A stretch of DNA of 64,000 nucleotides, from the NCBI RefSeq assembly GCF_031624395.1, contig NZ_JAMQON010000002.1:434001-498000 (forward strand), read 5' to 3'. This stretch comes from Halomicroarcula saliterrae. Its GTDB lineage: Archaea; Halobacteriota; Halobacteria; Halobacteriales; Haloarculaceae. The notes under the pieces are model-generated. The model searched no databases. It was given only the letters and a program-made list of their open reading frames with translations, and had not been told where the DNA came from. The translations under genes were made by a program, and so were the position numbers. Below are positions 1 to 64,000 of this stretch, piece by piece. The first letter of the stretch is position 1; every line of letters begins with the position of its first letter.

Positions 1-552
1 ACACACAACAGCCAGCAGAAGGCGGAGACGCTCAAGCAAAACGCCATGGAGATAGAGGAGACCGGCGAGAAGGTCCGCAAGATAATCGACGTCTTCGAGA
101 AGGGGCGCACGGACAGGGAGAACCTCGCGTTGCACTCGATTCTCCGGGAGTGTACCCAGGCGATCGCCAAGCGCTACCCCGAGGTGACCGTCACGTACGA
201 GCCCGGCCCGAAAGATATCGTCGTCGACGGGCTGTTCGATATCGTCTGTACGAACGTCATCGAGAACGCCGCCCAGCACAACACGAGCGCCGATCCGCGG
301 GTCAGCGTCAGCGTCGACGCCGGCGAGGACGTCGTCGAGGTCCACATCGAGGACAACGGCCCGGGTATTCAGGACCACGAACTCGCACTCGTCAACGACG
401 GTCAGGAGACCCCGCTGAAACACGGGAGCGGCTTCGGGCTGGCACTGACCGCCTGGGGGACCGACATCGCCGGTGGCTCGGTCTCGTTCGAGTCGGTCGA
501 GCCGACGGGGACTCACGTGACGTTGACGCTCCCCGTCGCTGCGCGACGGTGA
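1..552 (+). CDS. Sensor histidine kinase, C-terminal part (5' end outside window)
   Basis: The reading frame is open from the first base, so the gene starts upstream of the window. What is present is the end of a dimerisation helix followed by a complete HATPase_c ATP-binding domain. The N-box (NVIENAAQHN) lies at about bases 253-282, the G1 box (DNGPGI) at about 352-369 and the G2 box (GSGFGLAL) at about 424-447. These are the ATP/Mg contacts of two-component histidine kinases. The sensor domains and the phosphorylated His are not visible, so the signal cannot be named. No response regulator lies next to it in this window; the next gene is a glycosylation enzyme with its own promoter-like box. 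Confidence 0.85.
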   Translation, partial: THNSQQKAETLKQNAMEIEETGEKVRKIIDVFEKGRTDRENLALHSILRECTQAIAKRYPEVTVTYEPGPKDIVVDGLFDIVCTNVIENAAQHNTSADPRVSVSVDAGEDVVEVHIEDNGPGIQDHELALVNDGQETPLKHGSGFGLALTAWGTDIAGGSVSFESVEPTGTHVTLTLPVAARR

Positions 553-581
553 CCGCCGGACCCGGGACGGTGGGTTCTCGA

Positions 582-589
582 TGGCTTTA
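582..589 (+). promoter_or_regulatory. TATA-like box for the oligosaccharyltransferase gene
   Basis: CTTTATTC centred about 30 nt before the ATG at 616. The distance fits a leaderless or nearly leaderless haloarchaeal transcript and favours the start at 616 over the in-frame ATG at 604. Confidence 0.5.
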
Positions 590-615
590 TTCACTCCACG
601 GGAATGGGGGAACGT

Positions 616-2937
616 ATGAGCGACGAGCGTGGGCCGTCGACGCTGCTAGCTGACCGGCCCGAACTGGAGTCCGCGCTCGAAACAGTGCTGGCTGTCGACG
701 CCGAGCAGGACGGCTGGACCTTCGACGACGTCGCGGTCGACTCGGGCGTCTTCGGCGAGCTCGTCTCGCGCGACATCGTCGAGTCCGACGGCGAGGGGTA
801 CAGGGTCGCCGACCCGTCGGCCGTCCGCCGGGCGCTGGACGGTGAGACCGCGACGGCGACCGACGACGGCGGCGGGGTCGGCCTCGACCGGCTGTCGCTG
901 CCGGCAATCGAGCCCCGAGCCGTCGGTCTGGTGACCGCGGCCCTCGCCGTCGTCGCACTCACCCGCGCGTACGTCTACGGCAGCGTCTACCGCGGCGGCG
1001 ACATCGTCCTCTCGGGCAACGACCCGTACTACTACAGGTACTGGGTCGAACAGGTGGCCGCCGAGGCCGGCGGCAGCGTCGATATCGCCGCGCTCTCGAC
1101 GCTCCCCACCGGCGTGACCAAGGGCGAGCCGCTGCTGGTGGCGACGCTGTGGTGGGTCGCCCAGCTGTTCGGCGGGACCACGGAGGCTATCGGGCACGTC
1201 CTCGCGTGGTATCCCGTCGTCTCGGCGGTCGTCTCGGGGGCGCTCGTGTATCTGCTCGCCGTCCGGCTGACCAGCGACCGCCGCGTCGGGCTCGCAGCCG
1301 TCCTCTTTCTGGCGATTATCCCGGGCCACGCCCTCCGGACGAGCCTCGGCTACGCCGACCACCACGCCTTCGACTACCCGCTGCTCGGACTCACCGCTCT
1401 TGCGCTGCTCGTCGCGACGACGGCCAGCCGTGACAGAGCGTCGCTGCGGTCGGTCACCCCGTGGGCGGCCGCCGTCGGCCTCGGCGTCGGCATCGCCGGA
1501 CAGACGCTCGCGTGGGAGGCGGGACCGCTCCTGCTGGCCCCCGTCGGAATCGCCGTCGTGGCGAAGACGCTGCTCGACGTCGATGCCGGCCGCTCGCCGC
1601 TCCTGACGACCGCGCCGGTGCTCGCGGGCACGGGACTCGCCGCGGGAGTGGTCTGGACCGTCCACGCGAACTGGGGGTGGCACACCGACCTCGTCGCGAG
1701 CGTCCCGATACTGCTGTTTCTCGGCGTCGCCGGCGCCGTGGCGATAGCGGCGCTGACGGCCCGGGCCGGCGGGACGGCGAGACAGCTCGCGGCGGTCGAC
1801 GGCGCGGCGGTCGTGCTGGGGCTGCTCGCCGTCCGGTCGCTGTTCACCGAGCGCTGGACCGAGGCCGTCAGCCGGACTGACCGCCTCTTCCGGAGCGATG
1901 CCATCGCCGAGACGGCCGGACTGTTCGACCCCGGGACGCTCGGCTTTCTCCTCCTGTTCGGGTTCGCGCTCGTCATCGCCCTGCCCGCGATGGCGTGGGG
2001 CGTCAGGCGGGCGGCCGACGACCGGGCCGACTGGCTCGTCCTGACGGCGTACGCCTGGTACTTCCTCGGGCTCGCCACCCTCCAGGTCCGTTTCGTCGGC
2101 GAACTCGCGACGTTCGTCGCCGTATTCGCGGGCTACGCGTTCGTCTGGCTCGCCACCAGAGTCGAGGTCGCGCGCCCGCTTCGGGCCGACGGGCGAGTCG
2201 ACGCGCTCGTCCCCGAACCGAAGACCCTCGGGCTGCTCTGTGTCCTCTTCTTGCTGTTCGGGAGCCTCGGCATCGTGCAGGTCCCCGTCAAGACGAGTCA
2301 GATAACCACCGACGGCGGCACCTATCTGACGGCGACGGCCATCGACCGCGACGCGGCCGACCGGGGGCTCGAATACCCGCAGAACTACGTCCTCAGCCAG
2401 TGGGGCCAGAACCGGGCGTACAACTACTTCGTCAGCGGGGAATCACGCAGCTACAGCTACGCGAGAACCACCTACGCCGCGTTCCTCGGGGGGACAAACG
2501 AGTCGCGCTGGTACGACCGGCTGCGCGGCAGAGTCGGTTACGTCGTCACGGAGGACCGCACAGGGGGCGGCCCACAGACGATGCAGTCCCGGCTACACGA
2601 CAACTACGGGAGCCAGAACGGGAGCGTCGCCGGTCTGTCCCACTACCGGGCGGTGTACGCGACCGAGAGCGGGTCACACAGGGCGTTCGCGCTGGTCCCC
2701 GGCGCGACTATCGCGGGGACGGCCGGCCCGAACGCGACCGTGACCGCGACGGCGACAGTCAGTGTCCCGGGCGACGAGTTCGAGTACACCCGACGGACGC
2801 GGGCGAACCGGGACGGCCGGTACCGGCTCGTCGTCGCCAACCCGGGGACGTACACGGTCGACAGCCCCGAGACGACGGCGACGGTGACCGTCAACGAGAC
2901 CGCGGTCCGGAACGGGACGACCCGCGCCGCCGGGTGA
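616..2937 (+). CDS. AglB/STT3-type oligosaccharyltransferase paralogue with non-canonical motif
   Basis: This is a multi-spanning membrane protein of 773 residues in the STT3/AglB family, which moves lipid-linked glycan to Asn of exported proteins. The first acidic loop (SGNDPYYYRYW, bases about 1012-1044) and the second (GYADHHAFD, about 1348-1374) match the metal- and acceptor-site motifs of the family. The soluble C-terminal domain, where AglB normally carries WWDYG, reads QWGQNRAYNYF instead (about 2398-2430). About 75 residues at the N-terminus, before the first membrane segment, look like a winged-helix fold (TFDDVAVDSGVFGELVSR). The C-terminal half has several N-x-S/T sequons. It sits beside aglF-like and epimerase genes, which supports a glycan role. 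It is shorter than typical AglB, so a specialised or altered substrate range is possible. The start at 616 is chosen over 604 because of the TATA spacing. Confidence 0.8.
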   Translation: MSDERGPSTLLADRPELESALETVLAVDAEQDGWTFDDVAVDSGVFGELVSRDIVESDGEGYRVADPSAVRRALDGETATATDDGGGVGLDRLSLPAIEPRAVGLVTAALAVVALTRAYVYGSVYRGGDIVLSGNDPYYYRYWVEQVAAEAGGSVDIAALSTLPTGVTKGEPLLVATLWWVAQLFGGTTEAIGHVLAWYPVVSAVVSGALVYLLAVRLTSDRRVGLAAVLFLAIIPGHALRTSLGYADHHAFDYPLLGLTALALLVATTASRDRASLRSVTPWAAAVGLGVGIAGQTLAWEAGPLLLAPVGIAVVAKTLLDVDAGRSPLLTTAPVLAGTGLAAGVVWTVHANWGWHTDLVASVPILLFLGVAGAVAIAALTARAGGTARQLAAVDGAAVVLGLLAVRSLFTERWTEAVSRTDRLFRSDAIAETAGLFDPGTLGFLLLFGFALVIALPAMAWGVRRAADDRADWLVLTAYAWYFLGLATLQVRFVGELATFVAVFAGYAFVWLATRVEVARPLRADGRVDALVPEPKTLGLLCVLFLLFGSLGIVQVPVKTSQITTDGGTYLTATAIDRDAADRGLEYPQNYVLSQWGQNRAYNYFVSGESRSYSYARTTYAAFLGGTNESRWYDRLRGRVGYVVTEDRTGGGPQTMQSRLHDNYGSQNGSVAGLSHYRAVYATESGSHRAFALVPGATIAGTAGPNATVTATATVSVPGDEFEYTRRTRANRDGRYRLVVANPGTYTVDSPETTATVTVNETAVRNGTTRAAG

Positions 2938-3006
2938 GTCGGTCGCAGGGGGCGTCTCGGCGAAGCAGAAGGCTCATCCCCCCGTGTGCCACAGGGACGG
3001 ATAGAC

Positions 3007-3579
3007 ATGTGGCCCTGGGGACACGCCGCCGTCGGCTACCTCCTGTGTGCGCTCTGGGTTCGGGCGCGGTACGGGCGAGCGCCGACGGCCGGCGCGGTGC
3101 TCCCGCTCGCGGTCGGGACCCAGTTTCCGGACCTCCTCGACAAACCGCTCGCGTGGACGTTCGGCGTCCTGCCCTCCGGCCGGGCGGGCGCCCACTCGCT
3201 GCTGGTCGCCGTTCCGCTGTTGGCGCTGCTGTGGTGGCGCGTCGACAGCGCCGCCGCCCGGAGAGCGTGGGCCGGGTTCGCGCTGGGCTATCTCGCCCAT
3301 CTCGCGACCGACGGGCTCTACCCCCTGCTCGACGGGGACTTCAGCGGGCTGGCGTATCTGTTCTGGCCGATCCTCTCGCTCCCGCCGTACGATGAATCGG
3401 CCGGGATTCTGGCCCACTTCGCCGCCGCGGAGCTCACCGCGGCGCTGCTCGCCGAGGTCGGCCTGTTCGCGGTCGCCACGGTCGTCTGGGCCGCCGACGG
3501 TGCCCCCGGACTCCGGACGGTCGGACGGTGGTGTAAACGGCGGGCCGCCGTCGCGACTGCGGCGCTGTCGGGGCGGTGA
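3007..3579 (+). CDS. Membrane-bound metal-dependent hydrolase, DUF457/YdjM family
   Basis: The product has 190 residues and begins MWPWGHAAVGYLL, the usual family start with an early His. It continues with the conserved stretch GTQFPDLLDKPLAW (about residues 37-50), an AHSLL segment and GYLAHLATDG, which together supply the His/Asp metal ligands of the family. Four or five hydrophobic segments are visible. The family is annotated as metal-dependent hydrolases but the substrate is generally unknown. An in-frame codon at 2986 would add seven residues; I chose 3007 because the family start motif begins there. It lies between the STT3-like gene and aglF, with no clear functional link. Confidence 0.75.
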   Translation: MWPWGHAAVGYLLCALWVRARYGRAPTAGAVLPLAVGTQFPDLLDKPLAWTFGVLPSGRAGAHSLLVAVPLLALLWWRVDSAAARRAWAGFALGYLAHLATDGLYPLLDGDFSGLAYLFWPILSLPPYDESAGILAHFAAAELTAALLAEVGLFAVATVVWAADGAPGLRTVGRWCKRRAAVATAALSGR

Positions 3580-3593
3580 CTCCGGCCAACAAG

Positions 3594-3600
3594 AGTTTTA
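3594..3600 (+). promoter_or_regulatory. TATA-like box for the aglF-like gene
   Basis: AGTTTTA centred about 28 nt before the ATG at 3625, as expected for a leaderless archaeal promoter. Confidence 0.5.
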
Positions 3601-3624
3601 CCCGGGCACGAACGACAGGTGGGC

Positions 3625-4383
3625 ATGAAGGCTGTCGTACTCGCCGCCGGTGAAGGGACCCGTCTCCGCCCGCTGACCGCGGACAAACCGAAAGGGATGG
3701 TCGAGGTCGCCGGGAAACCGATTCTGACACACTGCTTCGAGCAGCTCATCGAGCTCGGCGCCGAGGAACTGCTCGTCGTCGTCGGCTACAAGAAACAGGC
3801 CATCATCAACCACTTCGAGGACGAGTTCGACGGCGTCCCCATCACCTACACCCACCAGCGCGAGCAGAAGGGGCTGGCACACGCCCTGCTCACCGTCGAA
3901 GAGGACGTCGACGACGACTTCATGCTCATGCTGGGGGACAACATCTTCAGCGCCAATCTCAACGACGTGGTCAACCGCCAGCAGGAGGAGCGGGCCGACG
4001 CCGCCTTCCTCGTCGAGGAGGTCCCCTGGGAGGAGGCCTCCCGCTACGGCGTCTGTGACACGAACAAGTACGGCGAAATTACCGAGGTCATCGAGAAGCC
4101 CGACGACCCGCCGTCGAATCTCGTGATGACCGGGTTCTACACGTTCACGCCGGCCATCTTCCACGCCTGCCACCTCGTCCAGCCCTCCAACCGCGACGAG
4201 TACGAGATCAGCGACGCCATCGACCTGCTGCTTCACTCCGGTCGGACCATCGACGCCATCCGCATGGACGGCTGGCGAAACGACATCGGCTACCCCGAAG
4301 ACCGCGACGAGGCCGAACAGCGTCTCCAGGGCGAGGTCGACCCGGAGCTGGCCGCCGACGCCATCGGCTCGGACGGCGACTGA
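3625..4383 (+). CDS. aglF: Sugar-1-phosphate nucleotidylyltransferase (AglF-like)
   Basis: A 252-residue enzyme that makes an NDP-sugar from a sugar 1-phosphate and NTP. It opens with the pyrophosphorylase signature LAAGEGTRLRPLTADKPKGM (residues 5-24), followed by the Mg-binding region LMLGDNIF (about 110) and the sugar-binding E-K-P segment (VIEKPDDPPS, about 155). There is no left-handed beta-helix tail, so it is a single-domain transferase like Haloferax AglF, which makes UDP-glucose-type donors for S-layer glycan. The GTG at 3619 gives only two more residues; the ATG at 3625 fits both the family start and the promoter spacing. The epimerase downstream probably uses its product or a derivative. 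Confidence 0.8.
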   Translation: MKAVVLAAGEGTRLRPLTADKPKGMVEVAGKPILTHCFEQLIELGAEELLVVVGYKKQAIINHFEDEFDGVPITYTHQREQKGLAHALLTVEEDVDDDFMLMLGDNIFSANLNDVVNRQQEERADAAFLVEEVPWEEASRYGVCDTNKYGEITEVIEKPDDPPSNLVMTGFYTFTPAIFHACHLVQPSNRDEYEISDAIDLLLHSGRTIDAIRMDGWRNDIGYPEDRDEAEQRLQGEVDPELAADAIGSDGD

Positions 4384-4483
4384 GCCCCCGCAGTCTGTGT
4401 GACCCCGACGTCGCCGGCCTCGCAGCGGACCGCCCCGACGCCACGTGCGCTGCTGTCGACGGGGCCGTGACCGAGCCGACAAC

Positions 4484-4490
4484 TTTTACG
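4484..4490 (+). promoter_or_regulatory. TATA-like box for the epimerase gene
   Basis: TTTTACG about 28 nt before the ATG at 4514. The same TTTTA core is seen before the aglF-like gene. Confidence 0.45.
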
Positions 4491-4513
4491 TACTGGCCAT
4501 CGCCCGTCCGGTA

Positions 4514-5500
4514 ATGCACATTCTAGTCACCGGTGGCGCGGGCTTCATCGGCGGCCATCTCGCCGAGCGCTTCGCCCGCGACGGACACTCGGTCGTCGTG
4601 CTGGACAACTTCGACCCCTTCTACGACCTCGACCTCAAGGAACACAACGTCGAGGTCGGGCGCGAGGCCGCCCGCGAGGGCGACGGCAGCTACGAACTCG
4701 TCGACGGCGACGTGCGCGACGCCGAGCTCGTCACCGACCTCGTCGGCGACGCCGACTACGTCTACCACCAGGCCGCGCAGGCCGGCGTCCGCCCGAGCGT
4801 CGAGAACCCCCGCAAGTACGACGCGGTCAACGTCGACGGGACGCTCAACATCCTCGACGCCTGCCGCGACACGGGCATCGAGCGGTTCGTCATGGCCTCC
4901 TCCTCGTCGGTGTACGGCAAACCCCGGTATCTCCCCTACGACGAACAGCACCCGACGACGCCCGTCTCGCCGTACGGGGCCTCGAAGCTGGCCGCCGAAC
5001 GCTACGCCTGCTCCTACGGCGAGGTGTACGACTTCCCCGTCGTCGCCTTGCGCTACTTCACCGTCTACGGCCCGCGGATGCGACCGAACATGGCCATCTC
5101 GAACTTCGTCTCGCGCTGCGTGAACGACGAGCCGCCCGTCATCTACGGCGACGGAACCCAGACGCGCGATTTCACCTACATCGACGACGTGGTCGAGGCG
5201 AACGTCGCGCTGCTGGAATCGGACGCCGCCGACGGCCAAGCGGTGAACATCGGCTCGACCGACAACATCGATATAAAGACGCTCGCCACGGAGATCCGCG
5301 ACCAGCTGGCGCCCGAGCTCGACCTGGTGTACGAGGAACGCCACGACGCCGATTCGGAACACACGCACGCGGATACGGCGCGAGCGGGCGAGCTACTGGG
5401 CTACGAGGCGAGCCACACGATTCGGGAGGGCGTCGCGGCGTTCATCGAGTGGTACGAGGCGAACCGCGAGTGGTACGAACCGCTCGTTATGGAGTCGTGA
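4514..5500 (+). CDS. NAD-dependent epimerase/dehydratase (extended SDR), sugar nucleotide
   Basis: A 328-residue extended short-chain dehydrogenase. The Rossmann motif TGGAGFIGGHL is at residues 6-16, the catalytic Ser/Tyr/Lys set at SSSSVYG (about 128) and SPYGASK (about 153-159), and the YGDGTQTRDFTYIDDV segment typical of UDP-sugar epimerases at about 217-232. It resembles UDP-glucuronate or UDP-glucose 4-epimerases; the exact substrate cannot be read from sequence. The start was moved to the internal ATG at 4514 because the Rossmann motif begins there and a TTTTA box lies 28 nt upstream. It closes the conserved GC-rich part of the glycan locus; the AT-rich island begins a few hundred bases later. 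Confidence 0.85.
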   Translation: MHILVTGGAGFIGGHLAERFARDGHSVVVLDNFDPFYDLDLKEHNVEVGREAAREGDGSYELVDGDVRDAELVTDLVGDADYVYHQAAQAGVRPSVENPRKYDAVNVDGTLNILDACRDTGIERFVMASSSSVYGKPRYLPYDEQHPTTPVSPYGASKLAAERYACSYGEVYDFPVVALRYFTVYGPRMRPNMAISNFVSRCVNDEPPVIYGDGTQTRDFTYIDDVVEANVALLESDAADGQAVNIGSTDNIDIKTLATEIRDQLAPELDLVYEERHDADSEHTHADTARAGELLGYEASHTIREGVAAFIEWYEANREWYEPLVMES

Positions 5501-6169
5501 GTCGGGGCCGGCTCCAGTAGGCGGGGCGTTTTCCCGAGGTCAGGTCGAGCGTCTGCGCTCGATAGCTACGCTCGACGGGTTTCCAGGTACTCAACTGGGT
5601 CAGTACGAATGTGAACAGAGACACACCTCGGACCGAGTGAAGTGCGAAACCACGGAGTAGAGAGACGCAGTCTGCAGTGATAGACACACCGTGCAACGAC
5701 TGAAAGACGGAGCTTTCGCATGAGATGTGCCGCTCGGAGTGACAGACACACCTCCCACCGAGTGAAGTGTACCAGTAGAATACGGAACAGTTCGTGTGGG
5801 GACCCAGCCGGGGGGATTCACTCGGTCTGAGGTGTGTATAAATTGGCATTCTTATCTATAAACGCAAATGAAAATCGAGAATGGGGGCGTTCTACTATAT
5901 CCTAGCTTTTTCACTCGGTGCGAGGTCAGTATCTTTATACTGTACCTTGATCGCGGGAATCCATTTGTCTACCGCGGTTCACGTTGCCGGAAAGTGAGAG
6001 AACGAACAGCTGTTTCCCTTCCCTGTGGTATGGATTTTATTTGCTTTGGCGGCCCCACCACTTCAGCGGCTGCCGTTCCAGAAACGGGGAAAATGAAGAT
6101 ACAAGAACAACATAATTTCCGGAATCATTAACCTCACACAATAATTAAGCCGGGATAGTGAGATAGAAC
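5501..6169. other. Long intergenic region with diverged repeats, island border
   Basis: About 670 bases without a convincing gene. The left half holds the 62-63 bp period repeats listed separately. From about 5840 the base composition becomes clearly AT-rich and stays so through the following genes. Short open frames (for example 5868-6131) show no recognisable protein character. ATAATTAA at about 6141-6148 could be the TATA box of the following gene if its GTG at 6170 is the start. Confidence 0.6.
5603..5769 (-). repeat. Three diverged direct repeats at 62-63 bp period
   Basis: The core GACACACC-N4-ACCGAGTGAAGTG begins at 5620 and again at 5745, with a more diverged copy at 5683, giving spacings of 63 and 62. 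Each is preceded by a GTGA-N-AGA-like stretch. Two further copies lie in the opposite orientation: TTCACTCGGTCTGAGGTGTGT at about 5818-5838 and TTCACTCGGTGCGAGGT at about 5906-5922. The spacer-like parts between copies are unrelated. The function is unknown. Confidence 0.65.
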
Positions 6170-7909
6170 GTGGGCCAACGCACGATATTTGGACAGCCAG
6201 GCATCCGTTCCTATGGCGAAATACTCTCCGAGATATTTGTCGATTCGGTATCAATAACTGAGGCCACCGTCGAAGACACGACGCACATGGCGATTTTTCT
6301 GATAACTAATCTAGTACTCATAACACCGTTGCTAGTTGTCTGGGCCAGTCTCCCGTTGCTCGCCGTGCTTCCAGTTGTCTTTGTTGGATATTTTGTATAT
6401 GCGTACCGTACGAAGCGACTCTCTGCCGGGCTTTTGAGTGGGTTTTTTGTCCTCTCCATATTTGGAGCAAACGTTCCACTTCTCAGTGGCCCAGGAAAGG
6501 CATATTTCAGCATCTATATCGTTGATTTGTTAGCGGTGGTCTTGGTTTCTGGGCTTATCTACCAGAACGGATTGAATTGGAGCAGCATCCACGAGTCGAA
6601 ACTGAAGACAGTAGCAGTACTGGGCCTCTTGACGTTCGTATGCTGGTCGTACGCCTCCGCGATAGTTGGCAATGGACCCTCACAGTTTGCTTCGGTGTTG
6701 TTCGCGATGCAGCAGACGAGATATCTGCTTGTATTCGTCGTCACAATTTTCATCGTGAATCAGACCAGCGTATTCGTCTGTCTCTACCCGCTTTTACTCT
6801 CCATTACGGGAAACCTCTTTTACGCAGTTGCGGAAGCGCTAGCCGGTCACACGTTCGGTTTGACTTATCTAGGCGACGCGGGGGGCCGAGAACTGTTCGA
6901 GCTCGCAATTGGTCCACTTACACTCCCAACCGGGCTATACGCGGGGGGATTCGTCGGTGGTGTGAGAGAGTTAATTGCACTCACGCTTCTGTTGTTGCCG
7001 TTCCTTGTTTACTGGGGAGTATACGGGTCACGGCGAGTAACGACTGCTTCCGCTCTCGGCATATTGTCAGTGGTCTTCATCATCAAAATCGGTGAGACGG
7101 ACGCTGGGTGGATGGCTTCGATTATCGTTCTCGCTCTGACTGCAGCTATGTGGCTCTGGATATCGGTTTCTGAGAGAGATTTCGATCTGTTAGCCGGAGT
7201 TGCTGTCTCCGTCTCCAGCATAGTAGCAAGTATGCTCCTGTATCAACAGCGGTTTTACGATTTCTTTGCGGCAGACTCTCAAGAGCCTGCTACTGGAACG
7301 TCCAACGGGACTACCGGTGGGAACGCTACTGGGACTCCTACCGGCGCTTCGGGGAACGCTACCGGGGGAACAGGCGGTAGCTCCGGTGACGGGGGAATGA
7401 GCGTCGCCGAGTGGGTCATAGAGCTGTTCTCATATGTGCCACTCGTCGAAGTTGACACGCTCGGCGTACGACTCAGCCAGTACGCTGCCGCAATAGAACT
7501 CTTGCTTGCGTACCCCTTCTTCGGTATTGGGGGGTACAATTTCGTCCTCGTTGCAGAAGAGTACGGGGTGCCGTCCGCGATGGGTGTACACAACACGTTC
7601 TTCTCTCACCTCGCTGCAACAGGCATCATCGGAGTTGTATCGTATTCAGTCAGTGTACTTGCAGTAGTGTATATAGTAATCAAACAAATGCTACAGACAA
7701 GAACGAGAAGACGTGCACTCTGGGGTTGTACCCTAGCTGGGCTTATGGGTTTTCACGCGTACTCGTTCTGGGTCGTTATTTACGGCTGGCAGACCTCGAA
7801 CGTGGGCTTGTGGCTCCTGTCTGGGATAGCTGTAGGAGCATTTTCCGTTGTCAGTAGCGAGGACGAAGAGCAGCAAACGTCAGAGTCTTCAGTTCCTTAC
7901 GTTTCGTAG
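6170..7909 (+). CDS. Wzy/O-antigen-ligase-like polytopic membrane protein
   Basis: A protein of up to 579 residues with about 10-12 hydrophobic segments. Near residues 447-485 it has a stretch YPFFGIGGYNF followed by HNTFFSHLAATGIIG, which resembles the G-x-N ... H-N-x-F ... G-x-x-G pattern of O-antigen ligase and polymerase proteins. A long extracytoplasmic-looking Gly/Thr/Asn-rich loop at about residues 375-410 carries several N-x-T sequons, so the protein itself may be glycosylated. Likely role: joining or polymerising lipid-linked glycan units outside the membrane. The start is uncertain: the GTG at 6170 has a TATA-like ATAATTAA upstream, while the ATG at 6287 begins directly with a membrane segment. 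Its last 13 bases overlap the convergent pseudogene. Confidence 0.7.
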   Translation: MGQRTIFGQPGIRSYGEILSEIFVDSVSITEATVEDTTHMAIFLITNLVLITPLLVVWASLPLLAVLPVVFVGYFVYAYRTKRLSAGLLSGFFVLSIFGANVPLLSGPGKAYFSIYIVDLLAVVLVSGLIYQNGLNWSSIHESKLKTVAVLGLLTFVCWSYASAIVGNGPSQFASVLFAMQQTRYLLVFVVTIFIVNQTSVFVCLYPLLLSITGNLFYAVAEALAGHTFGLTYLGDAGGRELFELAIGPLTLPTGLYAGGFVGGVRELIALTLLLLPFLVYWGVYGSRRVTTASALGILSVVFIIKIGETDAGWMASIIVLALTAAMWLWISVSERDFDLLAGVAVSVSSIVASMLLYQQRFYDFFAADSQEPATGTSNGTTGGNATGTPTGASGNATGGTGGSSGDGGMSVAEWVIELFSYVPLVEVDTLGVRLSQYAAAIELLLAYPFFGIGGYNFVLVAEEYGVPSAMGVHNTFFSHLAATGIIGVVSYSVSVLAVVYIVIKQMLQTRTRRRALWGCTLAGLMGFHAYSFWVVIYGWQTSNVGLWLLSGIAVGAFSVVSSEDEEQQTSESSVPYVS

Positions 7910-8473
7910 ACTCGGCGAGTCTGACTGGCGATAGACCCCCAATCAAGCTTTTCGGCCTGCTCGAACCCGCGGCTGCCCATCTCAGTAGTGTCGGAATGTA
8001 GCATACGCTCCATCGCTCTCCGCAGTCCAGTAGGCTCTGTTGGATCGTACAAGATGCCTTCGCTGTCCTGGTCGATGAGTTGGGGAAGACACCCTATGCG
8101 TGGGACGATCACTGGCCGCGACAACGACATGGCTAGCAGTGCACTGCCGGAAGTGAGGATATCGCGGTACGGAAGAACGACGGCATCAGCTGCTGCGAAA
8201 TACGTCGGGACGTTTTCGTCCGCGATGAATTCAAGCACTGTGATGATGTCGTCTCGACCGGCGGCGGCGTTGACAATTTTCCGTTCAATTGTTTCGGAAG
8301 CGGGGTTGCCAGCGACGAGGAGCGAACAGTTCTCTTCGTCGAGATCAACAAATGCTTACAGCGCTCAGTTCATCTGAAAGAGACTCGAGATAATGGTTGG
8401 ATGTATTGTCTGACGAGAACATCATAACGTCTACTTCGGACTGACTATTCTCCCTGCTTGAGACCGGATTCAT
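7897..8473 (-). pseudogene. GT4 glycosyltransferase remnant with internal out-of-frame deletion
   Basis: The start at 8473 overlaps the stop of the upstream phosphatase-like gene as ATGA. It encodes about 20 residues and then EVDVMMFSSDN..., matching the N-terminus of the intact GT4 at 12721-13770. The frame then ends at a stop near 8395. In another frame, from about 8352 to 7897, the C-terminal GT4 half follows: LLVAGNPASETI, then VLPYRDILTSGSALLAMSLSRP and a tail ending in RRVYET. Compared with the intact paralogue about 175 residues are missing from the middle, and the join is out of frame. The C-terminal half keeps the donor-binding E/D-type loop, but without the acceptor domain it should be inactive. 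Confidence 0.8.
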
Positions 8474-9396
8474 CGATATCCCAAATCCGCCAGTCTCGAT
8501 GTGACCTCGTCGTCGGTTACCCGCCTGGTCTGACGTTCAGTTGTCGGTTCGTACGAACCGGAGTCCGTCGCCGTAGTCTCGACCCAGGGAACAGTTCTGA
8601 GAGCTGGGATCGGATTATACGGTGGATGTCCGTAGAACCCGAATTCACCGAACGCATTGCCATGGTCTGCGCTAATGACTGCCGTGTCGGCGTCAATATT
8701 GTTCAACAGTAGGGACACATCATCGAGAACATAATTCAGATTGGCTCGATACGATTTCCAGACCCGGTCTTTAGAGATACGTCCAGCAGCGAGGTCGTCC
8801 CATATCGAGTCCCATCCGTCACCGAAATTTTCGATGTCGATTCCGGAGTCAACGGGGTCCGGGATGCTCGGGAAATGGGGCTGCATGTAATGAACTAACA
8901 GCCGATCGAAATCCCTCGTCCGAGCAGTATCTATCGCTCGATCAGTGATCGGGCGTGCAGGGACAGTCCCGATCTCATCGTCCCAACCGTACCGCCATAC
9001 TTCGTCGAGATAACCGAACTGTCCATCTGCTACCAGCTCATCGGTAAATGGGTTTCCGGAGACGTAGGCCGTATTTGTCATCTCAGTGGCCCAATCGTCA
9101 GTGAAATTTCGCTCCATCCAAGAGAGGGAACCACTTCCTTTCGACCGGATAGTAGCAGGTGATTTGGGAAGGAAATCATAATTGTCACTGACCTCAGCAA
9201 GCAAGTCGGGCCGACACGCGTCAAGTATAATTAGTACGTCCCATTGAGAGTCAAAGACGGCATTTCCAGGCCAACGAGCATCAATCCGATACGCTGTGCC
9301 ATGCTTGAACTCGTAGGCAGATTTGTTCAGCCCGGGTATAAGACCCTGAGAACGTACATAAGAGAGAGTGCGTCCCAGCCAATCAAAGGCCGTCAT
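8470..9396 (-). CDS. Alkaline-phosphatase-superfamily (sulfatase-like) enzyme
   Basis: A 308-residue protein with the superfamily core: DVLIILDACRPDLL near residues 52-65 (first metal Asp), a Ser/Gly-rich nucleophile region (SKGSGSLSW, about 85-93) and VISADHGNAFGEFG near 246-259 (second metal site, D-H-G). Such enzymes hydrolyse or transfer sulfate, phosphate or phosphoglycerol. No signal peptide is evident. It ends with LADLGYR, a tail shared with the two other superfamily members in this island. The stop overlaps the start of the GT4 remnant (ATGA), so the two were one transcript. The substrate is unknown; modification of the surface glycan is inferred from context. Confidence 0.75.
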   Translation of the reverse strand: MTAFDWLGRTLSYVRSQGLIPGLNKSAYEFKHGTAYRIDARWPGNAVFDSQWDVLIILDACRPDLLAEVSDNYDFLPKSPATIRSKGSGSLSWMERNFTDDWATEMTNTAYVSGNPFTDELVADGQFGYLDEVWRYGWDDEIGTVPARPITDRAIDTARTRDFDRLLVHYMQPHFPSIPDPVDSGIDIENFGDGWDSIWDDLAAGRISKDRVWKSYRANLNYVLDDVSLLLNNIDADTAVISADHGNAFGEFGFYGHPPYNPIPALRTVPWVETTATDSGSYEPTTERQTRRVTDDEVTSRLADLGYR

Positions 9397-9420
9397 CTAC
9401 ACAGTAGAGTCTATCATGCG

Positions 9421-9430
9421 TTATATATTT
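9421..9430 (-). promoter_or_regulatory. TATA box for the sulfatase-like gene
   Basis: On the minus strand AAATATATAA, centred about 29 nt before the ATG at 9396. This is a strong AT-rich box in an otherwise mixed spacer between divergent genes. Confidence 0.55.
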
Positions 9431-9548
9431 TTGTCGCCTCGCGCTGGCGATGTACTATAGTCCGTATCGTACCTCCACAGAAACAGGGGACAGGTCAACC
9501 GTAATCGTAAAGTCTCCAACCGGCAACCCACGAGGTAACTGGTAGTTG

Positions 9549-11051
9549 ATGGAAAAGGATGGAGCCGGTAGTGAAAAAGAGAGTTCACTTGGATCGATCT
9601 CCGAGGGAGCAGGTCTTTTTGTTTTAGGGAAAGGAGCAAGCAATACGCTAGGTCTTGGGACGACTGTCATCTTAACCCGGATTCTGGGAACACGGCTATA
9701 CGGATTCTATACTTACATAAATGTCCTATTTTCGCTGGTTTATGTATTAGCACGACTGGGTGGTGACAAGTCATTACTACGTTTCATTCCAGAATATGAA
9801 GAACAGCCTCGGAAACGGAAGGTTGTGGTAACACTAGCATACGGAACATCGTTACTCGCAAGCGTGGCTATTGGCGGAGCCGTCTTTCTTTTTGCCCCGA
9901 CGATTTCCTCGTTCACATTAGACGATGTACTCTTTACTGAAATACTGCGTATCACTGCAGTCGTTATTCCGTTCAATACACTCTCGATGATTAGCTATTC
10001 GCTATTCAAAAGTATTGAGCGGATGGATTATAATGTCATAACTTCATCTATCGTCAAGCCTTTTCTCCGTTTGGTTTTTGTTGGTGGTGCAGTTGTTCTT
10101 GGATACTCTGTTGTCGGTGCAGCTGCCGGTCTGATTGTCAGTGGCGTGCTGGGTTTTCTGGTTGCGTTCACACTGTTGGTTAAAAGAGTAGAATTTCTCG
10201 GAATTGCGAGTCCAAGTCGCTCAGAAACGAAGGAGTATTACAACTTTTCGCTCCCCTTGACATTCAACCAACTGGGTAGCTTCGCCTATAACCGGACAGA
10301 TATTCTTATGATCGGCTTCTTTTTTACCGGGTCCGCTGTTGGCGTGTACAACGCTGCGTTCCTGATATCTCGTATTCTTTCGCTACCTCTATCAGCCTTC
10401 AATCAGCTTTTCCCTCCGATTGCATCACGGCTCTACCAGAATGGCAACAACGACGACTTGGAGGCGATTTACACTGCAGTAACTAAGATGATATTTATGA
10501 TATCGTTGTTTCCAGCGATCGCAGTTCTCATTTATGCGCCAGAGATACTCCAAGTGTTTGGAGAGGGGTTTAGTCAGGGCCAGTACATCCTGATGCTGTT
10601 TGTTATTGGCCAATTGACTAATGCTCTTGTCGGTCCGAGCGGGTATTTGTTGATGATGTCGGACCACCAGTATTTAACAATGTTCAACCAGTTAGGTTCC
10701 GGGATTCTCAACATACTATTAAATTATATTCTAATAACAAATATCGGGGTTATCGGTGCTGCAGTTGCGACAGCGAGTGTGCTGGCCGCTATCAATGTTC
10801 TAAGAGCGTGGCAGGTGTGGTACTTCGAGGGGTTATCTCCCTATGATTGGAGTTACATAAAGCCAATTACTGCTGGTGCCGTCTCGGGGTTAATTATGCT
10901 CAGTTTCACACTTGTCTTCGATGGATATCTTCTGCTCGTCTCCGGGATGACAATCGGTGGACTATCCTTCATTTTAGTCATATATGCGCTTGGGGTTAGC
11001 GAAGACGAGACAGATCTGATAAAGAAAGTGTTTTCAGTCTTTCATTTATAG
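9549..11051 (+). CDS. Polysaccharide/oligosaccharide flippase (Wzx/AglR-like, MOP superfamily)
   Basis: A 500-residue protein with roughly 14 hydrophobic segments, the usual size and topology for Wzx-type flippases. The N-terminal region FVLGKGASNTLGLGTTVILTR and the LYGFYTYINVLFSL segment match the family start. Midway, FSLPLTFNQLGSFAYNRTDILMIGFF (about residues 233-258) is the typical second-half motif. The role would be to move lipid-linked glycan across the membrane for the ligase or oligosaccharyltransferase. The first plausible start is the ATG at 9549, one codon after a TTG. It is transcribed divergently from the sulfatase-like gene. Ordinary TAG stop. Confidence 0.85.
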   Translation: MEKDGAGSEKESSLGSISEGAGLFVLGKGASNTLGLGTTVILTRILGTRLYGFYTYINVLFSLVYVLARLGGDKSLLRFIPEYEEQPRKRKVVVTLAYGTSLLASVAIGGAVFLFAPTISSFTLDDVLFTEILRITAVVIPFNTLSMISYSLFKSIERMDYNVITSSIVKPFLRLVFVGGAVVLGYSVVGAAAGLIVSGVLGFLVAFTLLVKRVEFLGIASPSRSETKEYYNFSLPLTFNQLGSFAYNRTDILMIGFFFTGSAVGVYNAAFLISRILSLPLSAFNQLFPPIASRLYQNGNNDDLEAIYTAVTKMIFMISLFPAIAVLIYAPEILQVFGEGFSQGQYILMLFVIGQLTNALVGPSGYLLMMSDHQYLTMFNQLGSGILNILLNYILITNIGVIGAAVATASVLAAINVLRAWQVWYFEGLSPYDWSYIKPITAGAVSGLIMLSFTLVFDGYLLLVSGMTIGGLSFILVIYALGVSEDETDLIKKVFSVFHL

Positions 11052-11228
11052 CCAAGATACAAAGTGGTACTCATCAACACAGCTGAAGAAAGAGAATAGC
11101 ACAGCATCATACAGGCAGTCAACCTGCCTATCAATATTATTCATCCAGACATCAAACAGTCAATTGTAAGAGGATAATTTAGACGTGATTAATTATATCG
11201 TGGAAGATGAATAGACACTTTCAAAACG

Positions 11229-11236
11229 ATAATATT
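11229..11236 (+). promoter_or_regulatory. TATA box for the split sulfatase gene
   Basis: ATAATATT about 26 nt before the ATG at 11259. The promoter appears intact although the gene behind it is interrupted. Confidence 0.5.
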
Positions 11237-11258
11237 GGTGTGGGCGCTTTAGCTAAAT

Positions 11259-12686
11259 ATGCAAAAGCGGCCCAATATTCTCTGGATTACGCTTGAAAGT
11301 GTTCGGGCCGACCACACATCGATGTATGGTTACAGTCGGAACACGACACCAAATATACAATCTGAAACCAGTCGGTCCGACGCGACTGTGTTTTCAACGC
11401 CGGTCTCCCAGTCTATGTGGACGCCCGCTTCGACTGCGTCAATGCTGACCGGTACGTACCTCTCCACACACCGACTCGGTCAAGACGGAAAGGCACAGAA
11501 AAAGCTCCGGCAAGAACTGGACACCTTCCCGCAGTTACTTCATCAAAGTGGCTACGAAACAGTACTCTTTACACCGAACTCATACATAAGCTCGTCCACA
11601 GGGTTGGATCGAGGGTTTGCTACAGTTGATGATCTGTCAGTGAGCAAGGAGAGTTTCCTACAGCGGGGTTCTGCTGTGAAGGAAAATTGGGCTTGTGCAA
11701 TGGAACGGATTAGGGAGCTAGATACGATTGACCTACAACGACTCAAAGACGACGTTGCTCACAATCCGACTGCAACAATCCCAAGACGTTTTAAAAGTTG
11801 GAATAAGAGGGAAAGAGATGAGTCACCGTTTTTTGCTTATGCACATATAGATTCCCCGCATCATCCCTATCGCCCCGTATCGAAATAGCGAGACACATTC
11901 ACCGACGACATCGAAATATCCACAGACAAAGCGCAGTCATTGGTAAATGAGATATATAGCGGTTCAGAGGGACTCAAACGCCGAATGTCTCAGGGACTGG
12001 ATATTAGCCGCGAGCAATGGTCAGGGATTAAAGCACTCTACGACGCCGAGATACGCTTTGCTGATGAGGTGGCCAAACAATTGCTGCAAGAAGCTCGAAC
12101 CGCCTCAAACCGAAAGTTGATAGTAGTTATCACCGGCGACCACGGGGACCTTTTTGGAGAGTCGAACATTCTCGGCCACAATCTGCTGTTACACGATGGG
12201 CTGATCAGGGTTCCGCTGATCGTGATAGGAATCAACGGAATGACAGACGGGAAAGAAACAGTCACCCAACACATTGACGTTACGCGTACCCTGTCGGCTA
12301 TAACAGATGTGACTTCCGACCAATTCGAAGGTCAAGACCTCCGGGATACGGGTCGGACATTCGGGATTAGCCAACGTGGGATTGTTCACATGGACGCTTA
12401 CACTAAGCACAACAGCGAATTCGATATCGAACTGGGCAGCAATCCAGTGACTGCAGTCCGCACAACGGATTACAAATATATCGAAGGCGGGTCTAGCCAG
12501 CTACTGTACGATCTGCCGGACGAGGAAACAAATATGAGTGATATACACCCTGATGTAGTTGAAAAGCTATCAGACATTATTACGGACAGAGGTATTATCT
12601 GGAAATCAGATAGCGGTCAAGAGCAAGCCGATTTTGGACAGGAAACGCAGCAACGTCTCCAAGACCTGGGCTATCTTACGGATTAA
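11259..12686 (+). pseudogene. Sulfatase/phosphoglycerol-transferase-like gene interrupted by one in-frame TAG
   Basis: The first part (to 11888) has the sulfatase start NILWITLESVRADHTSMYGY and the nucleophile region SMWTPASTASMLTG. It ends at a TAG at 11886-11888 just after HHPYRPVSK. The same frame stays open past the stop (RDTFTDDIEIS...) through 12686 and holds the rest of the family: VVITGDHGDLFGES, GHNLLLHDGLIRVPLI and a tail LQDLGYLTD. Without the TAG the product would be 475 residues, a normal length. A single-base change from Tyr, Gln, Lys or similar would create the stop. The second half could begin at an internal codon but would lack the nucleophile. Most likely a recent nonsense mutation. 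Confidence 0.8.
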
Positions 12687-12720
12687 TCAACGACCAATCA
12701 AGCTCGTTTGCAAGACTGAG

Positions 12721-13770
12721 TCATCTATCATACACTTGAATCGTCGATTGAGCAATTATTGACCAGTCTAATTTTGCAATTTTGTCGTATCCGTTCCCAC
12801 CGAGACGATCCAGGTCTACTTCCAGTGCCCGTTTCATCGCGTTTCGAAGCCCTGAAGGCTCAACCGAGTCATACAGTAGACCGTCAGTACCGTCTTCGAT
12901 AAGTTCGGGGAGACATCCGAGTGCGGGAGTAATAACCGGCCGTCGCATGGACATCGCTAAGATCGCACTTCCTGACGTGAGTATATCTCTGTAGTGGAGA
13001 ACGATGATATCCGACGCCTTGAAATACTTTGCAACCTCTTTCTCAGGAATGAATTTCAGTTCAGTACGGACATTATTCCCCTTAGCTCTTTTATTTATAC
13101 TCCGTCGTAATGTGTCACTGCTCGGTTTCCCCGCTATAAGTAACATAGCGCGCTCTTCGTCTAATTGAGTGAATACTTCGATCAGTTCTGGGATCTGTTT
13201 ATATTCGCGAATACGACCGAAGAATGTGAAGACGGTACGGTCATCATCAATCCCCAAATCGTCGCGAGCGCTGTCTTTGGAGAGGTCGGGATAACGCCCG
13301 ATATAGTGACCGTGTGGTATGACTTCGATCGGTGTTTTAGATCCTATAGAGTATGTCTCACGGATGATGTCTCGCGCCGTATCACAATGGACGATCAAAT
13401 CATCACAGAAGTGCTGTGCAACAACTCGCCGCCACAGCGATTCCCACCGTGGGTATGGTTGCTTGTGAGAAAGGCGGTCATGTACCGTCCAGACTACCTT
13501 CACACCCAGTAATCGTGCTACAGTTAGTTCAATTAGTAGACGAACCGTCTTTAGTACAGTGAGAGTGAGCGAAGAGTCGATCATCAGAAATTGTAGCCAG
13601 TGGATGTGAACAACGTCAGGTAGCCCAGTCCGCGACATTGGACGGAGTATCGGAAGATACGAATCCCAGGAGTAGGAGCGGACGTTGATATCTTTCGCTT
13701 CCATCGCATCGGTTAGCGAAGATAAATATTTGTTTGATTCGTTCTCCGGCGGTATTAGCATTACATCCAT
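12721..13770 (-). CDS. GT4 family glycosyltransferase
   Basis: A 349-residue GT-B enzyme. The N-terminal acceptor domain includes DVVHIHWLQF (about 51-60) and KVVWTVHD (about 91-98). The C-terminal donor domain has FFGRIREYKQIPEL (about 184-197), LLIAGKP and the region YRDILTSGSAILAMSMRRP, which is the end of the E-x7-E donor loop in GT4 enzymes, here with non-standard residues. It is the intact paralogue of the remnant at 7897-8473. It probably adds a sugar to the lipid-linked glycan in the cytoplasm. A minus-strand TATA box (GTTATATAAA) lies at 13801-13810, about 32 nt before the start. Confidence 0.85.
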   Translation of the reverse strand: MDVMLIPPENESNKYLSSLTDAMEAKDINVRSYSWDSYLPILRPMSRTGLPDVVHIHWLQFLMIDSSLTLTVLKTVRLLIELTVARLLGVKVVWTVHDRLSHKQPYPRWESLWRRVVAQHFCDDLIVHCDTARDIIRETYSIGSKTPIEVIPHGHYIGRYPDLSKDSARDDLGIDDDRTVFTFFGRIREYKQIPELIEVFTQLDEERAMLLIAGKPSSDTLRRSINKRAKGNNVRTELKFIPEKEVAKYFKASDIIVLHYRDILTSGSAILAMSMRRPVITPALGCLPELIEDGTDGLLYDSVEPSGLRNAMKRALEVDLDRLGGNGYDKIAKLDWSIIAQSTIQVYDR

Positions 13771-13862
13771 GCGTGACTAAGTCCGTTATGTCCAAGCTGT
13801 TTTATATAACGCGTTATCGGCAGCATCTACTACACGCACGCTATTTACCATAATGAAAGTAG

Positions 13863-14612
13863 TCAAGCGTTCTTGCGACGAGATTTCTGGGCTAATTTGA
13901 ATTCATAATGTGCCTGTAGAAGGCTTAGCTCGAGACCATGAATTCCCTCCTTATATCCGCTATAATAAAAAAACCGTATTAGAAAGGTCCTGATTGGGTG
14001 CCATAGCCACTGTCCGAAGACGTAGTCTGTCTGTTTTGCCTTTACAGTCGAGTACCGTTCCGATTTGTCAAGGAACTCTTCACGTGTTCTATAGCGGTAG
14101 TGTGTGATAGCGTACTGATCCTCGGCAGGGGCCTTGAATTCAGTCGTGCTTTCGTCGATGTTGACGAATTGATGTACACCCTCGGAGAACTCAACGCTCC
14201 CTCGACGGAACAATCGCTTTTCGTAATTCGGCCAGTATCCACACGAACGAGTGACTTTTCCGAATATTATGTGCTTCCTCGGGAAGGAAATAATGTCGCG
14301 GTCCCCGGAGCTAATCCACTCGTGGATATCGTCTTCAATTCCCTGAGGAGCCCTCTCATCCGCATCAAGCCAAAAAATCCATTCGTTAGATGCAGCCTCG
14401 ATGCCGAGCATGCGTGTGTGATCGAATCCCGAGCTCCTGTCAGTGTCGTCCTCAACTAAAACTTTGTCAGCAATTGTGGAAGCTATTTGCCGGGTCCCGT
14501 CATCGCTCTGTCCGTCAACGACGATAATTTCATCACACCAAGAGAGGGACTCTAAACACTCGGAGATATCTCTAGACTCGTTGTGTGTGATGACTACCGC
14601 CGATATGGTCAT
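13863..14612 (-). CDS. GT2 family glycosyltransferase
   Basis: A 249-residue GT-A enzyme resembling the WaaE/KdtX branch of GT2. The N-terminal nucleotide-binding motif is SAVVITHNESRDI (residues 4-16), followed by IIVVDGQSDDGT (about 29-40) and the metal-binding FWLDADERAP (about 79-88). The C-terminal end has a hydrophobic and basic stretch (RTFLIRFFYYSGYKEG) that may dock on the membrane, as is common in this branch. It probably extends the lipid-linked glycan. It shares the minus strand with the GT4 upstream and the broken transferase downstream, but spacers of about 90 bases separate them. Confidence 0.85.
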   Translation of the reverse strand: MTISAVVITHNESRDISECLESLSWCDEIIVVDGQSDDGTRQIASTIADKVLVEDDTDRSSGFDHTRMLGIEAASNEWIFWLDADERAPQGIEDDIHEWISSGDRDIISFPRKHIIFGKVTRSCGYWPNYEKRLFRRGSVEFSEGVHQFVNIDESTTEFKAPAEDQYAITHYRYRTREEFLDKSERYSTVKAKQTDYVFGQWLWHPIRTFLIRFFYYSGYKEGIHGLELSLLQAHYEFKLAQKSRRKNA

Positions 14613-14702
14613 AGAACAATAGCAGTTGATACAGTGTTAGTATTTTTGTCTTTTGAATGGGGTCCGTCGAGAGCAAGCAATCTGTGTTTCAGATCGGATA
14701 TC

Positions 14703-16172
14703 TCACAACACCTTGATCATCGCAGCCTCGCCGTCTTTACCACGATGTATAACCTCATGCTCTCTATTCAATCGCTCCAAGGTCTGCGAACTGGCAATCA
14801 CGTACGAGTCCGATTGCAGCTGTTGTACCTCACTCGCAGTAAGCTCGCTCATTGGGTTACGCTCGTAAAAGGCGAACACACGGGGCTGCCTGCTGCCATT
14901 GATGCTCGTGTCGTAGTACACGGTTTGTTCGGCGGGAATCGCTGCTTTATCGGCGAACTGGCGCTGGTCGTTGTCCCAGGTACCGGTGTTAGCGGGGAAC
15001 GTCATGACGCCGATTAGCAATACGACAGCCGCCAGACCACCGACGACGTACACAGTATCGAGCATAGAGTCGGAGACAGGAACTGACACCTCGGTTGTCA
15101 CCCACCGCCACAGTTGGCTGACCAGAGCTCCCATCAGGAGCACAGCTGGGACGACGGCCGGTTTGATGTACCACAGATGATTCCCACCGATGACAGCGAA
15201 GAAGACGTATACACTCACGAACCACCATACTAGAAACAGCTCTGACCACGAGCGGCCATCGGAATAGAGACCGGCAGTCACAGAAACTAGGATTGCGGTC
15301 GCCAACAGCGGTGTGAAGAGCCAGTAAGAAGAGGGTATATCAACGAAGTACGGGTAATTCATGAAGCTGAACGTGCCACCGTACGTCGCCAGTTCCCCAG
15401 CGCTTCGCTGTAGGACTTGATTGATGAGATAGACGTCGATGAATACCTTCGGCTCCTCGAGATACGCTACCAGATGCTACGACCCACCGATAACAAACGA
15501 GGCGACTGCGCCGAGAACAGCTTCACGAGTCGTCAGGGTCTGGCGGTATCGTACTGCCACTGGAACGAGGATGACTAAGAATACACCGGCTGCCACACCT
15601 TTGGTGAGGACAGCACTACCAGCCGCGATACCGGCCACATAGAACCACCTCGGTGCGTCCTCGACGGCCCTGAGAACAGCGTAAACGAACGCGACACCGA
15701 AGAAGAGAAAGAGCATCTCGATATCAGCGGTCCACATGGAGTGCCCCCGGCGAAAAATGAGCGGTTGGACGTAGAACAGCAGGCCAGCCGTGATTCCGGT
15801 CTCCCAGTTGAACCATCGGCGGCCCAGATCAAACGTCAACAGAGCGATGCCAACGCCTGCGAGAACCGAAGGGAGCCGTGCTGCAAACGTTGAGACGCCG
15901 AATATGGACATCGATACGGCTTGTATCCACATCCCGAGTGGTGGCTTCTCGACGAACGGCTGAAAGACTGCGTCATCGTAGTGGAGATGTGGTATTACCC
16001 AATATCCGCCGTTGATCATGTGGCGCGCAGAGTTTGCGTACCAAGATGCGTCCCAGTAGCTAAGCGTAGGCTGTATGACTGCGATTATGTAGAGGTATAT
16101 CGCAAACCCGACAAATATCAATAATGCATAAGGGAACATGAGTCGCTTTTGATCGGAAGTGATTTGAAACAT
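14703..16172 (-). pseudogene. PMT/ArnT-type membrane glycosyltransferase interrupted by one in-frame TAG
   Basis: The first part (16172-15477) has the family features: SYWDASWYANSARHM with the catalytic Asp after the first membrane segment, FQPFVEKPPLGMWIQ (conserved E-K-P-P), and repeated membrane helices up to FVIGGS. A TAG at 15477-15479 follows. The same frame continues without another stop (HLVAYLEEPKVF, then MNYPYFVDIP...) to 14703. The full length would be about 489 residues, normal for ArnT/PMT-like enzymes. By comparison with the family's P-W-H pattern the lost codon was probably Trp (TGG to TAG). These enzymes transfer sugars from polyprenyl phosphate on the outer face. Confidence 0.8.
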
Positions 16173-16339
16173 AATTGGACTCGGTTACATAGAAGAGTAA
16201 ATTACAATCATTTGAGTCTGCTGTTCTCAGAGTATTTGGTCAAACCTCATACATAAGTGGCACGAGCTCTTGCCTGTATTTAATCTGCAGTTGAAGAAGT
16301 CAGCGTAAAGCATTTGCATAGCATACTCAAGTTAGCACC

Positions 16340-17359
16340 ATGGACCGGACTCTACTTGTCGTCGGTTGGGATGCGGCGACAACCGAACATCTTGATGCGT
16401 TTGATCTGCCGTTCTATGAACAACTCACCGAGGGTGGCGTCCTCCAACCAGAGCCGTTCTGGCAAAATCGCGAAGTAGACAGCGGTACGGCGTGGACGAC
16501 TATAACGACCGGTCTATCGATGTGGGATCATCGAGTCGCGACCCTTTCAGGAATGATCGATGCTCCTTGGAAGCTCCGTACCCTCTCGAAAGTCGACCGT
16601 CTGATTCCAAGGGATGTACTTAACACACCGGCAAGGATATGGTTTCGCCGTCTCGCACTCGGCAGCCAACCAACGAACGACGATATTCCATATAAAAGGG
16701 CGTGGCACCACGTCCCAAATTCGTTAGGCGCCTTTGTCCCACTTACTTACCCGCCAAAACCAACCGATGGAGTTACTATAAGCGGTTTTCCTAGTCCGGA
16801 AGTAGCTGTCGAACCAACAGATATCGAAGATTCCGTTCGGCAGCGATACGATGGCGAGCCAGAGCGGAAGTTTGACGAAGATGGTGGTGTCCGCGAAGGC
16901 TACATAGATGACCTGTATGAAGCCCACACGCAACAAGTCGAAACCGTTCGCTGGCTCACAGATAATCAAGATTTCAATCTTGTGTTCGCCGTGTTTACAC
17001 TCTTAGACAGGCTCCTCCATGTTACAGACGAAGGTGACTCTCGGATTCAAGAAGCCTATGAGAAGATGGATTCGACAACCGCATCACTTGTTGATGATAT
17101 CGACCCGGACGATGTGCTGATAATCAGTGACCACGGGATGACGTACAACCCTCGTTGGAAGTGGCGTCACATCCACGATGAAACGTCCGGTATCTGGGCA
17201 GGAACGACTGACTTTGGCATAGAAACGCATCTCGATGTCACCCCCACTATTCTTTCGTATTTTGATATCGAGATGAACAAGACCAAGTATCAAAATCCGA
17301 GGACAGATCGAGAAACCAGAGGGATGGAAGAAAAGCTCGAAGACTTGGGATATCTCTGA
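16340..17359 (+). CDS. Type I phosphodiesterase/alkaline-phosphatase-superfamily enzyme
   Basis: A 339-residue soluble enzyme. LLVVGWDAATTEHLD at residues 4-18 gives the first metal Asp, SGTAWTTITTGL at about 50-61 gives a Thr nucleophile, and VLIISDHGMTYNPRWKW at about 258-274 gives the second metal site. This is the nucleotide pyrophosphatase/phosphodiesterase branch, annotated in glycan loci as hydrolases of unknown substrate. It ends in LEDLGYL, as do the other two superfamily members here. The following GT4 gene starts three bases after its stop, so the two are an operon. Modification or quality control of glycan intermediates is an inference only. Confidence 0.75.
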   Translation: MDRTLLVVGWDAATTEHLDAFDLPFYEQLTEGGVLQPEPFWQNREVDSGTAWTTITTGLSMWDHRVATLSGMIDAPWKLRTLSKVDRLIPRDVLNTPARIWFRRLALGSQPTNDDIPYKRAWHHVPNSLGAFVPLTYPPKPTDGVTISGFPSPEVAVEPTDIEDSVRQRYDGEPERKFDEDGGVREGYIDDLYEAHTQQVETVRWLTDNQDFNLVFAVFTLLDRLLHVTDEGDSRIQEAYEKMDSTTASLVDDIDPDDVLIISDHGMTYNPRWKWRHIHDETSGIWAGTTDFGIETHLDVTPTILSYFDIEMNKTKYQNPRTDRETRGMEEKLEDLGYL

Positions 17360-17362
17360 GTA

Positions 17363-18364
17363 ATGGAGACCATTGCACTCAGTTACCAGAAACGACGACA
17401 CGCTGAATCACTTTCAGCAGTAGTAGAATCTTTGCCAGTTCCGTACACAGTCGAGATAATCGAAGCAGATGGTTTAGAGCTATTTTTGAAGCTGACGAGT
17501 GGAAATTACAGCGCGATTCAGACAGATGAAGCACTCAGGCGAGGAGGGGTAGCAGCTCTGGCCAGTTCGTATCTGGACGTTCCACTCATCGTCGATATCC
17601 AGGGCTGGGCAGACTATCTAAACACACACAACCAGTTTGGGCGAGTAATCGAAGAGGGAATTAAAAGAACGACACAGTTTGTTCTGTCTCGGGCAGATGG
17701 GTGCATCTTCGTGACGAGGGAAGCGAGAAGACGGATGTCCGCAAGATATGATTTTGAGGGGTGGCGCTATGCGAAGCCCGTTTTCGACGTAGAAGGATAC
17801 GCGACTGCAACACCGGACGAGTACCCCGAGGAGACATCACTATTAACAGTCACTAATCTGCGCTACAAAGAAAAGCTCGACGGCGTGAAAACGGTACTAA
17901 AAGGGATAAAACCGTTACTCAGCGAATTCAACGTGAAATTTCGCATCGCAGGTGGTGGCCGGTATCTCTCAAATCTAAAACATTTCGTCTCCGGATATCC
18001 CTACGCTGATAGCGTTGAAGTCCTTGGCCACCGAGACGATATCCCGCAGATACTGGCATCGGGAGATGTTTTCATCTACGTCAGTTATCTCGATTCACTA
18101 GGAATGGTTATACTCGAAGCACAGGCATCTGGGCTTCCAGTTGTTGCGAGTGACACCGGAGGGATTCCAGAAGCAGTCGGCGAAGCAGGAATCGTGGTCC
18201 CACCGGAACCGACAGAGATCACAGAGAGTGTCCGAACCTTGCTGCGTACACCTGAATTGAGAAAAGAACTGAGTAATCAGGCGATCGAACGGACTACAAA
18301 TTATAGACGCCGTCAAGCAATACACCACGTCGAGCTCTGGGAGACACTCTTGAGCGACAGTTAA
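17363..18364 (+). CDS. GT4 family glycosyltransferase
   Basis: A 333-residue GT-B enzyme immediately downstream of the phosphodiesterase-like gene. The donor domain is clear: LLTVTNLRYKEKLDGV (about 153-168), RIAGGGRYL (about 195), VEVLGHRDDIPQIL (about 218-231), and the GT4 signature SYLDSLGMVILEAQASGLPVVAS (about 239-261) with the conserved E and the following G-G-x-P-E stretch. The acceptor domain is short and lacks an N-terminal G-G-rich motif, so the acceptor is not predictable. Likely adds a hexose in glycan assembly. Confidence 0.85.
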   Translation: METIALSYQKRRHAESLSAVVESLPVPYTVEIIEADGLELFLKLTSGNYSAIQTDEALRRGGVAALASSYLDVPLIVDIQGWADYLNTHNQFGRVIEEGIKRTTQFVLSRADGCIFVTREARRRMSARYDFEGWRYAKPVFDVEGYATATPDEYPEETSLLTVTNLRYKEKLDGVKTVLKGIKPLLSEFNVKFRIAGGGRYLSNLKHFVSGYPYADSVEVLGHRDDIPQILASGDVFIYVSYLDSLGMVILEAQASGLPVVASDTGGIPEAVGEAGIVVPPEPTEITESVRTLLRTPELRKELSNQAIERTTNYRRRQAIHHVELWETLLSDS

Positions 18365-18371
18365 AGGACTG

Positions 18372-19190
18372 CTACTCACGGGCAGTTTGCTCGTAAATTA
18401 TGCGTCGAATCTTACGAGGCACCAGTCGAAGCCCTCCACGCGTCGCTGTATTGAATAAAAACACCGGGAGCGACGTGAATCCGCGTCTGTAGAACTCGAC
18501 TTGAGTCCGAATCTCCTCGCGGGCGTACTCCCAGCCACCGCGACGCCCGTACAGCTCCTCACCCGCCCTGACGTTCACCAAGACTTCGGGAATATTCGCG
18601 AAGGTCGCATCGTCGAGTAGCATCCGGACCCAGAGGTCGTAGTCCTCCATGGGCTCAACGGGTCGGTAGTTGCCAGCCGCAAGAACAGTCTCTTTGTCAA
18701 AAATCACGGAAGCATGATTCATCGGGCTTCGAAAGCGAGCCATCCGCTCGATATCCTCGTGATCGGTCGGCACCTCGCGTCGACCAACTGGCTCACTGGG
18801 GTCAGTTTCGAATTCGTCGATATACCCGCCAACGATGTCGACGTCAGGGTTCGCGGTGAGGAAATCTATCTGCTGTTCAAACCGAGTTGGGACCGAAATA
18901 TCGTCGGCATCCATCCGGGCGACGTAGTCGTGGGCCGCCTCCTCGACGCCTGTTCGGAGGGCGTTACCCAGACCCTGGTTCGTGGGAATCTGAACCGACG
19001 TGAACACGGAGGGGTGTTCTGTCTCGAAGCGTTCGACGGTCGCCTCCAGCTCGTGGGAGAGTGGCCCATCTTTCACGATGAGGATTTCGTCGGGCCTTCG
19101 AGTTTGGTCCACCACACTCCCGATAGCCGTCCCGAGTTCTTCGGGGTCATCGTTAGCGTATGTCGGCAAAACAACGGAGAAATTAACCAT
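18372..19190 (-). CDS. GT2 family glycosyltransferase
   Basis: A 272-residue enzyme of the GT-A fold. FSVVLPTYANDDPEEL begins at residue 3, IVDQTRRPDEILIVKDG-type sequence follows at about residue 25 and the metal-binding YVARMDADDISVP is at about residue 83. GYIDEF and PMEDYDLWVRML (about 162) complete the family pattern. The start at 19190 was chosen because the upstream in-frame codons add 14 residues before the motif. Convergent with the GT4 gene, with 7 bases between the stops. Its base composition is closer to the GC-rich flanks than to its neighbours. Confidence 0.85.
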   Translation of the reverse strand: MVNFSVVLPTYANDDPEELGTAIGSVVDQTRRPDEILIVKDGPLSHELEATVERFETEHPSVFTSVQIPTNQGLGNALRTGVEEAAHDYVARMDADDISVPTRFEQQIDFLTANPDVDIVGGYIDEFETDPSEPVGRREVPTDHEDIERMARFRSPMNHASVIFDKETVLAAGNYRPVEPMEDYDLWVRMLLDDATFANIPEVLVNVRAGEELYGRRGGWEYAREEIRTQVEFYRRGFTSLPVFLFNTATRGGLRLVPRKIRRIIYEQTARE

Positions 19191-19539
19191 CGACTTATAG
19201 ATTACTTGGGCGGTAAAAACATGTTTTGTCATTCCGTAGCCGTCTGAATCTGCGTCTATCAGCTTGCGTTCCCCAAGACGGGTCTTCGAGTCGAGAAGAA
19301 GAGCGACGCGGCGTACTCAAGCAGGCCCAGGGGGTAGCAAGATACAGGTCGCCCGATAGTGTGGCCATACTCTGGTCGATAGCGATACCAGCACGACAGT
19401 AACTGCAATCTGCTTGGGAGTAACGTTCAAGCCACCGCTAAAGCAACTGGACAGGGGTTCTGTCTACTCGCTGCAACTACGTACGCAGTTAATGAGTAGC
19501 TCACAGCGTTTTTATATGACAGCCACAATCTAATTCGTA
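19191..19539. other. Divergent spacer, 349 bases, no gene seen
   Basis: Between the GT2 gene on the minus strand and the sugar transferase on the plus strand. It has a promoter for the latter but no convincing open frame. Part of it (about 19260-19340) is GC-richer and may be left-over coding DNA, which I cannot assign. Confidence 0.5.
19509..19518 (+). promoter_or_regulatory. TATA box for the sugar transferase
   Basis: TTTTTATATG centred about 27 nt before the ATG at 19540, a close match to the haloarchaeal consensus. Confidence 0.6.
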
Positions 19540-20943
19540 ATGGAGTCTGGGTGGCGCTACCGGGTTGTAGCTCCGACGGGGGCGGCCTTGCTTATTGGGA
19601 TGTCGGTGTTTCTCGCCAACACGCCGCCGCTGCAAGACCTCGTGACCGCGCCGCCAGTACTCGATAATCTGGAACCGACGACGCTTTCGAACGGTGATTT
19701 GATGGACCAGATCGTGGCGACAGTCGGGATTACGCTCGTCGTGCTGTGGCCGCTGTTCAAGCCTCGTCCACGACGGATTCTGGATACGATTTCGCTGAGC
19801 CACAAACGAGTGGTTCTGACGGCGGCCATCCTGGCAGCCATAGGCTACTTCGATTGGTCCTCGCGGCTCCCCCGGACAACGCTCCTGTTGACGATTGCGC
19901 TACTGGGGGTGTGCCTTCCGCTGTGGTTCGTCACAATCCGGCAGCGCCCTCGAACGCTGAAACGCGCCATAATCGTCGGCGATGACATGGAGATTATGCG
20001 GACCCTCCACGAGAGCTCCGAGGTACCGATTTTAGGCGTCGTCTCCCCCGCGAGCGTCCACCCCAATGAGAACCAGTATCGAATCTCCGACGGAGGAGTG
20101 ACGATCGAACGACCGGAGGAACTCCCACGACTGGGTGGACTCTCCAGACTCGACGAAGTGCTCGTGGAACACGACGTCGACACCGTCCTCCTAGCGTTCA
20201 AGCACCCGGACCGCGAGGAGTTCTTCGGTGCGCTCTCTGCGTGCTTCGAACACGGAGTACAGGCGAAAGTCCACCGTGACCACGCCGACAGTGTGCTCGT
20301 CGCCGATGCGGCCGGTGGCGAACTCGTAGACACGCATTTGGAACCGTGGGACTGGCAGGATTATCTCGTCAAGCGAGCGTTCGACGTGGCTTTCGCTGCC
20401 GCGGCGTTGGTGTGTTTACTCCCGTTCTTGGCCCTCATCGTGGTCGCAGTCAAACTCGACTCCTCCGGACCAATATTCTATAAACAGACACGAACCGCCG
20501 CCTTCGGGGAGACGTTCACCGTCTACAAGTTCCGGACGATGACCACCGGACGGGAGACGACGACGCCGACGGGCGAAGACAACGAACGAATTACGCGAGT
20601 CGGGCGATATCTCCGCCAGACCCATCTCGATGAGATCCCGCAGCTGTGGTCGATTCTGGTGGGCAATATGAGCGTCGTTGGTCCCCGAGCAGCCTGGACT
20701 GACGAGGAACAGCACCTCGAAGCCGAGACCAACGAGTGGCGCAAACGGTGGTTCGTCAAACCCGGGCTGACCGGACTCGCACAGATAAACCAGATGACCA
20801 GCGAGAATCCCCGGGCGAAGCTTCGCTACGACATCGAGTATATCCGCGGGCAGTCGTTCTGGTTCGACCTGAAAATAGTGGTGAGACAGCTGTACACCGT
20901 TGGTCTGGATGTTCTGTGGCTAATTAGGAAGCGACTCCCGTAA
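19540..20943 (+). CDS. Polyprenyl-phosphate sugar-1-phosphate transferase (WbaP/PglC family)
   Basis: A 467-residue initiating enzyme: it transfers sugar 1-phosphate from an NDP-sugar to the lipid carrier. The N-terminus has four hydrophobic segments and a Rossmann-like middle domain. The catalytic module starts at about residue 272 (KRAFDVAFAAAALVCLLPF), followed by GPIFYKQTR, VYKFRTMTTG, THLDEIPQLWSILVGNMSVVGPR and KPGLTGLAQINQ. These are the hallmark motifs of the family, including the Asp-Glu pair. It is the best candidate for the first committed step of the island's glycan. It stands alone with a strong TATA box and an ordinary TAA stop. Confidence 0.9.
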   Translation: MESGWRYRVVAPTGAALLIGMSVFLANTPPLQDLVTAPPVLDNLEPTTLSNGDLMDQIVATVGITLVVLWPLFKPRPRRILDTISLSHKRVVLTAAILAAIGYFDWSSRLPRTTLLLTIALLGVCLPLWFVTIRQRPRTLKRAIIVGDDMEIMRTLHESSEVPILGVVSPASVHPNENQYRISDGGVTIERPEELPRLGGLSRLDEVLVEHDVDTVLLAFKHPDREEFFGALSACFEHGVQAKVHRDHADSVLVADAAGGELVDTHLEPWDWQDYLVKRAFDVAFAAAALVCLLPFLALIVVAVKLDSSGPIFYKQTRTAAFGETFTVYKFRTMTTGRETTTPTGEDNERITRVGRYLRQTHLDEIPQLWSILVGNMSVVGPRAAWTDEEQHLEAETNEWRKRWFVKPGLTGLAQINQMTSENPRAKLRYDIEYIRGQSFWFDLKIVVRQLYTVGLDVLWLIRKRLP

Positions 20944-21165
20944 TTTAAACCTGAAGTGACACTCGAAGTAGGAGAGCGGTTAATTGTTCAGTCCTTCGTC
21001 GATACTGCTGAGTGTAGAGTATCAGTTAGATTGGGGAGACTGTTGTTGGCTTTCCTCCGTCCAGCTGCAACTATATGATGGCCGCTCGGTTTTGTGTCCT
21101 GCTGAACAAATTTACCTACCACAGAATATAGTGCCGCGACAGAAATCCGCATCTGTTGATTTCAA

Positions 21166-22155
21166 TCATGGTTTCCATCTCCGGAGCTTTTCGACGATAT
21201 CCGGGGGAAGATCGTTTATTATTTTCCGCTTTACTTGTTTCTTAGCCCGATAATCAAACACACGTTTCAATGATTTCGTATAGCATCTTAACTGTTCTGT
21301 GCCGGATTTTGCAAGGCCATTTGTAACACCAATATCATTTAGTGTTGTGTGATATCGGGAGAATTTTGCTCGGTAAAGTGTGTCCCAGTGATGGTAATGC
21401 AAAATAGAAATGTCGGATGGGAATAGTGTCCTCACTGACGCTGGATAATTCTCTCGTTCGGTCAATTCTTCATGTTCAAACTTGCTCATAATCATCGCGA
21501 GAGACACCTGATCCGCATAAAACGGTTGGGTTATCTGTGAAAAGACCGAATCAGTGAGTTCGAGCCATTGCTGTGGAATATCACTCCGTGACGTAGCCAC
21601 AACTCCTGCATTATAATATGGGAGAATCTGCCGACCGTCAACAGTACTTTGCGTTCGTGTATTTGGGAATTCAAACCCGTGTGAGGAATAGATTTCTCTC
21701 CATTCTGAGATCGCTGCCTGACTCCCCCAGTACTGTGCTCCAATGTCGACTGGTTTTGCAAACACGTCTGCCTCGGTAAATTGGATTGATGGTGAGTCAA
21801 AGACGAGAACATCAGTATCAACCAGTATGTGTGGAGGAGCATAGCGATCGGCCGCTATAGCAAAAGCGTCTAATTTTGCAGATTGACCGTAGTCCGGTAT
21901 CGTTGTCTCACCTTGGACCACGTCAGTGCATAATTCATCAAACAGAGATAGAGAGTTGTCTGAAATATCATCTATCTCGGATTCAGGTATGAAAACGACT
22001 GATCGATATGATGTGTTATTATTTATTGATTTAGCAAGATACACTGCCATCTTCTCAAACTTCCCAGAGCCGGCTGCGAAAGAAATAGTAGCGTTTTTAT
22101 TTGGATTTGACACTAAATCCGACACTTGTGTTAGGTGAAACGGTCTGTGATACAT
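21166..22155 (-). CDS. Putative nucleotide-diphospho-sugar transferase (GT8-like)
   Basis: A 329-residue protein if started at the ATG at 22155. It carries a D-x-D motif in HILVDTDVLVFDSP and a later YYNAGVVAT segment, which together resemble GT-A enzymes of the GT8 type or stealth-like transferases. FYADQVSLAMIMSKF and ILHYHHWDTLY follow, the second possibly supplying the C-terminal metal His. The ATG at 22155 is preferred over 22236 because a TTAAAC box lies about 28 nt upstream on the minus strand. Marked AT-richness and isolated position suggest transfer with the island. The sugar is unknown. Confidence 0.65.
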   Translation of the reverse strand: MYHRPFHLTQVSDLVSNPNKNATISFAAGSGKFEKMAVYLAKSINNNTSYRSVVFIPESEIDDISDNSLSLFDELCTDVVQGETTIPDYGQSAKLDAFAIAADRYAPPHILVDTDVLVFDSPSIQFTEADVFAKPVDIGAQYWGSQAAISEWREIYSSHGFEFPNTRTQSTVDGRQILPYYNAGVVATSRSDIPQQWLELTDSVFSQITQPFYADQVSLAMIMSKFEHEELTERENYPASVRTLFPSDISILHYHHWDTLYRAKFSRYHTTLNDIGVTNGLAKSGTEQLRCYTKSLKRVFDYRAKKQVKRKIINDLPPDIVEKLRRWKP

Positions 22156-22445
22156 CAATACTATGGTTTGGAGCCGGTTTAAGCGTAGAATCGTCGATCG
22201 GCGGAGTAGCACATCCTTCGACGCTTGTTGTCCCAACTGGCATTAGGATTAGATTAAATCATTTCGCGTTCTACCAAGTGCATATTTCCTTCATCAGCAT
22301 GTTCAGTGGCCAAGCAAGTCTCGACTCAACAAACCCGTTTTTACGCGTGCTAGAGACAAACAATAATCAACAACGGTCTCAGATGGAGAGAAACGGACTG
22401 GCTCGGATAGTGAATCAAGCATCCGTCAAAACCGCGCCGGACTCC

Positions 22446-24236
22446 TCATTCCACCGTCACGCTTTTCGCCAGATTCCGCGGCTTGTCGATGTTGCGGCCG
22501 AGCTTCGCCGCGGTGTGGTAGGACAGCAGCTGCAGGTGGGCGTTGGCGAGCACGGCGGCCGCTCGCGGATGGGTCTCGGGGATCTGGAGCACGTGGTCGG
22601 CGTAGCGGTGGACGTCGGTCTGGCCGTCGGTAATCGCCACGACGGGCGCGTCGCGGGCCTCGACCTCCTTGACGTTGCCCACGGTCTTGCGGGCTTTCTC
22701 GTCGTCGCCGATGACGACAGCGAACACCGGCGTGTCGGCCGTCACGAGCGCGAGCGGGCCGTGTTTGAGCTCGCCGGCGGCGAACCCCTCTGCGTGTTTG
22801 TACGTTATCTCTTTCATCTTCAGAGCGCCTTCCAGAGCGACGGGGAACTGGAGCCCCCGGCCGATGAAGAAGTACGCGCCGGCGTCCTGGTAGAGCTCGG
22901 CGACTGCCTCGGCGCTGGACTCGTCCAAGATGCGCTGGAGGTCGCCGGGCAGTTCCCGGAGGGCGTTGATGACCTCGCGGGTGTCGTCGCCCTGGGTCAT
23001 CCCGAGCGTGAGCAGGTTCAGCGCAGCCAGCTGCGAGGAGAAGGTCTTGCTGGCGGCGACGCCGATCTCCGGACCGGCCCGGATGTAGAAGGCGTGGTCG
23101 CACTCGCGGGCCGCCGTCGACCCGACGACGTTGGTGACGACGAGGGTGCGGGCGCCGCGTTTCTCGGCCGCCCGGAGCGCCGACAGCGTGTCGGCCGTCT
23201 CCCCGCTCTGGGTCACGCCGATGACCAGGGCGTCGCCGATGGGCGGGACGGAGGTGGCGTACTCGCTGGCGAGGAAGGCCTGGGCCGGGATGCCGGCCTC
23301 GCGGAAGAGGTGCGCGCCGTACAACGCGGCGTGATAGGAGGTGCCACAGGCGACGAACTGGACGCCGGTCGGCGAGAGGTCGCCCAGGTCGTCGAGGTCG
23401 ACGGTACCGGCCATCTCGTCGACGCGCTCGCGTAGGCACTGCCGGAGCGCCCGGGGCTGTTCGTGTATCTCCTTTATCATGTAGTGGTCGTACCCGCTCT
23501 TGCCGGTCTCCTCGGGGTCCCACTCGACGGTGTCGACGTCCTTCTCGACCACGGTGCCGTCGACGTCGGAGACCACCCAGCCGCTCGCGTCGAGCCGGGC
23601 GAACTCGCCGTCGGCGAGATAGACGACCTTGTCCGTGAAGTCCCGGAAGGCGGGCACGTCGCTGGCCAGATAGGTCGCGCCGTCGTCGAGCCCCAGCACG
23701 AGCGGGGAGTCGTGGCGCGCGGCGAAGATGGCCTCGGTGCCGGCGATGACGACGGCGACGGCGTAGCTCCCCTCCAGCCGGGCGATGGCCGCCCGGACGG
23801 CCGCCTCGGGCTCGGCGCCGGCTTCGAGTTCGGTCTCGATGAGGTGCGGGATGACTTCGGTGTCGGTGTCCGAGGTGAACGTGTGCCCGGCGGCGACGAG
23901 CTCGTCGCGCAGGGACTGGTAGTTCTCGATGATACCGTTGTGGACGACGGCGACGTCGCCGTGACAGTCCTGGTGTGGGTGGGCGTTGCCGTCCGTCGGC
24001 GGCCCGTGCGTGCTCCAGCGGGTGTGGCCGATGCCGACCGAGCCCGACAGCGACGCCGACTTCAGGGCCGCCCGCAGGTCGTCGATCTTGCCCGAGGTCT
24101 TGCACAGCGACACCGTGTCGTCGGCCATCGCGACGCCGGCCGAGTCGTACCCCCGGTACTCCAGCTTCGAGAGGCCGTGGACGAGCGTGTCGAGCGTCTC
24201 CGACCCGCGGCCGACACAGCCGATGATGCCACACAT
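22446..24236 (-). CDS. glmS: Glutamine--fructose-6-phosphate aminotransferase (isomerising)
   Basis: A 596-residue enzyme making glucosamine 6-phosphate from fructose 6-phosphate and glutamine. The N-terminal glutaminase domain begins MCGIIGCVG with the catalytic Cys2 and has EYRGYDSAGVA and GHTRWSTHG. Two SIS isomerase domains follow, with CGTSYHAALYG, SQSGETADTL and the C-terminal AKSVTVE end that closes the isomerase site. The true start is the ATG at 24236; longer in-frame extensions run antisense-like into the neighbouring gene. The ATG shares one base with the upstream glmU stop (TGATG), so the pair is translationally coupled. It feeds amino-sugar donors to the glycan locus. Confidence 0.95.
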   Translation of the reverse strand: MCGIIGCVGRGSETLDTLVHGLSKLEYRGYDSAGVAMADDTVSLCKTSGKIDDLRAALKSASLSGSVGIGHTRWSTHGPPTDGNAHPHQDCHGDVAVVHNGIIENYQSLRDELVAAGHTFTSDTDTEVIPHLIETELEAGAEPEAAVRAAIARLEGSYAVAVVIAGTEAIFAARHDSPLVLGLDDGATYLASDVPAFRDFTDKVVYLADGEFARLDASGWVVSDVDGTVVEKDVDTVEWDPEETGKSGYDHYMIKEIHEQPRALRQCLRERVDEMAGTVDLDDLGDLSPTGVQFVACGTSYHAALYGAHLFREAGIPAQAFLASEYATSVPPIGDALVIGVTQSGETADTLSALRAAEKRGARTLVVTNVVGSTAARECDHAFYIRAGPEIGVAASKTFSSQLAALNLLTLGMTQGDDTREVINALRELPGDLQRILDESSAEAVAELYQDAGAYFFIGRGLQFPVALEGALKMKEITYKHAEGFAAGELKHGPLALVTADTPVFAVVIGDDEKARKTVGNVKEVEARDAPVVAITDGQTDVHRYADHVLQIPETHPRAAAVLANAHLQLLSYHTAAKLGRNIDKPRNLAKSVTVE

Positions 24237-25426
24237 CAGCGGGTCACCTCCGCGCCCTCGGTGACGTTGCCACGCACCGTCACGCCGACGTCGAGCGTGG
24301 CCTTCGGGCCCACCAGCGAGCCCGGCGTGAAGCTGACGTTGCCGCGGGCCCGCGCCCGGTCGGCGATGACCGCACCGAGCTGTTGCCCCTCGAAGATGGT
24401 CGTCCCGACCTGAACGTCGGCCGGGCCGGCCGGGACCACCGTGCTCGCACCGAGGTGGACGTCCTGTCCGGTGACGGTGTCCAGCAGCGTCGAGCCGGGG
24501 TCGATACGCGTGTCGGCGTCGATGACGCTGTGCTGGACGACCGCGTTCGAGCCGACGGTGACGTTGCTGCCAAGCGCCGTGTCGGGGCCGATGACGGCGT
24601 CCGGGCCGACCTCGCAGTCCTGCCCGACGACGACCGGCCCCTGCAGGACCGCCTCGCGGTGGACGCGCGCCGAGTCGGCTATCCAGACCCCGTCGCTGCG
24701 GGCCGCCTCGACGACGCGGCCGCGTGCCAGCACCTCGCGGGCGACCGTCAGCAGGTCCCACGGGTAGGTGGCGTCGACCCACATCCCGTCGACCTCGACG
24801 CCGCGGACGCGGTCGCGGTCGATGATGCGTTCCAGCGTGTCCGTCAGCGCCAGCTCGCCCGCCTGCCGGGGCGTCTGCTCGACGGCGGTGAAGATGTCGG
24901 CCGAAAAGGCGTAGACGCCCCCGTTGATGAGTCGGTAGTCACCGTCGCGGGGCTTTTCGACGAGCTTTACGATGTCGCCGTCCCGCACTTCGACGGCGCC
25001 GTACCGGCTCGTCTCCTGCCGTTCGACGACGGCCAGCGACGCGTCACCCGTCCCCGCGAAGCTGTCGGCGACGGCCGACACCGTGCCGGCGTCGATGAGC
25101 CGGTCGCCGTTGAGAACCAGCACCGCCCCGTCGACGGCCTCCCGGGCCTGCAGGAGGGCGTGGCCGCTGCCCAGTTGCTTGCTCTGTGTGACGTACGTGA
25201 CAGGTACGTCCCGGTAGGTCGGTCCGAAGTGGTTCTGTACCCGGTCGCGCTTGTAGCCGACCACGACGACGAGTTCCTCGACGCCGGCTTCGACCAGCGA
25301 GTCGAAGACGTGTTCGAGAATGGGACGGTTCCCGGCGGGTAGCATCGGTTTCGGCCGATTACGCGTCAGTGGGCGAAGGCGAGTTCCCTCGCCAGCGGCG
25401 AGAACCACCGCTGTATCGATGTCCAT
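24236..25426 (-). CDS. glmU: Bifunctional sugar-1-phosphate nucleotidylyltransferase/acetyltransferase
   Basis: A 396-residue two-domain enzyme. The N-terminal pyrophosphorylase domain has VVLAAGEGTRLRPLTRNRPK (residues 7-26), VLVLNGDRLID (about 103) and VEKPRDGDYRLINGG. From about residue 245 a left-handed beta-helix of hexapeptide repeats runs to the end (VVVGQDCEVGPDAVIGPDTALGS and so on), as in archaeal GlmU-type enzymes that acetylate GlcN-1-P and make UDP-GlcNAc. Overlap with glmS by one base supports the pathway. A minus-strand TATA-like CATATTCAAAT lies about 28 nt upstream. The exact sugar (GlcNAc or a thymidylyl product) is inferred. Confidence 0.88.
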   Translation of the reverse strand: MDIDTAVVLAAGEGTRLRPLTRNRPKPMLPAGNRPILEHVFDSLVEAGVEELVVVVGYKRDRVQNHFGPTYRDVPVTYVTQSKQLGSGHALLQAREAVDGAVLVLNGDRLIDAGTVSAVADSFAGTGDASLAVVERQETSRYGAVEVRDGDIVKLVEKPRDGDYRLINGGVYAFSADIFTAVEQTPRQAGELALTDTLERIIDRDRVRGVEVDGMWVDATYPWDLLTVAREVLARGRVVEAARSDGVWIADSARVHREAVLQGPVVVGQDCEVGPDAVIGPDTALGSNVTVGSNAVVQHSVIDADTRIDPGSTLLDTVTGQDVHLGASTVVPAGPADVQVGTTIFEGQQLGAVIADRARARGNVSFTPGSLVGPKATLDVGVTVRGNVTEGAEVTR

Positions 25427-25858
25427 ACGGGTACCACTGCAAGCAGGGATTTGAATATGGCGGGCATAATCCCTCGAAATTTGTGTAAGCAGGTGACTGA
25501 TAGTAATTATTGTAGATTATTTCCGGATAGCACGACCCGGGGTCGGTGCACACCGGTAAATCGCTACACGGATCACTGTGAAACATTGTGCGCGGCCCAG
25601 TGGCCGGTGACATCGTGGCCGCCGTCGGGCGAATCCGACTCGGTCGGACACCGCGTTCCGTGCGCCCCGTTGCTCGGCGGTCTCCGCGTCGCTTCGAGAC
25701 CCCTCCCGCCGCTCGGGCTCTCGCTACTGCTCTACGGCTCCCTACGGTCGCCGTTTCGCTTCGAGGTCACTCGCAAGCTCGTGACCTCGCTACTGCTCGC
25801 GGGTCACTCCGTTCCCCGCCGCGCTTCGTCGAGGAATCTCGCTGCGCTCGATTCCTCG
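25427..25858. other. Intergenic region, 432 bases, hairpin-rich left of cheF
   Basis: The part 25427-25620 is AT-rich near the glmU promoter and shows no gene. From about 25660 to the cheF stop the DNA is a series of GC-rich hairpins, listed separately. Long open frames pass through it but lack any protein-like character. Confidence 0.6.
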
Positions 25859-25868
25859 CTACTGCTCT
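25690..25868 (-). repeat. Array of three hairpin units after the cheF stop codon
   Basis: On the minus strand GAGCAGTAGCGA occurs at 25856-25867 (covering the cheF stop codon), 25787-25798 and 25721-25732, spaced 69 and 66. Each copy leads into a stem-loop with a different stem: GAGGAATC/GATTCCTC, GAGGTCAC/GTGACCTC and an imperfect GAGAGCCC/GGGGTCTC. The loops are similar (GAGCGCAGCGA, GAGCTTGCGA, GAGCGGCGGGA). Stem bases differ in pairs, so structure is kept where sequence is not. Likely transcript 3' ends or a small mobile repeat; the function is unknown. Confidence 0.7.
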
Positions 25869-26719
25869 CCCATCCGATCCCCGGCGACCCGACGGCCCTT
25901 CGTCGTCAGCGCGACCTCCGTGCGCTCGCGGAGGACGCTGATGACGTCGAGCTCGATGAGCCGGTCGAAGATAGCCTCGGTCTTCTCGACGTCGATGCCG
26001 ACGAAGGTGGGGATGTCGAAGGGCGACACACCCGAGTGCAGCGCCATGATGACGCGTTTCTCCGTCGAGGAGAGGTCCAGGTCCGCGCGGTTCTGCTCGG
26101 CGCTGTCTTCGAGCATCGTCCGGAGGACGGTGGCGTGGAACTCCTCGCCGGCGAGGTGGGTCTCGACGCTGATGTCGCCCTCGCTGTGTTCGACCTGGAT
26201 GACCGTCCGCTCCTCGCCCGAGACCTGCTTGTCCTCGACTGTGAGGTCACCGATGTCGGCCCGGTCGATGTCGACGGCCTGTCCGTCGGCCATCGCGAGT
26301 CTGAGCGCCTCGTCGGAGACTTTCAGCCGGCCCTTCGTCCACTCGGAGTTCTGGACGACGCCGCCTTCGAGGGCGGGGTGCTGGACGAGGACGACGGCGC
26401 CGTCCAGACTCGCCCGGTAGAAGTCCGTCTGGAAGGCCTCGTGGTTCGACGCCGACACCAGAAAGACGTCTTCGCCGACGTGGAGCGCGACGTACTCGGA
26501 GACGCCGGCGCTTTGCTGGTTCACGTCGAACCGGTCGGCGATACGGTCGATATCACTCAGCGCGAGCTGTGTCTTGCTGTCGGCGATGAGCGCGATGCGT
26601 TCGGTGGTGAGGATGACACGACAGTTGCGCCACTCGGCGTCGGTGAGGCGCTGGCCCTGCGAGACCGCCTGCAAGTACTGGCCCTGCGTGTCGGCGATCT
26701 TCTTCTCTGTGTCGCTCAT
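25859..26719 (-). CDS. cheF: Taxis protein CheF (archaeal Che-archaellum adaptor)
   Basis: A 286-residue protein of the CheF-arch family, whose members connect the Che signalling proteins to the archaellum motor in haloarchaea. The N-terminal half is beta-rich (CRVILTTERIALIADSKTQLAL). The C-terminal part is a winged-helix-like segment with STEKRVIMALHSGVSPFDIP (about 218-237), the most conserved stretch of the family, then VEKTEAIFDRLIELDVI. No archaellum or che genes lie in this window, so it may be a distant partner or have another role. A second copy lies at 36074-36940. Divergent from acs1. Its TAG stop sits inside the hairpin repeat. Confidence 0.85.
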   Translation of the reverse strand: MSDTEKKIADTQGQYLQAVSQGQRLTDAEWRNCRVILTTERIALIADSKTQLALSDIDRIADRFDVNQQSAGVSEYVALHVGEDVFLVSASNHEAFQTDFYRASLDGAVVLVQHPALEGGVVQNSEWTKGRLKVSDEALRLAMADGQAVDIDRADIGDLTVEDKQVSGEERTVIQVEHSEGDISVETHLAGEEFHATVLRTMLEDSAEQNRADLDLSSTEKRVIMALHSGVSPFDIPTFVGIDVEKTEAIFDRLIELDVISVLRERTEVALTTKGRRVAGDRMGEQ

Positions 26720-26817
26720 ACCCCGCGTGTGCCGTCGTTATCGAGGCCGGCGCAAATAGGTTCCGCCGCGAATGTCGATGCTGAGAACGGGGCGGCAACA
26801 CCGCCGGTAGCGCCAAG

Positions 26818-26825
26818 GCTTATCA
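26818..26825 (+). promoter_or_regulatory. TATA-like box for the first acetyl-CoA synthetase
   Basis: GCTTATCA centred about 28 nt before the ATG at 26849, in the 129-base divergent spacer shared with cheF. Confidence 0.45.
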
Positions 26826-26848
26826 CCACACCGCCGTAGGTGTGAACG

Positions 26849-28789
<1,941 letters not shown>

Positions 28790-28794
28790 GTCGC

Positions 28795-28824
28795 CGTTTC
28801 GGTTTGTTCGACGCTGCCGAAACG
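28795..28824. promoter_or_regulatory. Inverted repeat after acs1 / before the regulator
   Basis: CGTTTCGG (28795-28802) and CCGAAACG (28817-28824) form a perfect 8-bp inverted repeat with a 14-base loop, seven bases after the acs1 stop. It could be a transcript 3' hairpin or an operator for the regulator downstream. Confidence 0.45.
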
Positions 28825-28870
28825 CTGCTGGAGATTTCGATCGGTTCGACACTGGAACACAGCACGAACC

Positions 28871-28886
28871 CGGCTCGAAAGAGCCG
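28871..28886. promoter_or_regulatory. Hairpin with GAAA loop upstream of the Bat-type regulator
   Basis: CGGCTC-GAAA-GAGCCG, a perfect six-base stem closed by a GNRA-type tetraloop. It lies just upstream of a CTTATTT box (28901-28907), which is about 28 nt before the ATG at 28932. Confidence 0.45.
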
Positions 28887-28931
28887 TCTTCGACCATACA
28901 CTTATTTCGCTAGCTCGTGAATAACCGAAGC

Positions 28932-30629
28932 ATGTCTACCGGGGCCGACGTGCTCGGAGCCCGAGGGTACGAGCGACTCCGACGCGCCGCCGAAACGCAC
29001 CGCGAGGACCTCGTCGTGCGGCTGGGGGCCGAAGTCGGGCTGCGCCCGACCGAGATGACGGGCGTCCGACTGGCCGACATCGCGACCGCCGGAGACCACC
29101 ACTTCCTGGCGGTTCGTGACGGCGAGACGGCGACTCGCGAGGCCTACCTGCCGTCGGACGTCGAACACGACGTGCGGAAGTTCGCCAGCGCTGCGGGACG
29201 TGACGACGACGAACCGCTGCTGTCGGTCTCGGCCCGTCGCCTCCAGATGCTCGTCGGCGAGGTGGCCGACCGCGCCGGTGAGACCGACCCGCGACTGGCG
29301 GACGTGTCCTCTCGTGACCTGCGCTGGCGGTTCGCGGCGAGCCTCCTCGCCGAGGGCGTCCCCGTCCACGTCGTCTGTGCGCTCGGCGGCTGGAAACGCC
29401 TCGACCGCCTCGACCCGCTGCTCGACGACCCCGACCGCGAAACCGTCGTCAGCGCCGTCGACGGCGTCGAGACCGACGCGGCGCCGGCTCGCCTCCGCCG
29501 GACCATCGGCGTCGCAAGCGAGGTCGGTGCGGCGCTGTCCGAGGCCGCGACCGGCGAGGAGATAGCCCGGACGCTGTGTGACCGGCTGGCGGCCACCGAG
29601 GGCTTCCGGTTCGCGTGGGTGGCGGAACACACCGGTGACGGCCTCACGCCGCGTGCGATAGCCGGGGTCGGCGAGCAGCGAGTCACCGAGCAGCGACGGG
29701 CACACGCCGGTGTGGCGACCGACGCGATAGACGCCAACGACGTTCGACCGGTCGAGGGAGCGAACGGACCGGTCGTACTCGTCCCGCTCGTCCGCGAAGA
29801 CGCCGTGTCGGGCGTGCTGGCCGTCGGCACGACGGCCCGCCTCGGCGACGCCGAACGGGAGGTCCTGCGGGCGCTCGGAACCCACATCGGCGCGGCGCTG
29901 TCTGCCGTCGAACGGAAACGCCTGCTACTGGCCGATACGGTCACCGAACTCACCTTCCGATGTACCGACGCCGACGCCGTGACCGTCGGGCTCTCGGAGA
30001 CGCTCGGCTGTCGGGTCGAGCTCTCGGGCGTGGTGCCGGTCGGTGGGCGGTCGCTACTGTACTATCTCGTCGTCGACGGCGCGCCGACGGACGCGGTCCT
30101 CTCCTACGTCACCGACGACGCCGCCACCGTCGACGCCCGCCTCATCGAGGACTACCGCGACGGAGCGCTACTGGAAGTCGTCGTCACGGCGGCACCCACG
30201 CTCCCGCTCGTGGAGAACGGGGGCCGTATCCGGGACCTAACGGCCAGACACGGCGACGCGGTTATCACGGCGGAGCTGCCCACCGACATCGACCTCCGCG
30301 ACGTCGTCGATACCGTCGTGGGCGCCTACCCCGGGACGACGCTGACCGCCAAACACGAGACCGAACGCCCGGTCGAGACGGACAGGGGGTTTCGCGAACA
30401 CCTGTCCGACCGACTCTCCGACCGACAGGCGACCGTGTTACAGGCGGCCTACCACAGCGGCTACTTCGAGTGGCCACGCGGGACGACCGCGGAGGAACTC
30501 GCCGACTCGCTCGCCATTTCCGCTCCGACACTCCACAACCATCTCAGGAAGGCCCAGCAGAAGCTCTTGACCGCTTTCTTCGCCGAGGAATCTGAAACTC
30601 CCTCGAAGGAAGCAGAACGAGAAGTGTAA
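28932..30629 (+). CDS. Bat-type HTH-10 regulator with recombinase-like N-terminal domain and GAF
   Basis: A 565-residue regulator. Residues about 10-165 look like a tyrosine-recombinase catalytic fold: EVGLRPTEMTGVRLADI holds the first Arg, and SSRDLRWRFAASLLAEGVPVHVVCALGGW matches the H-x-x-R ... G-H region. The catalytic Tyr is absent, the His positions are changed, so it should not recombine DNA. A GAF domain follows (about 175-325), then the BAT domain (about 335-480), and an HTH_10 DNA-binding domain (SDRQATVLQAAYHSGYFEWPR, about 500-520). Placed between the two acs genes it probably senses a metabolite and controls them. The ATG at 28932 fits the TATA spacing better than the GTG at 28917. 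Confidence 0.82.
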   Translation: MSTGADVLGARGYERLRRAAETHREDLVVRLGAEVGLRPTEMTGVRLADIATAGDHHFLAVRDGETATREAYLPSDVEHDVRKFASAAGRDDDEPLLSVSARRLQMLVGEVADRAGETDPRLADVSSRDLRWRFAASLLAEGVPVHVVCALGGWKRLDRLDPLLDDPDRETVVSAVDGVETDAAPARLRRTIGVASEVGAALSEAATGEEIARTLCDRLAATEGFRFAWVAEHTGDGLTPRAIAGVGEQRVTEQRRAHAGVATDAIDANDVRPVEGANGPVVLVPLVREDAVSGVLAVGTTARLGDAEREVLRALGTHIGAALSAVERKRLLLADTVTELTFRCTDADAVTVGLSETLGCRVELSGVVPVGGRSLLYYLVVDGAPTDAVLSYVTDDAATVDARLIEDYRDGALLEVVVTAAPTLPLVENGGRIRDLTARHGDAVITAELPTDIDLRDVVDTVVGAYPGTTLTAKHETERPVETDRGFREHLSDRLSDRQATVLQAAYHSGYFEWPRGTTAEELADSLAISAPTLHNHLRKAQQKLLTAFFAEESETPSKEAEREV

Positions 30630-30658
30630 GCTCACTGTTTCGATAGTTAGACCCCCCG

Positions 30659-30665
30659 TTTATCA
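30659..30665 (+). promoter_or_regulatory. TATA box for the second acetyl-CoA synthetase
   Basis: GTTTATC about 32 nt before the ATG at 30694, preceded by a C-run (CCCCCC) that may serve as the TFB-contact side. Confidence 0.5.
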
Positions 30666-30693
30666 ACCGCCACGGGATTGTCTATGATAGACC

Positions 30694-32664
<1,971 letters not shown>

Positions 32665-32793
32665 GAGGAGCGTCGTGCCGAGCGGCCGGTGTTCGCCGCC
32701 CGGTGGCGGCGATATCCGGGCTCGACGGCTCCTGCATGCGACGGACCGGTTCTTCGAACAAAGGGGGCACGGTGGTGGGGCACAAACCCAACC

Positions 32794-33351
32794 ATGCCAG
32801 ATAACAACACACACGAACGGGCGGACGACGAGGCTGTCACAGCCGACGGTAGTGAACCGAGTGCAACGAGACGGACCTCGTCAGCTCCGCGCACTGACGG
32901 AGGGACGACACAGGCCGCACAGCGCCATCAGAACACGAACTATCTCGACGAGGAGGTGAACTTGCTGAAACCGAGCACGCCCTACATGCGTGACCACCTC
33001 AGAATCGTCTGGACCGGCTTCGTCGCCTGGGCGATTATCGTCTTCGGGCCGGTGACGCTGACAGTCATCGCTCCCGACGCGATGACGACGACGATGCCGG
33101 TCATCGGCTTCCCGTTGCACTACTTCCTCGTCGCCTTCGGCGCGCCGACGGGCGCGCTCATCCTGTCGGCCATCTACGCCCGCCAGCGCGACAAGCTCGA
33201 CGACAAGTACGGTATCGATCACAGCACCGCCGGCCCCGAGGAGGGCGGAGCCGGCGAGAGCGGTGAGGCCGCGGCCACCGACGGTGGTGAGCGACCCGAA
33301 GAGTCGCGAGCCTCGTCTGACCAGCGGTCAGACCGCGGGGGCGAGCAATGA
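32794..33351 (+). CDS. DUF4212 small subunit of sodium/solute symporter
   Basis: A 185-residue protein with an acidic, disordered N-terminus, a conserved NLLKPSTPYMRDHL segment (about 52-65) and two membrane helices (IVWTGFVAWAIIVFGP and YFLVAFGAPTGALILSAIY). This two-helix core is the DUF4212 family, which is always encoded beside a VC_2705-type SSS symporter. Its C-terminal tail is a long low-complexity acidic stretch. The stop overlaps the symporter start (ATGA), so the two are translationally coupled. Role: partner subunit in acetate or other organic-acid uptake. Confidence 0.85.
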   Translation: MPDNNTHERADDEAVTADGSEPSATRRTSSAPRTDGGTTQAAQRHQNTNYLDEEVNLLKPSTPYMRDHLRIVWTGFVAWAIIVFGPVTLTVIAPDAMTTTMPVIGFPLHYFLVAFGAPTGALILSAIYARQRDKLDDKYGIDHSTAGPEEGGAGESGEAAATDGGERPEESRASSDQRSDRGGEQ

Positions 33352-35027
33352 CGATCCCGCTGCAGGCCGAAGCGCTCGACATCTCGTTTAAACTGCTGCC
33401 GGCCATCATCGTCTTCCTCATGATGGCGTCGTTCCTGGTCATCGGCTACGTGTTCAAGGTGGCAGACACCGAGGGCATGTGGGTCGCCGGCCGCGGCATC
33501 GGCAACATCGAGAACGGGATGGCCATCGGCGCGAACTGGATGTCCGCCGCCTCGTATCTCGGGCTGGCCGGGCTCGTCGCGCTGTCGGGCTTTTACGGCC
33601 TGGCGTTCATCGTCGGCTGGACGACCGGCTACTTCGTCCTGCTCATCTTCCTCGCCGCACAGATGCGGCGGTTCGGGAAGTACACGGCCCCCGACTTCGT
33701 CGCGGACCGATTCAACTCCCCGACGGCCCGCGCGCTGGCCGCGTTCACCACGCTGCTCATCGCGTACGTCTACTCCGTTGGCCAGGCCCGCGGGATGGGC
33801 CTCGTCGGCCAGTACGTCTTCGGCCTCGACATCATCCCGATGATAATCGTGATGATGACCATCACCGTCGGCTACCTCGCACTGTCGGGGATGCTCGGCG
33901 CGACCAAGAACATGGCCGTCCAGTACGTCATCCTCATCGTCGCGTTTCTGGCCGGCGTCTACGCGGTCGGCTTCACCGGCGGCTACTCGACGGTGTTGCC
34001 ACAGATAGAGTACGGCGCGCTGTTCGACGAACTCAGCCGACAGTTCTCCGCGCCCTTTATCGGCGGTAACAGCTACTACCTGTGGGTGGCGACGGCGTTC
34101 TCGCTCATCTTCGGGACCTGTGGCCTCCCGCACGTGTTGGTGCGGTTCTACACGGTCAAGAGCGAGCGGACCGCTCGCTGGTCGACCGTCTGGGGACTGT
34201 TCTTCATCCTCCTGCTGTACTGGGCCGCTCCCGCGATGGCCGCCTTCGGCGTCGACCTGTTCGCGGCGGTCAACAACATCTCGCCGCAGGCGGTCTTCAC
34301 CGGCGAGCAGGCGATGTCCGGCGCGGAGGGCGACGTCATCGTCGTGCTCGCCGCGCAGTTCGCGGACCTCCCGACGTGGTTCGTCGGGCTGGTCGCCGCC
34401 GGGGCGATGGCCGCGGCCATCGCGACGACCGCGGGGCTGTTCATCACGGCCTCCTCGGCCGTCGCTCACGACATCTACGCCGAGCTCATCAACCCCGACG
34501 CGACCCAGCGACAGCAGGTCCTCATCGGGCGAGCGACCATCGTCGGCATCGGCGCACTGGTGACCGTCACCGCCTTCAACCCACCGGCGCTCATCGGCGA
34601 ACTCGTCGCCTACGCCTTCTCGCTTGCCGGTACGGTGCTGTTCCCGATGTTCTTCCTCGGACTCTGGTGGGAGAACACCAACCGACAGGGCGCCTTGGCC
34701 GGGATGTCCGTCGGCCTGTTGCTCTGGATAACCTCGATTATCAACAGCGTCCTGCCGGCCTACGTCGGCGCTCTCGGCGCGGCCGCCGGTGAGGGCGGCG
34801 CGCTCGTCCCGATATACGCCCAGTACGTCCCGCCCATCGGCGCCGCGCTGGTCGGGACGCCGCTGGTCTTCCTCGTCACCATCGCCGTCTCGCTGGCGAC
34901 GCCGGAGCCGCCACTGGAGACGAAGAAGATGGTGCGGCAGTGTCACAGCCCCGAACCGATGGGCCAGCAACAGACCGCCGAGGACATCGTCTCGAACACC
35001 GGCGGCGACACCCCTGCGGACGACTAA
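33348..35027 (+). CDS. Sodium/solute symporter, acetate-type (SSS family)
   Basis: A 559-residue transporter with about 13 membrane segments. The family core is visible: DTEGMWVAGRGIGNIENGMAIGANWMSAASYLGLAGL near residues 41-77, GWTTGYFVLLIF, FGKYTAPDFVADRF (about 108-121) and LPHVLVRFYTVKS (about 261-273), all typical of VC_2705/ActP-like symporters. Downstream of acs2 and coupled to the DUF4212 gene, it is best read as the acetate permease of this cluster. The last about 40 residues are a soluble tail. The substrate is inferred from the neighbours. Confidence 0.88.
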   Translation: MTIPLQAEALDISFKLLPAIIVFLMMASFLVIGYVFKVADTEGMWVAGRGIGNIENGMAIGANWMSAASYLGLAGLVALSGFYGLAFIVGWTTGYFVLLIFLAAQMRRFGKYTAPDFVADRFNSPTARALAAFTTLLIAYVYSVGQARGMGLVGQYVFGLDIIPMIIVMMTITVGYLALSGMLGATKNMAVQYVILIVAFLAGVYAVGFTGGYSTVLPQIEYGALFDELSRQFSAPFIGGNSYYLWVATAFSLIFGTCGLPHVLVRFYTVKSERTARWSTVWGLFFILLLYWAAPAMAAFGVDLFAAVNNISPQAVFTGEQAMSGAEGDVIVVLAAQFADLPTWFVGLVAAGAMAAAIATTAGLFITASSAVAHDIYAELINPDATQRQQVLIGRATIVGIGALVTVTAFNPPALIGELVAYAFSLAGTVLFPMFFLGLWWENTNRQGALAGMSVGLLLWITSIINSVLPAYVGALGAAAGEGGALVPIYAQYVPPIGAALVGTPLVFLVTIAVSLATPEPPLETKKMVRQCHSPEPMGQQQTAEDIVSNTGGDTPADD

Positions 35028-35029
35028 CC

Positions 35030-35491
35030 ATGTACGACAACATCCTCATTCCGACTGACGGGAGCGAGACCGCGAACGTCGCGGTGTCCCACGCCGTGGA
35101 CCTCGCCGCGCAGTACGGGGCCCGCCTGCACGCGCTGTACGTCGTCGACATCGACGCCGTGAACTTCGGCCTCGGCACCGAGCAGGTCGACCGCATCAAA
35201 CAGGGCAACTTCGGTGAGATGCACGACCTGCAGGAGAAGGCCGACGACGCCACCGGGGCCGTCGTCGACGCCGCCGCCGAACACGACGTGACGGTCCACG
35301 AAGAAGTCCGCGTCGGCACGCCCCACGAAGTCATCGCCGGCTACGCCGACAACAACGACATCGACCTCGTCGTCATGGGCAGCCACGGCCGCTCGGGCGT
35401 CCGCCGGGCCCTGCTCGGGAGCGTCACCGAGCGCGTCCTGCGCTCGACGCACATCCCGGTGCTCGTGGTCGACGAACAGCGAACGGAGTGA
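35030..35491 (+). CDS. Universal stress protein, UspA family
   Basis: A 153-residue single Usp domain. It begins MYDNILIPTDGSETA and has the ATP-binding G-x2-G-x9-G-S pattern as MGSHGRSGVRRALLGSVTERVL (about 118-139). Only two bases separate it from the symporter stop, so it is in the acetate-uptake operon. UspA proteins beside transporters are common in haloarchaea and are thought to tune uptake by ATP sensing; that role here is an inference. The gene is followed five bases later by a small membrane protein. Confidence 0.9.
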   Translation: MYDNILIPTDGSETANVAVSHAVDLAAQYGARLHALYVVDIDAVNFGLGTEQVDRIKQGNFGEMHDLQEKADDATGAVVDAAAEHDVTVHEEVRVGTPHEVIAGYADNNDIDLVVMGSHGRSGVRRALLGSVTERVLRSTHIPVLVVDEQRTE

Positions 35492-35496
35492 CGTCC

Positions 35497-35730
35497 ATGG
35501 CTTCCGGGAAACACCTGCTCGAAACCGTCGGCCGACACGTCGACGAGCACCGCTCGGGGATGGTCGTCGACTTCGTCTTCGCGCTGGCGTGGGTGACCGT
35601 CGTCACCGTCCTCTTCGACCTCCTGCCGGGCGGGCCCCAGTGGCTCTACTACCTCACGCTGCTGGGCGGCGTCGTGGCCTACTTCGGCTTCTTCTGGTCG
35701 CTGGAGGCGGTCAGAGACGAAGGGGGCTGA
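35497..35730 (+). CDS. Small two-helix membrane protein of the acetate operon
   Basis: A 77-residue protein with two hydrophobic segments (VVDFVFALAWVTVVTVLFDLL and WLYYLTLLGGVVAYFGFFWSL) after a charged N-terminus. I do not recognise a named family. The start at 35497 lies five bases after the uspA stop, so it should be co-transcribed with the symporter and UspA gene and may be an accessory of them. Confidence 0.7.
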   Translation: MASGKHLLETVGRHVDEHRSGMVVDFVFALAWVTVVTVLFDLLPGGPQWLYYLTLLGGVVAYFGFFWSLEAVRDEGG

Positions 35731-35819
35731 CTCGGCCCCCGGGGCAGTGAGTCGCTGTACGGGGCCACCGAACGCCTTATTTTTGCGGTGACGAGCGCGA
35801 TGATAATGAGCCGAGCACA

Positions 35820-35990
35820 GTGTCTCGTTTCGTCTCCGTCCTGATTATCGTCGGCTTCGCCATCGCTACACAAGTGTCGCCGCCGGGCGTCTCCGTCCAG
35901 CTACTCGCTGCGCTGAGAGTTCTGATGGTGGTGCTCCCGTTCTCGTACTGGCTGGTCTACGTCCGAGGGCTCTCTCTGACGGGCTTCTGA
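35820..35990 (+). CDS. Possible very small membrane protein (56 aa, GTG start)
   Basis: A GTG-started frame encoding two hydrophobic helices (FVSVLIIVGFAIATQV and VLMVVLPFSYWLVYVRGL). A CTTATTTTT box at about 35775-35783 would place the transcript start near 35803-35810, a few bases before the GTG. Codon use is GC-rich and third-position biased like real genes here. The family is unknown. It could be chance, as it is short and has no ATG. Confidence 0.45.
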   Translation: MSRFVSVLIIVGFAIATQVSPPGVSVQLLAALRVLMVVLPFSYWLVYVRGLSLTGF

Positions 35991-36073
35991 ACAGCGCCCA
36001 CGCCGTACGGATCGGGCAGCGCTATCGGTCGGACCCGTTCCGTTTCGGGGCGGCTCGTTCGGTCGCCGCCTCG

Positions 36074-36940
36074 CTACTCCCCACTCATCGCTTCACTCGC
36101 CATATTCCGCCCCTGGGCGTTCAGACTGACCTCCGTCCGCGTCCGAACCTTGTCCACCGCCCCGACGTCCAGCAGCGTCTGGTATATCTCCTCGACGTCG
36201 TCGGGCGTCGTTCCGACGAAATCGGCCATCTCGAAGGGCGAGACCCCCGAATAGAGCGCCATCAACACCTGACTCTCCATCTCCGAGAGCTCGTAATCGT
36301 CCTCGCGTCCCTCGACGACGGCGCCGAACAGCGCCTCCAGCGCCTCGGTGTGGTGGGGCATTCCCGAGAGGTGGGTCTCGACGCTGCGACCCTCCTCGTC
36401 CGTGTGTTCGACCTCGACGACGGTTCGCTGGTCGCCGAGCACGCTGCTCTCGCCCGTCTCGATGGTCCCCACGTCGTCGATATCGAAGACGGTCGAGCCG
36501 CCGCCGGGGAACTGCAGGCGGACCTCGTCGTCGTCCAGCCGGAACCGCGCCTTGCTCCACTCGGCGTCGTCCTGGATGACGCCGCCGACGACGGCGGGGT
36601 GGCGCGCGAGGATGACCTCCCCCTGAAGCGTCGCGCGGCGGTACTCGAAAGCGAAGTCGGAGACGTTGCTGGCGTCCACGAGCAAGACGGTGTCACCGAC
36701 CGAGAGGACCGTCGCGCCCGGCGGCACGTCCTCCGGCACGGCTGCGTCGGGCTCGTCGGGTACGGAGATATTCGAGTGCGGGATGGGCGTCTTGCCGTCG
36801 TTGGTCGCGAGCACCACCCGCTTGTTGGTGACGATGAGGCGACACGACTGCCACTTGGGGTCGGCGACCGGTTCGCCCTCACGGACGACGTACTGGAAGT
36901 CGCCGGACGCGTCGAGTACCTTGTGTTCGTCACCACTCAT
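36074..36940 (-). CDS. cheF: CheF-like taxis protein, second copy
   Basis: A 288-residue CheF-arch protein with the same layout as the one at 25859-26719: CRLIVTNKRVVLATNDGKTPIP at about 29-50, EVILARHPAVVGGVIQDDAEWSKAR at about 120-145 and the conserved SEMESQVLMALYSGVSPFEMA (about 219-239) with its wHTH-like continuation. Haloarchaea often carry two CheF proteins; in Halobacterium both were reported to link Che proteins and archaellum. The start at 36940 is the ATG before MSGDEHK; longer in-frame extensions are GC-rich spacer. Its position after the acetate cluster suggests an old duplication around it. Confidence 0.85.
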   Translation of the reverse strand: MSGDEHKVLDASGDFQYVVREGEPVADPKWQSCRLIVTNKRVVLATNDGKTPIPHSNISVPDEPDAAVPEDVPPGATVLSVGDTVLLVDASNVSDFAFEYRRATLQGEVILARHPAVVGGVIQDDAEWSKARFRLDDDEVRLQFPGGGSTVFDIDDVGTIETGESSVLGDQRTVVEVEHTDEEGRSVETHLSGMPHHTEALEALFGAVVEGREDDYELSEMESQVLMALYSGVSPFEMADFVGTTPDDVEEIYQTLLDVGAVDKVRTRTEVSLNAQGRNMASEAMSGE

Positions 36941-37071
36941 GGCCGCAGTCGTCGGAGAGTTGTCGCCGACTCGTATATAACTTCCACCGGTCACGGCGGG
37001 AGAGCGTCCGCTCGGGCTACCGAAACCACGAGCGGTCAGAAAGTCTCGACACCGCTGACTGAGCGACGACG

Positions 37072-37884
37072 CTACAGCGCGACGAGCAACCCGCCGACGA
37101 CGCCCAGACCACCGAACACGACACACACCGTCCAGAAGGGGACCCGACGCACCAGCTGGACGAGCGCACCGACGGTCAGATAGCCCACGACGGCGCTGAC
37201 CGCCAGCGCGACCGCGGCGTCGAGCGGGTCGAGCGCCGGAACGCCGTCGTCGACCAGCACGAGGACGTTGGCGCCGAGCGCGGCCGGAATCGACAGCAGA
37301 AAGGAGAGCCGCAGCGAGGACTCCCCCTCGTGGCCCCGCAGGAGCAACGCGCTGACGGTGGTGCCCGACCGGGAGACGCCGGGGAGGATAGCCACGCCCT
37401 GCAACAGCCCGACGAAGACGGCGTCGACCCAGTCGGGCCGGTCGCGGTCACCGAGTGACAGCGCGGCGGCGAACCGCTGGACCAGCCCCGTGAGCACGAG
37501 CAGGCCGCCGACCAGCGCGACGAACAGTCCCCCCTCCAGCCCGGAGACCGCGGCGTCGAGGACGAGATACGCCGGCAGTCCGGTCAGGCCCGTCGCCGCC
37601 GTCGCGACGAACAGAAAGGAGAGGTCGGCCGTCTCGTCGGCGAAGGGGCGACGCGAGAGCTCGCGGACGGACCGCAGGATATCCCGGACCTCGCCGCGGT
37701 AGTACGCGACGGCGGCGACGGCGGTGCCGGCGTGGAGAAAGAGCGCCAGCCGCGTCGCGTCGTCGGGGTCGAAACCGGAGAGCGCCGTCGAGGCGAGCGC
37801 GACGCCGCCCTCGCTGGAGACCGGGAGCCACTCCAGAACCCCCTGTAAGACACCCAGCAAGATAGCGATGAGAATCGGGTTCAT
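37072..37884 (-). CDS. uppP: Undecaprenyl-diphosphatase (UppP/BacA family)
   Basis: A 270-residue membrane enzyme that removes phosphate from polyprenyl diphosphate and so recycles the lipid carrier of glycans. The N-terminal motif LGVLQGVLEWLPVSSEGG (about 10-27) and the second motif LPGVSRSGTT (about 163-172) hold the catalytic Glu, Ser and Arg. About eight hydrophobic segments are present. The ATG at 37884 is chosen over one two codons upstream. It is a single gene here, but functionally it would serve the N-glycosylation and surface-glycan genes at the left of the window. Confidence 0.9.
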   Translation of the reverse strand: MNPILIAILLGVLQGVLEWLPVSSEGGVALASTALSGFDPDDATRLALFLHAGTAVAAVAYYRGEVRDILRSVRELSRRPFADETADLSFLFVATAATGLTGLPAYLVLDAAVSGLEGGLFVALVGGLLVLTGLVQRFAAALSLGDRDRPDWVDAVFVGLLQGVAILPGVSRSGTTVSALLLRGHEGESSLRLSFLLSIPAALGANVLVLVDDGVPALDPLDAAVALAVSAVVGYLTVGALVQLVRRVPFWTVCVVFGGLGVVGGLLVAL

Positions 37885-37979
37885 ACCCACTGAGCGGACA
37901 GCCGGGAGTAAAGTCGGTTCGGTATCGGAGGACGTACCCGAGCTATCAGTACTTATACAGCGGCTGCGTAACGGGTGGT

Positions 37980-39140
37980 ATGCAACTGGGTGGGATCGAG
38001 GCCGCGCTGGGCTCGCTCCCCGTCTGGCAAGGGTTCTCGCTGCTGGTCGTCACCGGGCTGGTGCTTGCCCTCGCCGTGCGCGCCGTCGGCGACAGGTATC
38101 TCAAGTCACTGACCAGCCGCATCGACAGTGACATCGACGACATCGTCCTCGGTGGCGTCCACCGGGCGCTGTACGTCAGTCTCGCGCTGGCCGGCGCGTA
38201 CGCCGGGACGCAGGTGTACGACATCGCTCCGGGCATCTCGGTCCCGCTGGAATCGGGGACGCTGTCGGTCGTCATCGTCGTCTGGATGGCGACGCTGCTG
38301 CGAGTCGGTCGGAAGGTGTCGACGGCGGTGACCGACACCGAGTACATCGACCGCCAGATGGTTCCCATCCTCCAGAACGTCTGGAGCGCCGTCGTCGCCG
38401 CCGTCGCCGTCTTCCTCCTGCTCGTGCTGTGGGACGTCGACGTGACGCCGCTCTTGGCCTCGGCCGGCATCGCCGGCATCATCGTTGGCCTGGCCGCCCG
38501 GGACACGCTGGCGAACTTCTTCGGCTCGCTGTCGCTGTATCTCGACGGGACCTACAAGGTGGGCGACTACGTCGTCCTCGAAACCGGCGAGCGCGGTCGC
38601 GTCGAGGACATCTCCGTGCGCTCGACGGTCATCCGGACCCGCGACGACATCCTCGTCACCGTCCCCAACGCGAAGCTGTCGAACGCCGCCATCGTCAACG
38701 AGTCCACGCCCAAGACGAAACGCCGTATCCGGGTACCCATCGGCGTCGCCTACGGCACCGATATCGACGCTCTGGAGGAGCTACTGCTGGAGATTGCCGA
38801 CGCCGAGGGACTCGTACTGGAACGGCCCAAGCCCCGCGTCCGCTTCCGGGAGTTCGGCGGGTCCGCGCTGAACTTCGAGCTACTGTGCTGGGTCAACAAT
38901 CCGGCCCAGCGAGCGCGTGCGACACACGGGCTCAACAGCGCCATCTACAAGCGATTCCGGGCCGACGGCATCGAAATTCCGTTCCCACAGCGGGACGTGT
39001 CGGTGTCCGTCACCGACGTGCCCGGGGAGCTGTTCGGACAGCCTGACGAGCCGTCCGCCGAACCGTTCCCGACCGAGACAACCGAACCGAGCCACCCGGC
39101 GTCGGAACGCCGTTCAGACGGCGGGCACGAAGACCGGTGA
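37980..39140 (+). CDS. MscS-family mechanosensitive ion channel
   Basis: A 386-residue channel. Three to four N-terminal membrane segments lead into the pore helix and beta-domain: LLASAGIAGIIVGLAARDTLANFFGS (about 157-182) is the conserved TM3/pore region, followed by FVLE-like VGDYVVLETGERGRVEDISVRSTVIRT and VTVPNAKLSNAAIVN (about 223-237). The C-terminal cytoplasmic domain is complete, with an added acidic, Pro/Ser/Thr-rich tail of about 45 residues. It should release solutes on hypo-osmotic shock. Upstream is a run with AGTACTTATACAG about 25-30 nt before the ATG that could be its TATA box. Confidence 0.9.
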   Translation: MQLGGIEAALGSLPVWQGFSLLVVTGLVLALAVRAVGDRYLKSLTSRIDSDIDDIVLGGVHRALYVSLALAGAYAGTQVYDIAPGISVPLESGTLSVVIVVWMATLLRVGRKVSTAVTDTEYIDRQMVPILQNVWSAVVAAVAVFLLLVLWDVDVTPLLASAGIAGIIVGLAARDTLANFFGSLSLYLDGTYKVGDYVVLETGERGRVEDISVRSTVIRTRDDILVTVPNAKLSNAAIVNESTPKTKRRIRVPIGVAYGTDIDALEELLLEIADAEGLVLERPKPRVRFREFGGSALNFELLCWVNNPAQRARATHGLNSAIYKRFRADGIEIPFPQRDVSVSVTDVPGELFGQPDEPSAEPFPTETTEPSHPASERRSDGGHEDR

Positions 39141-39277
39141 CACAGTCCGGGTTCGGTCGCTGATTCGGAAAACAACGCGGGCGGGACTTTCTGGCTGTCG
39201 AAGCAGCCGATATCGAACACTGTGGACACGGCGTCGAGGTCGAAACGCAGTTACCGACCGCCCTCCACACCACGACA

Positions 39278-40555
39278 ATGACCGTACTAGAGGACGCCGA
39301 GGCCGCGCTGGCCACGGGGCCGCTCTGTGATTCCTGTCTCGGCCGGCTGTTCGCCGAGCGGAGCTTCGGGCTGGCCAACGCCGAGCGGGGGGAGGCGCTG
39401 CGGGTCTCGCTGGCGCTGGAAGCCGACGAGCCCTTCGAGCCGAGCGAGGACTGCTGGGTGTGTGAGATGGAGAGCGACCGCGTCGACTGGTGGGCCGAGC
39501 AGGCCGCCACCGCCGTCAGGGGGTACGACTTCGACACCTATCAGGTCGGGACGAAGGTGCCGCCGCTGCTCGAAGAGAACGACGCCCTGCTGCGCGAGGA
39601 CGTGGGCTTCGACGAGGAGTCGGGCGAGGCGCTGAAGACCGAGCTGAACCGCGAGGTCGGCAAGCGCATCGGCGACCTGACCGGCGCCGAAGTGGAGTTT
39701 GGCCGCCCGGACGTGCAGTTCACGCTCGACCTGTCGACGGACGACATCGACGTCACCGTCAACTCCGCGTTCGTCTACGGCCGCTACCGCAAGCTCGAAC
39801 GGGACATCCCCCAGACGAAGTGGCCCTGCAACGACTGCAACGGCACCGGGCGCTGGCAGGGCCAGCCCTGTGACGGCTGTGACGGCTCCGGCTTCCGCTA
39901 CGACGAGTCCGTCGAACAGCTCTCGGTACCGGTCGTCGTCGACGCGATGGACGGGGAGTCGGGCACCTTCCACGGCGCCGGCCGCGAGGACGTGGACGCG
40001 CTGATGCTGGAGTCCGGTCGCCCCTTCGTCATCGAAGTGGACGAGCCCCGCGTTCGCGACGTGGACGTCGACCAGCTCGAAGCCGACGTCAACGAGTTCG
40101 CCGACGGCAAGGTCGAAGTCGAGGGGCTCCGGCTGGCGACCCACGACATGGTCGAGCGCGTCAAGGAACTGGACGCCTCGAAGACCTACCGGATGGACGT
40201 GGAGTTCAGCGAGCCGGTCACCGACGAGGCGCTGCAGGCGGCCCTCGACGAGCTCGAAGGGACGACCGTCCATCAGGACACGCCACAGCGTGTCTCCCAC
40301 CGGCGGGCGGACCTCACTCGCACCCGGGACGTCTACGCCGCCAGCGGCGACCTGGTCGACGACACCCACGCCGACATCCGCATCCACGGCGCGGGCGGCC
40401 TCTACGTGAAGGAGCTGATTTCCAGCGACGAGGGGCGCACGGAGCCGAGCCTCACCGGACTGCTGGGCGTCGACAGCGTCGTGACCGCGCTGGACGTTGT
40501 CGACGTACAGGGCGAGGACGAGCCGTTCGCCGACGAGGAGTTCTTCCGGGACTGA
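39278..40555 (+). CDS. pus10: tRNA pseudouridine(54/55) synthase Pus10
   Basis: A 425-residue enzyme. Two N-terminal C-x2-C pairs (CDSC at about 18 and CWVC at about 54) and the THUMP region are followed by a further zinc-like element CNDCNGTG ... CDGCDGSG (about 184-206) that is normal for archaeal Pus10. The catalytic domain shows HGAGREDVDALMLESGRPF (about 230-248) with the catalytic Asp and later IRIHGAGGLYVKELISSDEGRTEPSL (about 368-393). It makes pseudouridine 54 and 55 in the T-arm of tRNA in archaea. Independent gene, convergent with the CPBP protease ten bases away. Confidence 0.93.
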   Translation: MTVLEDAEAALATGPLCDSCLGRLFAERSFGLANAERGEALRVSLALEADEPFEPSEDCWVCEMESDRVDWWAEQAATAVRGYDFDTYQVGTKVPPLLEENDALLREDVGFDEESGEALKTELNREVGKRIGDLTGAEVEFGRPDVQFTLDLSTDDIDVTVNSAFVYGRYRKLERDIPQTKWPCNDCNGTGRWQGQPCDGCDGSGFRYDESVEQLSVPVVVDAMDGESGTFHGAGREDVDALMLESGRPFVIEVDEPRVRDVDVDQLEADVNEFADGKVEVEGLRLATHDMVERVKELDASKTYRMDVEFSEPVTDEALQAALDELEGTTVHQDTPQRVSHRRADLTRTRDVYAASGDLVDDTHADIRIHGAGGLYVKELISSDEGRTEPSLTGLLGVDSVVTALDVVDVQGEDEPFADEEFFRD

Positions 40556-40564
40556 CGGCGGTGG

Positions 40565-41326
40565 TCAGAGCAGCCCGAAAAACGGGAAGCCGACGTCGGC
40601 CCACGAGATGGCGTGGACCAACGCGACGACGAAGAGATTCCGCGTCCGCTGGTAGGTGAGGCAGAACGCCAGCCCCTGGCCGAACAGGACGAACAGATAC
40701 GCCGCGAGGAACTCCGGGCCGCGAGCGACGCCGTACAGCCCGTGCAAGAGCGAGAAGAGCGCGGCTCCGAGCACAACCTCGGAGGCTGGATGGAACGTGT
40801 CTCGCAGCTTCCCCTGGACGATACCCCTGACGAACTGTTCTTCGACGAGCGCGGGCACCAGGTACAGGCCGAGGAAGACGACGGGCCACAGCAGCGGCCA
40901 CCTGCCCAATCCGACGTCGGCACCAGTCCCGCTGAGCAGTTCGAGCGAGAGTCCGAGCAGCGGCAGTGCGAACTGGGCCGCCTCGGCCATGATATCGAGC
41001 CCGGCGGTCCCGAGGACAACCCACAGCGTATCGTGTCGGGTCGGCAGCCGTATCTGGACGTACTCCCATCGTTGCGTGGCGGCGAGATAGGCGACGATAA
41101 CAACGCCGAAGGCGACCTGGGACCCCTTGGCCCCCATGAGATACGCGATATCCGGGAACCGCGGTGCGACGATACCGTTCACCAGGGGTCGGTACACGGA
41201 GTAGACGAACAGTGAGAAGACCGACCCGAAGAAGATCAGGGCTATCGCGCCGCTGAGCGCGCCGACTCGGGTATCCGGACCGAAACGTTGCCGTACGCTG
41301 TGGAGCCAGTCTGAGCGGTGTGCCAT
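40565..41326 (-). CDS. CPBP-family intramembrane metalloprotease
   Basis: A 253-residue membrane protein with about seven hydrophobic segments. The family motifs are VEEQFVRG (residues about 161-168; E-E-x3-R) and FSLLHG (about 191-196), followed by a final H-A-I-S segment. These are the Glu/His ligands of CAAX-protease and bacteriocin-processing (CPBP) enzymes. The substrate is unknown. The start is the ATG at 41326. It is divergent from an unknown membrane protein across a spacer that holds two palindromes, so the two genes may share regulation. A second CPBP gene occurs at 49841-50635. Confidence 0.8.
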   Translation of the reverse strand: MAHRSDWLHSVRQRFGPDTRVGALSGAIALIFFGSVFSLFVYSVYRPLVNGIVAPRFPDIAYLMGAKGSQVAFGVVIVAYLAATQRWEYVQIRLPTRHDTLWVVLGTAGLDIMAEAAQFALPLLGLSLELLSGTGADVGLGRWPLLWPVVFLGLYLVPALVEEQFVRGIVQGKLRDTFHPASEVVLGAALFSLLHGLYGVARGPEFLAAYLFVLFGQGLAFCLTYQRTRNLFVVALVHAISWADVGFPFFGLL

Positions 41327-41385
41327 GTGTCCGTTACGACCGCTGACAGCGATATCAAGCCAAACGACAGTTAACGCCAATTTTT

Positions 41386-41405
41386 GGCCGTATACGGCCG
41401 TATAC
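41386..41405. promoter_or_regulatory. Perfect palindrome, putative operator 1
   Basis: GTATACGGCCGTATAC at 41390-41405 is a perfect 16-bp palindrome, and GGCCGTATACGGCC at 41386-41399 overlaps it as a second perfect palindrome. It lies between divergent genes, about 64 bases before the CPBP start. Confidence 0.6.
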
Positions 41406-41422
41406 CCTGGGATGGGGGGAAC

Positions 41423-41438
41423 GTGTACGCCCGTACAC
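41423..41438. promoter_or_regulatory. Near-perfect palindrome, putative operator 2
   Basis: GTGTACG-CC-CGTACAC, with 7-bp arms around two C residues. It has the same plan as operator 1 (G-T-R-T-A-C-G at each arm) and starts 33 bases further on, about three helical turns. It ends about 45 bases before the TATA-like box (41485-41494) of the plus-strand gene. Confidence 0.6.
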
Positions 41439-41484
41439 CCGGACACGTCGTCCGCCGAACGGCGCGCCGACGCGTCCAGAACAG

Positions 41485-41494
41485 TAAAATAAAA
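41485..41494 (+). promoter_or_regulatory. TATA box for the coiled-coil membrane protein gene
   Basis: TAAAATAAAA about 29 nt before the ATG at 41519, a strong AT box in GC-rich DNA. Confidence 0.55.
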
Positions 41495-41518
41495 TGCACA
41501 ACTCGTCTGGGCTAAGCC

Positions 41519-42193
41519 ATGTCGGATGCAGTGTCCTCGCTGCTCACGCGGACCCAGCGAGACCGGATTCGGTCGGGGTTCGCGGACGTCGAACGTGCGA
41601 AACGCCGGCGAGACCAGCGGAAGATTCGTACCCGTATCGCCGCCGGTATCGACGACTTCGAACTGCTGGTCGACTACCCAGACAGACAGTTAGAACTGGC
41701 CTTCGAGGAGCGGGCGGACGAGACGCTCGAAGCGCGGCTGGCCGACGCGTATCTGACCGTCGAGCGCATCCGAATCCTCCGGGGCATCGACCGCGACGCA
41801 CTGCGACGGCGGGCCAGCGCACGACGCGACGCCGTCGCGACCGACGAGACTCCTATGCTGGCGGCGGTCCCGGTTCGGACCACTGACGAGTGGCGCGACT
41901 ACGTGGCGGACGACCTCGCGGCGGAGTACCAACCAAGTCGGTGGAAGCGCCTCTCGGACGCCCTGCTGAAGATCGGGCTGGCGCTACTCGTCTTCGTGAG
42001 CGGACTCGCCGTCGTCGCCCCGGACTTCACGAACGGCTACGGGAGTCTCCCAGGTATCGTCGGGGCGAGCCTCTTGACGGTCGGGCTCGGCATCGTCGGC
42101 GTCCGCGGGCTGAAGTACGACCTGGTCCCAGCGACTCGGACGTTCGTCGCTGACCCGTCCGGCGCTCTCCGGACGGCGTGGGACCAGTTCTAG
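41519..42193 (+). CDS. Conserved hypothetical protein with C-terminal membrane helices
   Basis: A 224-residue protein I cannot name. The first 140 residues are strongly charged and helical (RTQRDRIRSGFADVERAKRRRDQRKIRTRI), with a segment LVDYPDRQLELAFEERADETLEARLADAYL, and may form a coiled coil. Two hydrophobic segments follow at about residues 150-165 and 175-195. The gene has its own strong TATA box and two palindromes in front of it. It ends 50 bases before rnhB. A function in signalling or envelope is possible but unsupported. Confidence 0.6.
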   Translation: MSDAVSSLLTRTQRDRIRSGFADVERAKRRRDQRKIRTRIAAGIDDFELLVDYPDRQLELAFEERADETLEARLADAYLTVERIRILRGIDRDALRRRASARRDAVATDETPMLAAVPVRTTDEWRDYVADDLAAEYQPSRWKRLSDALLKIGLALLVFVSGLAVVAPDFTNGYGSLPGIVGASLLTVGLGIVGVRGLKYDLVPATRTFVADPSGALRTAWDQF

Positions 42194-42243
42194 CCACGCG
42201 TCGGATCACAACCGCTTTACTCGACGCCGCGAACGCACCAGCT

Positions 42244-42879
42244 ATGCGATTCGGCGTCGACGAGGCCGGCAAAGGACCGGTGCTGGGGTCCATGTTCGCC
42301 GCCGCGGTGCGAGCGGCCCCCGAGGCCCTGCCAGACGGCGTCGGTGACTCGAAGGGTATCGCGCCCGACCGGCGTGAGCGGCTGGACGGAGCGATTCGCT
42401 CCGTCGCCGAGCGCGTCGCCGTCGCCGAGATTCCCGTCGCCCGCATCGACGATCCCGAGACGGACATGAACACGCTGACCGTCGCCGCCCACGCCGAGGC
42501 GCTGGCGGGCGTCGCCACCGACGGACTGCCGGGGACGGTGGACGCCGGCGACACCGACGCCGGACGCTTCGGCCGGCGGGTCGCCGACCGCGTCGACGCC
42601 ACCGTCGACCTCGACGCCGAGCACGGCGCCGACGAGACCGACCCGCTCGTGGGCGCGGCCTCCATCGTCGCGAAGGTGGCCCGCGACAGCCACGTCGAGA
42701 CGCTCGCCGAGACCCACGGCGCGGTCGGCTCGGGCTACCCGAGCGACCCGACGACACGCGCGTTTCTGGCCGGCTACGTCGAGCGCCACGGCGAGCTTCC
42801 CGACTGTGCCCGGACCTCGTGGTCGACCTGCGACGACGTGCTCGCCGCCGCCCAGCAGTCGACGCTGGGGGAGTTTTGA
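42244..42879 (+). CDS. rnhB: Ribonuclease HII
   Basis: A 211-residue enzyme that removes RNA from RNA/DNA hybrids. MRFGVDEAGKGPVLGSMFAAA contains the catalytic Asp-Glu pair (D6, E7). GDSKGI follows (about 33-38) with a third acidic site near VDLDAEHGADETDP, and ASIVAKVARD (about 140-149) and GSGYPSDPTTRAFL (about 161-174) complete the archaeal/eukaryotic RNase H2A-type core. The start at 42244 is fixed by the motif at the N-terminus. Single gene, upstream of the convergent secD. Confidence 0.92.
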   Translation: MRFGVDEAGKGPVLGSMFAAAVRAAPEALPDGVGDSKGIAPDRRERLDGAIRSVAERVAVAEIPVARIDDPETDMNTLTVAAHAEALAGVATDGLPGTVDAGDTDAGRFGRRVADRVDATVDLDAEHGADETDPLVGAASIVAKVARDSHVETLAETHGAVGSGYPSDPTTRAFLAGYVERHGELPDCARTSWSTCDDVLAAAQQSTLGEF

Positions 42880-42983
42880 AACGCCTGTAGCCGCCCGACC
42901 GGCCGCCCGGGCGGGACTGAAAGGGGCTTTCTGTCGGTTCACAGGCGGAGAGTGATCGATCGGAAAAGTGTTCGCGTCGTTTG

Positions 42984-44549
42984 CTACTCGTCCAGCACGA
43001 GGTTCCGCAGGATGTCACCGTAGGCCGGTCGCGTGATTAGCACGCCGATGAGGACACCGACGATGGTGATGATGGCGAACCCGGAGAGGTCGCCAAGCGG
43101 GAACGCGACCATCGGCAGCATGGCGACGATGGTCGTCGCCGCCGCCGCGCCGATGACCCAGAACGCCTTGCGGAACCGGCTCTGGAACACGCGGCCCGTG
43201 TCGACTTTCCCCTGCTGGAGAATCTCGTCACCGATGATGATGAGGTCGTCCACACCGGTCCCGATGACGGCGATGAACCCGGCCAGATGGGAGAGATTGA
43301 GCGGGTACTGGGCCAGGGCGACGAAGCCAAGCAGGATGTACACCTCCGAGAGCGCCGTCACTATCATCGGCAGCGCGACCTCGCGCCGTCGGTAGCGGCC
43401 GTAGACGACCAGACTGACCGCCAGCACCGCGAGCAGCCCCGTGATGAGCGAGTTCGTCTTGAACTGGTCGGCCAGCGCCGGCGACAGCGAGTTCCGGTTG
43501 CCGGCCTCGAAGTCCAGGTCGGACTTGAGACGCCCCGCGTCGAGGCTGAGTTCCAGTTCGCGGGCCTCGTCCATGGAGGTGGTCTCCATCTGGAACTGCG
43601 GGTCCGTCGCGAAGCTCCCGTCGGCGAAGGACTGCCCCAGCGACGGGCGCACGCCGCCGATAAACACCGGCTGGCCGTTCAGCGTCGTGACCAGACAGGT
43701 CGAGTTGATGCTCTCGACCGAGTCGTGGTTCTCCGGGCGGGCCCCACAGGACACCCCGTTGCCGAATCCGGCCTCGGCCATGTCGTTCTGGAAGCGCTCG
43801 GCGGCGCTCTGTTCGATGGTCACCGGGACCACGGGACCGCTGTTCTGTGGGTTCTGTGCGTTACCGATGCGGGCGAACTCCTCCTGGCTGAGGACCTGCT
43901 GGTGGGTCCAGTTACCCGTCGTGTCGTTCTGGTAGACGGCGTAGACGCGGACCACGCCGCGCTCTTCGAGGATGTCGATGAGCTCCTCGGCGTCGCGTCC
44001 CGGCGCGGTGATGCTGATGAAGTTCCGTCCGCCGGGGGAGTTGACCTCCTGAACCCGGCCGCCGCTGAGGGCCGACGTGGTTATCTTCTCCTCGATGTCC
44101 GAAACCATCTCCGTGCGGGTCGCGTCGGTGACGCCCTGGCGGACGGTGGACGGATTGTACCCCTCCGCTTCGAGCGCGGTCCGGAACTCCGCGCGCGTGA
44201 CGTTCTCGTTGAACAGCTCGACGGTGCCGTTCTGGCCCTGCTGGGTCGCCGGTCGGATCTCGACGTCTATCGGGTCGACGCCGAGCCGGTTGGCGATAGC
44301 CGACTGGGCCCGAGCCTGCTCATCCGGGGCGACGTCGACGCCCTCGGCGGTCATCCCGACGACGGGCGCCTGAATGCGGGCGCCGCCGGAGAGTTCGATA
44401 CCGTACTGGAGGTTCGTCAGCTGGTCGCCGCCGGCGCCCTCGCTGTCCGTCGACCCCGGCGGCGCCCCGGGGACGAACAGCGCGACGGTGCTGACGAGCA
44501 ACAGGACGACCAGCACGCCGATGCGCCAGTTCTCTCTGAGCGCGCTCAT
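42984..44549 (-). CDS. secD: Protein-export membrane protein SecD
   Basis: A 521-residue subunit that helps the Sec translocon release exported proteins. One N-terminal membrane helix (IGVLVVLLLVSTVALFVPGAP) is followed by a large outer domain (about residues 32-350) with GIELSGGARIQAPV as the first conserved D1 motif. Five more helices lie in the last third, including GFIAVIGTGVDDLIIIGDEIL (about 436-456), the TM4 signature, and FGLGDLSGFAI-like sequence. The start overlaps the secF stop by four bases (ATGA). Archaeal-type gene order secF-secD on the minus strand. Its last residues end just before a GC-rich hairpin-free spacer. Confidence 0.93.
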   Translation of the reverse strand: MSALRENWRIGVLVVLLLVSTVALFVPGAPPGSTDSEGAGGDQLTNLQYGIELSGGARIQAPVVGMTAEGVDVAPDEQARAQSAIANRLGVDPIDVEIRPATQQGQNGTVELFNENVTRAEFRTALEAEGYNPSTVRQGVTDATRTEMVSDIEEKITTSALSGGRVQEVNSPGGRNFISITAPGRDAEELIDILEERGVVRVYAVYQNDTTGNWTHQQVLSQEEFARIGNAQNPQNSGPVVPVTIEQSAAERFQNDMAEAGFGNGVSCGARPENHDSVESINSTCLVTTLNGQPVFIGGVRPSLGQSFADGSFATDPQFQMETTSMDEARELELSLDAGRLKSDLDFEAGNRNSLSPALADQFKTNSLITGLLAVLAVSLVVYGRYRRREVALPMIVTALSEVYILLGFVALAQYPLNLSHLAGFIAVIGTGVDDLIIIGDEILQQGKVDTGRVFQSRFRKAFWVIGAAAATTIVAMLPMVAFPLGDLSGFAIITIVGVLIGVLITRPAYGDILRNLVLDE

Positions 44550-45415
44550 CGGTTGATCCCCTCGTACTTGTACCAGCGAAGCAGCGTGACGTTGAGCATG
44601 TAGGTGTTCATCAGGTCAGCCGTCAGGCCGAGCACCAGCACGATACCGATGGAAGCCATCAGCTCGATACCGAACAGCGTCGCCGAGATGGCCATCACGG
44701 TCATCGCGGCGATGGAGGTGAGCGTCATCGTCACACCGGTGCGCATCGCCCGGTAGGTGGACTCGTAGAACCCGCCCGACCGCCGGAGGACGTGGTTGTT
44801 CAACAGGATGTCCGAGTCCACCGAATACCCGATGAGCATCAGCAGGGCCGCGACGGTCCCCAGGGAGAGCTTGATGCCGACGAGGTTCATGATGGCGACG
44901 GGGATGACGATGTCCGAGAAGGCCGAGATGACGATGGCGATACTCGGGACGAAGGTCCGGAACAGGGCGAAAGCGAGGAGGCTCATCCCGAGGAAGGCGA
45001 CGCCGACGCCGATGACGGCGAGGCGCTGGTTGTCCGCGCCGAAGACGGGCGAGGTCGTCCCGCTCTGGAGCACGGTCATCCCGTCGGTCTGCTCGGCCGT
45101 CGCGGTTATCTCCGATATCTCCGCGGAGTCGTCGAACGTGATGATGTACTGGTCCTGCCCGGAGACCTGCTGGACCGAGACGACCGAGTCCCCGAAGACG
45201 TCGGTGGCTTGCTGTTCCGAAATCGGTGACGACGACTGAACCGTGAGCTCTGATCCACCTGTGAAGTCCACACCCAGCGCGACCGGCGAGCCGGTCATCA
45301 CGGCGGTGACCGCGAGCACCCCCAAGGCGACCGCCAGCACCGCGAGCGGGACCGCGGCGAGCTGGCGATTGGAGTACTGCGTGTAGTCGACTTCCGGGAC
45401 CTCGAACGCGACCAT
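44546..45415 (-). CDS. secF: Protein-export membrane protein SecF
   Basis: A 289-residue partner of SecD. The first helix lies at about residues 20-42, followed by VDFTGGSELTVQ (about 49-60), the conserved F-x-G-G outer motif. The last five helices include LMLIGYSVDSDILLNNHVLRR (about 191-211) and the tail ALLVLGLTADLMNTYMLN-like region, hallmarks of SecF. Coupled to secD by an ATGA overlap. Together they form the accessory complex of SecYE in Euryarchaeota. The gene begins at the ATG at 45415, 540 bases from the transposon gene on the other strand. Confidence 0.92.
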   Translation of the reverse strand: MVAFEVPEVDYTQYSNRQLAAVPLAVLAVALGVLAVTAVMTGSPVALGVDFTGGSELTVQSSSPISEQQATDVFGDSVVSVQQVSGQDQYIITFDDSAEISEITATAEQTDGMTVLQSGTTSPVFGADNQRLAVIGVGVAFLGMSLLAFALFRTFVPSIAIVISAFSDIVIPVAIMNLVGIKLSLGTVAALLMLIGYSVDSDILLNNHVLRRSGGFYESTYRAMRTGVTMTLTSIAAMTVMAISATLFGIELMASIGIVLVLGLTADLMNTYMLNVTLLRWYKYEGINR

Positions 45416-45833
45416 GGGCGTGGGTGTGGCACGCCTCCGAATAAGCCTTCCGTGTTGCCCTAATTGGGCTTAGATTGGATATGAGACGATATTCTGATTT
45501 CAGCAAGGTCAGCAAGGCCTGTACTTCCGCTGTCTATTCTGCACCGAGAGTGTATTTTTCGTAAAGAGTTGGCGAAAACCGACTATGTATAAATACCGAC
45601 CCAGAATAACACAGTCGAACTTATTTTCATGCGGTTTTTGTTGTTCACTAACTTCCAAACCGACTTGGGAAATCAAGAATCTATTCGAGTGCGGGATAGA
45701 AAGTGTGAGGAGAGATAGTCGATTCAGCCTATGATGACGTTGAATCTTGTTTGAAAAAATTGCTTGTATGTGACATGACGGCCGACCCACGTCAGCTATA
45801 AACTTTAGTTACATAAGTTGTGTAAAATGTGGT
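45416..45833. other. AT-rich spacer between secF and the IS remnant
   Basis: About 420 bases with clearly lower GC than both flanks and no convincing gene. Its right part may be the left end of the tnpB element, but no terminal repeat could be identified by eye. TATAAACTTTAG at 45797-45808 is a possible promoter for the small broken gene and tnpB. Confidence 0.45.
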
Positions 45834-45957
45834 GTGGCAACGCGAAAGAATATCTCCATCCGTGACGACCAAATGAGTGGGCTCAGGACAATCACCTGAA
45901 GATGTCCTCGTTCGTCCAAGAGACTTGGACGAACTTATCGAGAAACGAGAGTCATAG
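45834..45957 (+). pseudogene. Remnant of a small (ribbon-helix-helix-like) gene before tnpB
   Basis: A GTG at 45834 opens a frame of 21 residues (VATRKNISIRDDQMSGLRTIT) that resembles the N-terminus of haloarchaeal CopG/RHH proteins and then stops at 45897-45899. In the next frame a C-terminal-like piece, EDVLVRPRDLDELIEKRES, ends with a TAG at 45955-45957, directly followed by the tnpB ATG. The two pieces look like the ends of one short gene with an internal out-of-frame loss. RHH assignment is tentative because it rests on about 13 residues. Confidence 0.45.
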
Positions 45958-47187
45958 ATGCGCTACAACTACAAGTATCGGCTTGACCCGCCGGAGGCCC
46001 TCACCGAGACGCTTCTGTACCACGTCGATACTTGTAGACAACTCTACAACCACGTCCTATACAAGCTCAACGAGGAAGACGATATTCCAAAACGTTACAA
46101 GATACAGGGGACACTTCCTGACCTCAAATCGTGGTGGGACGACCTCGGAGACGTGTACTCGAAAGTGTTGCAGATGGTCGTTAAGCGTGTCTACGACAAC
46201 CTCGCCACGCTCAAAGCGCAGAAAGAGAACGGGCGCGCTGTTGGAACGCTCAAGTGGAAACCTCCTCGGGAGTATCGGTCGCTCACCTACAATCAGTCCG
46301 GCTTCAAACTCAAGAATACGAGTGGTCGGCCTGTCCTGTGGTTGAGCAAAATCGGTGATATTCCGATTCAGCTTCACCGCGACATCCCAGAGAACGCGAC
46401 CATCAAACAAGTCACAGTCAAGCAAGAACCCACGGGCGAGTGGTTCGCCACGTTCGGTATCGACGTGGAAGAAGACGCTCCTGAGAAACCAGAGAACCCA
46501 GAACGAGTCGTCGGGATTGACGTTGGTATCTTGACGTACGCACACGATACTGATGGAACCGCTGTCGAGTCACCAGACTTCGCCGACGAGCGCGAGCGGT
46601 TAGAACGCTCTCAGCGTAGCCTCTCGCGGAAGGAACACGGCTCGAACAATTGGGAGAAACAGCGCAAGACGGTCGCCCGACGACACGCCGACCTGAAACG
46701 GAAGCGCAGGGACTTCCTCCACAAGTTGTCGAACTACTACGCCGCTGAGTACGACCTTGTAGCGGTCGAGGACTTGGACGCGAAGGGGCTGGTCGAACTC
46801 CCCGGTAACTCTCGGAACCGTGCCGGGGCCTCGTGGGGAATGTTCCTCCGAATGCTCGAATACAAGTGCGAACGGGAAGGGACGCACTTAGTTTCCGTAG
46901 ACCCCCGAGGAACCACCAAAGAGTGCGCTTCGTGCGGAACGGAAACGGACAAACCGCTATGGGTACGTGAACACTCGTGCCCGTCATGCGGGTTCAAGGC
47001 AGACAGAGATGCAAATGCGTCGTGGAACATTCTTTCTCGCGGTCTCGAAAAAGTAGGAGTGGGACACCCCGAATCAACGCCTGTGGAGACTGCGCTCCCT
47101 GCGGATACACCCGTATCTGCAAAGCGCGTCGTGGAGACAGGAAGCCCCTCCCTCAAGGAGCGAACCGCGTCAGCGGTGAGCGAGTAG
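45958..47187 (+). CDS. tnpB: TnpB, RNA-guided nuclease of IS200/IS605 type (OrfB)
   Basis: A 409-residue protein. It begins MRYNYKYRLDPPE, as many halophilic OrfB proteins do. The three RuvC acidic sites are intact: GIDVGILTYAHD (about 185-196, Asp), VAVEDLDAKGL (about 265-275, Glu) and KADRDANASWNIL (about 345-357, Asp). Between the last two a zinc ribbon CASCGTE ... CPSCG is complete. So the nuclease should be active as an RNA-guided DNA cutter. There is no transposase TnpA, so movement would need one elsewhere. Codon use is less GC-rich than its neighbours, which fits recent arrival. Confidence 0.9.
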   Translation: MRYNYKYRLDPPEALTETLLYHVDTCRQLYNHVLYKLNEEDDIPKRYKIQGTLPDLKSWWDDLGDVYSKVLQMVVKRVYDNLATLKAQKENGRAVGTLKWKPPREYRSLTYNQSGFKLKNTSGRPVLWLSKIGDIPIQLHRDIPENATIKQVTVKQEPTGEWFATFGIDVEEDAPEKPENPERVVGIDVGILTYAHDTDGTAVESPDFADERERLERSQRSLSRKEHGSNNWEKQRKTVARRHADLKRKRRDFLHKLSNYYAAEYDLVAVEDLDAKGLVELPGNSRNRAGASWGMFLRMLEYKCEREGTHLVSVDPRGTTKECASCGTETDKPLWVREHSCPSCGFKADRDANASWNILSRGLEKVGVGHPESTPVETALPADTPVSAKRVVETGSPSLKERTASAVSE

Positions 47188-47246
47188 GGTGGGGTAGTTC
47201 ACGCCTTCTTAATCCGCGCGGACCGGACGGGGAACGAACCGGCCCA

Positions 47247-47714
47247 TCAGTCCGGGAGATATCGGACGCTGACGACGCCACTCGCCGCCCGAATCTCGAC
47301 GCGGTCCACGCCGAGTCGGCCCGCCCGGGCCACTGTCTCCTCGTCGGCCGCCACCTCCTCGGCGGTCGCGTCGGCCTCGTCGTCCGGGACCGTCAGGACG
47401 TGGAGCTCGCCGGTGCCGGCCCGCTCCTGTGTCGTCAGCTCGCCGACGGGCTGGTCGGCGGCGAGGGCTTTGGCCTGCTGGGTCGGTTCGAGGGCGACGA
47501 CCTCGACGGGAATCTCGTGCTCGGCGGCCAGTTCGACGAGCTCGTAGGTCACCTCCATCGGCGGCTCCGCTTCCAGCGTCGCCTCGATGACCGTCCCCGC
47601 GTCGAGGCCGGGGTTCTCCGAGAGCGTCAGTACCTGCGAGTCGACCACGTCGCGGAGTGTGACCGACGACTCGTCGGTGTGGGTGACGAGGAAGGTCCCT
47701 GCTTTCTGGGTCAT
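47247..47714 (-). CDS. Conserved haloarchaeal protein (DUF5812-like)
   Basis: A 155-residue acidic protein beginning MTQKAGTFLVTHTDESSVTLRDVVDSQVLTLSE. The compact beta-rich N-terminal half and the EPPMEVTYELVELAAEHEIPVEVV region resemble a family of unknown function found only in haloarchaea, which I recall as DUF5812. No catalytic residues can be pointed out. Start at the ATG at 47714. It lies beside tnpB and a membrane protein with no sign of an operon. Confidence 0.65.
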   Translation of the reverse strand: MTQKAGTFLVTHTDESSVTLRDVVDSQVLTLSENPGLDAGTVIEATLEAEPPMEVTYELVELAAEHEIPVEVVALEPTQQAKALAADQPVGELTTQERAGTGELHVLTVPDDEADATAEEVAADEETVARAGRLGVDRVEIRAASGVVSVRYLPD

Positions 47715-47850
47715 GCGACGGGGTAGGTCAGGGCCGTTTTTCCCCGTTTCGACCGAGCACCGGCGGGTGGACGCAGCGTTCGTTGTGACCCTACACAGCC
47801 GGACGTCCCGTCTCTGTCGGTTGAGCCGGGTTCGGCGAGCCACCGCCCGC

Positions 47851-48369
47851 TTATCGTAGAATTCGATGCACTACGTACATCAGGCCGACGGCGACGAGCG
47901 GCGGCGCGAGCCCGGCAATCTGGGGGAGTCCGTAGAGCGTGGCGACGATAGCGCTCTCGCTCGACTGTTGCAGCGCGGGCGGCACCGAAATCACCAGCCC
48001 GACGTACAGCGAGGCGACGAAGCCAAGCGCCGAGAGGGCCAGGCCGCGGTCGTAGGCCACCGAGGACGCGGTGCGGCGGTGGCGACGGGCGACCAGCAAC
48101 ACGGGCGCCAGCAGCGGCGCGACGACGAGCAGGCCGACGAAGAGGAAGAACGTCCGTGAGAAGGTGAACGTCCCGCCGCGGGCACCGCTGCTCCCGGCCA
48201 GTACGCCGATGAGGCCGAATGTGAAGATGAGTGCGATAGCCACTGTCAGGAGCAGGGCGACCACGACGTATCCCTTGAACAACAGCGAGTCGCTGGAGCG
48301 AATCGCATAGGGGAACGCGCCGGGGAGCCCGTTGTAGCTCCGCTCGGTCTCGGCCGGTGCGTCTGTCAT
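47851..48369 (-). CDS. Four-helix membrane protein of unknown function
   Basis: A 172-residue protein with four clear hydrophobic segments (VVVALLLTVAIALIFTFGLIG; FFLFVGLLVVAPLLAPVLLV; LALSALGFVASLYVGLVISV; and a last one near IAGLAPPLVAVGLMYVVHRI). I recognise no family or active-site motif. Start at the ATG at 48369, 94 bases from the divergent pgi. Its GC-rich codon pattern is native. Confidence 0.65.
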   Translation of the reverse strand: MTDAPAETERSYNGLPGAFPYAIRSSDSLLFKGYVVVALLLTVAIALIFTFGLIGVLAGSSGARGGTFTFSRTFFLFVGLLVVAPLLAPVLLVARRHRRTASSVAYDRGLALSALGFVASLYVGLVISVPPALQQSSESAIVATLYGLPQIAGLAPPLVAVGLMYVVHRILR

Positions 48370-48463
48370 CACCGACCGTTGGACGACGAGGCGGTTAAGC
48401 GCCCCGCTGTCGACCGAGCGCACTTCCCCCGCAAATATGTAAGAGGCCGTCGAGTGGTCGGGT

Positions 48464-49759
48464 ATGCACGTAGATATCGGTGCGGCGCTCGGCGAGGTAG
48501 CGGAGCCCGGCGTCGACGAGGACGAACTCGACGCGCTCGACGAACGAGTCGCCACGGCACACGAGACCATCGCCGCGGGCCGGGAGAACGGCGACTTCGG
48601 CTACGCCGCGCTCAATCTGCCCGAGGAGACCGACCCGTCGGTCATCCGCGAGGCGGTCGAGCCGGTGACCGACGCAGAGTACGTCGTCACGGTCGGCATC
48701 GGCGGCTCCGCGCTCGGGGCCAAGACCGTGACAGCGGCGCTGGCTGACCGCCCCGACCGCCACGTCATCCTCGACAACGTCGACCCCGAACACATCGAGC
48801 GCACACTGGCGGCGCTCCCGCTCGAAGACACCGCCATCAACGTCGTCTCCAAGTCCGGGACCACGGCCGAGACGCTGGCGAACTTCCTCGTCGTCCGGGA
48901 GACCTACGAGGACGCGGGCGTCGACTGGACCGAACTGACCGTCGTCACCACCGGCGAGTCCGGACCGCTGGCCCAGCTCGTCGAGGAACACGACCTGCCG
49001 CGGCTCCCGGTCCCCGACGGCGTCCCCGGCCGCTTCGCCGCGCTCTCGTCGGTCGGGCTGGTCCCGGCCGCGATCTTGGACCTCGACATCGAGGGGCTGC
49101 TCTCCGGGGCCGGCGCGGCCGCCGACGACCTGGGGCCGTCGCTCTATGACTCGCCCGCCTACGCCTACGGCGCGGTCTGTTACGCACTGGAAGAACGGGG
49201 CGCCGGCGTCAACGCCGTCATGCCCTACGCCGAGCGGCTGGAGCTGTTCGCCGAGTGGTTCGCCCAGCTGTGGGCCGAGAGCCTCGGGAAGGACGGCCGC
49301 GGCCAGACGCCCGCGAGAGCGCTGGGTGCGACCGACCAGCACTCACAGCTCCAGCTCTACCGCGCCGGCCCGCGCGACAAGATGGTCACCGTCGTCCGGC
49401 CACGGGAACGCGCCGACGTACCGGTGCCCGAGACGGACCACGACTCGCTGTCCTATCTCTCGGGCGCGGACCTCGGCCAGCTGCTGGACGCCGAGTACGA
49501 CGCCACCGTCGCCAGCCTCGCACAAGCGGGCCGCCCCGCCGTCGAAATCGAACTGGAGCGACTCGACGCCGAAGGGCTGGGTGAGCTCCTGTTCGCCATG
49601 GAGGCTGCCACCATCCTCGTCGGCGAGCTCGCGGACATCGAGACGTTCACCCAGCCCGCCGTCGAGTGGGGCAAGCGCGCCGCTCGCGGCCTGCTCTCCG
49701 GCGAGGAGACCGAGGAGACGAAGACGGTCGCCGAGCGGCCGAGCTACCGGATCGACTGA
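48464..49759 (+). CDS. pgi: Glucose-6-phosphate isomerase
   Basis: A 431-residue enzyme interconverting glucose 6-phosphate and fructose 6-phosphate. VTVGIGGSALGAKTV (about 75-89) and NVVSKSGTTAETLANF (about 126-141) form the sugar-phosphate site; FAALSSVGLVPAAIL, LGKDGRGQTPARALGATDQHSQLQLY (about 272-297) and the C-terminal GKRAARGLLSGEE match the SIS-type Pgi family, with the catalytic Glu, His and Lys regions visible. It supplies fructose 6-phosphate for glmS and glycolysis in reverse. Single gene; ends about 80 bases before the CPBP gene. Confidence 0.93.
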   Translation: MHVDIGAALGEVAEPGVDEDELDALDERVATAHETIAAGRENGDFGYAALNLPEETDPSVIREAVEPVTDAEYVVTVGIGGSALGAKTVTAALADRPDRHVILDNVDPEHIERTLAALPLEDTAINVVSKSGTTAETLANFLVVRETYEDAGVDWTELTVVTTGESGPLAQLVEEHDLPRLPVPDGVPGRFAALSSVGLVPAAILDLDIEGLLSGAGAAADDLGPSLYDSPAYAYGAVCYALEERGAGVNAVMPYAERLELFAEWFAQLWAESLGKDGRGQTPARALGATDQHSQLQLYRAGPRDKMVTVVRPRERADVPVPETDHDSLSYLSGADLGQLLDAEYDATVASLAQAGRPAVEIELERLDAEGLGELLFAMEAATILVGELADIETFTQPAVEWGKRAARGLLSGEETEETKTVAERPSYRID

Positions 49760-49840
49760 GCGGGCTCGGAGCCGGGTCGCCGTCCGTCTACCTAATCGGT
49801 GGGGTCTTCAATCCCGCTCGCGTACGCACACCAACACGCA

Positions 49841-50635
49841 ATGGCACTCTCACCGCCGTACGTCTCCGTCGCCGACGGCCGCACGATTACGACCAGCATC
49901 GTCCGGGCGCTGGCCGTCGTCCTGGCGGCGTTTTTCTTCGCCGCCATCTTCGGCCAGCTCGGCGCGGCGCTGCTGGGCGCCACCGCGCCGCTGGACGCGA
50001 GCACGACACCGGCGACGGTCTACGCGGCGGTGAACGCGATATCGTTCGTCGGGTTCCTGCTGGCGGCGGTCGCGTACATACAGGTCAGAGACGACCGGTC
50101 GCTCGTCTACTTCCGGACGCCCCGGCTGTCTGACTTCGGGTGGGCGCTGGTCGGTCTCGCGGGTATCCTCGCCGGCTCGCTCCTGATGGGCGTCGTCGTG
50201 CAGGCGCTCAGCGCGCTGGTCGAGACGCTGTTCGACGTCGGCGTCGAGACGGGCCAGAACAGCATCATCACGCAGGGCCGCCAGAACCCCGTCCTCTTTC
50301 TCTACATGGTCCCGGTGGCGCTCTTTTTCGTCGGTCCGGCCGAAGAGCTCGTCTTCCGCGGCGTCGTTCAGGGGCTCTTCCGGCGGGCCTTCGGCGTCGT
50401 CCCCGCCGTCGCGCTCGCGAGTCTCCTCTTCGGACTGGGCCACTATCTCGCGATCAGTTCCGGGAGCGCGTGGACGTACATCCTCGTCGCCAGCGCCCTC
50501 GGCGTCGTGCTCGGCGCGGTGTACGAGTACACCGAGACCATCGTCGTCCCCGCGCTGGCCCACGGGCTCTGGAACGCCGGGTTGTTCGTGGTGAACTACT
50601 ACGTCGCGACGACGGGCGCCACGCTACCGTCGTAA
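49841..50635 (+). CDS. CPBP-family intramembrane metalloprotease, second copy
   Basis: A 264-residue membrane protein with about eight hydrophobic segments. Motif 1 is PAEELVFRGVVQGL (about 166-179), the canonical E-E-x3-R; motif 2 is FGLGHYL (about 197-203); motif 3 is AHGLWNAGL (about 245-253, H-x3-N). All three metal-site motifs are intact, which makes it a more standard member than the copy at 40565. The ATG at 49841 is preferred to the GTG upstream. The substrate is unknown. Confidence 0.85.
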   Translation: MALSPPYVSVADGRTITTSIVRALAVVLAAFFFAAIFGQLGAALLGATAPLDASTTPATVYAAVNAISFVGFLLAAVAYIQVRDDRSLVYFRTPRLSDFGWALVGLAGILAGSLLMGVVVQALSALVETLFDVGVETGQNSIITQGRQNPVLFLYMVPVALFFVGPAEELVFRGVVQGLFRRAFGVVPAVALASLLFGLGHYLAISSGSAWTYILVASALGVVLGAVYEYTETIVVPALAHGLWNAGLFVVNYYVATTGATLPS

Positions 50636-50660
50636 GCCGTGCGACAGCTGTCTGACGGGT

Positions 50661-50668
50661 GTTTAAGC
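50661..50668 (+). promoter_or_regulatory. TATA-like box for the 48-aa protein gene
   Basis: GTTTAAGC about 28 nt before the ATG at 50692. It supports the very short gene as real and leaderless. Confidence 0.45.
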
Positions 50669-50691
50669 TGTACGCGGCCTATATCCATGGC

Positions 50692-50838
50692 ATGTCAACC
50701 CGGTACACGGTCGTGTGCGAGGACGGCCAGGCCCGGGCTATTCAAATGCTAGCCCATCGCTACGGCATCACCGAGGAGGAAGTGCTGCAACAGCTCATCG
50801 AGCTCGGGCTCGAAGACATCGAAGAGCGGCCGGTTTAG
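50692..50838 (+). CDS. Very small conserved-looking helical protein (48 aa)
   Basis: An acidic protein whose middle, AIQMLAHRYGITEEEVLQQLIELGLEDIEE, reads like an HTH or ribbon-helix-helix DNA-binding segment. Too short to assign safely. It has a proper TATA box and native codon use. Its stop overlaps the nob1 stop by four bases on the other strand. It could be an antitoxin-like regulator, though the PIN protein beside it is an rRNA enzyme and not an obvious toxin. Confidence 0.6.
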   Translation: MSTRYTVVCEDGQARAIQMLAHRYGITEEEVLQQLIELGLEDIEERPV

Positions 50839-51293
50839 GCGGGGTTCTTTCTGGAGAGCGAGGAGCCACACACCGGACAGCGGTCGTGGTTCTCGTCGAA
50901 CTCGCGGCCGCAGCCGGCACACTGGAAGCGCCACTCCCGCGTCTCGCTGATGCCGTCGCGGGCGATGACCTCGACGCGCACGTCCAGTTTCTCCGCGACG
51001 TTTTGCATGGCGTAGTCGTCGGTGACGAGCGGGCAGTCGAGCTCGAAGGCGGCGGCGACCAGCCGGATGTCGGTGTCCGAGAGCTCGGCGAGGTCGCCCG
51101 TCTCGCGAGCGGCGCGTTCGATGCGCTCGACCGTGTTCTCCTCCGGGATGTGGAGATGCATCCCCGACCCCTCCAGCGCGTCGAACCGGTAGGCGGCCTC
51201 CCCTTCGAGCTCCTCCTGTACGAGCGGAATCGTGGCTATCTGCTCGTCGGTGTGATAGTCGTTGATGAAGGCGGACGAATCGAGAACGTACAT
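50835..51293 (-). CDS. nob1: rRNA endonuclease NOB1 (PIN domain and zinc ribbon)
   Basis: A 152-residue protein. The PIN domain starts MYVLDSSAFINDY with the first Asp and has further acidic sites at LSDTDIRLVAAAFEL (about 92-106) and CPLVTDDYAM (about 109-118). A zinc ribbon follows, CAGC ... CPVCGSSL (about 127-147). The combination of PIN and ribbon is NOB1, which cuts the 3' end of 16S rRNA precursors in archaea. The PRC-barrel gene upstream ends immediately before its ATG (TAA-ATG), so the two are one transcription unit. Confidence 0.9.
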   Translation of the reverse strand: MYVLDSSAFINDYHTDEQIATIPLVQEELEGEAAYRFDALEGSGMHLHIPEENTVERIERAARETGDLAELSDTDIRLVAAAFELDCPLVTDDYAMQNVAEKLDVRVEVIARDGISETREWRFQCAGCGREFDENHDRCPVCGSSLSRKNPA

Positions 51294-51533
51294 TTACCGT
51301 TGAATTATCATATGGTCTTTGACGGCTTTGACCCGTTCGACGGGGACCATCAGCCGGCCCTTGTCACTGTACTCGAAATCGGTGTTGCGAAGTGACTCCG
51401 CCGGGTCGATGATGAGGTGGTTCAGCGACCCCGAGGAGAGGTCCATCGTGATGTTGTAGAGGCTTCCCATCTCCGCCCCGTCGCTGCCCATGACGTCCTT
51501 GCCCGAGAGGTTCTCGGCGAGTAGTTCAGCCAT
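51294..51533 (-). CDS. PRC-barrel domain protein
   Basis: A 79-residue single PRC-barrel: MAELLAENLSGKDVMGSDGAEMGSL, then NHLIIDPAES and a final RLMVPVERVKAVKDHMII. This small beta-barrel is found in RNA-processing and photosynthetic proteins; archaeal stand-alone copies are thought to act in RNA metabolism or division (CdpB family). Directly coupled to nob1, so an RNA-related role is plausible. The ATG at 51533 is used; an upstream in-frame codon adds 20 unlikely residues. Confidence 0.85.
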   Translation of the reverse strand: MAELLAENLSGKDVMGSDGAEMGSLYNITMDLSSGSLNHLIIDPAESLRNTDFEYSDKGRLMVPVERVKAVKDHMIIQR

Positions 51534-51622
51534 ACCCCCCTTTCTGAGCGAGATTACATAAACGCCACGGGGCGTCTGACGGACGCAGTACAATTTTAAC
51601 CCCAGAGTTCACACGGAGAGCC

Positions 51623-52123
51623 ATGAAAGGAAACCGGCGGCACTTCATCGCCGCACTGACAGCGGGCGTCACCGGGACACTGGCCGGCTGTGGCGGCACG
51701 GAGAGCGCGACACCGAGCGAAGCGTCGACCGAGACAGACACCGACTCGCCGGTGGAGACACAGACAGACACCGACTCGCCGATGGAAACGGAGACCGAGA
51801 CGGACGCGACCGGAACGCCTGACTCGGCCGGTCAGACGGTCGTGGTCGCACCGGACGGGAGCCTGCGCTTCTCACCGGAGTCGTTCACCGTTCCGGCGGG
51901 CAGCACCGTCACCTGGGAGTGGGGCGGGAACGGCCACAACGTCAAAGCCGAGACGACGCCCTCCGGCAGCGACTGGAGCGGCACGCCCGGCGACGGCAGC
52001 ACCACGTATGGCAGCGGCCACACCTACAGCCACACGTTCGAGACCGCCGGCGAGTACGAATACTACTGTGCGCCCCACCAGAGCGTGGGGATGACCGGGT
52101 CCTTTACTGTCACCGAGCAGTAG
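51623..52123 (+). CDS. Halocyanin-like blue copper lipoprotein
   Basis: A 166-residue exported protein. The start MKGNRRHFIAALTAGVTGTLAGC has a twin-arginine-like RRHF and a lipobox ending in Cys23, so it should be lipid-anchored outside the cell. A Ser/Thr/Glu/Asp-rich linker follows (about 26-70). The plastocyanin domain carries the copper ligands: His in GGNGHNVKA and Cys-His-Met in YYCAPHQSVGM. It would carry electrons in the membrane-proximal chain. Single gene with an A/T-rich ACAATTTTAA box about 30 nt upstream. Confidence 0.9.
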   Translation: MKGNRRHFIAALTAGVTGTLAGCGGTESATPSEASTETDTDSPVETQTDTDSPMETETETDATGTPDSAGQTVVVAPDGSLRFSPESFTVPAGSTVTWEWGGNGHNVKAETTPSGSDWSGTPGDGSTTYGSGHTYSHTFETAGEYEYYCAPHQSVGMTGSFTVTEQ

Positions 52124-52226
52124 CGAGACACGTCGTTTCGTGGGAGCGACTGGGGTCACAGCGGCACCATGACGACGAACTTAACTACTGTGGCCGACAC
52201 CTTCCAGTAACTTCTGAGGCCCATCT

Positions 52227-54032
52227 ATGTCTGATCAGGAAGCCACCACAGAGACGGAGCACACCCTTCGGACACCGATTGTCGCCGTACTCGGTCACGT
52301 CGACCACGGGAAGACGAGCCTGCTCGACCGCATCCGCGGCTCGGCCGTGACGGCGGGCGAATCCGGCGCCATAACCCAGCACATCGGCGCCACCGCGGTC
52401 CCGCTTTCCGTCATCTCGGACATCGCCGGGGAGCTGGTCGACCCGACGGACTTCGACCTGCCCGGCCTCCTGTTCATCGACACGCCGGGTCACCACTCGT
52501 TTTCCACGCTGCGGTCCCGCGGCGGCGCACTCGCCGACATCGCCATCCTCGTCGTCGACGTCAACGACGGCTTCCAGCCCCAGACGCTGGAGGCCATCGA
52601 CATCCTCAAACGCACCCAGACGCCCTTCATCGTCGCTGCGAACAAGATAGACACAGTGCCGGGCTGGAACCCCAACGAGAACCAGCCGGTACAGGTGACG
52701 ATGGACGCCCAGTCCGACCGCGTCACGTCGGACGCGAACGAGAAGCTCTACGAGATCATCGGCGAGCTCTCCGACAACGGCTTCTCGGCCGACATGTACT
52801 GGCGCGTCCAGAACTTCCAGGCCAACATCGGCGTCGTCCCCGTCTCCGCCGAGACCGGTGAGGGCATCCCGGACCTCCTGACCGTGATGATGGGGCTGTC
52901 CCAGCGCTACATGAAAGAAGAGATGGAGATCGACGCGTCCGGGCCGGGCGTCGGCACAGTGCTGGAGGTCAAGGACACCCAGGGCTTTGGCACGACGCTG
53001 GACGCCATCATCTACGACGGGACGATTCGAGCGGACGACACCATCGTCGTCGGCGGGCTGCAGGGCCCCATCGTCACCGACGTGCGCGCCCTCTTGCGCC
53101 CGCGACCGCTCGAAGAGATACGCACCGAACAGGAGTTCGAGCAGGTCGACGCCGTCGCGGCGGCCGACGGCGTGAAAATCGCTGCGCCGGACCTCGACGA
53201 CGCCATCGCGGGCGCGCCCATCCGGGTGCTCCGGGACCGGGACCGCGCCGAGGTCATCGCCGAAGTCGAGGAGGAGCTCTCCGAGATAGAGGTGACCACA
53301 CAGGAGGAGGGTGTCGTGGTCAAAGCCGACACGCTGGGTTCGCTGGAGGCCATCTCCAGTACGCTCGCCGAGGAGGAGATTCCCATCATGCGCGCCGAGG
53401 TCGGCGCCGTCGCACCCCGTGACGTCCGCGTCGCGGAGACGGCCAACGAGCCGACCCACCGGGCCATCCTCGCCTTCTCCGTCGACGTGCTGGACGACGC
53501 CCGGCGGCTGGCCGAACAGGAGGACGTGAAGCTGTTCGAGGACGACGTCATCTACCAGCTCGTCGAGGGGTACGACGACCACGTCACCGCGATCGAGGAG
53601 TCCCAGCAGGAGCAGATTCTGGAGAACATCACCCGCCCCGCGAAGTTCCGGGTGCTCCCCGACCACACCTTCCGGCAGAACGACCCCGCCGTCGTCGGCG
53701 TCGAGGTGCTCTCGGGCGAACTCCGGCGCAACGTCAACGTCGTCAAGTGGGATGGCAACGAGCCAAAGCGGGTCGGCCGGCTGAAATCGCTCCAGGACGA
53801 GGGCGAGGACGTTGACTCGGCCCGCGCCGGCGAACAGCTCGCGGCCTCCATCGACGGGCCGACGGTCGGCCGCCAGATAGAGGAGGGCGACGACCTCTGG
53901 GTGGAAGTGCCCGAGAAACACGCGAAGATACTCGAACAGGAGCTCAAAGAGGAGATATCCGTCGACGAGCGCGAGGCGCTGTCGATGTATCTGGAGAACC
54001 ACCGGAATCGGGACCCGTTCTGGGGGAAGTAG
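52227..54032 (+). CDS. infB: Translation initiation factor aIF-2/5B (IF-2 type)
   Basis: A 601-residue GTPase that joins ribosomal subunits at initiation. The G1 loop is VAVLGHVDHGKTSLLDRI (about 18-35), the switch regions GAITQHIGAT (about 47-56) and DTPGHHSF (about 88-95), and the base-recognition motif AANKIDT at about 136. The C-terminal half contains the IF-2 domain and a second EF-Tu-like domain. The length is standard for archaeal aIF5B. The TAG stop is the first part of a hairpin repeat (AGTAGCGAGGTC...GACCTCG). Confidence 0.95.
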   Translation: MSDQEATTETEHTLRTPIVAVLGHVDHGKTSLLDRIRGSAVTAGESGAITQHIGATAVPLSVISDIAGELVDPTDFDLPGLLFIDTPGHHSFSTLRSRGGALADIAILVVDVNDGFQPQTLEAIDILKRTQTPFIVAANKIDTVPGWNPNENQPVQVTMDAQSDRVTSDANEKLYEIIGELSDNGFSADMYWRVQNFQANIGVVPVSAETGEGIPDLLTVMMGLSQRYMKEEMEIDASGPGVGTVLEVKDTQGFGTTLDAIIYDGTIRADDTIVVGGLQGPIVTDVRALLRPRPLEEIRTEQEFEQVDAVAAADGVKIAAPDLDDAIAGAPIRVLRDRDRAEVIAEVEEELSEIEVTTQEEGVVVKADTLGSLEAISSTLAEEEIPIMRAEVGAVAPRDVRVAETANEPTHRAILAFSVDVLDDARRLAEQEDVKLFEDDVIYQLVEGYDDHVTAIEESQQEQILENITRPAKFRVLPDHTFRQNDPAVVGVEVLSGELRRNVNVVKWDGNEPKRVGRLKSLQDEGEDVDSARAGEQLAASIDGPTVGRQIEEGDDLWVEVPEKHAKILEQELKEEISVDEREALSMYLENHRNRDPFWGK

Positions 54033-54062
54033 CGAGGTCGGAGCGTAGCGACGACCTCGTAG
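54030..54062 (+). terminator. Hairpin right after the infB stop
   Basis: CGAGGTC (54033-54039) and GACCTCG (54053-54059), a perfect 7-bp stem with a 13-base loop. The stop codon TAG is part of the leading GTAGCGAGG, the same lead as in the array after cheF. A run ending in AATAATATTTAATTA follows 10 bases later. Confidence 0.55.
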
Positions 54063-54116
54063 CGAGTGCAGTGAGTAATAATATTTAATTAGTAGGCGTG
54101 TCTGTTGGGAGACAAG

Positions 54117-54305
54117 ATGACCGAAGTGGCCTCACTCTCCACGGCTGACTTCGTGCTCGCGAGTATCGCCCTGGTGATGACGCTGGCGGCCTTTGGCGCC
54201 GTCGTCACCTCTCTCAGCGTCGCCGTCGCCTTCGGCGCGGGCTCGATTCCCGCGACCGGCTCTATCGGCTACGCGCTGTTTTACAACCCGCCGACGGACA
54301 CGTAG
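54117..54305 (+). CDS. Small membrane protein (62 aa)
   Basis: MTEVASLSTADFVLASIALVMT is followed by two hydrophobic segments and the tail GYALFYNPPTDT. It looks like a haloarchaeal conserved small membrane protein but I cannot name a family. An AT-rich stretch (ATAATATTTAATTA at about 54076-54089) about 30 nt before the ATG would serve as promoter. Stop eight bases from the convergent lipoprotein gene. Confidence 0.6.
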   Translation: MTEVASLSTADFVLASIALVMTLAAFGAVVTSLSVAVAFGAGSIPATGSIGYALFYNPPTDT

Positions 54306-54312
54306 CGCCCGC

Positions 54313-54957
54313 TCACTCGGACCCGGAGTGTTCTAGACTCCCGATCAGCGTCAGAACGTTTGCCGCCTCCCCGTCGGTCTGTTGTGGATAGATACCGACG
54401 GCGACGACGAAGTCGCCCTCGTGTCTGAACTTCGTCGCGTGGACGTACACGTCGACCGGTGTACCGGCGAGCGTGGCCGTCCCCTCGAACTTCTTCACTG
54501 CGGTCGACTGACCCAGCGTGGTCACGTTCTCACTGCCGACCTGACTGCCGACGCTGATGGCGGAATACTGCGAGTTGGACTGTGCCAGTAGCTCCCGTTC
54601 CGAGAGGTCCTCGATGGGGTTGAACGCCTGACCGGCGACCTCGACCTCGGGGCTTGCGACGGCGACGAAGACGCCGGCTCGCTGTGAGCCCAGCGGCCCC
54701 AGCGAGATGTCGCGCTCGTACTTCGCGAGCTGGTTCGTCACCTCGACCTGTCTGGTCTGGTCGGCCACGGTGAAGTTCCGCGTGACGTTCTGGGTGCGCT
54801 GTGCTCGCTGCTCGTAGCCCGTCTCGGAGACGGCCTCGTCGCTCGCCGTCGCCGGCGAGGCGCTGAACGCGAGTGGTTCGCTCCCGGTGATGAAGCCACA
54901 GCCGGCGAGGGGTATCGCACAGGCGACTGCCAGCAACGCGGCGTACTGTCGGTTCAC
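54313..54957 (-). CDS. Lipoprotein, DUF6517-like
   Basis: A 214-residue exported protein. MNRQYAALLAVACAIPLAGC is a Sec-type lipoprotein signal with the Cys at residue 20. The rest is a single beta-rich domain with the segment VEVTNQLAKYERDISLGPLGSQRAGVFVAVASPEVEVAGQAFNPIEDLSE, which I recall from a haloarchaeal family of unknown function (DUF6517). No metal or catalytic motif. It lies between a small membrane protein and DUF5811-like gene; no operon is evident. Confidence 0.7.
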   Translation of the reverse strand: MNRQYAALLAVACAIPLAGCGFITGSEPLAFSASPATASDEAVSETGYEQRAQRTQNVTRNFTVADQTRQVEVTNQLAKYERDISLGPLGSQRAGVFVAVASPEVEVAGQAFNPIEDLSERELLAQSNSQYSAISVGSQVGSENVTTLGQSTAVKKFEGTATLAGTPVDVYVHATKFRHEGDFVVAVGIYPQQTDGEAANVLTLIGSLEHSGSE

Positions 54958-55064
54958 GGTAGGGTCTCTTCGAGCCCGCCAATAAGTATACTGTCCGCGA
55001 CCGAAAGCCAGCGGGTCACTGGCGGCTCGGAAAACGGGGTGAGTTCGACCCCCGGCGGGGTCGG

Positions 55065-55418
55065 TTACTGCGCCGTCGGCGAGCTGTCGTCGCCGATGAC
55101 CTGTTTGACCTGTAGCGCCGCCGACGCGGCGATGCCCTGTGCGAGGTCGTCGCGCTCCTCGGCGGAGATAGTCGCGCTGTCCGGGTCCTCGGGCCGGTAG
55201 TCGGCGCTGACGACAGAGCCGACCGGCGGCTGGACCGCGATAGTCGCTCGCGGTCCCGTCTCGCTGTCACTGACCTCCGAGCCCACCACGAACTCCCCCG
55301 GCAACAGCTCCCGCGTTCGAGCCGCGACGCTCGCGAGGTCGCGGCGCAGCGTCTGGCGCTGCTCCCGCGTGAGCGTCACTTTCTCCGTCTCGCCACCGAA
55401 GGGCGAATTTCCGTACAT
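55065..55418 (-). CDS. Conserved haloarchaeal protein (DUF5811-like)
   Basis: A 117-residue acidic soluble protein beginning MYGNSPFGGETEKVTLTREQRQTLRRDLASVAAR. The central RELLPGEFVVGSEVSD and the tail QGIAASAALQVKQVI are the conserved-looking parts. It matches my memory of a haloarchaea-only family of unknown function (DUF5811). The ATG at 55418 is preferred over upstream in-frame codons as GGATAAAAACCC at about 55450 on the plus strand gives a minus-strand TATA-like TTTTTATCC about 30 nt before it. Confidence 0.65.
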   Translation of the reverse strand: MYGNSPFGGETEKVTLTREQRQTLRRDLASVAARTRELLPGEFVVGSEVSDSETGPRATIAVQPPVGSVVSADYRPEDPDSATISAEERDDLAQGIAASAALQVKQVIGDDSSPTAQ

Positions 55419-55511
55419 GAAGGTTCTCTCTGCCGTAGGTAGCTGACGGATAAAAACCCAGTGGCTTGGCCACAATGTTGCCGTCGAACCGTCCACCGGC
55501 GAAAGCCGGGC

Positions 55512-55982
55512 TTACGCGACGGGATGGCTCTCGCCGTACGTCGCGATGACGACACAGCTCGCGTGCGTGTCCGCCGGGGCGACGGACTCGACGCGGACGT
55601 CCTCCTCGACGAACTCCCAGTCCCGGAGCTCGCGACCGGCGGCCAGCCCCTCGCGAATCTCCGCGCGGACCGCGTCGGGGTCACGGCCGTCGACCTCGTA
55701 GAAGATGCCCGGGCCGTCTTCGCTGCGCGCCCAGCCGATACCGGCCGCGGCCCGTTCGCCCGGCGCGGCGGTCGCGGCCGACTGAACCACTTCGAGGGCC
55801 TCACCGGGCGGGCCCAGGTCGGGTGCCGTCCCGGCGAGTTCGATAGCCGGGCCGGCCGGGATGACCGACGAGAGCGTCACCAGATTGTAGTTGTGGACGC
55901 CCGCTGCCGCGAGCGCCGCGTCGTACGACGACAGCGCGGTCGGGCCGGTTGCGGTCCCCCACACGACCCGGATGGTGCTCAT
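55512..55982 (-). CDS. pdaD: Pyruvoyl-dependent arginine decarboxylase
   Basis: A 156-residue proenzyme that makes agmatine from arginine, used for polyamines and the agmatidine base of tRNA-Ile. VWGTATGPTALSSYDAAL opens the protein. The self-cleavage site is VTLSSVIPAGPAIE (about 35-48): the chain breaks at Ser-Ser and the second Ser becomes pyruvoyl. GIGWARSEDGPGIFYEVDG and the C-terminal YGESHPVA match the family. Length is normal. Single gene, promoter not obvious. Confidence 0.9.
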   Translation of the reverse strand: MSTIRVVWGTATGPTALSSYDAALAAAGVHNYNLVTLSSVIPAGPAIELAGTAPDLGPPGEALEVVQSAATAAPGERAAAGIGWARSEDGPGIFYEVDGRDPDAVRAEIREGLAAGRELRDWEFVEEDVRVESVAPADTHASCVVIATYGESHPVA

Positions 55983-56159
55983 ATCCGTCCGTGGACGACC
56001 CGGCCGCTAAGGAGTTTCGCTTCGGCCACAGCCACGCGGTGAAGCCCGTCCTACCGGGGCTGGGGTCGCGGCGACAAGCCGGGCTTATCGCGCCCGCCGC
56101 CGTCGCCGTCCTCGACAACGCGGCGATAACAATAGACAAGCAGCCCTTCCCAGCGGGTG

Positions 56160-57569
56160 ATGCAAGTCACCTATCTCGAATCGGCGGCGGTGCTGATCGA
56201 GTCCGAAGACACCTCAGTCCTCTGTGACCCGTGGCTCGTCGACGGCGCGTACTACGGGTCCTGGGCCCACTACCCCGACCCCGATTTCGAGCCAGAGGAT
56301 TTCAACGACGTGGACTACATCTATGTCTCGCACGTCCACCCGGACCACTTCCACCCCGGGACGCTTGAGCGGATGGACGACGATATCCCCGTCCTCATCC
56401 ACGACTACCGCTGGGACTACCTCGCGGACGCCGTCGAGGACCTCGGGTTCGAGGCGATCGAACTGCCCCACGACGAGCCCTACGACCTCAGTGAAGACAC
56501 TCACATCAACGTGCTGGCGGCCGACGGCTGTGACCCCGAACTCTGTGGCAACTTCTTCGGCTGTTCGTGGTACGACACGGAGGCCGACCAGACCGGCTCC
56601 ACGCAGGTCGATTCGATGGCCGTCATCGACGACGGCGAGGGGACCGTCGTCAACACGAACGACTGCCCCTACCCCATCGCCGAGTCCAGCTGCGAGAAGA
56701 TCAAGGCCGACTACGGCGACATCGACCTGCTCTGTCACCAGTACAGCGCCGCGCAGTTCTACCCACAGGCCGTCACCAACTACGACCACGAGGAGAAGAT
56801 CGCCGAACGGGACCGCGTCATCCGGGAGAAACACGAACTCGCTCTGAACTTCATCGACCTCTTCGAGCCCACCTACTACCTGCCCTTCGCCGGCGAGTAC
56901 GTGCTGGCCGGCGACCTCGCGGAGCTCAACGAGTACACCGCGAACCCGCCACGCATCGAGGCCAAGGAGTTCTTCGAGGCGAACACGGGCGAGGAACACG
57001 AGTGTGTCTTCCTCAACTCGGGCGAGCACATCGACACTGTCACCGGCGAGCGGTCGGCCCCCTTCGAGCCCATCGACCAGGAAGCGAAACAGCGCTACAT
57101 CGAGGAAGAGCTCGCCCCCCGAGAGTTCGAATACGAGTCCGACCCGATGCCGACGCTGACCGAGTTCCGGTCGTACGTCCCGCTGGCCTACGAGAACATG
57201 GAAGGCAAGCGAGCCAACATCGGCTTCGAGACGGACACGACCGTGGTGATTCCGCTGGTCGACGGCGTCTGTCTGGAGCTGTCGATGGACGGGTCGGGTT
57301 TCGACTACACCACCGACCTCGACCTCGACGACTACGACGACGGCTGGGTGAAGATGGACGTGGACCCGCGGCTCCTGATGCGCCTCTTCGAGGGGCCCCA
57401 TCAGGCGTACTGGGCCGACGCCAAGATCGGCTCACACATCGGCATCAGCAAGGAACCCGACATCTACGAGCGCGGCCTCTACAACTGTCTCGGGGAGTTC
57501 CACGCCGACGGCGCCGACGTGCAGGCGACGGCGAGTCACGAAACCGACGCCAGTGTCGCCGACGACTGA
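56160..57569 (+). CDS. Metallo-beta-lactamase-fold protein, CMAH/UlaG-like
   Basis: A 469-residue enzyme. The N-terminal third is a metallo-beta-lactamase fold: MQVTYLESAAVLIES, CDPWLVDGAYYGSWAHYP and the metal motif YVSHVHPDHFHPGTL (about 57-71). Later NTNDCPYP (about 166) and LPFAGEYVLAGDL (about 240) supply more sites. The layout resembles CMP-sialic-acid hydroxylase (CMAH) without the Rieske part and UlaG-type hydrolases; members occur in glycan loci of several microbes. The C-terminal half (about 260-460) has no domain I can name. ATG at 56160 chosen; the GTG one codon before is also possible. Confidence 0.75.
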   Translation: MQVTYLESAAVLIESEDTSVLCDPWLVDGAYYGSWAHYPDPDFEPEDFNDVDYIYVSHVHPDHFHPGTLERMDDDIPVLIHDYRWDYLADAVEDLGFEAIELPHDEPYDLSEDTHINVLAADGCDPELCGNFFGCSWYDTEADQTGSTQVDSMAVIDDGEGTVVNTNDCPYPIAESSCEKIKADYGDIDLLCHQYSAAQFYPQAVTNYDHEEKIAERDRVIREKHELALNFIDLFEPTYYLPFAGEYVLAGDLAELNEYTANPPRIEAKEFFEANTGEEHECVFLNSGEHIDTVTGERSAPFEPIDQEAKQRYIEEELAPREFEYESDPMPTLTEFRSYVPLAYENMEGKRANIGFETDTTVVIPLVDGVCLELSMDGSGFDYTTDLDLDDYDDGWVKMDVDPRLLMRLFEGPHQAYWADAKIGSHIGISKEPDIYERGLYNCLGEFHADGADVQATASHETDASVADD

Positions 57570-57822
57570 GCACGGTAGCGGTGGCCGTGAGCGAGTGCCG
57601 TGGCCCTGCCACGGCCGAGCGAAGACGGGGAAGGGCAGGCTGTCCGGAGTGAGCATCCGACGACGAAGTCGTCGGTTCTACCGCGGCGCGCGGACTACCG
57701 CGGCGCGCGGACTACCGCGCCGCCTCGCGGCGCGACAGGAGCACGTCGCGATTTTTCCCCATGTTTTTGCCCGAGCGAGCGCGCCGAAGGCGCGCGAGTA
57801 AGGTGCAAAAAGAGGGTGCCCG
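57570..57822. other. Intergenic region of hairpins and short tandem repeats
   Basis: Perfect stems: GCCGTGGC-CCT-GCCACGGC (57597-57615), CCGACGAC-GAA-GTCGTCGG (57657-57675) and GCGCGCC-GAA-GGCGCGC (57779-57795). A 17-bp unit TACCGCGGCGCGCGGAC is repeated 2.4 times at 57679-57720. T-runs at 57752-57756 and 57763-57767 on the plus strand may end the upstream gene. Confidence 0.6.
57807..57811 (-). terminator. Possible poly-T terminator of the PAN gene
   Basis: Five T on the minus strand, 12 bases after the PAN stop, followed by the GCGCGCC/GGCGCGC hairpin. Archaeal termination usually needs only such a T-run. Confidence 0.4.
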
Positions 57823-59043
57823 TCAGGCGAAGGCGACCGGCTGACTGCCCGACTCCTCGTCCTGACTGATTTTATCGAGCGCGTCGTGGAAGTCCCCCTG
57901 CTCGACGGTCGTCCGGTCGTCGCGGATGGCGAACATCCCGGCTTCCGTCGTGAGCGAAGCGATTTCGGCGCCCGAGAGCCCCTCGGTCTCGGCGGCGAAC
58001 GCGGCCAGGTCCACGTCGTCGGCGAGGTTCATGTCCTCGGTGTGAATCTCCAGAATCCGCTCGCGGCCCTCGACGTCGGGGTTTGGCACCTCGATGAGGC
58101 GGTCGAACCGGCCCGGGCGCAGGATGGCGCGGTCGAGCATGTCGAAGCGGTTCGTCGCCGCGATGATGCGGATCTCGCCGCGGTCGTCGAACCCGTCCAT
58201 CTCCGAGAGCAGCTGCATCATCGTCCGCTGGACCTCGGCGTCGCCGCTGGTCTTCGATTCGGTGCGCTTGGCGGCGATGGCGTCTATCTCGTCGATGAAG
58301 ATGATGGCGGGCTGGCGCTCGCTGGCGAGCTCGAAGAGGTCACGAACCAGCCGAGCGCCCTCGCCGATGAACTTCCGGACGAGCTCGGAGCCGGCCATCT
58401 TGATGAAGGTGGCGTCGGTCTCGTTGGCGACGGCTTTCGCGAGCATCGTCTTGCCGGTGCCGGGCGGACCGTGCAGCAGGACGCCGCTCGGGGGCTCGAT
58501 ACCCACGTCGCGGAACTGCTGGGCGTTCAACAGCGGCTCCTCGACGGCTTCCCGCACTTCGACCATCTCTTCTTCCAGCCCGCCGATGTCGTCGTAGCTC
58601 ACGTCGGGGGAGCGCTCGACCTGCATCGCCTGGGCCCGGGAGTCCGTCTCGGCCTCGAGGATCTGCTTGACGCTGAAGGAGTCGTTGATGGCGACGCGGT
58701 CCCCGGCTTCGAGCGTGTCCCGGATGGAGGGCGAGACCTCGGTCAGCACCTCCTGGTTGTTGCCGTGCTGTTTGACGACGACGCCGTCGTCGGTGAGCTC
58801 CTCGGCCGTCGCGATGTAGAGCGAGGAGGTCTTCAGGGTCTCGTTCTCTCGTTCGAGCTGGTCGACGTCGTCCGAGAGGTCGGACTGGCGCGTTCGGGCG
58901 CTGTCGAGTTGCTCTGTGAGCTGTTCGTTGACGCGGACTATCTCTTCGAAGTGGTCCCGGAGCGCATCGAGACGCTCTTCTGGCGTCATCTCTGGGTCGA
59001 GGTCCAGGCGGGGCCGTTCCGGAAGCGAGGGACTGCGCGACAT
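57823..59043 (-). CDS. pan: Proteasome-activating nucleotidase (PAN, 26S Rpt-type AAA ATPase)
   Basis: A 406-residue AAA ATPase that unfolds substrates for the 20S proteasome. An N-terminal coiled coil (about 23-75) leads into the OB domain (VVKQHGNNQEVLTEVSPSIR). The AAA module has Walker A GPPGTGKTMLAKAVA (about 193-207), Walker B IIFIDEIDAIA (about 252-262), sensor 1 IIAATNRFD and the arginine finger LRPGRFDR. The last three residues are A-F-A, a variant of the HbYX motif that opens the proteasome gate. Start at the ATG at 59043, chosen because the coiled coil follows. Confidence 0.93.
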   Translation of the reverse strand: MSRSPSLPERPRLDLDPEMTPEERLDALRDHFEEIVRVNEQLTEQLDSARTRQSDLSDDVDQLERENETLKTSSLYIATAEELTDDGVVVKQHGNNQEVLTEVSPSIRDTLEAGDRVAINDSFSVKQILEAETDSRAQAMQVERSPDVSYDDIGGLEEEMVEVREAVEEPLLNAQQFRDVGIEPPSGVLLHGPPGTGKTMLAKAVANETDATFIKMAGSELVRKFIGEGARLVRDLFELASERQPAIIFIDEIDAIAAKRTESKTSGDAEVQRTMMQLLSEMDGFDDRGEIRIIAATNRFDMLDRAILRPGRFDRLIEVPNPDVEGRERILEIHTEDMNLADDVDLAAFAAETEGLSGAEIASLTTEAGMFAIRDDRTTVEQGDFHDALDKISQDEESGSQPVAFA

Positions 59044-59146
59044 TTGACTGCCCGGTACTACACGGTTGAGACACAAAGTGCCTTTGGGTCACACACCCCG
59101 GTTCGTGTCGGCCGGCAGTCCGGTTCGGGACCGCTACCGGCCGGCC

Positions 59147-60937
59147 TTACTGGAGGCTGGCGAACTCGTCGAGATACTCGCCGTAGGTGTCGAGCGCCGA
59201 CTCGACGGGGGCCGGCGTCGCCATGTCGACGCCAGCGCCCCGGAGCAGCTCCAGCGGGTACTCCCGGGAGCCACTGGACAGGAAGTCGATGTAGCGCTGT
59301 GCGGCGGGGTCGCCCTCTTCGAGGATGCCGTCGACGAGTGCGACGGCCGCGGAGATGCCCGTCGCGTACTGGTAGACGTAGAACGCACGATAGAAGTGGG
59401 GGATGCGCATCCACTCGCGGGCGATGCGGTCGTCGAGCTCGGCCGGCGCGTAGTAGTCGCCCTTGAGCTCGGCGTAGAGGTCGTCCAGCCGGTCCGGAGT
59501 CAGGGGCTCGCCGGCCTCGGCCATCTCGTGGGTCCGGTGTTCGAACTCGGCGAACATGGTCTGGCGATACAGCGTCGAGCGGAACCGTTCGAGATACTCG
59601 TTGAGGACGTGTCGGCGCAGTCGCTCGTCCTCGACGGTGTCGAGCAGATGGTGCGTGAGCAGCGTCTCGTTGACGGTGCTCGCGACTTCGGCGACGAAAA
59701 TCTCGTACCCCGAGTAGACGTAGGGCTGGGACTCGCTGGTGTACTCCGAGTGCATCGAGTGGCCCAGTTCGTGTGCCAGCGTGTACATCGACTCCACGTC
59801 GTCCTGGTAGTTCATCAGGATGAACGGCTGGGAGTCGTAGGTCCCGCCCGAATAGGCGCCGGACTGCTTGTGCTTGGTCTCGTAGACGTCGACCCACCGC
59901 GAGTCGAGCCCCTCGGCCAGCCGGGACTGGTAGTCCTCGCCCAGCGGCGCGACGGCCTCGGTGACGTACTCACAGGCCTGCTCGTAGCTGACCTCTGGCG
60001 ACTCCTCCTGGACCAGCGGGACGTAGAGGTCCCACATCCGCAGCTCGTCGCCGTCGACGGAGTCACGCTTCAACTCGGCGTGGCGGTGGAGTTTGTCGAG
60101 GTTGTCGTGGACGGTGTCGACGAGTGTGTCGTACACCTCGCTTGGCACGTTGGGCCCGTTCAGCGCGGCCTCGCGGGCGGTGTCGTAGTTGCGGGCCCGG
60201 GCCAGCTTCACGTCGGTCTTGACGGCGTTCTTGTGGGCGGTACCGACCGCGTTCCGGACGCCGTGCCACTCGTCGTAGAACGCCTCGTACACCCGCTTTC
60301 GGAACTCGCGGTCGGGGTGTTTCTGCAGCGTCGTGAAGTTGTTCAGCGTGATCGACTGGTCGCCGCCGTCGGGTCCCTCGACCGTCGGGAACTCCATGTC
60401 CGCGTTGGCCAGCATGTTGTACACCTCACCCGAGGCCCCGGTGACCTCACCGAGCTCCGCCAGCAGGTTCTCGACCTCCGTCGAGCGGGTGTGGGGTTTC
60501 ATCCGGAGCACGTCGTCGAAGTAGTGCTCGTACGGTTCGAGGGCGGGCTCCGCGTCGACCAAGTCGTCGATGTCGCCCTCGTCGAGCGCCTGCAGTTCGG
60601 GGTCGAGGAACGAAGCGGCCGAACTCGCGTCGGAGGAGAGCGACTGCGACCGCGCTGTCAGCGCCTGATACGTGTCGTCGGTCGTGTCCTCGTCCCGCCG
60701 CATGCGGGCGTAGGAGGCGACGTTCGACACTTTCCGCATCAGCTGCTCGTAGGTTTCGAGCGTGGCAAGCAGGGTGGCCGCGTCGTCGGTCGCCCGGCCC
60801 TCGTAGGCCGCCAGGTCCTCGACCAGTTCCTCGGCTTCCTCGTAGGCTTCCTCCCACTCCTCGTCGTCGGCGTAGAGGGATTCGAGCGCCCACTTGTACT
60901 CCTCGTCGATGTCGTCGCGTGCGGGTACCGAACTCAT
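59147..60937 (-). CDS. pepF: Oligoendopeptidase F (M3 family metallopeptidase)
   Basis: A 596-residue zinc peptidase that cuts short peptides in the cytoplasm. MSSVPARDDIDEEYKWALESLYADDEEWEEAYEEAEEL is the usual helical start. The zinc motif is TLAHELGHSMHSEYTSESQ (HExxH, about 392-396) with the third ligand in FVAEVASTVNE (about 421-431). The length is standard. Upstream 103 bases separate it from PAN on the same strand; both act in protein turnover. Start at the ATG at 60937; longer frames run into the next gene. Confidence 0.93.
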   Translation of the reverse strand: MSSVPARDDIDEEYKWALESLYADDEEWEEAYEEAEELVEDLAAYEGRATDDAATLLATLETYEQLMRKVSNVASYARMRRDEDTTDDTYQALTARSQSLSSDASSAASFLDPELQALDEGDIDDLVDAEPALEPYEHYFDDVLRMKPHTRSTEVENLLAELGEVTGASGEVYNMLANADMEFPTVEGPDGGDQSITLNNFTTLQKHPDREFRKRVYEAFYDEWHGVRNAVGTAHKNAVKTDVKLARARNYDTAREAALNGPNVPSEVYDTLVDTVHDNLDKLHRHAELKRDSVDGDELRMWDLYVPLVQEESPEVSYEQACEYVTEAVAPLGEDYQSRLAEGLDSRWVDVYETKHKQSGAYSGGTYDSQPFILMNYQDDVESMYTLAHELGHSMHSEYTSESQPYVYSGYEIFVAEVASTVNETLLTHHLLDTVEDERLRRHVLNEYLERFRSTLYRQTMFAEFEHRTHEMAEAGEPLTPDRLDDLYAELKGDYYAPAELDDRIAREWMRIPHFYRAFYVYQYATGISAAVALVDGILEEGDPAAQRYIDFLSSGSREYPLELLRGAGVDMATPAPVESALDTYGEYLDEFASLQ

Positions 60938-61001
60938 GTGCGTCGGGGTAGGGAAGGCGCCGAAGTAAGCCTTTCCGGGCGACAGTACCACCAAGAACCG
61001 C

Positions 61002-61277
61002 TTACGATTCACCTCTCACGGACGGACCACCGGAGCCCTGCTCGTCCCGCACGACGAAGTAGAGGACCCAGAGGACGACGGCGCCGATTCCCCCCAGGAA
61101 CCCGCTGAGGAACGACCCTGCGCCCCACGCGAACGCGTGACTGACGTTCCGACGCTTCGCGTCACGGTATATCCAGACGGAGACGCCCAGATTAGCGAGG
61201 AACAGTAGTCCCATCATCCCGAGGATGATGAACAGTTCTACGTTGACCGGACTGCCTGCCTGAAGTGGGACTATCAC
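61002..61277 (-). CDS. Small membrane protein sharing a promoter motif with its neighbour
   Basis: A 91-residue protein with two membrane segments (VELFIILGMMGLLFLANLGVSVWIYRDAK and FAWGAGSFLSGFLGGIGAVVLWVLYFVVRDEQ), the layout of a PLDc_N-like or phospholipase-anchor small protein; YRDAKRRNVSHAFAWG between them is the most conserved-looking part. GTG start at 61277, with TTTTTATACTCCCCC on the minus strand just upstream. Function unknown. It shares that promoter and a GC palindrome with the 61427-61999 gene, so the two are probably co-regulated. Confidence 0.65.
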   Translation of the reverse strand: MIVPLQAGSPVNVELFIILGMMGLLFLANLGVSVWIYRDAKRRNVSHAFAWGAGSFLSGFLGGIGAVVLWVLYFVVRDEQGSGGPSVRGES

Positions 61278-61300
61278 GACTTACCGCTTGAGAAGGGGGG

Positions 61301-61356
61301 AGTATAAAAACCGAAGCCGATTTCGCGGCCGCGAACCGGTAATTCGCGGCCGCACA
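61301..61356 (-). promoter_or_regulatory. Promoter and palindromic operator of the 91-aa membrane protein gene
   Basis: On the minus strand a TATA box TTTTTATACT (61301-61310) is preceded by the perfect 14-bp palindrome TTCGCGGCCGCGAA at 61322-61335 and by a second partial copy at 61343-61354, 21 bases further (two helical turns). Confidence 0.6.
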
Positions 61357-61426
61357 GGCGGTCTATAGATATCGACTGTCCGGCGACGCCATGAACTCGT
61401 CCGATTGCAGACTGCCGGCAGTAGAG

Positions 61427-61999
61427 CTACTGGACAACGCGCTCGCCGACGAACAGGAGAAGCGTGGCGAGGAGGAGCTGGAACGCCGTGACGCCGACCA
61501 CCATTCCGCCGACCGCCAGCACGGTGCCGGCCGGTTCCACGAGACGACCGCCGTCCTGCAGGAGCTGGAGTATGACGATGCTCACGATACTACTGAGTAG
61601 AAACGTCAGGAACAACACGGTAAGCACGAACCCCCGGAACTCTGCCGTGTCCGAAACTGTGAGAAAGCCGATGGAGAGCCGATTGTGCGGGGCTTCGGCG
61701 GCGAGGGCGCGCTTCCCTTCCGGGGACAACGGCCAGTCCGACTCCTGGTAGTTGATGTAATACAGGGTGACCGAATCGGGATACGTCTCGGCGGCGACGA
61801 TGTCGACCTCCTGTAGTTCGTTCAGTCGGTTCTGAACGGTTCGTTTGCTCACGTCGGGTTTGATACGAGCCTGAAGCTGCCTGGCCGAGAAGAAGGGGCG
61901 CTCGGATGAGACCATCGTCTCGACGACGTGCTGCTGTGTGAGCGAGTTGTCGAGATTGCGGTCGAGCCGATTGTCGATCCAACCCGGTAGCTCGGACAC
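61427..61999 (-). CDS. Winged-helix membrane protein, probable regulator
   Basis: A 190-residue protein with a soluble N-terminal winged-helix domain and two C-terminal membrane helices. The HTH core is SARQLQARIKPDVSKRTVQNRLNELQEVDIVAAETY (about 43-78), followed by YYINYQESDWPLSPEGKRAL. The helices are FVLTVLFLTFLLSSIVSIVIL and VLAVGGMVVGVTAFQLLLATLLLFV. The start is a GTG at 61999, 28 nt after a TATTTATAA box. Membrane-tied HTH proteins are common in haloarchaea. It shares its promoter palindrome with the 61002-61277 gene and may regulate both. Confidence 0.7.
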   Translation of the reverse strand: MSELPGWIDNRLDRNLDNSLTQQHVVETMVSSERPFFSARQLQARIKPDVSKRTVQNRLNELQEVDIVAAETYPDSVTLYYINYQESDWPLSPEGKRALAAEAPHNRLSIGFLTVSDTAEFRGFVLTVLFLTFLLSSIVSIVILQLLQDGGRLVEPAGTVLAVGGMVVGVTAFQLLLATLLLFVGERVVQ

Positions 62000-62020
62000 G
62001 GTACGTCGGTAGAACGGGGG

Positions 62021-62060
62021 AGTGATTATAAATAGGCAGCCGGATTTCACGGCCGCGAAC
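62021..62060 (-). promoter_or_regulatory. Promoter and operator-like motif of the winged-helix gene
   Basis: On the minus strand CCGGTTCGCGGCCGTGAAATC (62043-62063 region) precedes TATTTATAATCACTCCCCC. The core TTCACGGCCGCGAA at 62046-62059 differs by one base from the palindrome of the neighbouring promoter, and both are followed by the same GGCT spacer and CTCCCCC after the TATA box. Confidence 0.6.
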
Positions 62061-62182
62061 CGGATATCAGAGCGGTTGAAGCGGTATCCGAAGCTGAGCC
62101 TTGAGGGTGACACAGCCTGCGAGAGCGGCGCTGAGTGTATCGCGTGGCCGCCTGAAACCGGAGGAGAGCCATCGAAAGCGGA

Positions 62183-62986
62183 CTACTCCAGTTCGGAGGC
62201 CACACACTCAGCGACCCGCGCAGCCGTCCGGCGTTCGACCCGCAGGTCCTCGAACACCGAGCGGGCGCTCTCGACGGCCTCGTCGTCAGTCCGGAACGCG
62301 ACGCCCGGGTAGTCGACACCCGTCAGCACCAGCGGATAGGCGGGCGCGGGAGCGACTCCCTCTGGGCCGGGCAACGGGTCGGCGGAGAAGACGCGGTCGA
62401 CCTTCGAGCGCGGCGACACGCCCCGGAGAATCTCGTCGAGCAGGCCGACGACGCGCCGGACCAGCTGGCGACAGAAGCCGCCGGCCCGGAGCTGAACGAC
62501 CAGCGCGTCTCCCTCCCGGTCGAGTTCGCCGGCCAGCTCCCGCACCGTCCCGTCGTCGTCGTCCGGTGTGAGGTTGTGGTAGTCGTGGCGGCCACAGAGC
62601 GCGCCGAGCGCCTCGGCGGCCAGGTCGTCGTCGGCATCCGGCGCGTACAGGAAGTAGGTGTACCGACGCTCGCGGGCGTCGTGGGTCGCGTGGAAATCGT
62701 CGTCGACCGCCGCGCTGGCCCAGACGCGCACGTCGGCGGGGAGCTCGCTGTTGAACGCCGCGGGCGTGAGCCAGTCGGGGGCCTCGAAGGCGACGGTCTG
62801 GGCGAGGGCGGAGACGCCGGCGTCGGTGCGGCCGGCCGCGGCGTACCCCTCCGGGACTCCGTCGCGCGCACAGACGCCCAGTCGGGCCAGCCCGGCGAGC
62901 AGCGCCCCCTCGACCGTCGACACGTCGGGCTGGCGCTGGAAACCGCTGTACGGCCGGCCGTCGTAGGCGACCCGGTAGGCGCGCAT
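62183..62986 (-). CDS. truA: tRNA pseudouridine(38-40) synthase TruA
   Basis: A 267-residue enzyme modifying the anticodon arm of tRNA. MRAYRVAYDGRPYSGFQRQPDVSTVEGALL is the conserved start and AAAGRTDAGVSALAQTVAFE (about 49-68) holds the catalytic Asp in the R-T-D-A-G-V motif. FHATHDARERRYTYFLY (about 97-113) and RAGGFCRQLVRRVVGLLDEIL (about 169-189) complete the fold. Start at the ATG at 62986; long in-frame upstream extension runs through the tandem repeat and is rejected. Ends in ASELE. Confidence 0.93.
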   Translation of the reverse strand: MRAYRVAYDGRPYSGFQRQPDVSTVEGALLAGLARLGVCARDGVPEGYAAAGRTDAGVSALAQTVAFEAPDWLTPAAFNSELPADVRVWASAAVDDDFHATHDARERRYTYFLYAPDADDDLAAEALGALCGRHDYHNLTPDDDDGTVRELAGELDREGDALVVQLRAGGFCRQLVRRVVGLLDEILRGVSPRSKVDRVFSADPLPGPEGVAPAPAYPLVLTGVDYPGVAFRTDDEAVESARSVFEDLRVERRTAARVAECVASELE

Positions 62987-63019
62987 GGCTCGGGGTTCGG
63001 TGGGCTTGCACTTGTGGGC

Positions 63020-63204
63020 GCCGGCTCCGTTTGGCCGCCGACGTTTCTTTCGGGGTCCTCCTCGGCTCCGCTCGGCCGCCGACGTTTCTTTCGGGTCCCG
63101 CTCGGCTCCGTTTGGCCGCCGACGTTTCTTTCGAGTCCCGCTCGGCTCCGCTTGGCCGCCGACGTTTCTTTCGAGTCCCGCTCGGCTCCGCTTGGCCGCC
63201 GACG
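63020..63204. repeat. 40-bp tandem repeat, about 4.5 copies
   Basis: Unit GGCCGCCGACGTTTCTTTCG (first 20 bases) followed by AGTCCCGCTCGGCTCCGCTT begins at 63033, 63074, 63114, 63154 and, partly, at 63194. Copies 3 and 4 are almost identical. It lies between the divergent truA and GNAT genes. Reading frames pass through it but the unit length is not a multiple of three. Confidence 0.85.
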
Positions 63205-63272
63205 GAGCGGCGGCCGGGTCGCCGAGCGGACCCTTCGGATTTAGGGGACTCGGGCCCGTAGCTGGCAACAGA

Positions 63273-63782
63273 ATGGCATCATCCGGCGAAGACGGACGCC
63301 AGTTTCCGCGCCCGCCACAGGAGTTCACCGACCGCGAAGACCGGACGGTGACGATGGACGCGTACGACGGGGAGGCCGAACCGCTGGTGTCGATGTACAC
63401 CGACTTCGACGCCGACTCCCGCTCACAGGGCGTCCCGCCGCGCAAGGAGCCCGCCATCCGCGAGTGGGTGGAGGGGCTGCTCGCCGACGGCCTGAACGTG
63501 GTGGTCACCCACGACGGCGCGTCGGTGGGTCACGCCGTGTTGATGCCCGTCGGGGACGGCAGCGCGGAGTTGGCCATCTTCGTCCACCCCGACTACCAGT
63601 CGGCCGGCATCGGCACGCGGCTCATCGAGGTGCTGCTGGGCTACGGCCAGGAGGAAGGCGTCGAGCACGTCTGGCTGGCCGTCTCACAGCGCAACCACGT
63701 CGCGATGCGAGTGTATCGCTCGGTGGGCTTCGAGACGCGTCTGCGCGAACACGTCGAGATCGAGATGGAGCGGGACCTCTAG
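63273..63782 (+). CDS. GNAT-family N-acetyltransferase
   Basis: A 169-residue single GNAT domain. The N-terminal region has DAYDGEAEPLVSMYTDFDADSRSQGVPP, then VGHAVLMPVGDGSAELAIFVHPDYQSAGIGTRLIEVLLGYGQEEGV (about 86-131), where Q-S-A-G-I-G is the acetyl-CoA-binding motif A, and YRSVGFETRLREHVEIEM at the end. The substrate is unknown. Start at the ATG at 63273. It lies just past the 40-bp repeat, divergent from truA. Confidence 0.88.
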   Translation: MASSGEDGRQFPRPPQEFTDREDRTVTMDAYDGEAEPLVSMYTDFDADSRSQGVPPRKEPAIREWVEGLLADGLNVVVTHDGASVGHAVLMPVGDGSAELAIFVHPDYQSAGIGTRLIEVLLGYGQEEGVEHVWLAVSQRNHVAMRVYRSVGFETRLREHVEIEMERDL

Positions 63783-64000
63783 CTACTCACGGTCTACGAG
63801 CCGATCCGCGGCGCGCTCTTCGACACGTTGCTCGCTTTCGAGGAGCCGTTCCAGCCGGCGCTCGAACTCCTCGTCCGATATCTCTCCCTTCGCGTAGCGC
63901 TCGCGGAGCTGTTCGACGCCGGATTGTGCTGTCTCGCCGGTCGCGGGGTCGCTGGTCGTGGGCTCGAACTCTTGGGCGTCGCCGGCCGACTCGACGACCG
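63783..64000 (-). CDS. SHOCT-domain protein, C-terminal end only
   Basis: The gene runs off the right edge. The visible 71 residues end in a TAG at 63783-63785. The segment VEQLRERYAKGEISDEEFERRLERLLE is a short C-terminal SHOCT domain, usually found after membrane helices in small archaeal proteins. An acidic linker (EFEPTTSDPATGETAQ) precedes it. No function can be given. Its stop is directly at the GNAT stop, convergent. Confidence 0.7.
   Translation of the reverse strand, partial: VVESAGDAQEFEPTTSDPATGETAQSGVEQLRERYAKGEISDEEFERRLERLLESEQRVEERAADRLVDRE

Follow-up and report, generated by a model that had tools for sequence, protein, structure and literature searches.

Conserved twin palindromes accompany COIL, an undescribed haloarchaeal membrane protein and candidate membrane-anchored regulator

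Described membrane-bound regulators and the CPBP-COIL locus

The archaellum regulators ArnR and ArnR1 of Sulfolobus acidocaldarius are membrane-bound one-component proteins with an N-terminal, cytoplasmic HTH part and two C-terminal TM helices, and ArnR is an activator that needs both 15-bp inverted repeats of its target promoter for binding in vitro (PMC6396743). TTRs are defined by a predicted DNA-binding domain together with at least one TM region (PMC10269533), and in BcrR of Enterococcus faecalis, as in other TTRs, a membrane-bound one-component regulator is tied to an ABC exporter gene (PMC10269533, PMC3968067). Activation by OxsR (TrmB family) of Haloferax volcanii depends on a motif that lies upstream of BRE/TATA, between -50 and -74 (PMC9426492).

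The locus described here lies in a 64,000-nucleotide stretch of Halomicroarcula saliterrae DNA (the window; positions 434,001-498,000 of its contig), in which two palindromes separate a CPBP protease gene from the divergent gene of a two-TM protein, COIL. From the CPBP start codon, the centre of operator 1 (GTATACGGCCGTATAC; 41390-41405, no strand) lies 71.5 bp upstream and that of operator 2 (GTGTACGCCCGTACAC; 41423-41438, no strand) 104.5 bp upstream; the distance from operator 2 to COIL, again upstream, is 88.5 bp. Both are perfect matches to GTRTACG-N2-CGTAYAC, their starts are 33 bp apart, and a nested palindrome (GGCCGTATACGGCC; 41386-41399) overlaps operator 1. The sequence-only reading had described the three palindromes, their coordinates, spacing and motif, and had placed them between divergent genes for a CPBP protease and an unknown membrane protein, and on all of these points it was exact. 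Of its term 'coiled-coil membrane protein' the membrane part held, and 'coiled-coil' is approximate only, since AlphaFold predicts helices throughout the N-domain and, after it, two long ones in the membrane.

The CPBP gene (40565-41326, minus strand) encodes a CPBP / Rce1-like intramembrane protease, the probable regulated effector, which matched PF02517 at 1.3e-13 (51.5 bits, relative to a curated cut-off of 22.4). The catalytic residues E162, E163, R167, H195 and H238 do not vary between this protein and its three closest homologues linked to COIL, and the EExxxR, FxxxH and distal H pattern is complete (E162, E163, R167, F191, H195 and H238 invariant in A2). A second, more distant CPBP gene without palindromes is located 8 kb away in the window (49898-50569; E 3.7e-21 to the A2 profile).

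COIL (41519-42193, plus strand; 224 aa), the candidate DNA-binding regulator, combines a basic helical N-domain (approximately residues 1-110) with two C-terminal membrane helices. The family had no match in Pfam, NCBIfam or PDB sequence searches, and neither these nor Foldseek recognised a DNA-binding fold (HTH, RHH or other known type); a known-fold identity was also dropped after Foldseek and a PDB profile search gave nothing, as was a viral origin after no relative appeared in viral contigs. The family is undescribed and haloarchaeal, and its spread is patchy, with members in 7 of 60 relatives by single-sequence search and approximately 50 strong homologues in 391 Halobacteriales genomes by profile. 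The N-domain is conserved over about 110 residues with invariant L, T, Q and R positions, and two hydrophobic C-terminal segments were present in 40 of 47 family members. Models built from 9 sequences (pTM 0.52-0.59) gave the all-helical N-domain a pLDDT of ~85-95, followed by the two long C-terminal helices. Over the first 35 conserved residues the net charge averages +4.8 in the family and is +9 in the window protein, against a background mean of -3.2 for 35-residue pieces of acidic ORFs from the same loci, only 1.5% of which reach +4.8. Such a basic domain would suit nucleic-acid contact in a halophile, although it is no proof thereof. Weakly similar copies of the N-domain, marked by LLTxxQR, occur in hundreds of other haloarchaeal proteins (L028, L110-L113, L115, L114), one of which (L114:5163-6620) joins it to a C-terminal NucS-like nuclease domain.

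The closest working analogue of COIL is ArnR/ArnR1: both are archaeal, both have two TM helices at the C-terminus, and in both cases the target promoter, a proposed one for COIL, contains a pair of inverted-repeat boxes. In ArnR an HTH is recognised, HAMP and sensor domains are present and the consensus is TCGAC-N5-GTCGA, whereas COIL is shorter, haloarchaeal, divergent to membrane effectors and without a recognised HTH. Measured against the TTR definition, COIL has the TM region and lacks a recognised DNA-binding domain, so it can be said to work like a TTR and is not filed as one. BcrR likewise has its own inverted-repeat operators, with more membrane helices than COIL; unlike COIL it is bacterial and has a recognised HTH, and no sequence relation between COIL and BcrR or other TTRs was found. 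OxsR shares with COIL a haloarchaeal host and a comparable operator position, but is a soluble winged-helix protein with a CG-rich motif and many targets.

Linkage of the palindromes to COIL

Motif occurrence was assessed at 51 COIL loci (full or partial genes), which were chosen because they hold COIL, a bias partly offset by an unbiased motif scan of 391 genomes. The loose pattern GTRTA-N6-TAYAC, itself partly derived from these loci, was found at most 400 bp upstream of COIL or of CPBP/partner in 27 of the 51 as a perfect match and in 33 with one mismatch, compared with 0 and 12, respectively, of 1,454 control tiles from the same loci (Fisher 3e-52). By a leave-one-genome-out palindromic PWM, 41 of the 51 loci scored above the 99% control level, and approximately 10 lacked a convincing operator motif in this test.

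The genes neighbouring COIL, nearly always in divergent orientation, are CPBP in 18 loci, an ABC ATPase with an ABC-2 permease in ~26 and a PAP2 phosphatase in 5, and switches of partner type occur at several points of the COIL tree; as the partner varies, COIL is the sole gene common to the loci. Operator motifs occur with all partner types (CPBP, ABC, PAP2), while no operator was found upstream of the closest CPBP relatives without an adjacent COIL (L164-L167), and CPBP was accordingly rejected as the carrier of the motif. The motif thus goes with COIL. Two of these COIL-less relatives, L166 (well supported) and L164 (87/71), nest within the COIL-linked CPBPs on the tree, in keeping with COIL and its operators having been lost together. 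In convergent loci the operator sites are upstream of CPBP, not of COIL. The comparison shows that conserved, position-fixed putative operators follow COIL rather than its partner, and, judged by this conservation in sequence, the palindromes are real control sites that co-travel with the COIL family through haloarchaea. Two loci are damaged: at one the COIL frame is broken (G013:C3; L020:7329-8035) and the operators and CPBP look intact, and at the other (G027) COIL is truncated (L025:6831-7382), the partner is missing and a degenerate operator alone is left.

In the 4.2-Mb host genome no further copy of the strict motif GTRTACGNNCGTAYAC was found at up to one mismatch, nor any further GTRTACG-N2-CGTAYAC site at up to two mismatches within the 64-kb window. 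The loose motif had 5 other sites in the host genome, all A/T-centred and unlike the operators, relative to 3 for a reversed control. A global-regulator regulon across the host genome was rejected, since the strict motif is confined to the CPBP-COIL locus, as expected for an autoregulator. The sequence-only reading had named a motif found only here as grounds for abandoning its proposal; the motif is indeed found only here within the host genome, yet it recurs at homologous modules elsewhere, and uniqueness in the host is a poor refutation test because a self-regulating module has a one-locus regulon.

Across the 391 genomes the reversed pattern matched in 3 only, which puts a pair of perfect copies at 33-bp spacing well outside what chance would give. 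The motif derived from the window gave 31 sites, 15 of them within 2 kb of a COIL gene. The remaining 16 were rejected as additional COIL targets, as no COIL homologue was nearby and about half (~8) stood beside VapBC-type genes (PIN and VAPB_antitox confirmed for examples). In several haloarchaea, look-alike palindromes GTATACGNNCGTATAC directly precede such genes or lie at their start (PIN toxin, VAPB_antitox; L116:4308, L117:4183, L118:3968, L119:4438, L120:4322, L122:4265, L123:4633 and L026:4723) and are probable VapB autoregulatory operators. Haloarchaeal VapBC operators, whose binder is presumably VapB, resemble the palindromes at COIL loci, so that a binder cannot be read from the motif by itself. 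The window palindromes are flanked by CPBP, COIL, RNase HII and Pus10, with neither a PIN nor a VapB gene beside them.

Promoter geometry and candidate mechanisms

Relative to predicted start codons, the operator centre was located 70-74 bp upstream of the partner in 21 loci, the partners being mutually non-homologous CPBP, ABC and PAP2 genes. At CPBP loci a second operator follows 33 bp further upstream where the genes are divergent (window, L020, L066, L068, L069, L102) and 43-44 bp further upstream where they are convergent (L019, L021, L071, L072, L078), distances that are one helical turn apart and so keep the same DNA face; in ABC loci a second site is frequent ~70 bp ahead of the COIL gene. 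The aligned promoters run from operator (~-80 to -64) through a AAACGGTC-like element (~-49 to -42) and a TTTAAT-like TATA (~-32 to -26) to the start codon. In the window, the putative CPBP-promoter TATA (TTGATATCG; 41350-41358, minus strand) was placed by promoter alignment ~25-32 bp upstream of the ATG, and the putative COIL-promoter TATA (TAAAATAAAA; 41485-41494, plus strand) was read from the sequence 25-34 bp upstream of its ATG, positions that point to leaderless transcription. Co-inheritance, the fixed spacing of 33 (or 33+10) bp and the fixed start-codon distance give good support to the proposal that these are twin operators for a divergent pair, and come from comparisons that the sequence-only reading did not have.

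The AAACGGTC-like element between operator and TATA is conserved over CPBP, ABC and PAP2 promoters (window 41327-41400), and is possibly a TFB-specific BRE or a further regulator contact. In two convergent loci a small basic leader ORF (MSTIR...) is conserved after the twin operators and TATA (L019:6822 onward, L021:9558 downward). The TGA of this ORF shares bases with the GTG at which CPBP starts, a possible case of translational coupling.

The best explanation, which we hold to be probable, is that COIL is a membrane-anchored one-component regulator acting on its own twin operators and activating the divergent gene. The earlier proposal had left the regulator of the pair unnamed, and the neighbouring membrane protein is most likely that regulator. 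The basic helical N-domain would bind GTRTACG-N2-CGTAYAC as dimers, two dimers would sit on the same DNA face (33 bp apart, or one turn more), and the two C-terminal membrane helices would serve both as tether and for sensing some state of the membrane or envelope. COIL bound at about -72, upstream of BRE/TATA, would most likely activate the divergent gene, which encodes CPBP here and, in sister modules, an ABC-2 exporter or a PAP2 phosphatase (probably membrane-defence genes), and would probably control its own gene too. We infer binding, activation sign and sensed condition alike; activation, the favoured sign, is read solely from the operator position. Against binding by COIL stand its unrecognised fold, the ~10 loci lacking a convincing motif, the VapBC look-alikes, the convergent loci with sites upstream of CPBP and not of COIL, and an operator sequence that does not clearly covary with the N-domain.

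The same protein could instead work as a repressor, keeping CPBP or ABC genes and COIL itself off until a membrane signal releases the protein, in the manner of bacterial autoregulators; this is rather unlikely. Divergent autoregulated pairs are often repressor-controlled, and some ABC loci (L023, L073) have additional sites, -30 to -38 relative to the start of COIL, that would overlap its core promoter. The conserved site, however, spans the stretch 64-80 bp ahead of the partner gene and leaves the TATA at ~-30 free, and OxsR activation in Haloferax needs its motif at a comparable -50 to -74 (PMC9426492).

Rather unlikely, too, is that a separate soluble regulator encoded elsewhere (for example PadR-, GntR- or VapB-like) binds the operators, with COIL as a membrane sensor or cofactor modulating that binder. 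It would account for the lack of a recognisable DNA-binding fold in COIL and for the look-alike palindromes adjoining VapB-type antitoxin genes, and it is compatible with the weak covariation of operator and COIL N-domain sequences (Mantel r 0.07, p 0.13 overall; r ~0.19, p 0.03 and 0.01 within partner classes). The CPBP-, ABC- and PAP2-type loci nevertheless have no other gene in common, the strict motif has no other target in the host genome, and the module moved between genomic contexts together with its operators, although a soluble binder may have been co-acquired with it.

Regulated intramembrane proteolysis, in which CPBP cuts COIL and the freed N-domain acts at the operators, appears improbable. 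CPBP and COIL are tightly paired in 18 loci, and in L022 an M48 membrane protease gene follows COIL; the majority of COIL loci, however, pair it with an ABC exporter or PAP2 and contain no CPBP in the vicinity, for which reason cleavage by CPBP was disfavoured as a general mechanism, and the operator is upstream of CPBP just as of the other effectors, as though CPBP were an output. Within CPBP loci, CPBP is a possible COIL protease. That the palindromes are chance, structural or recombination elements without a regulatory role would fit the absence of the strict motif elsewhere in the host genome, but is scarcely credible given their recurrence at homologous loci, fixed spacing and fixed promoter position.

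If COIL does bind the operators, haloarchaea hold an undescribed family of membrane-anchored transcription regulators whose DNA-binding domain escapes current libraries and would now have a target motif. Transcription factors bound to the membrane, of which few are known in archaea, would gain another case. Haloarchaeal CPBP proteases and ABC-2 exporters would be placed in a regulatory setting, probably that of membrane or antimicrobial stress, and the fixed promoter geometry (operator centre at ~-72, TATA at ~-30) makes the proposed role of COIL directly testable. A broader reading, for which the chances seem about even, is that COIL represents a class of its own among membrane-tethered archaeal transcription factors, with an unrecognised helical DNA-binding domain, and forms a portable regulator and twin-operator cassette that plugs varied membrane effectors behind one promoter architecture across Halobacteriales, and that LLTxxQR N-domains are a widespread DNA-binding module.

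Insertion context of the module

The CPBP-operators-COIL module (approximate extent 40556-42215, no strand) occupies ~1.65 kb between Pus10 (39278-40555) and RNase HII (42244-42879). In many congeners Pus10 is followed directly by RNase HII, 52-111 bp apart, and in G013 and G020 the modules sit elsewhere in the genome, which suggests, from gene order, that the module may be gained or lost as a unit. Several congeners have other inserts of ~470-760 bp at the Pus10-RNase HII junction (L133, L137-L141, L143, L146), which looks like an insertion-tolerant spot. A TnpB/OrfB-like ORF (IS200/IS605-type, judged by eye) is located near the module at 45958-47187, and a TnpB-like ORF stands beside the CPBP gene of L020 (9866-11194).
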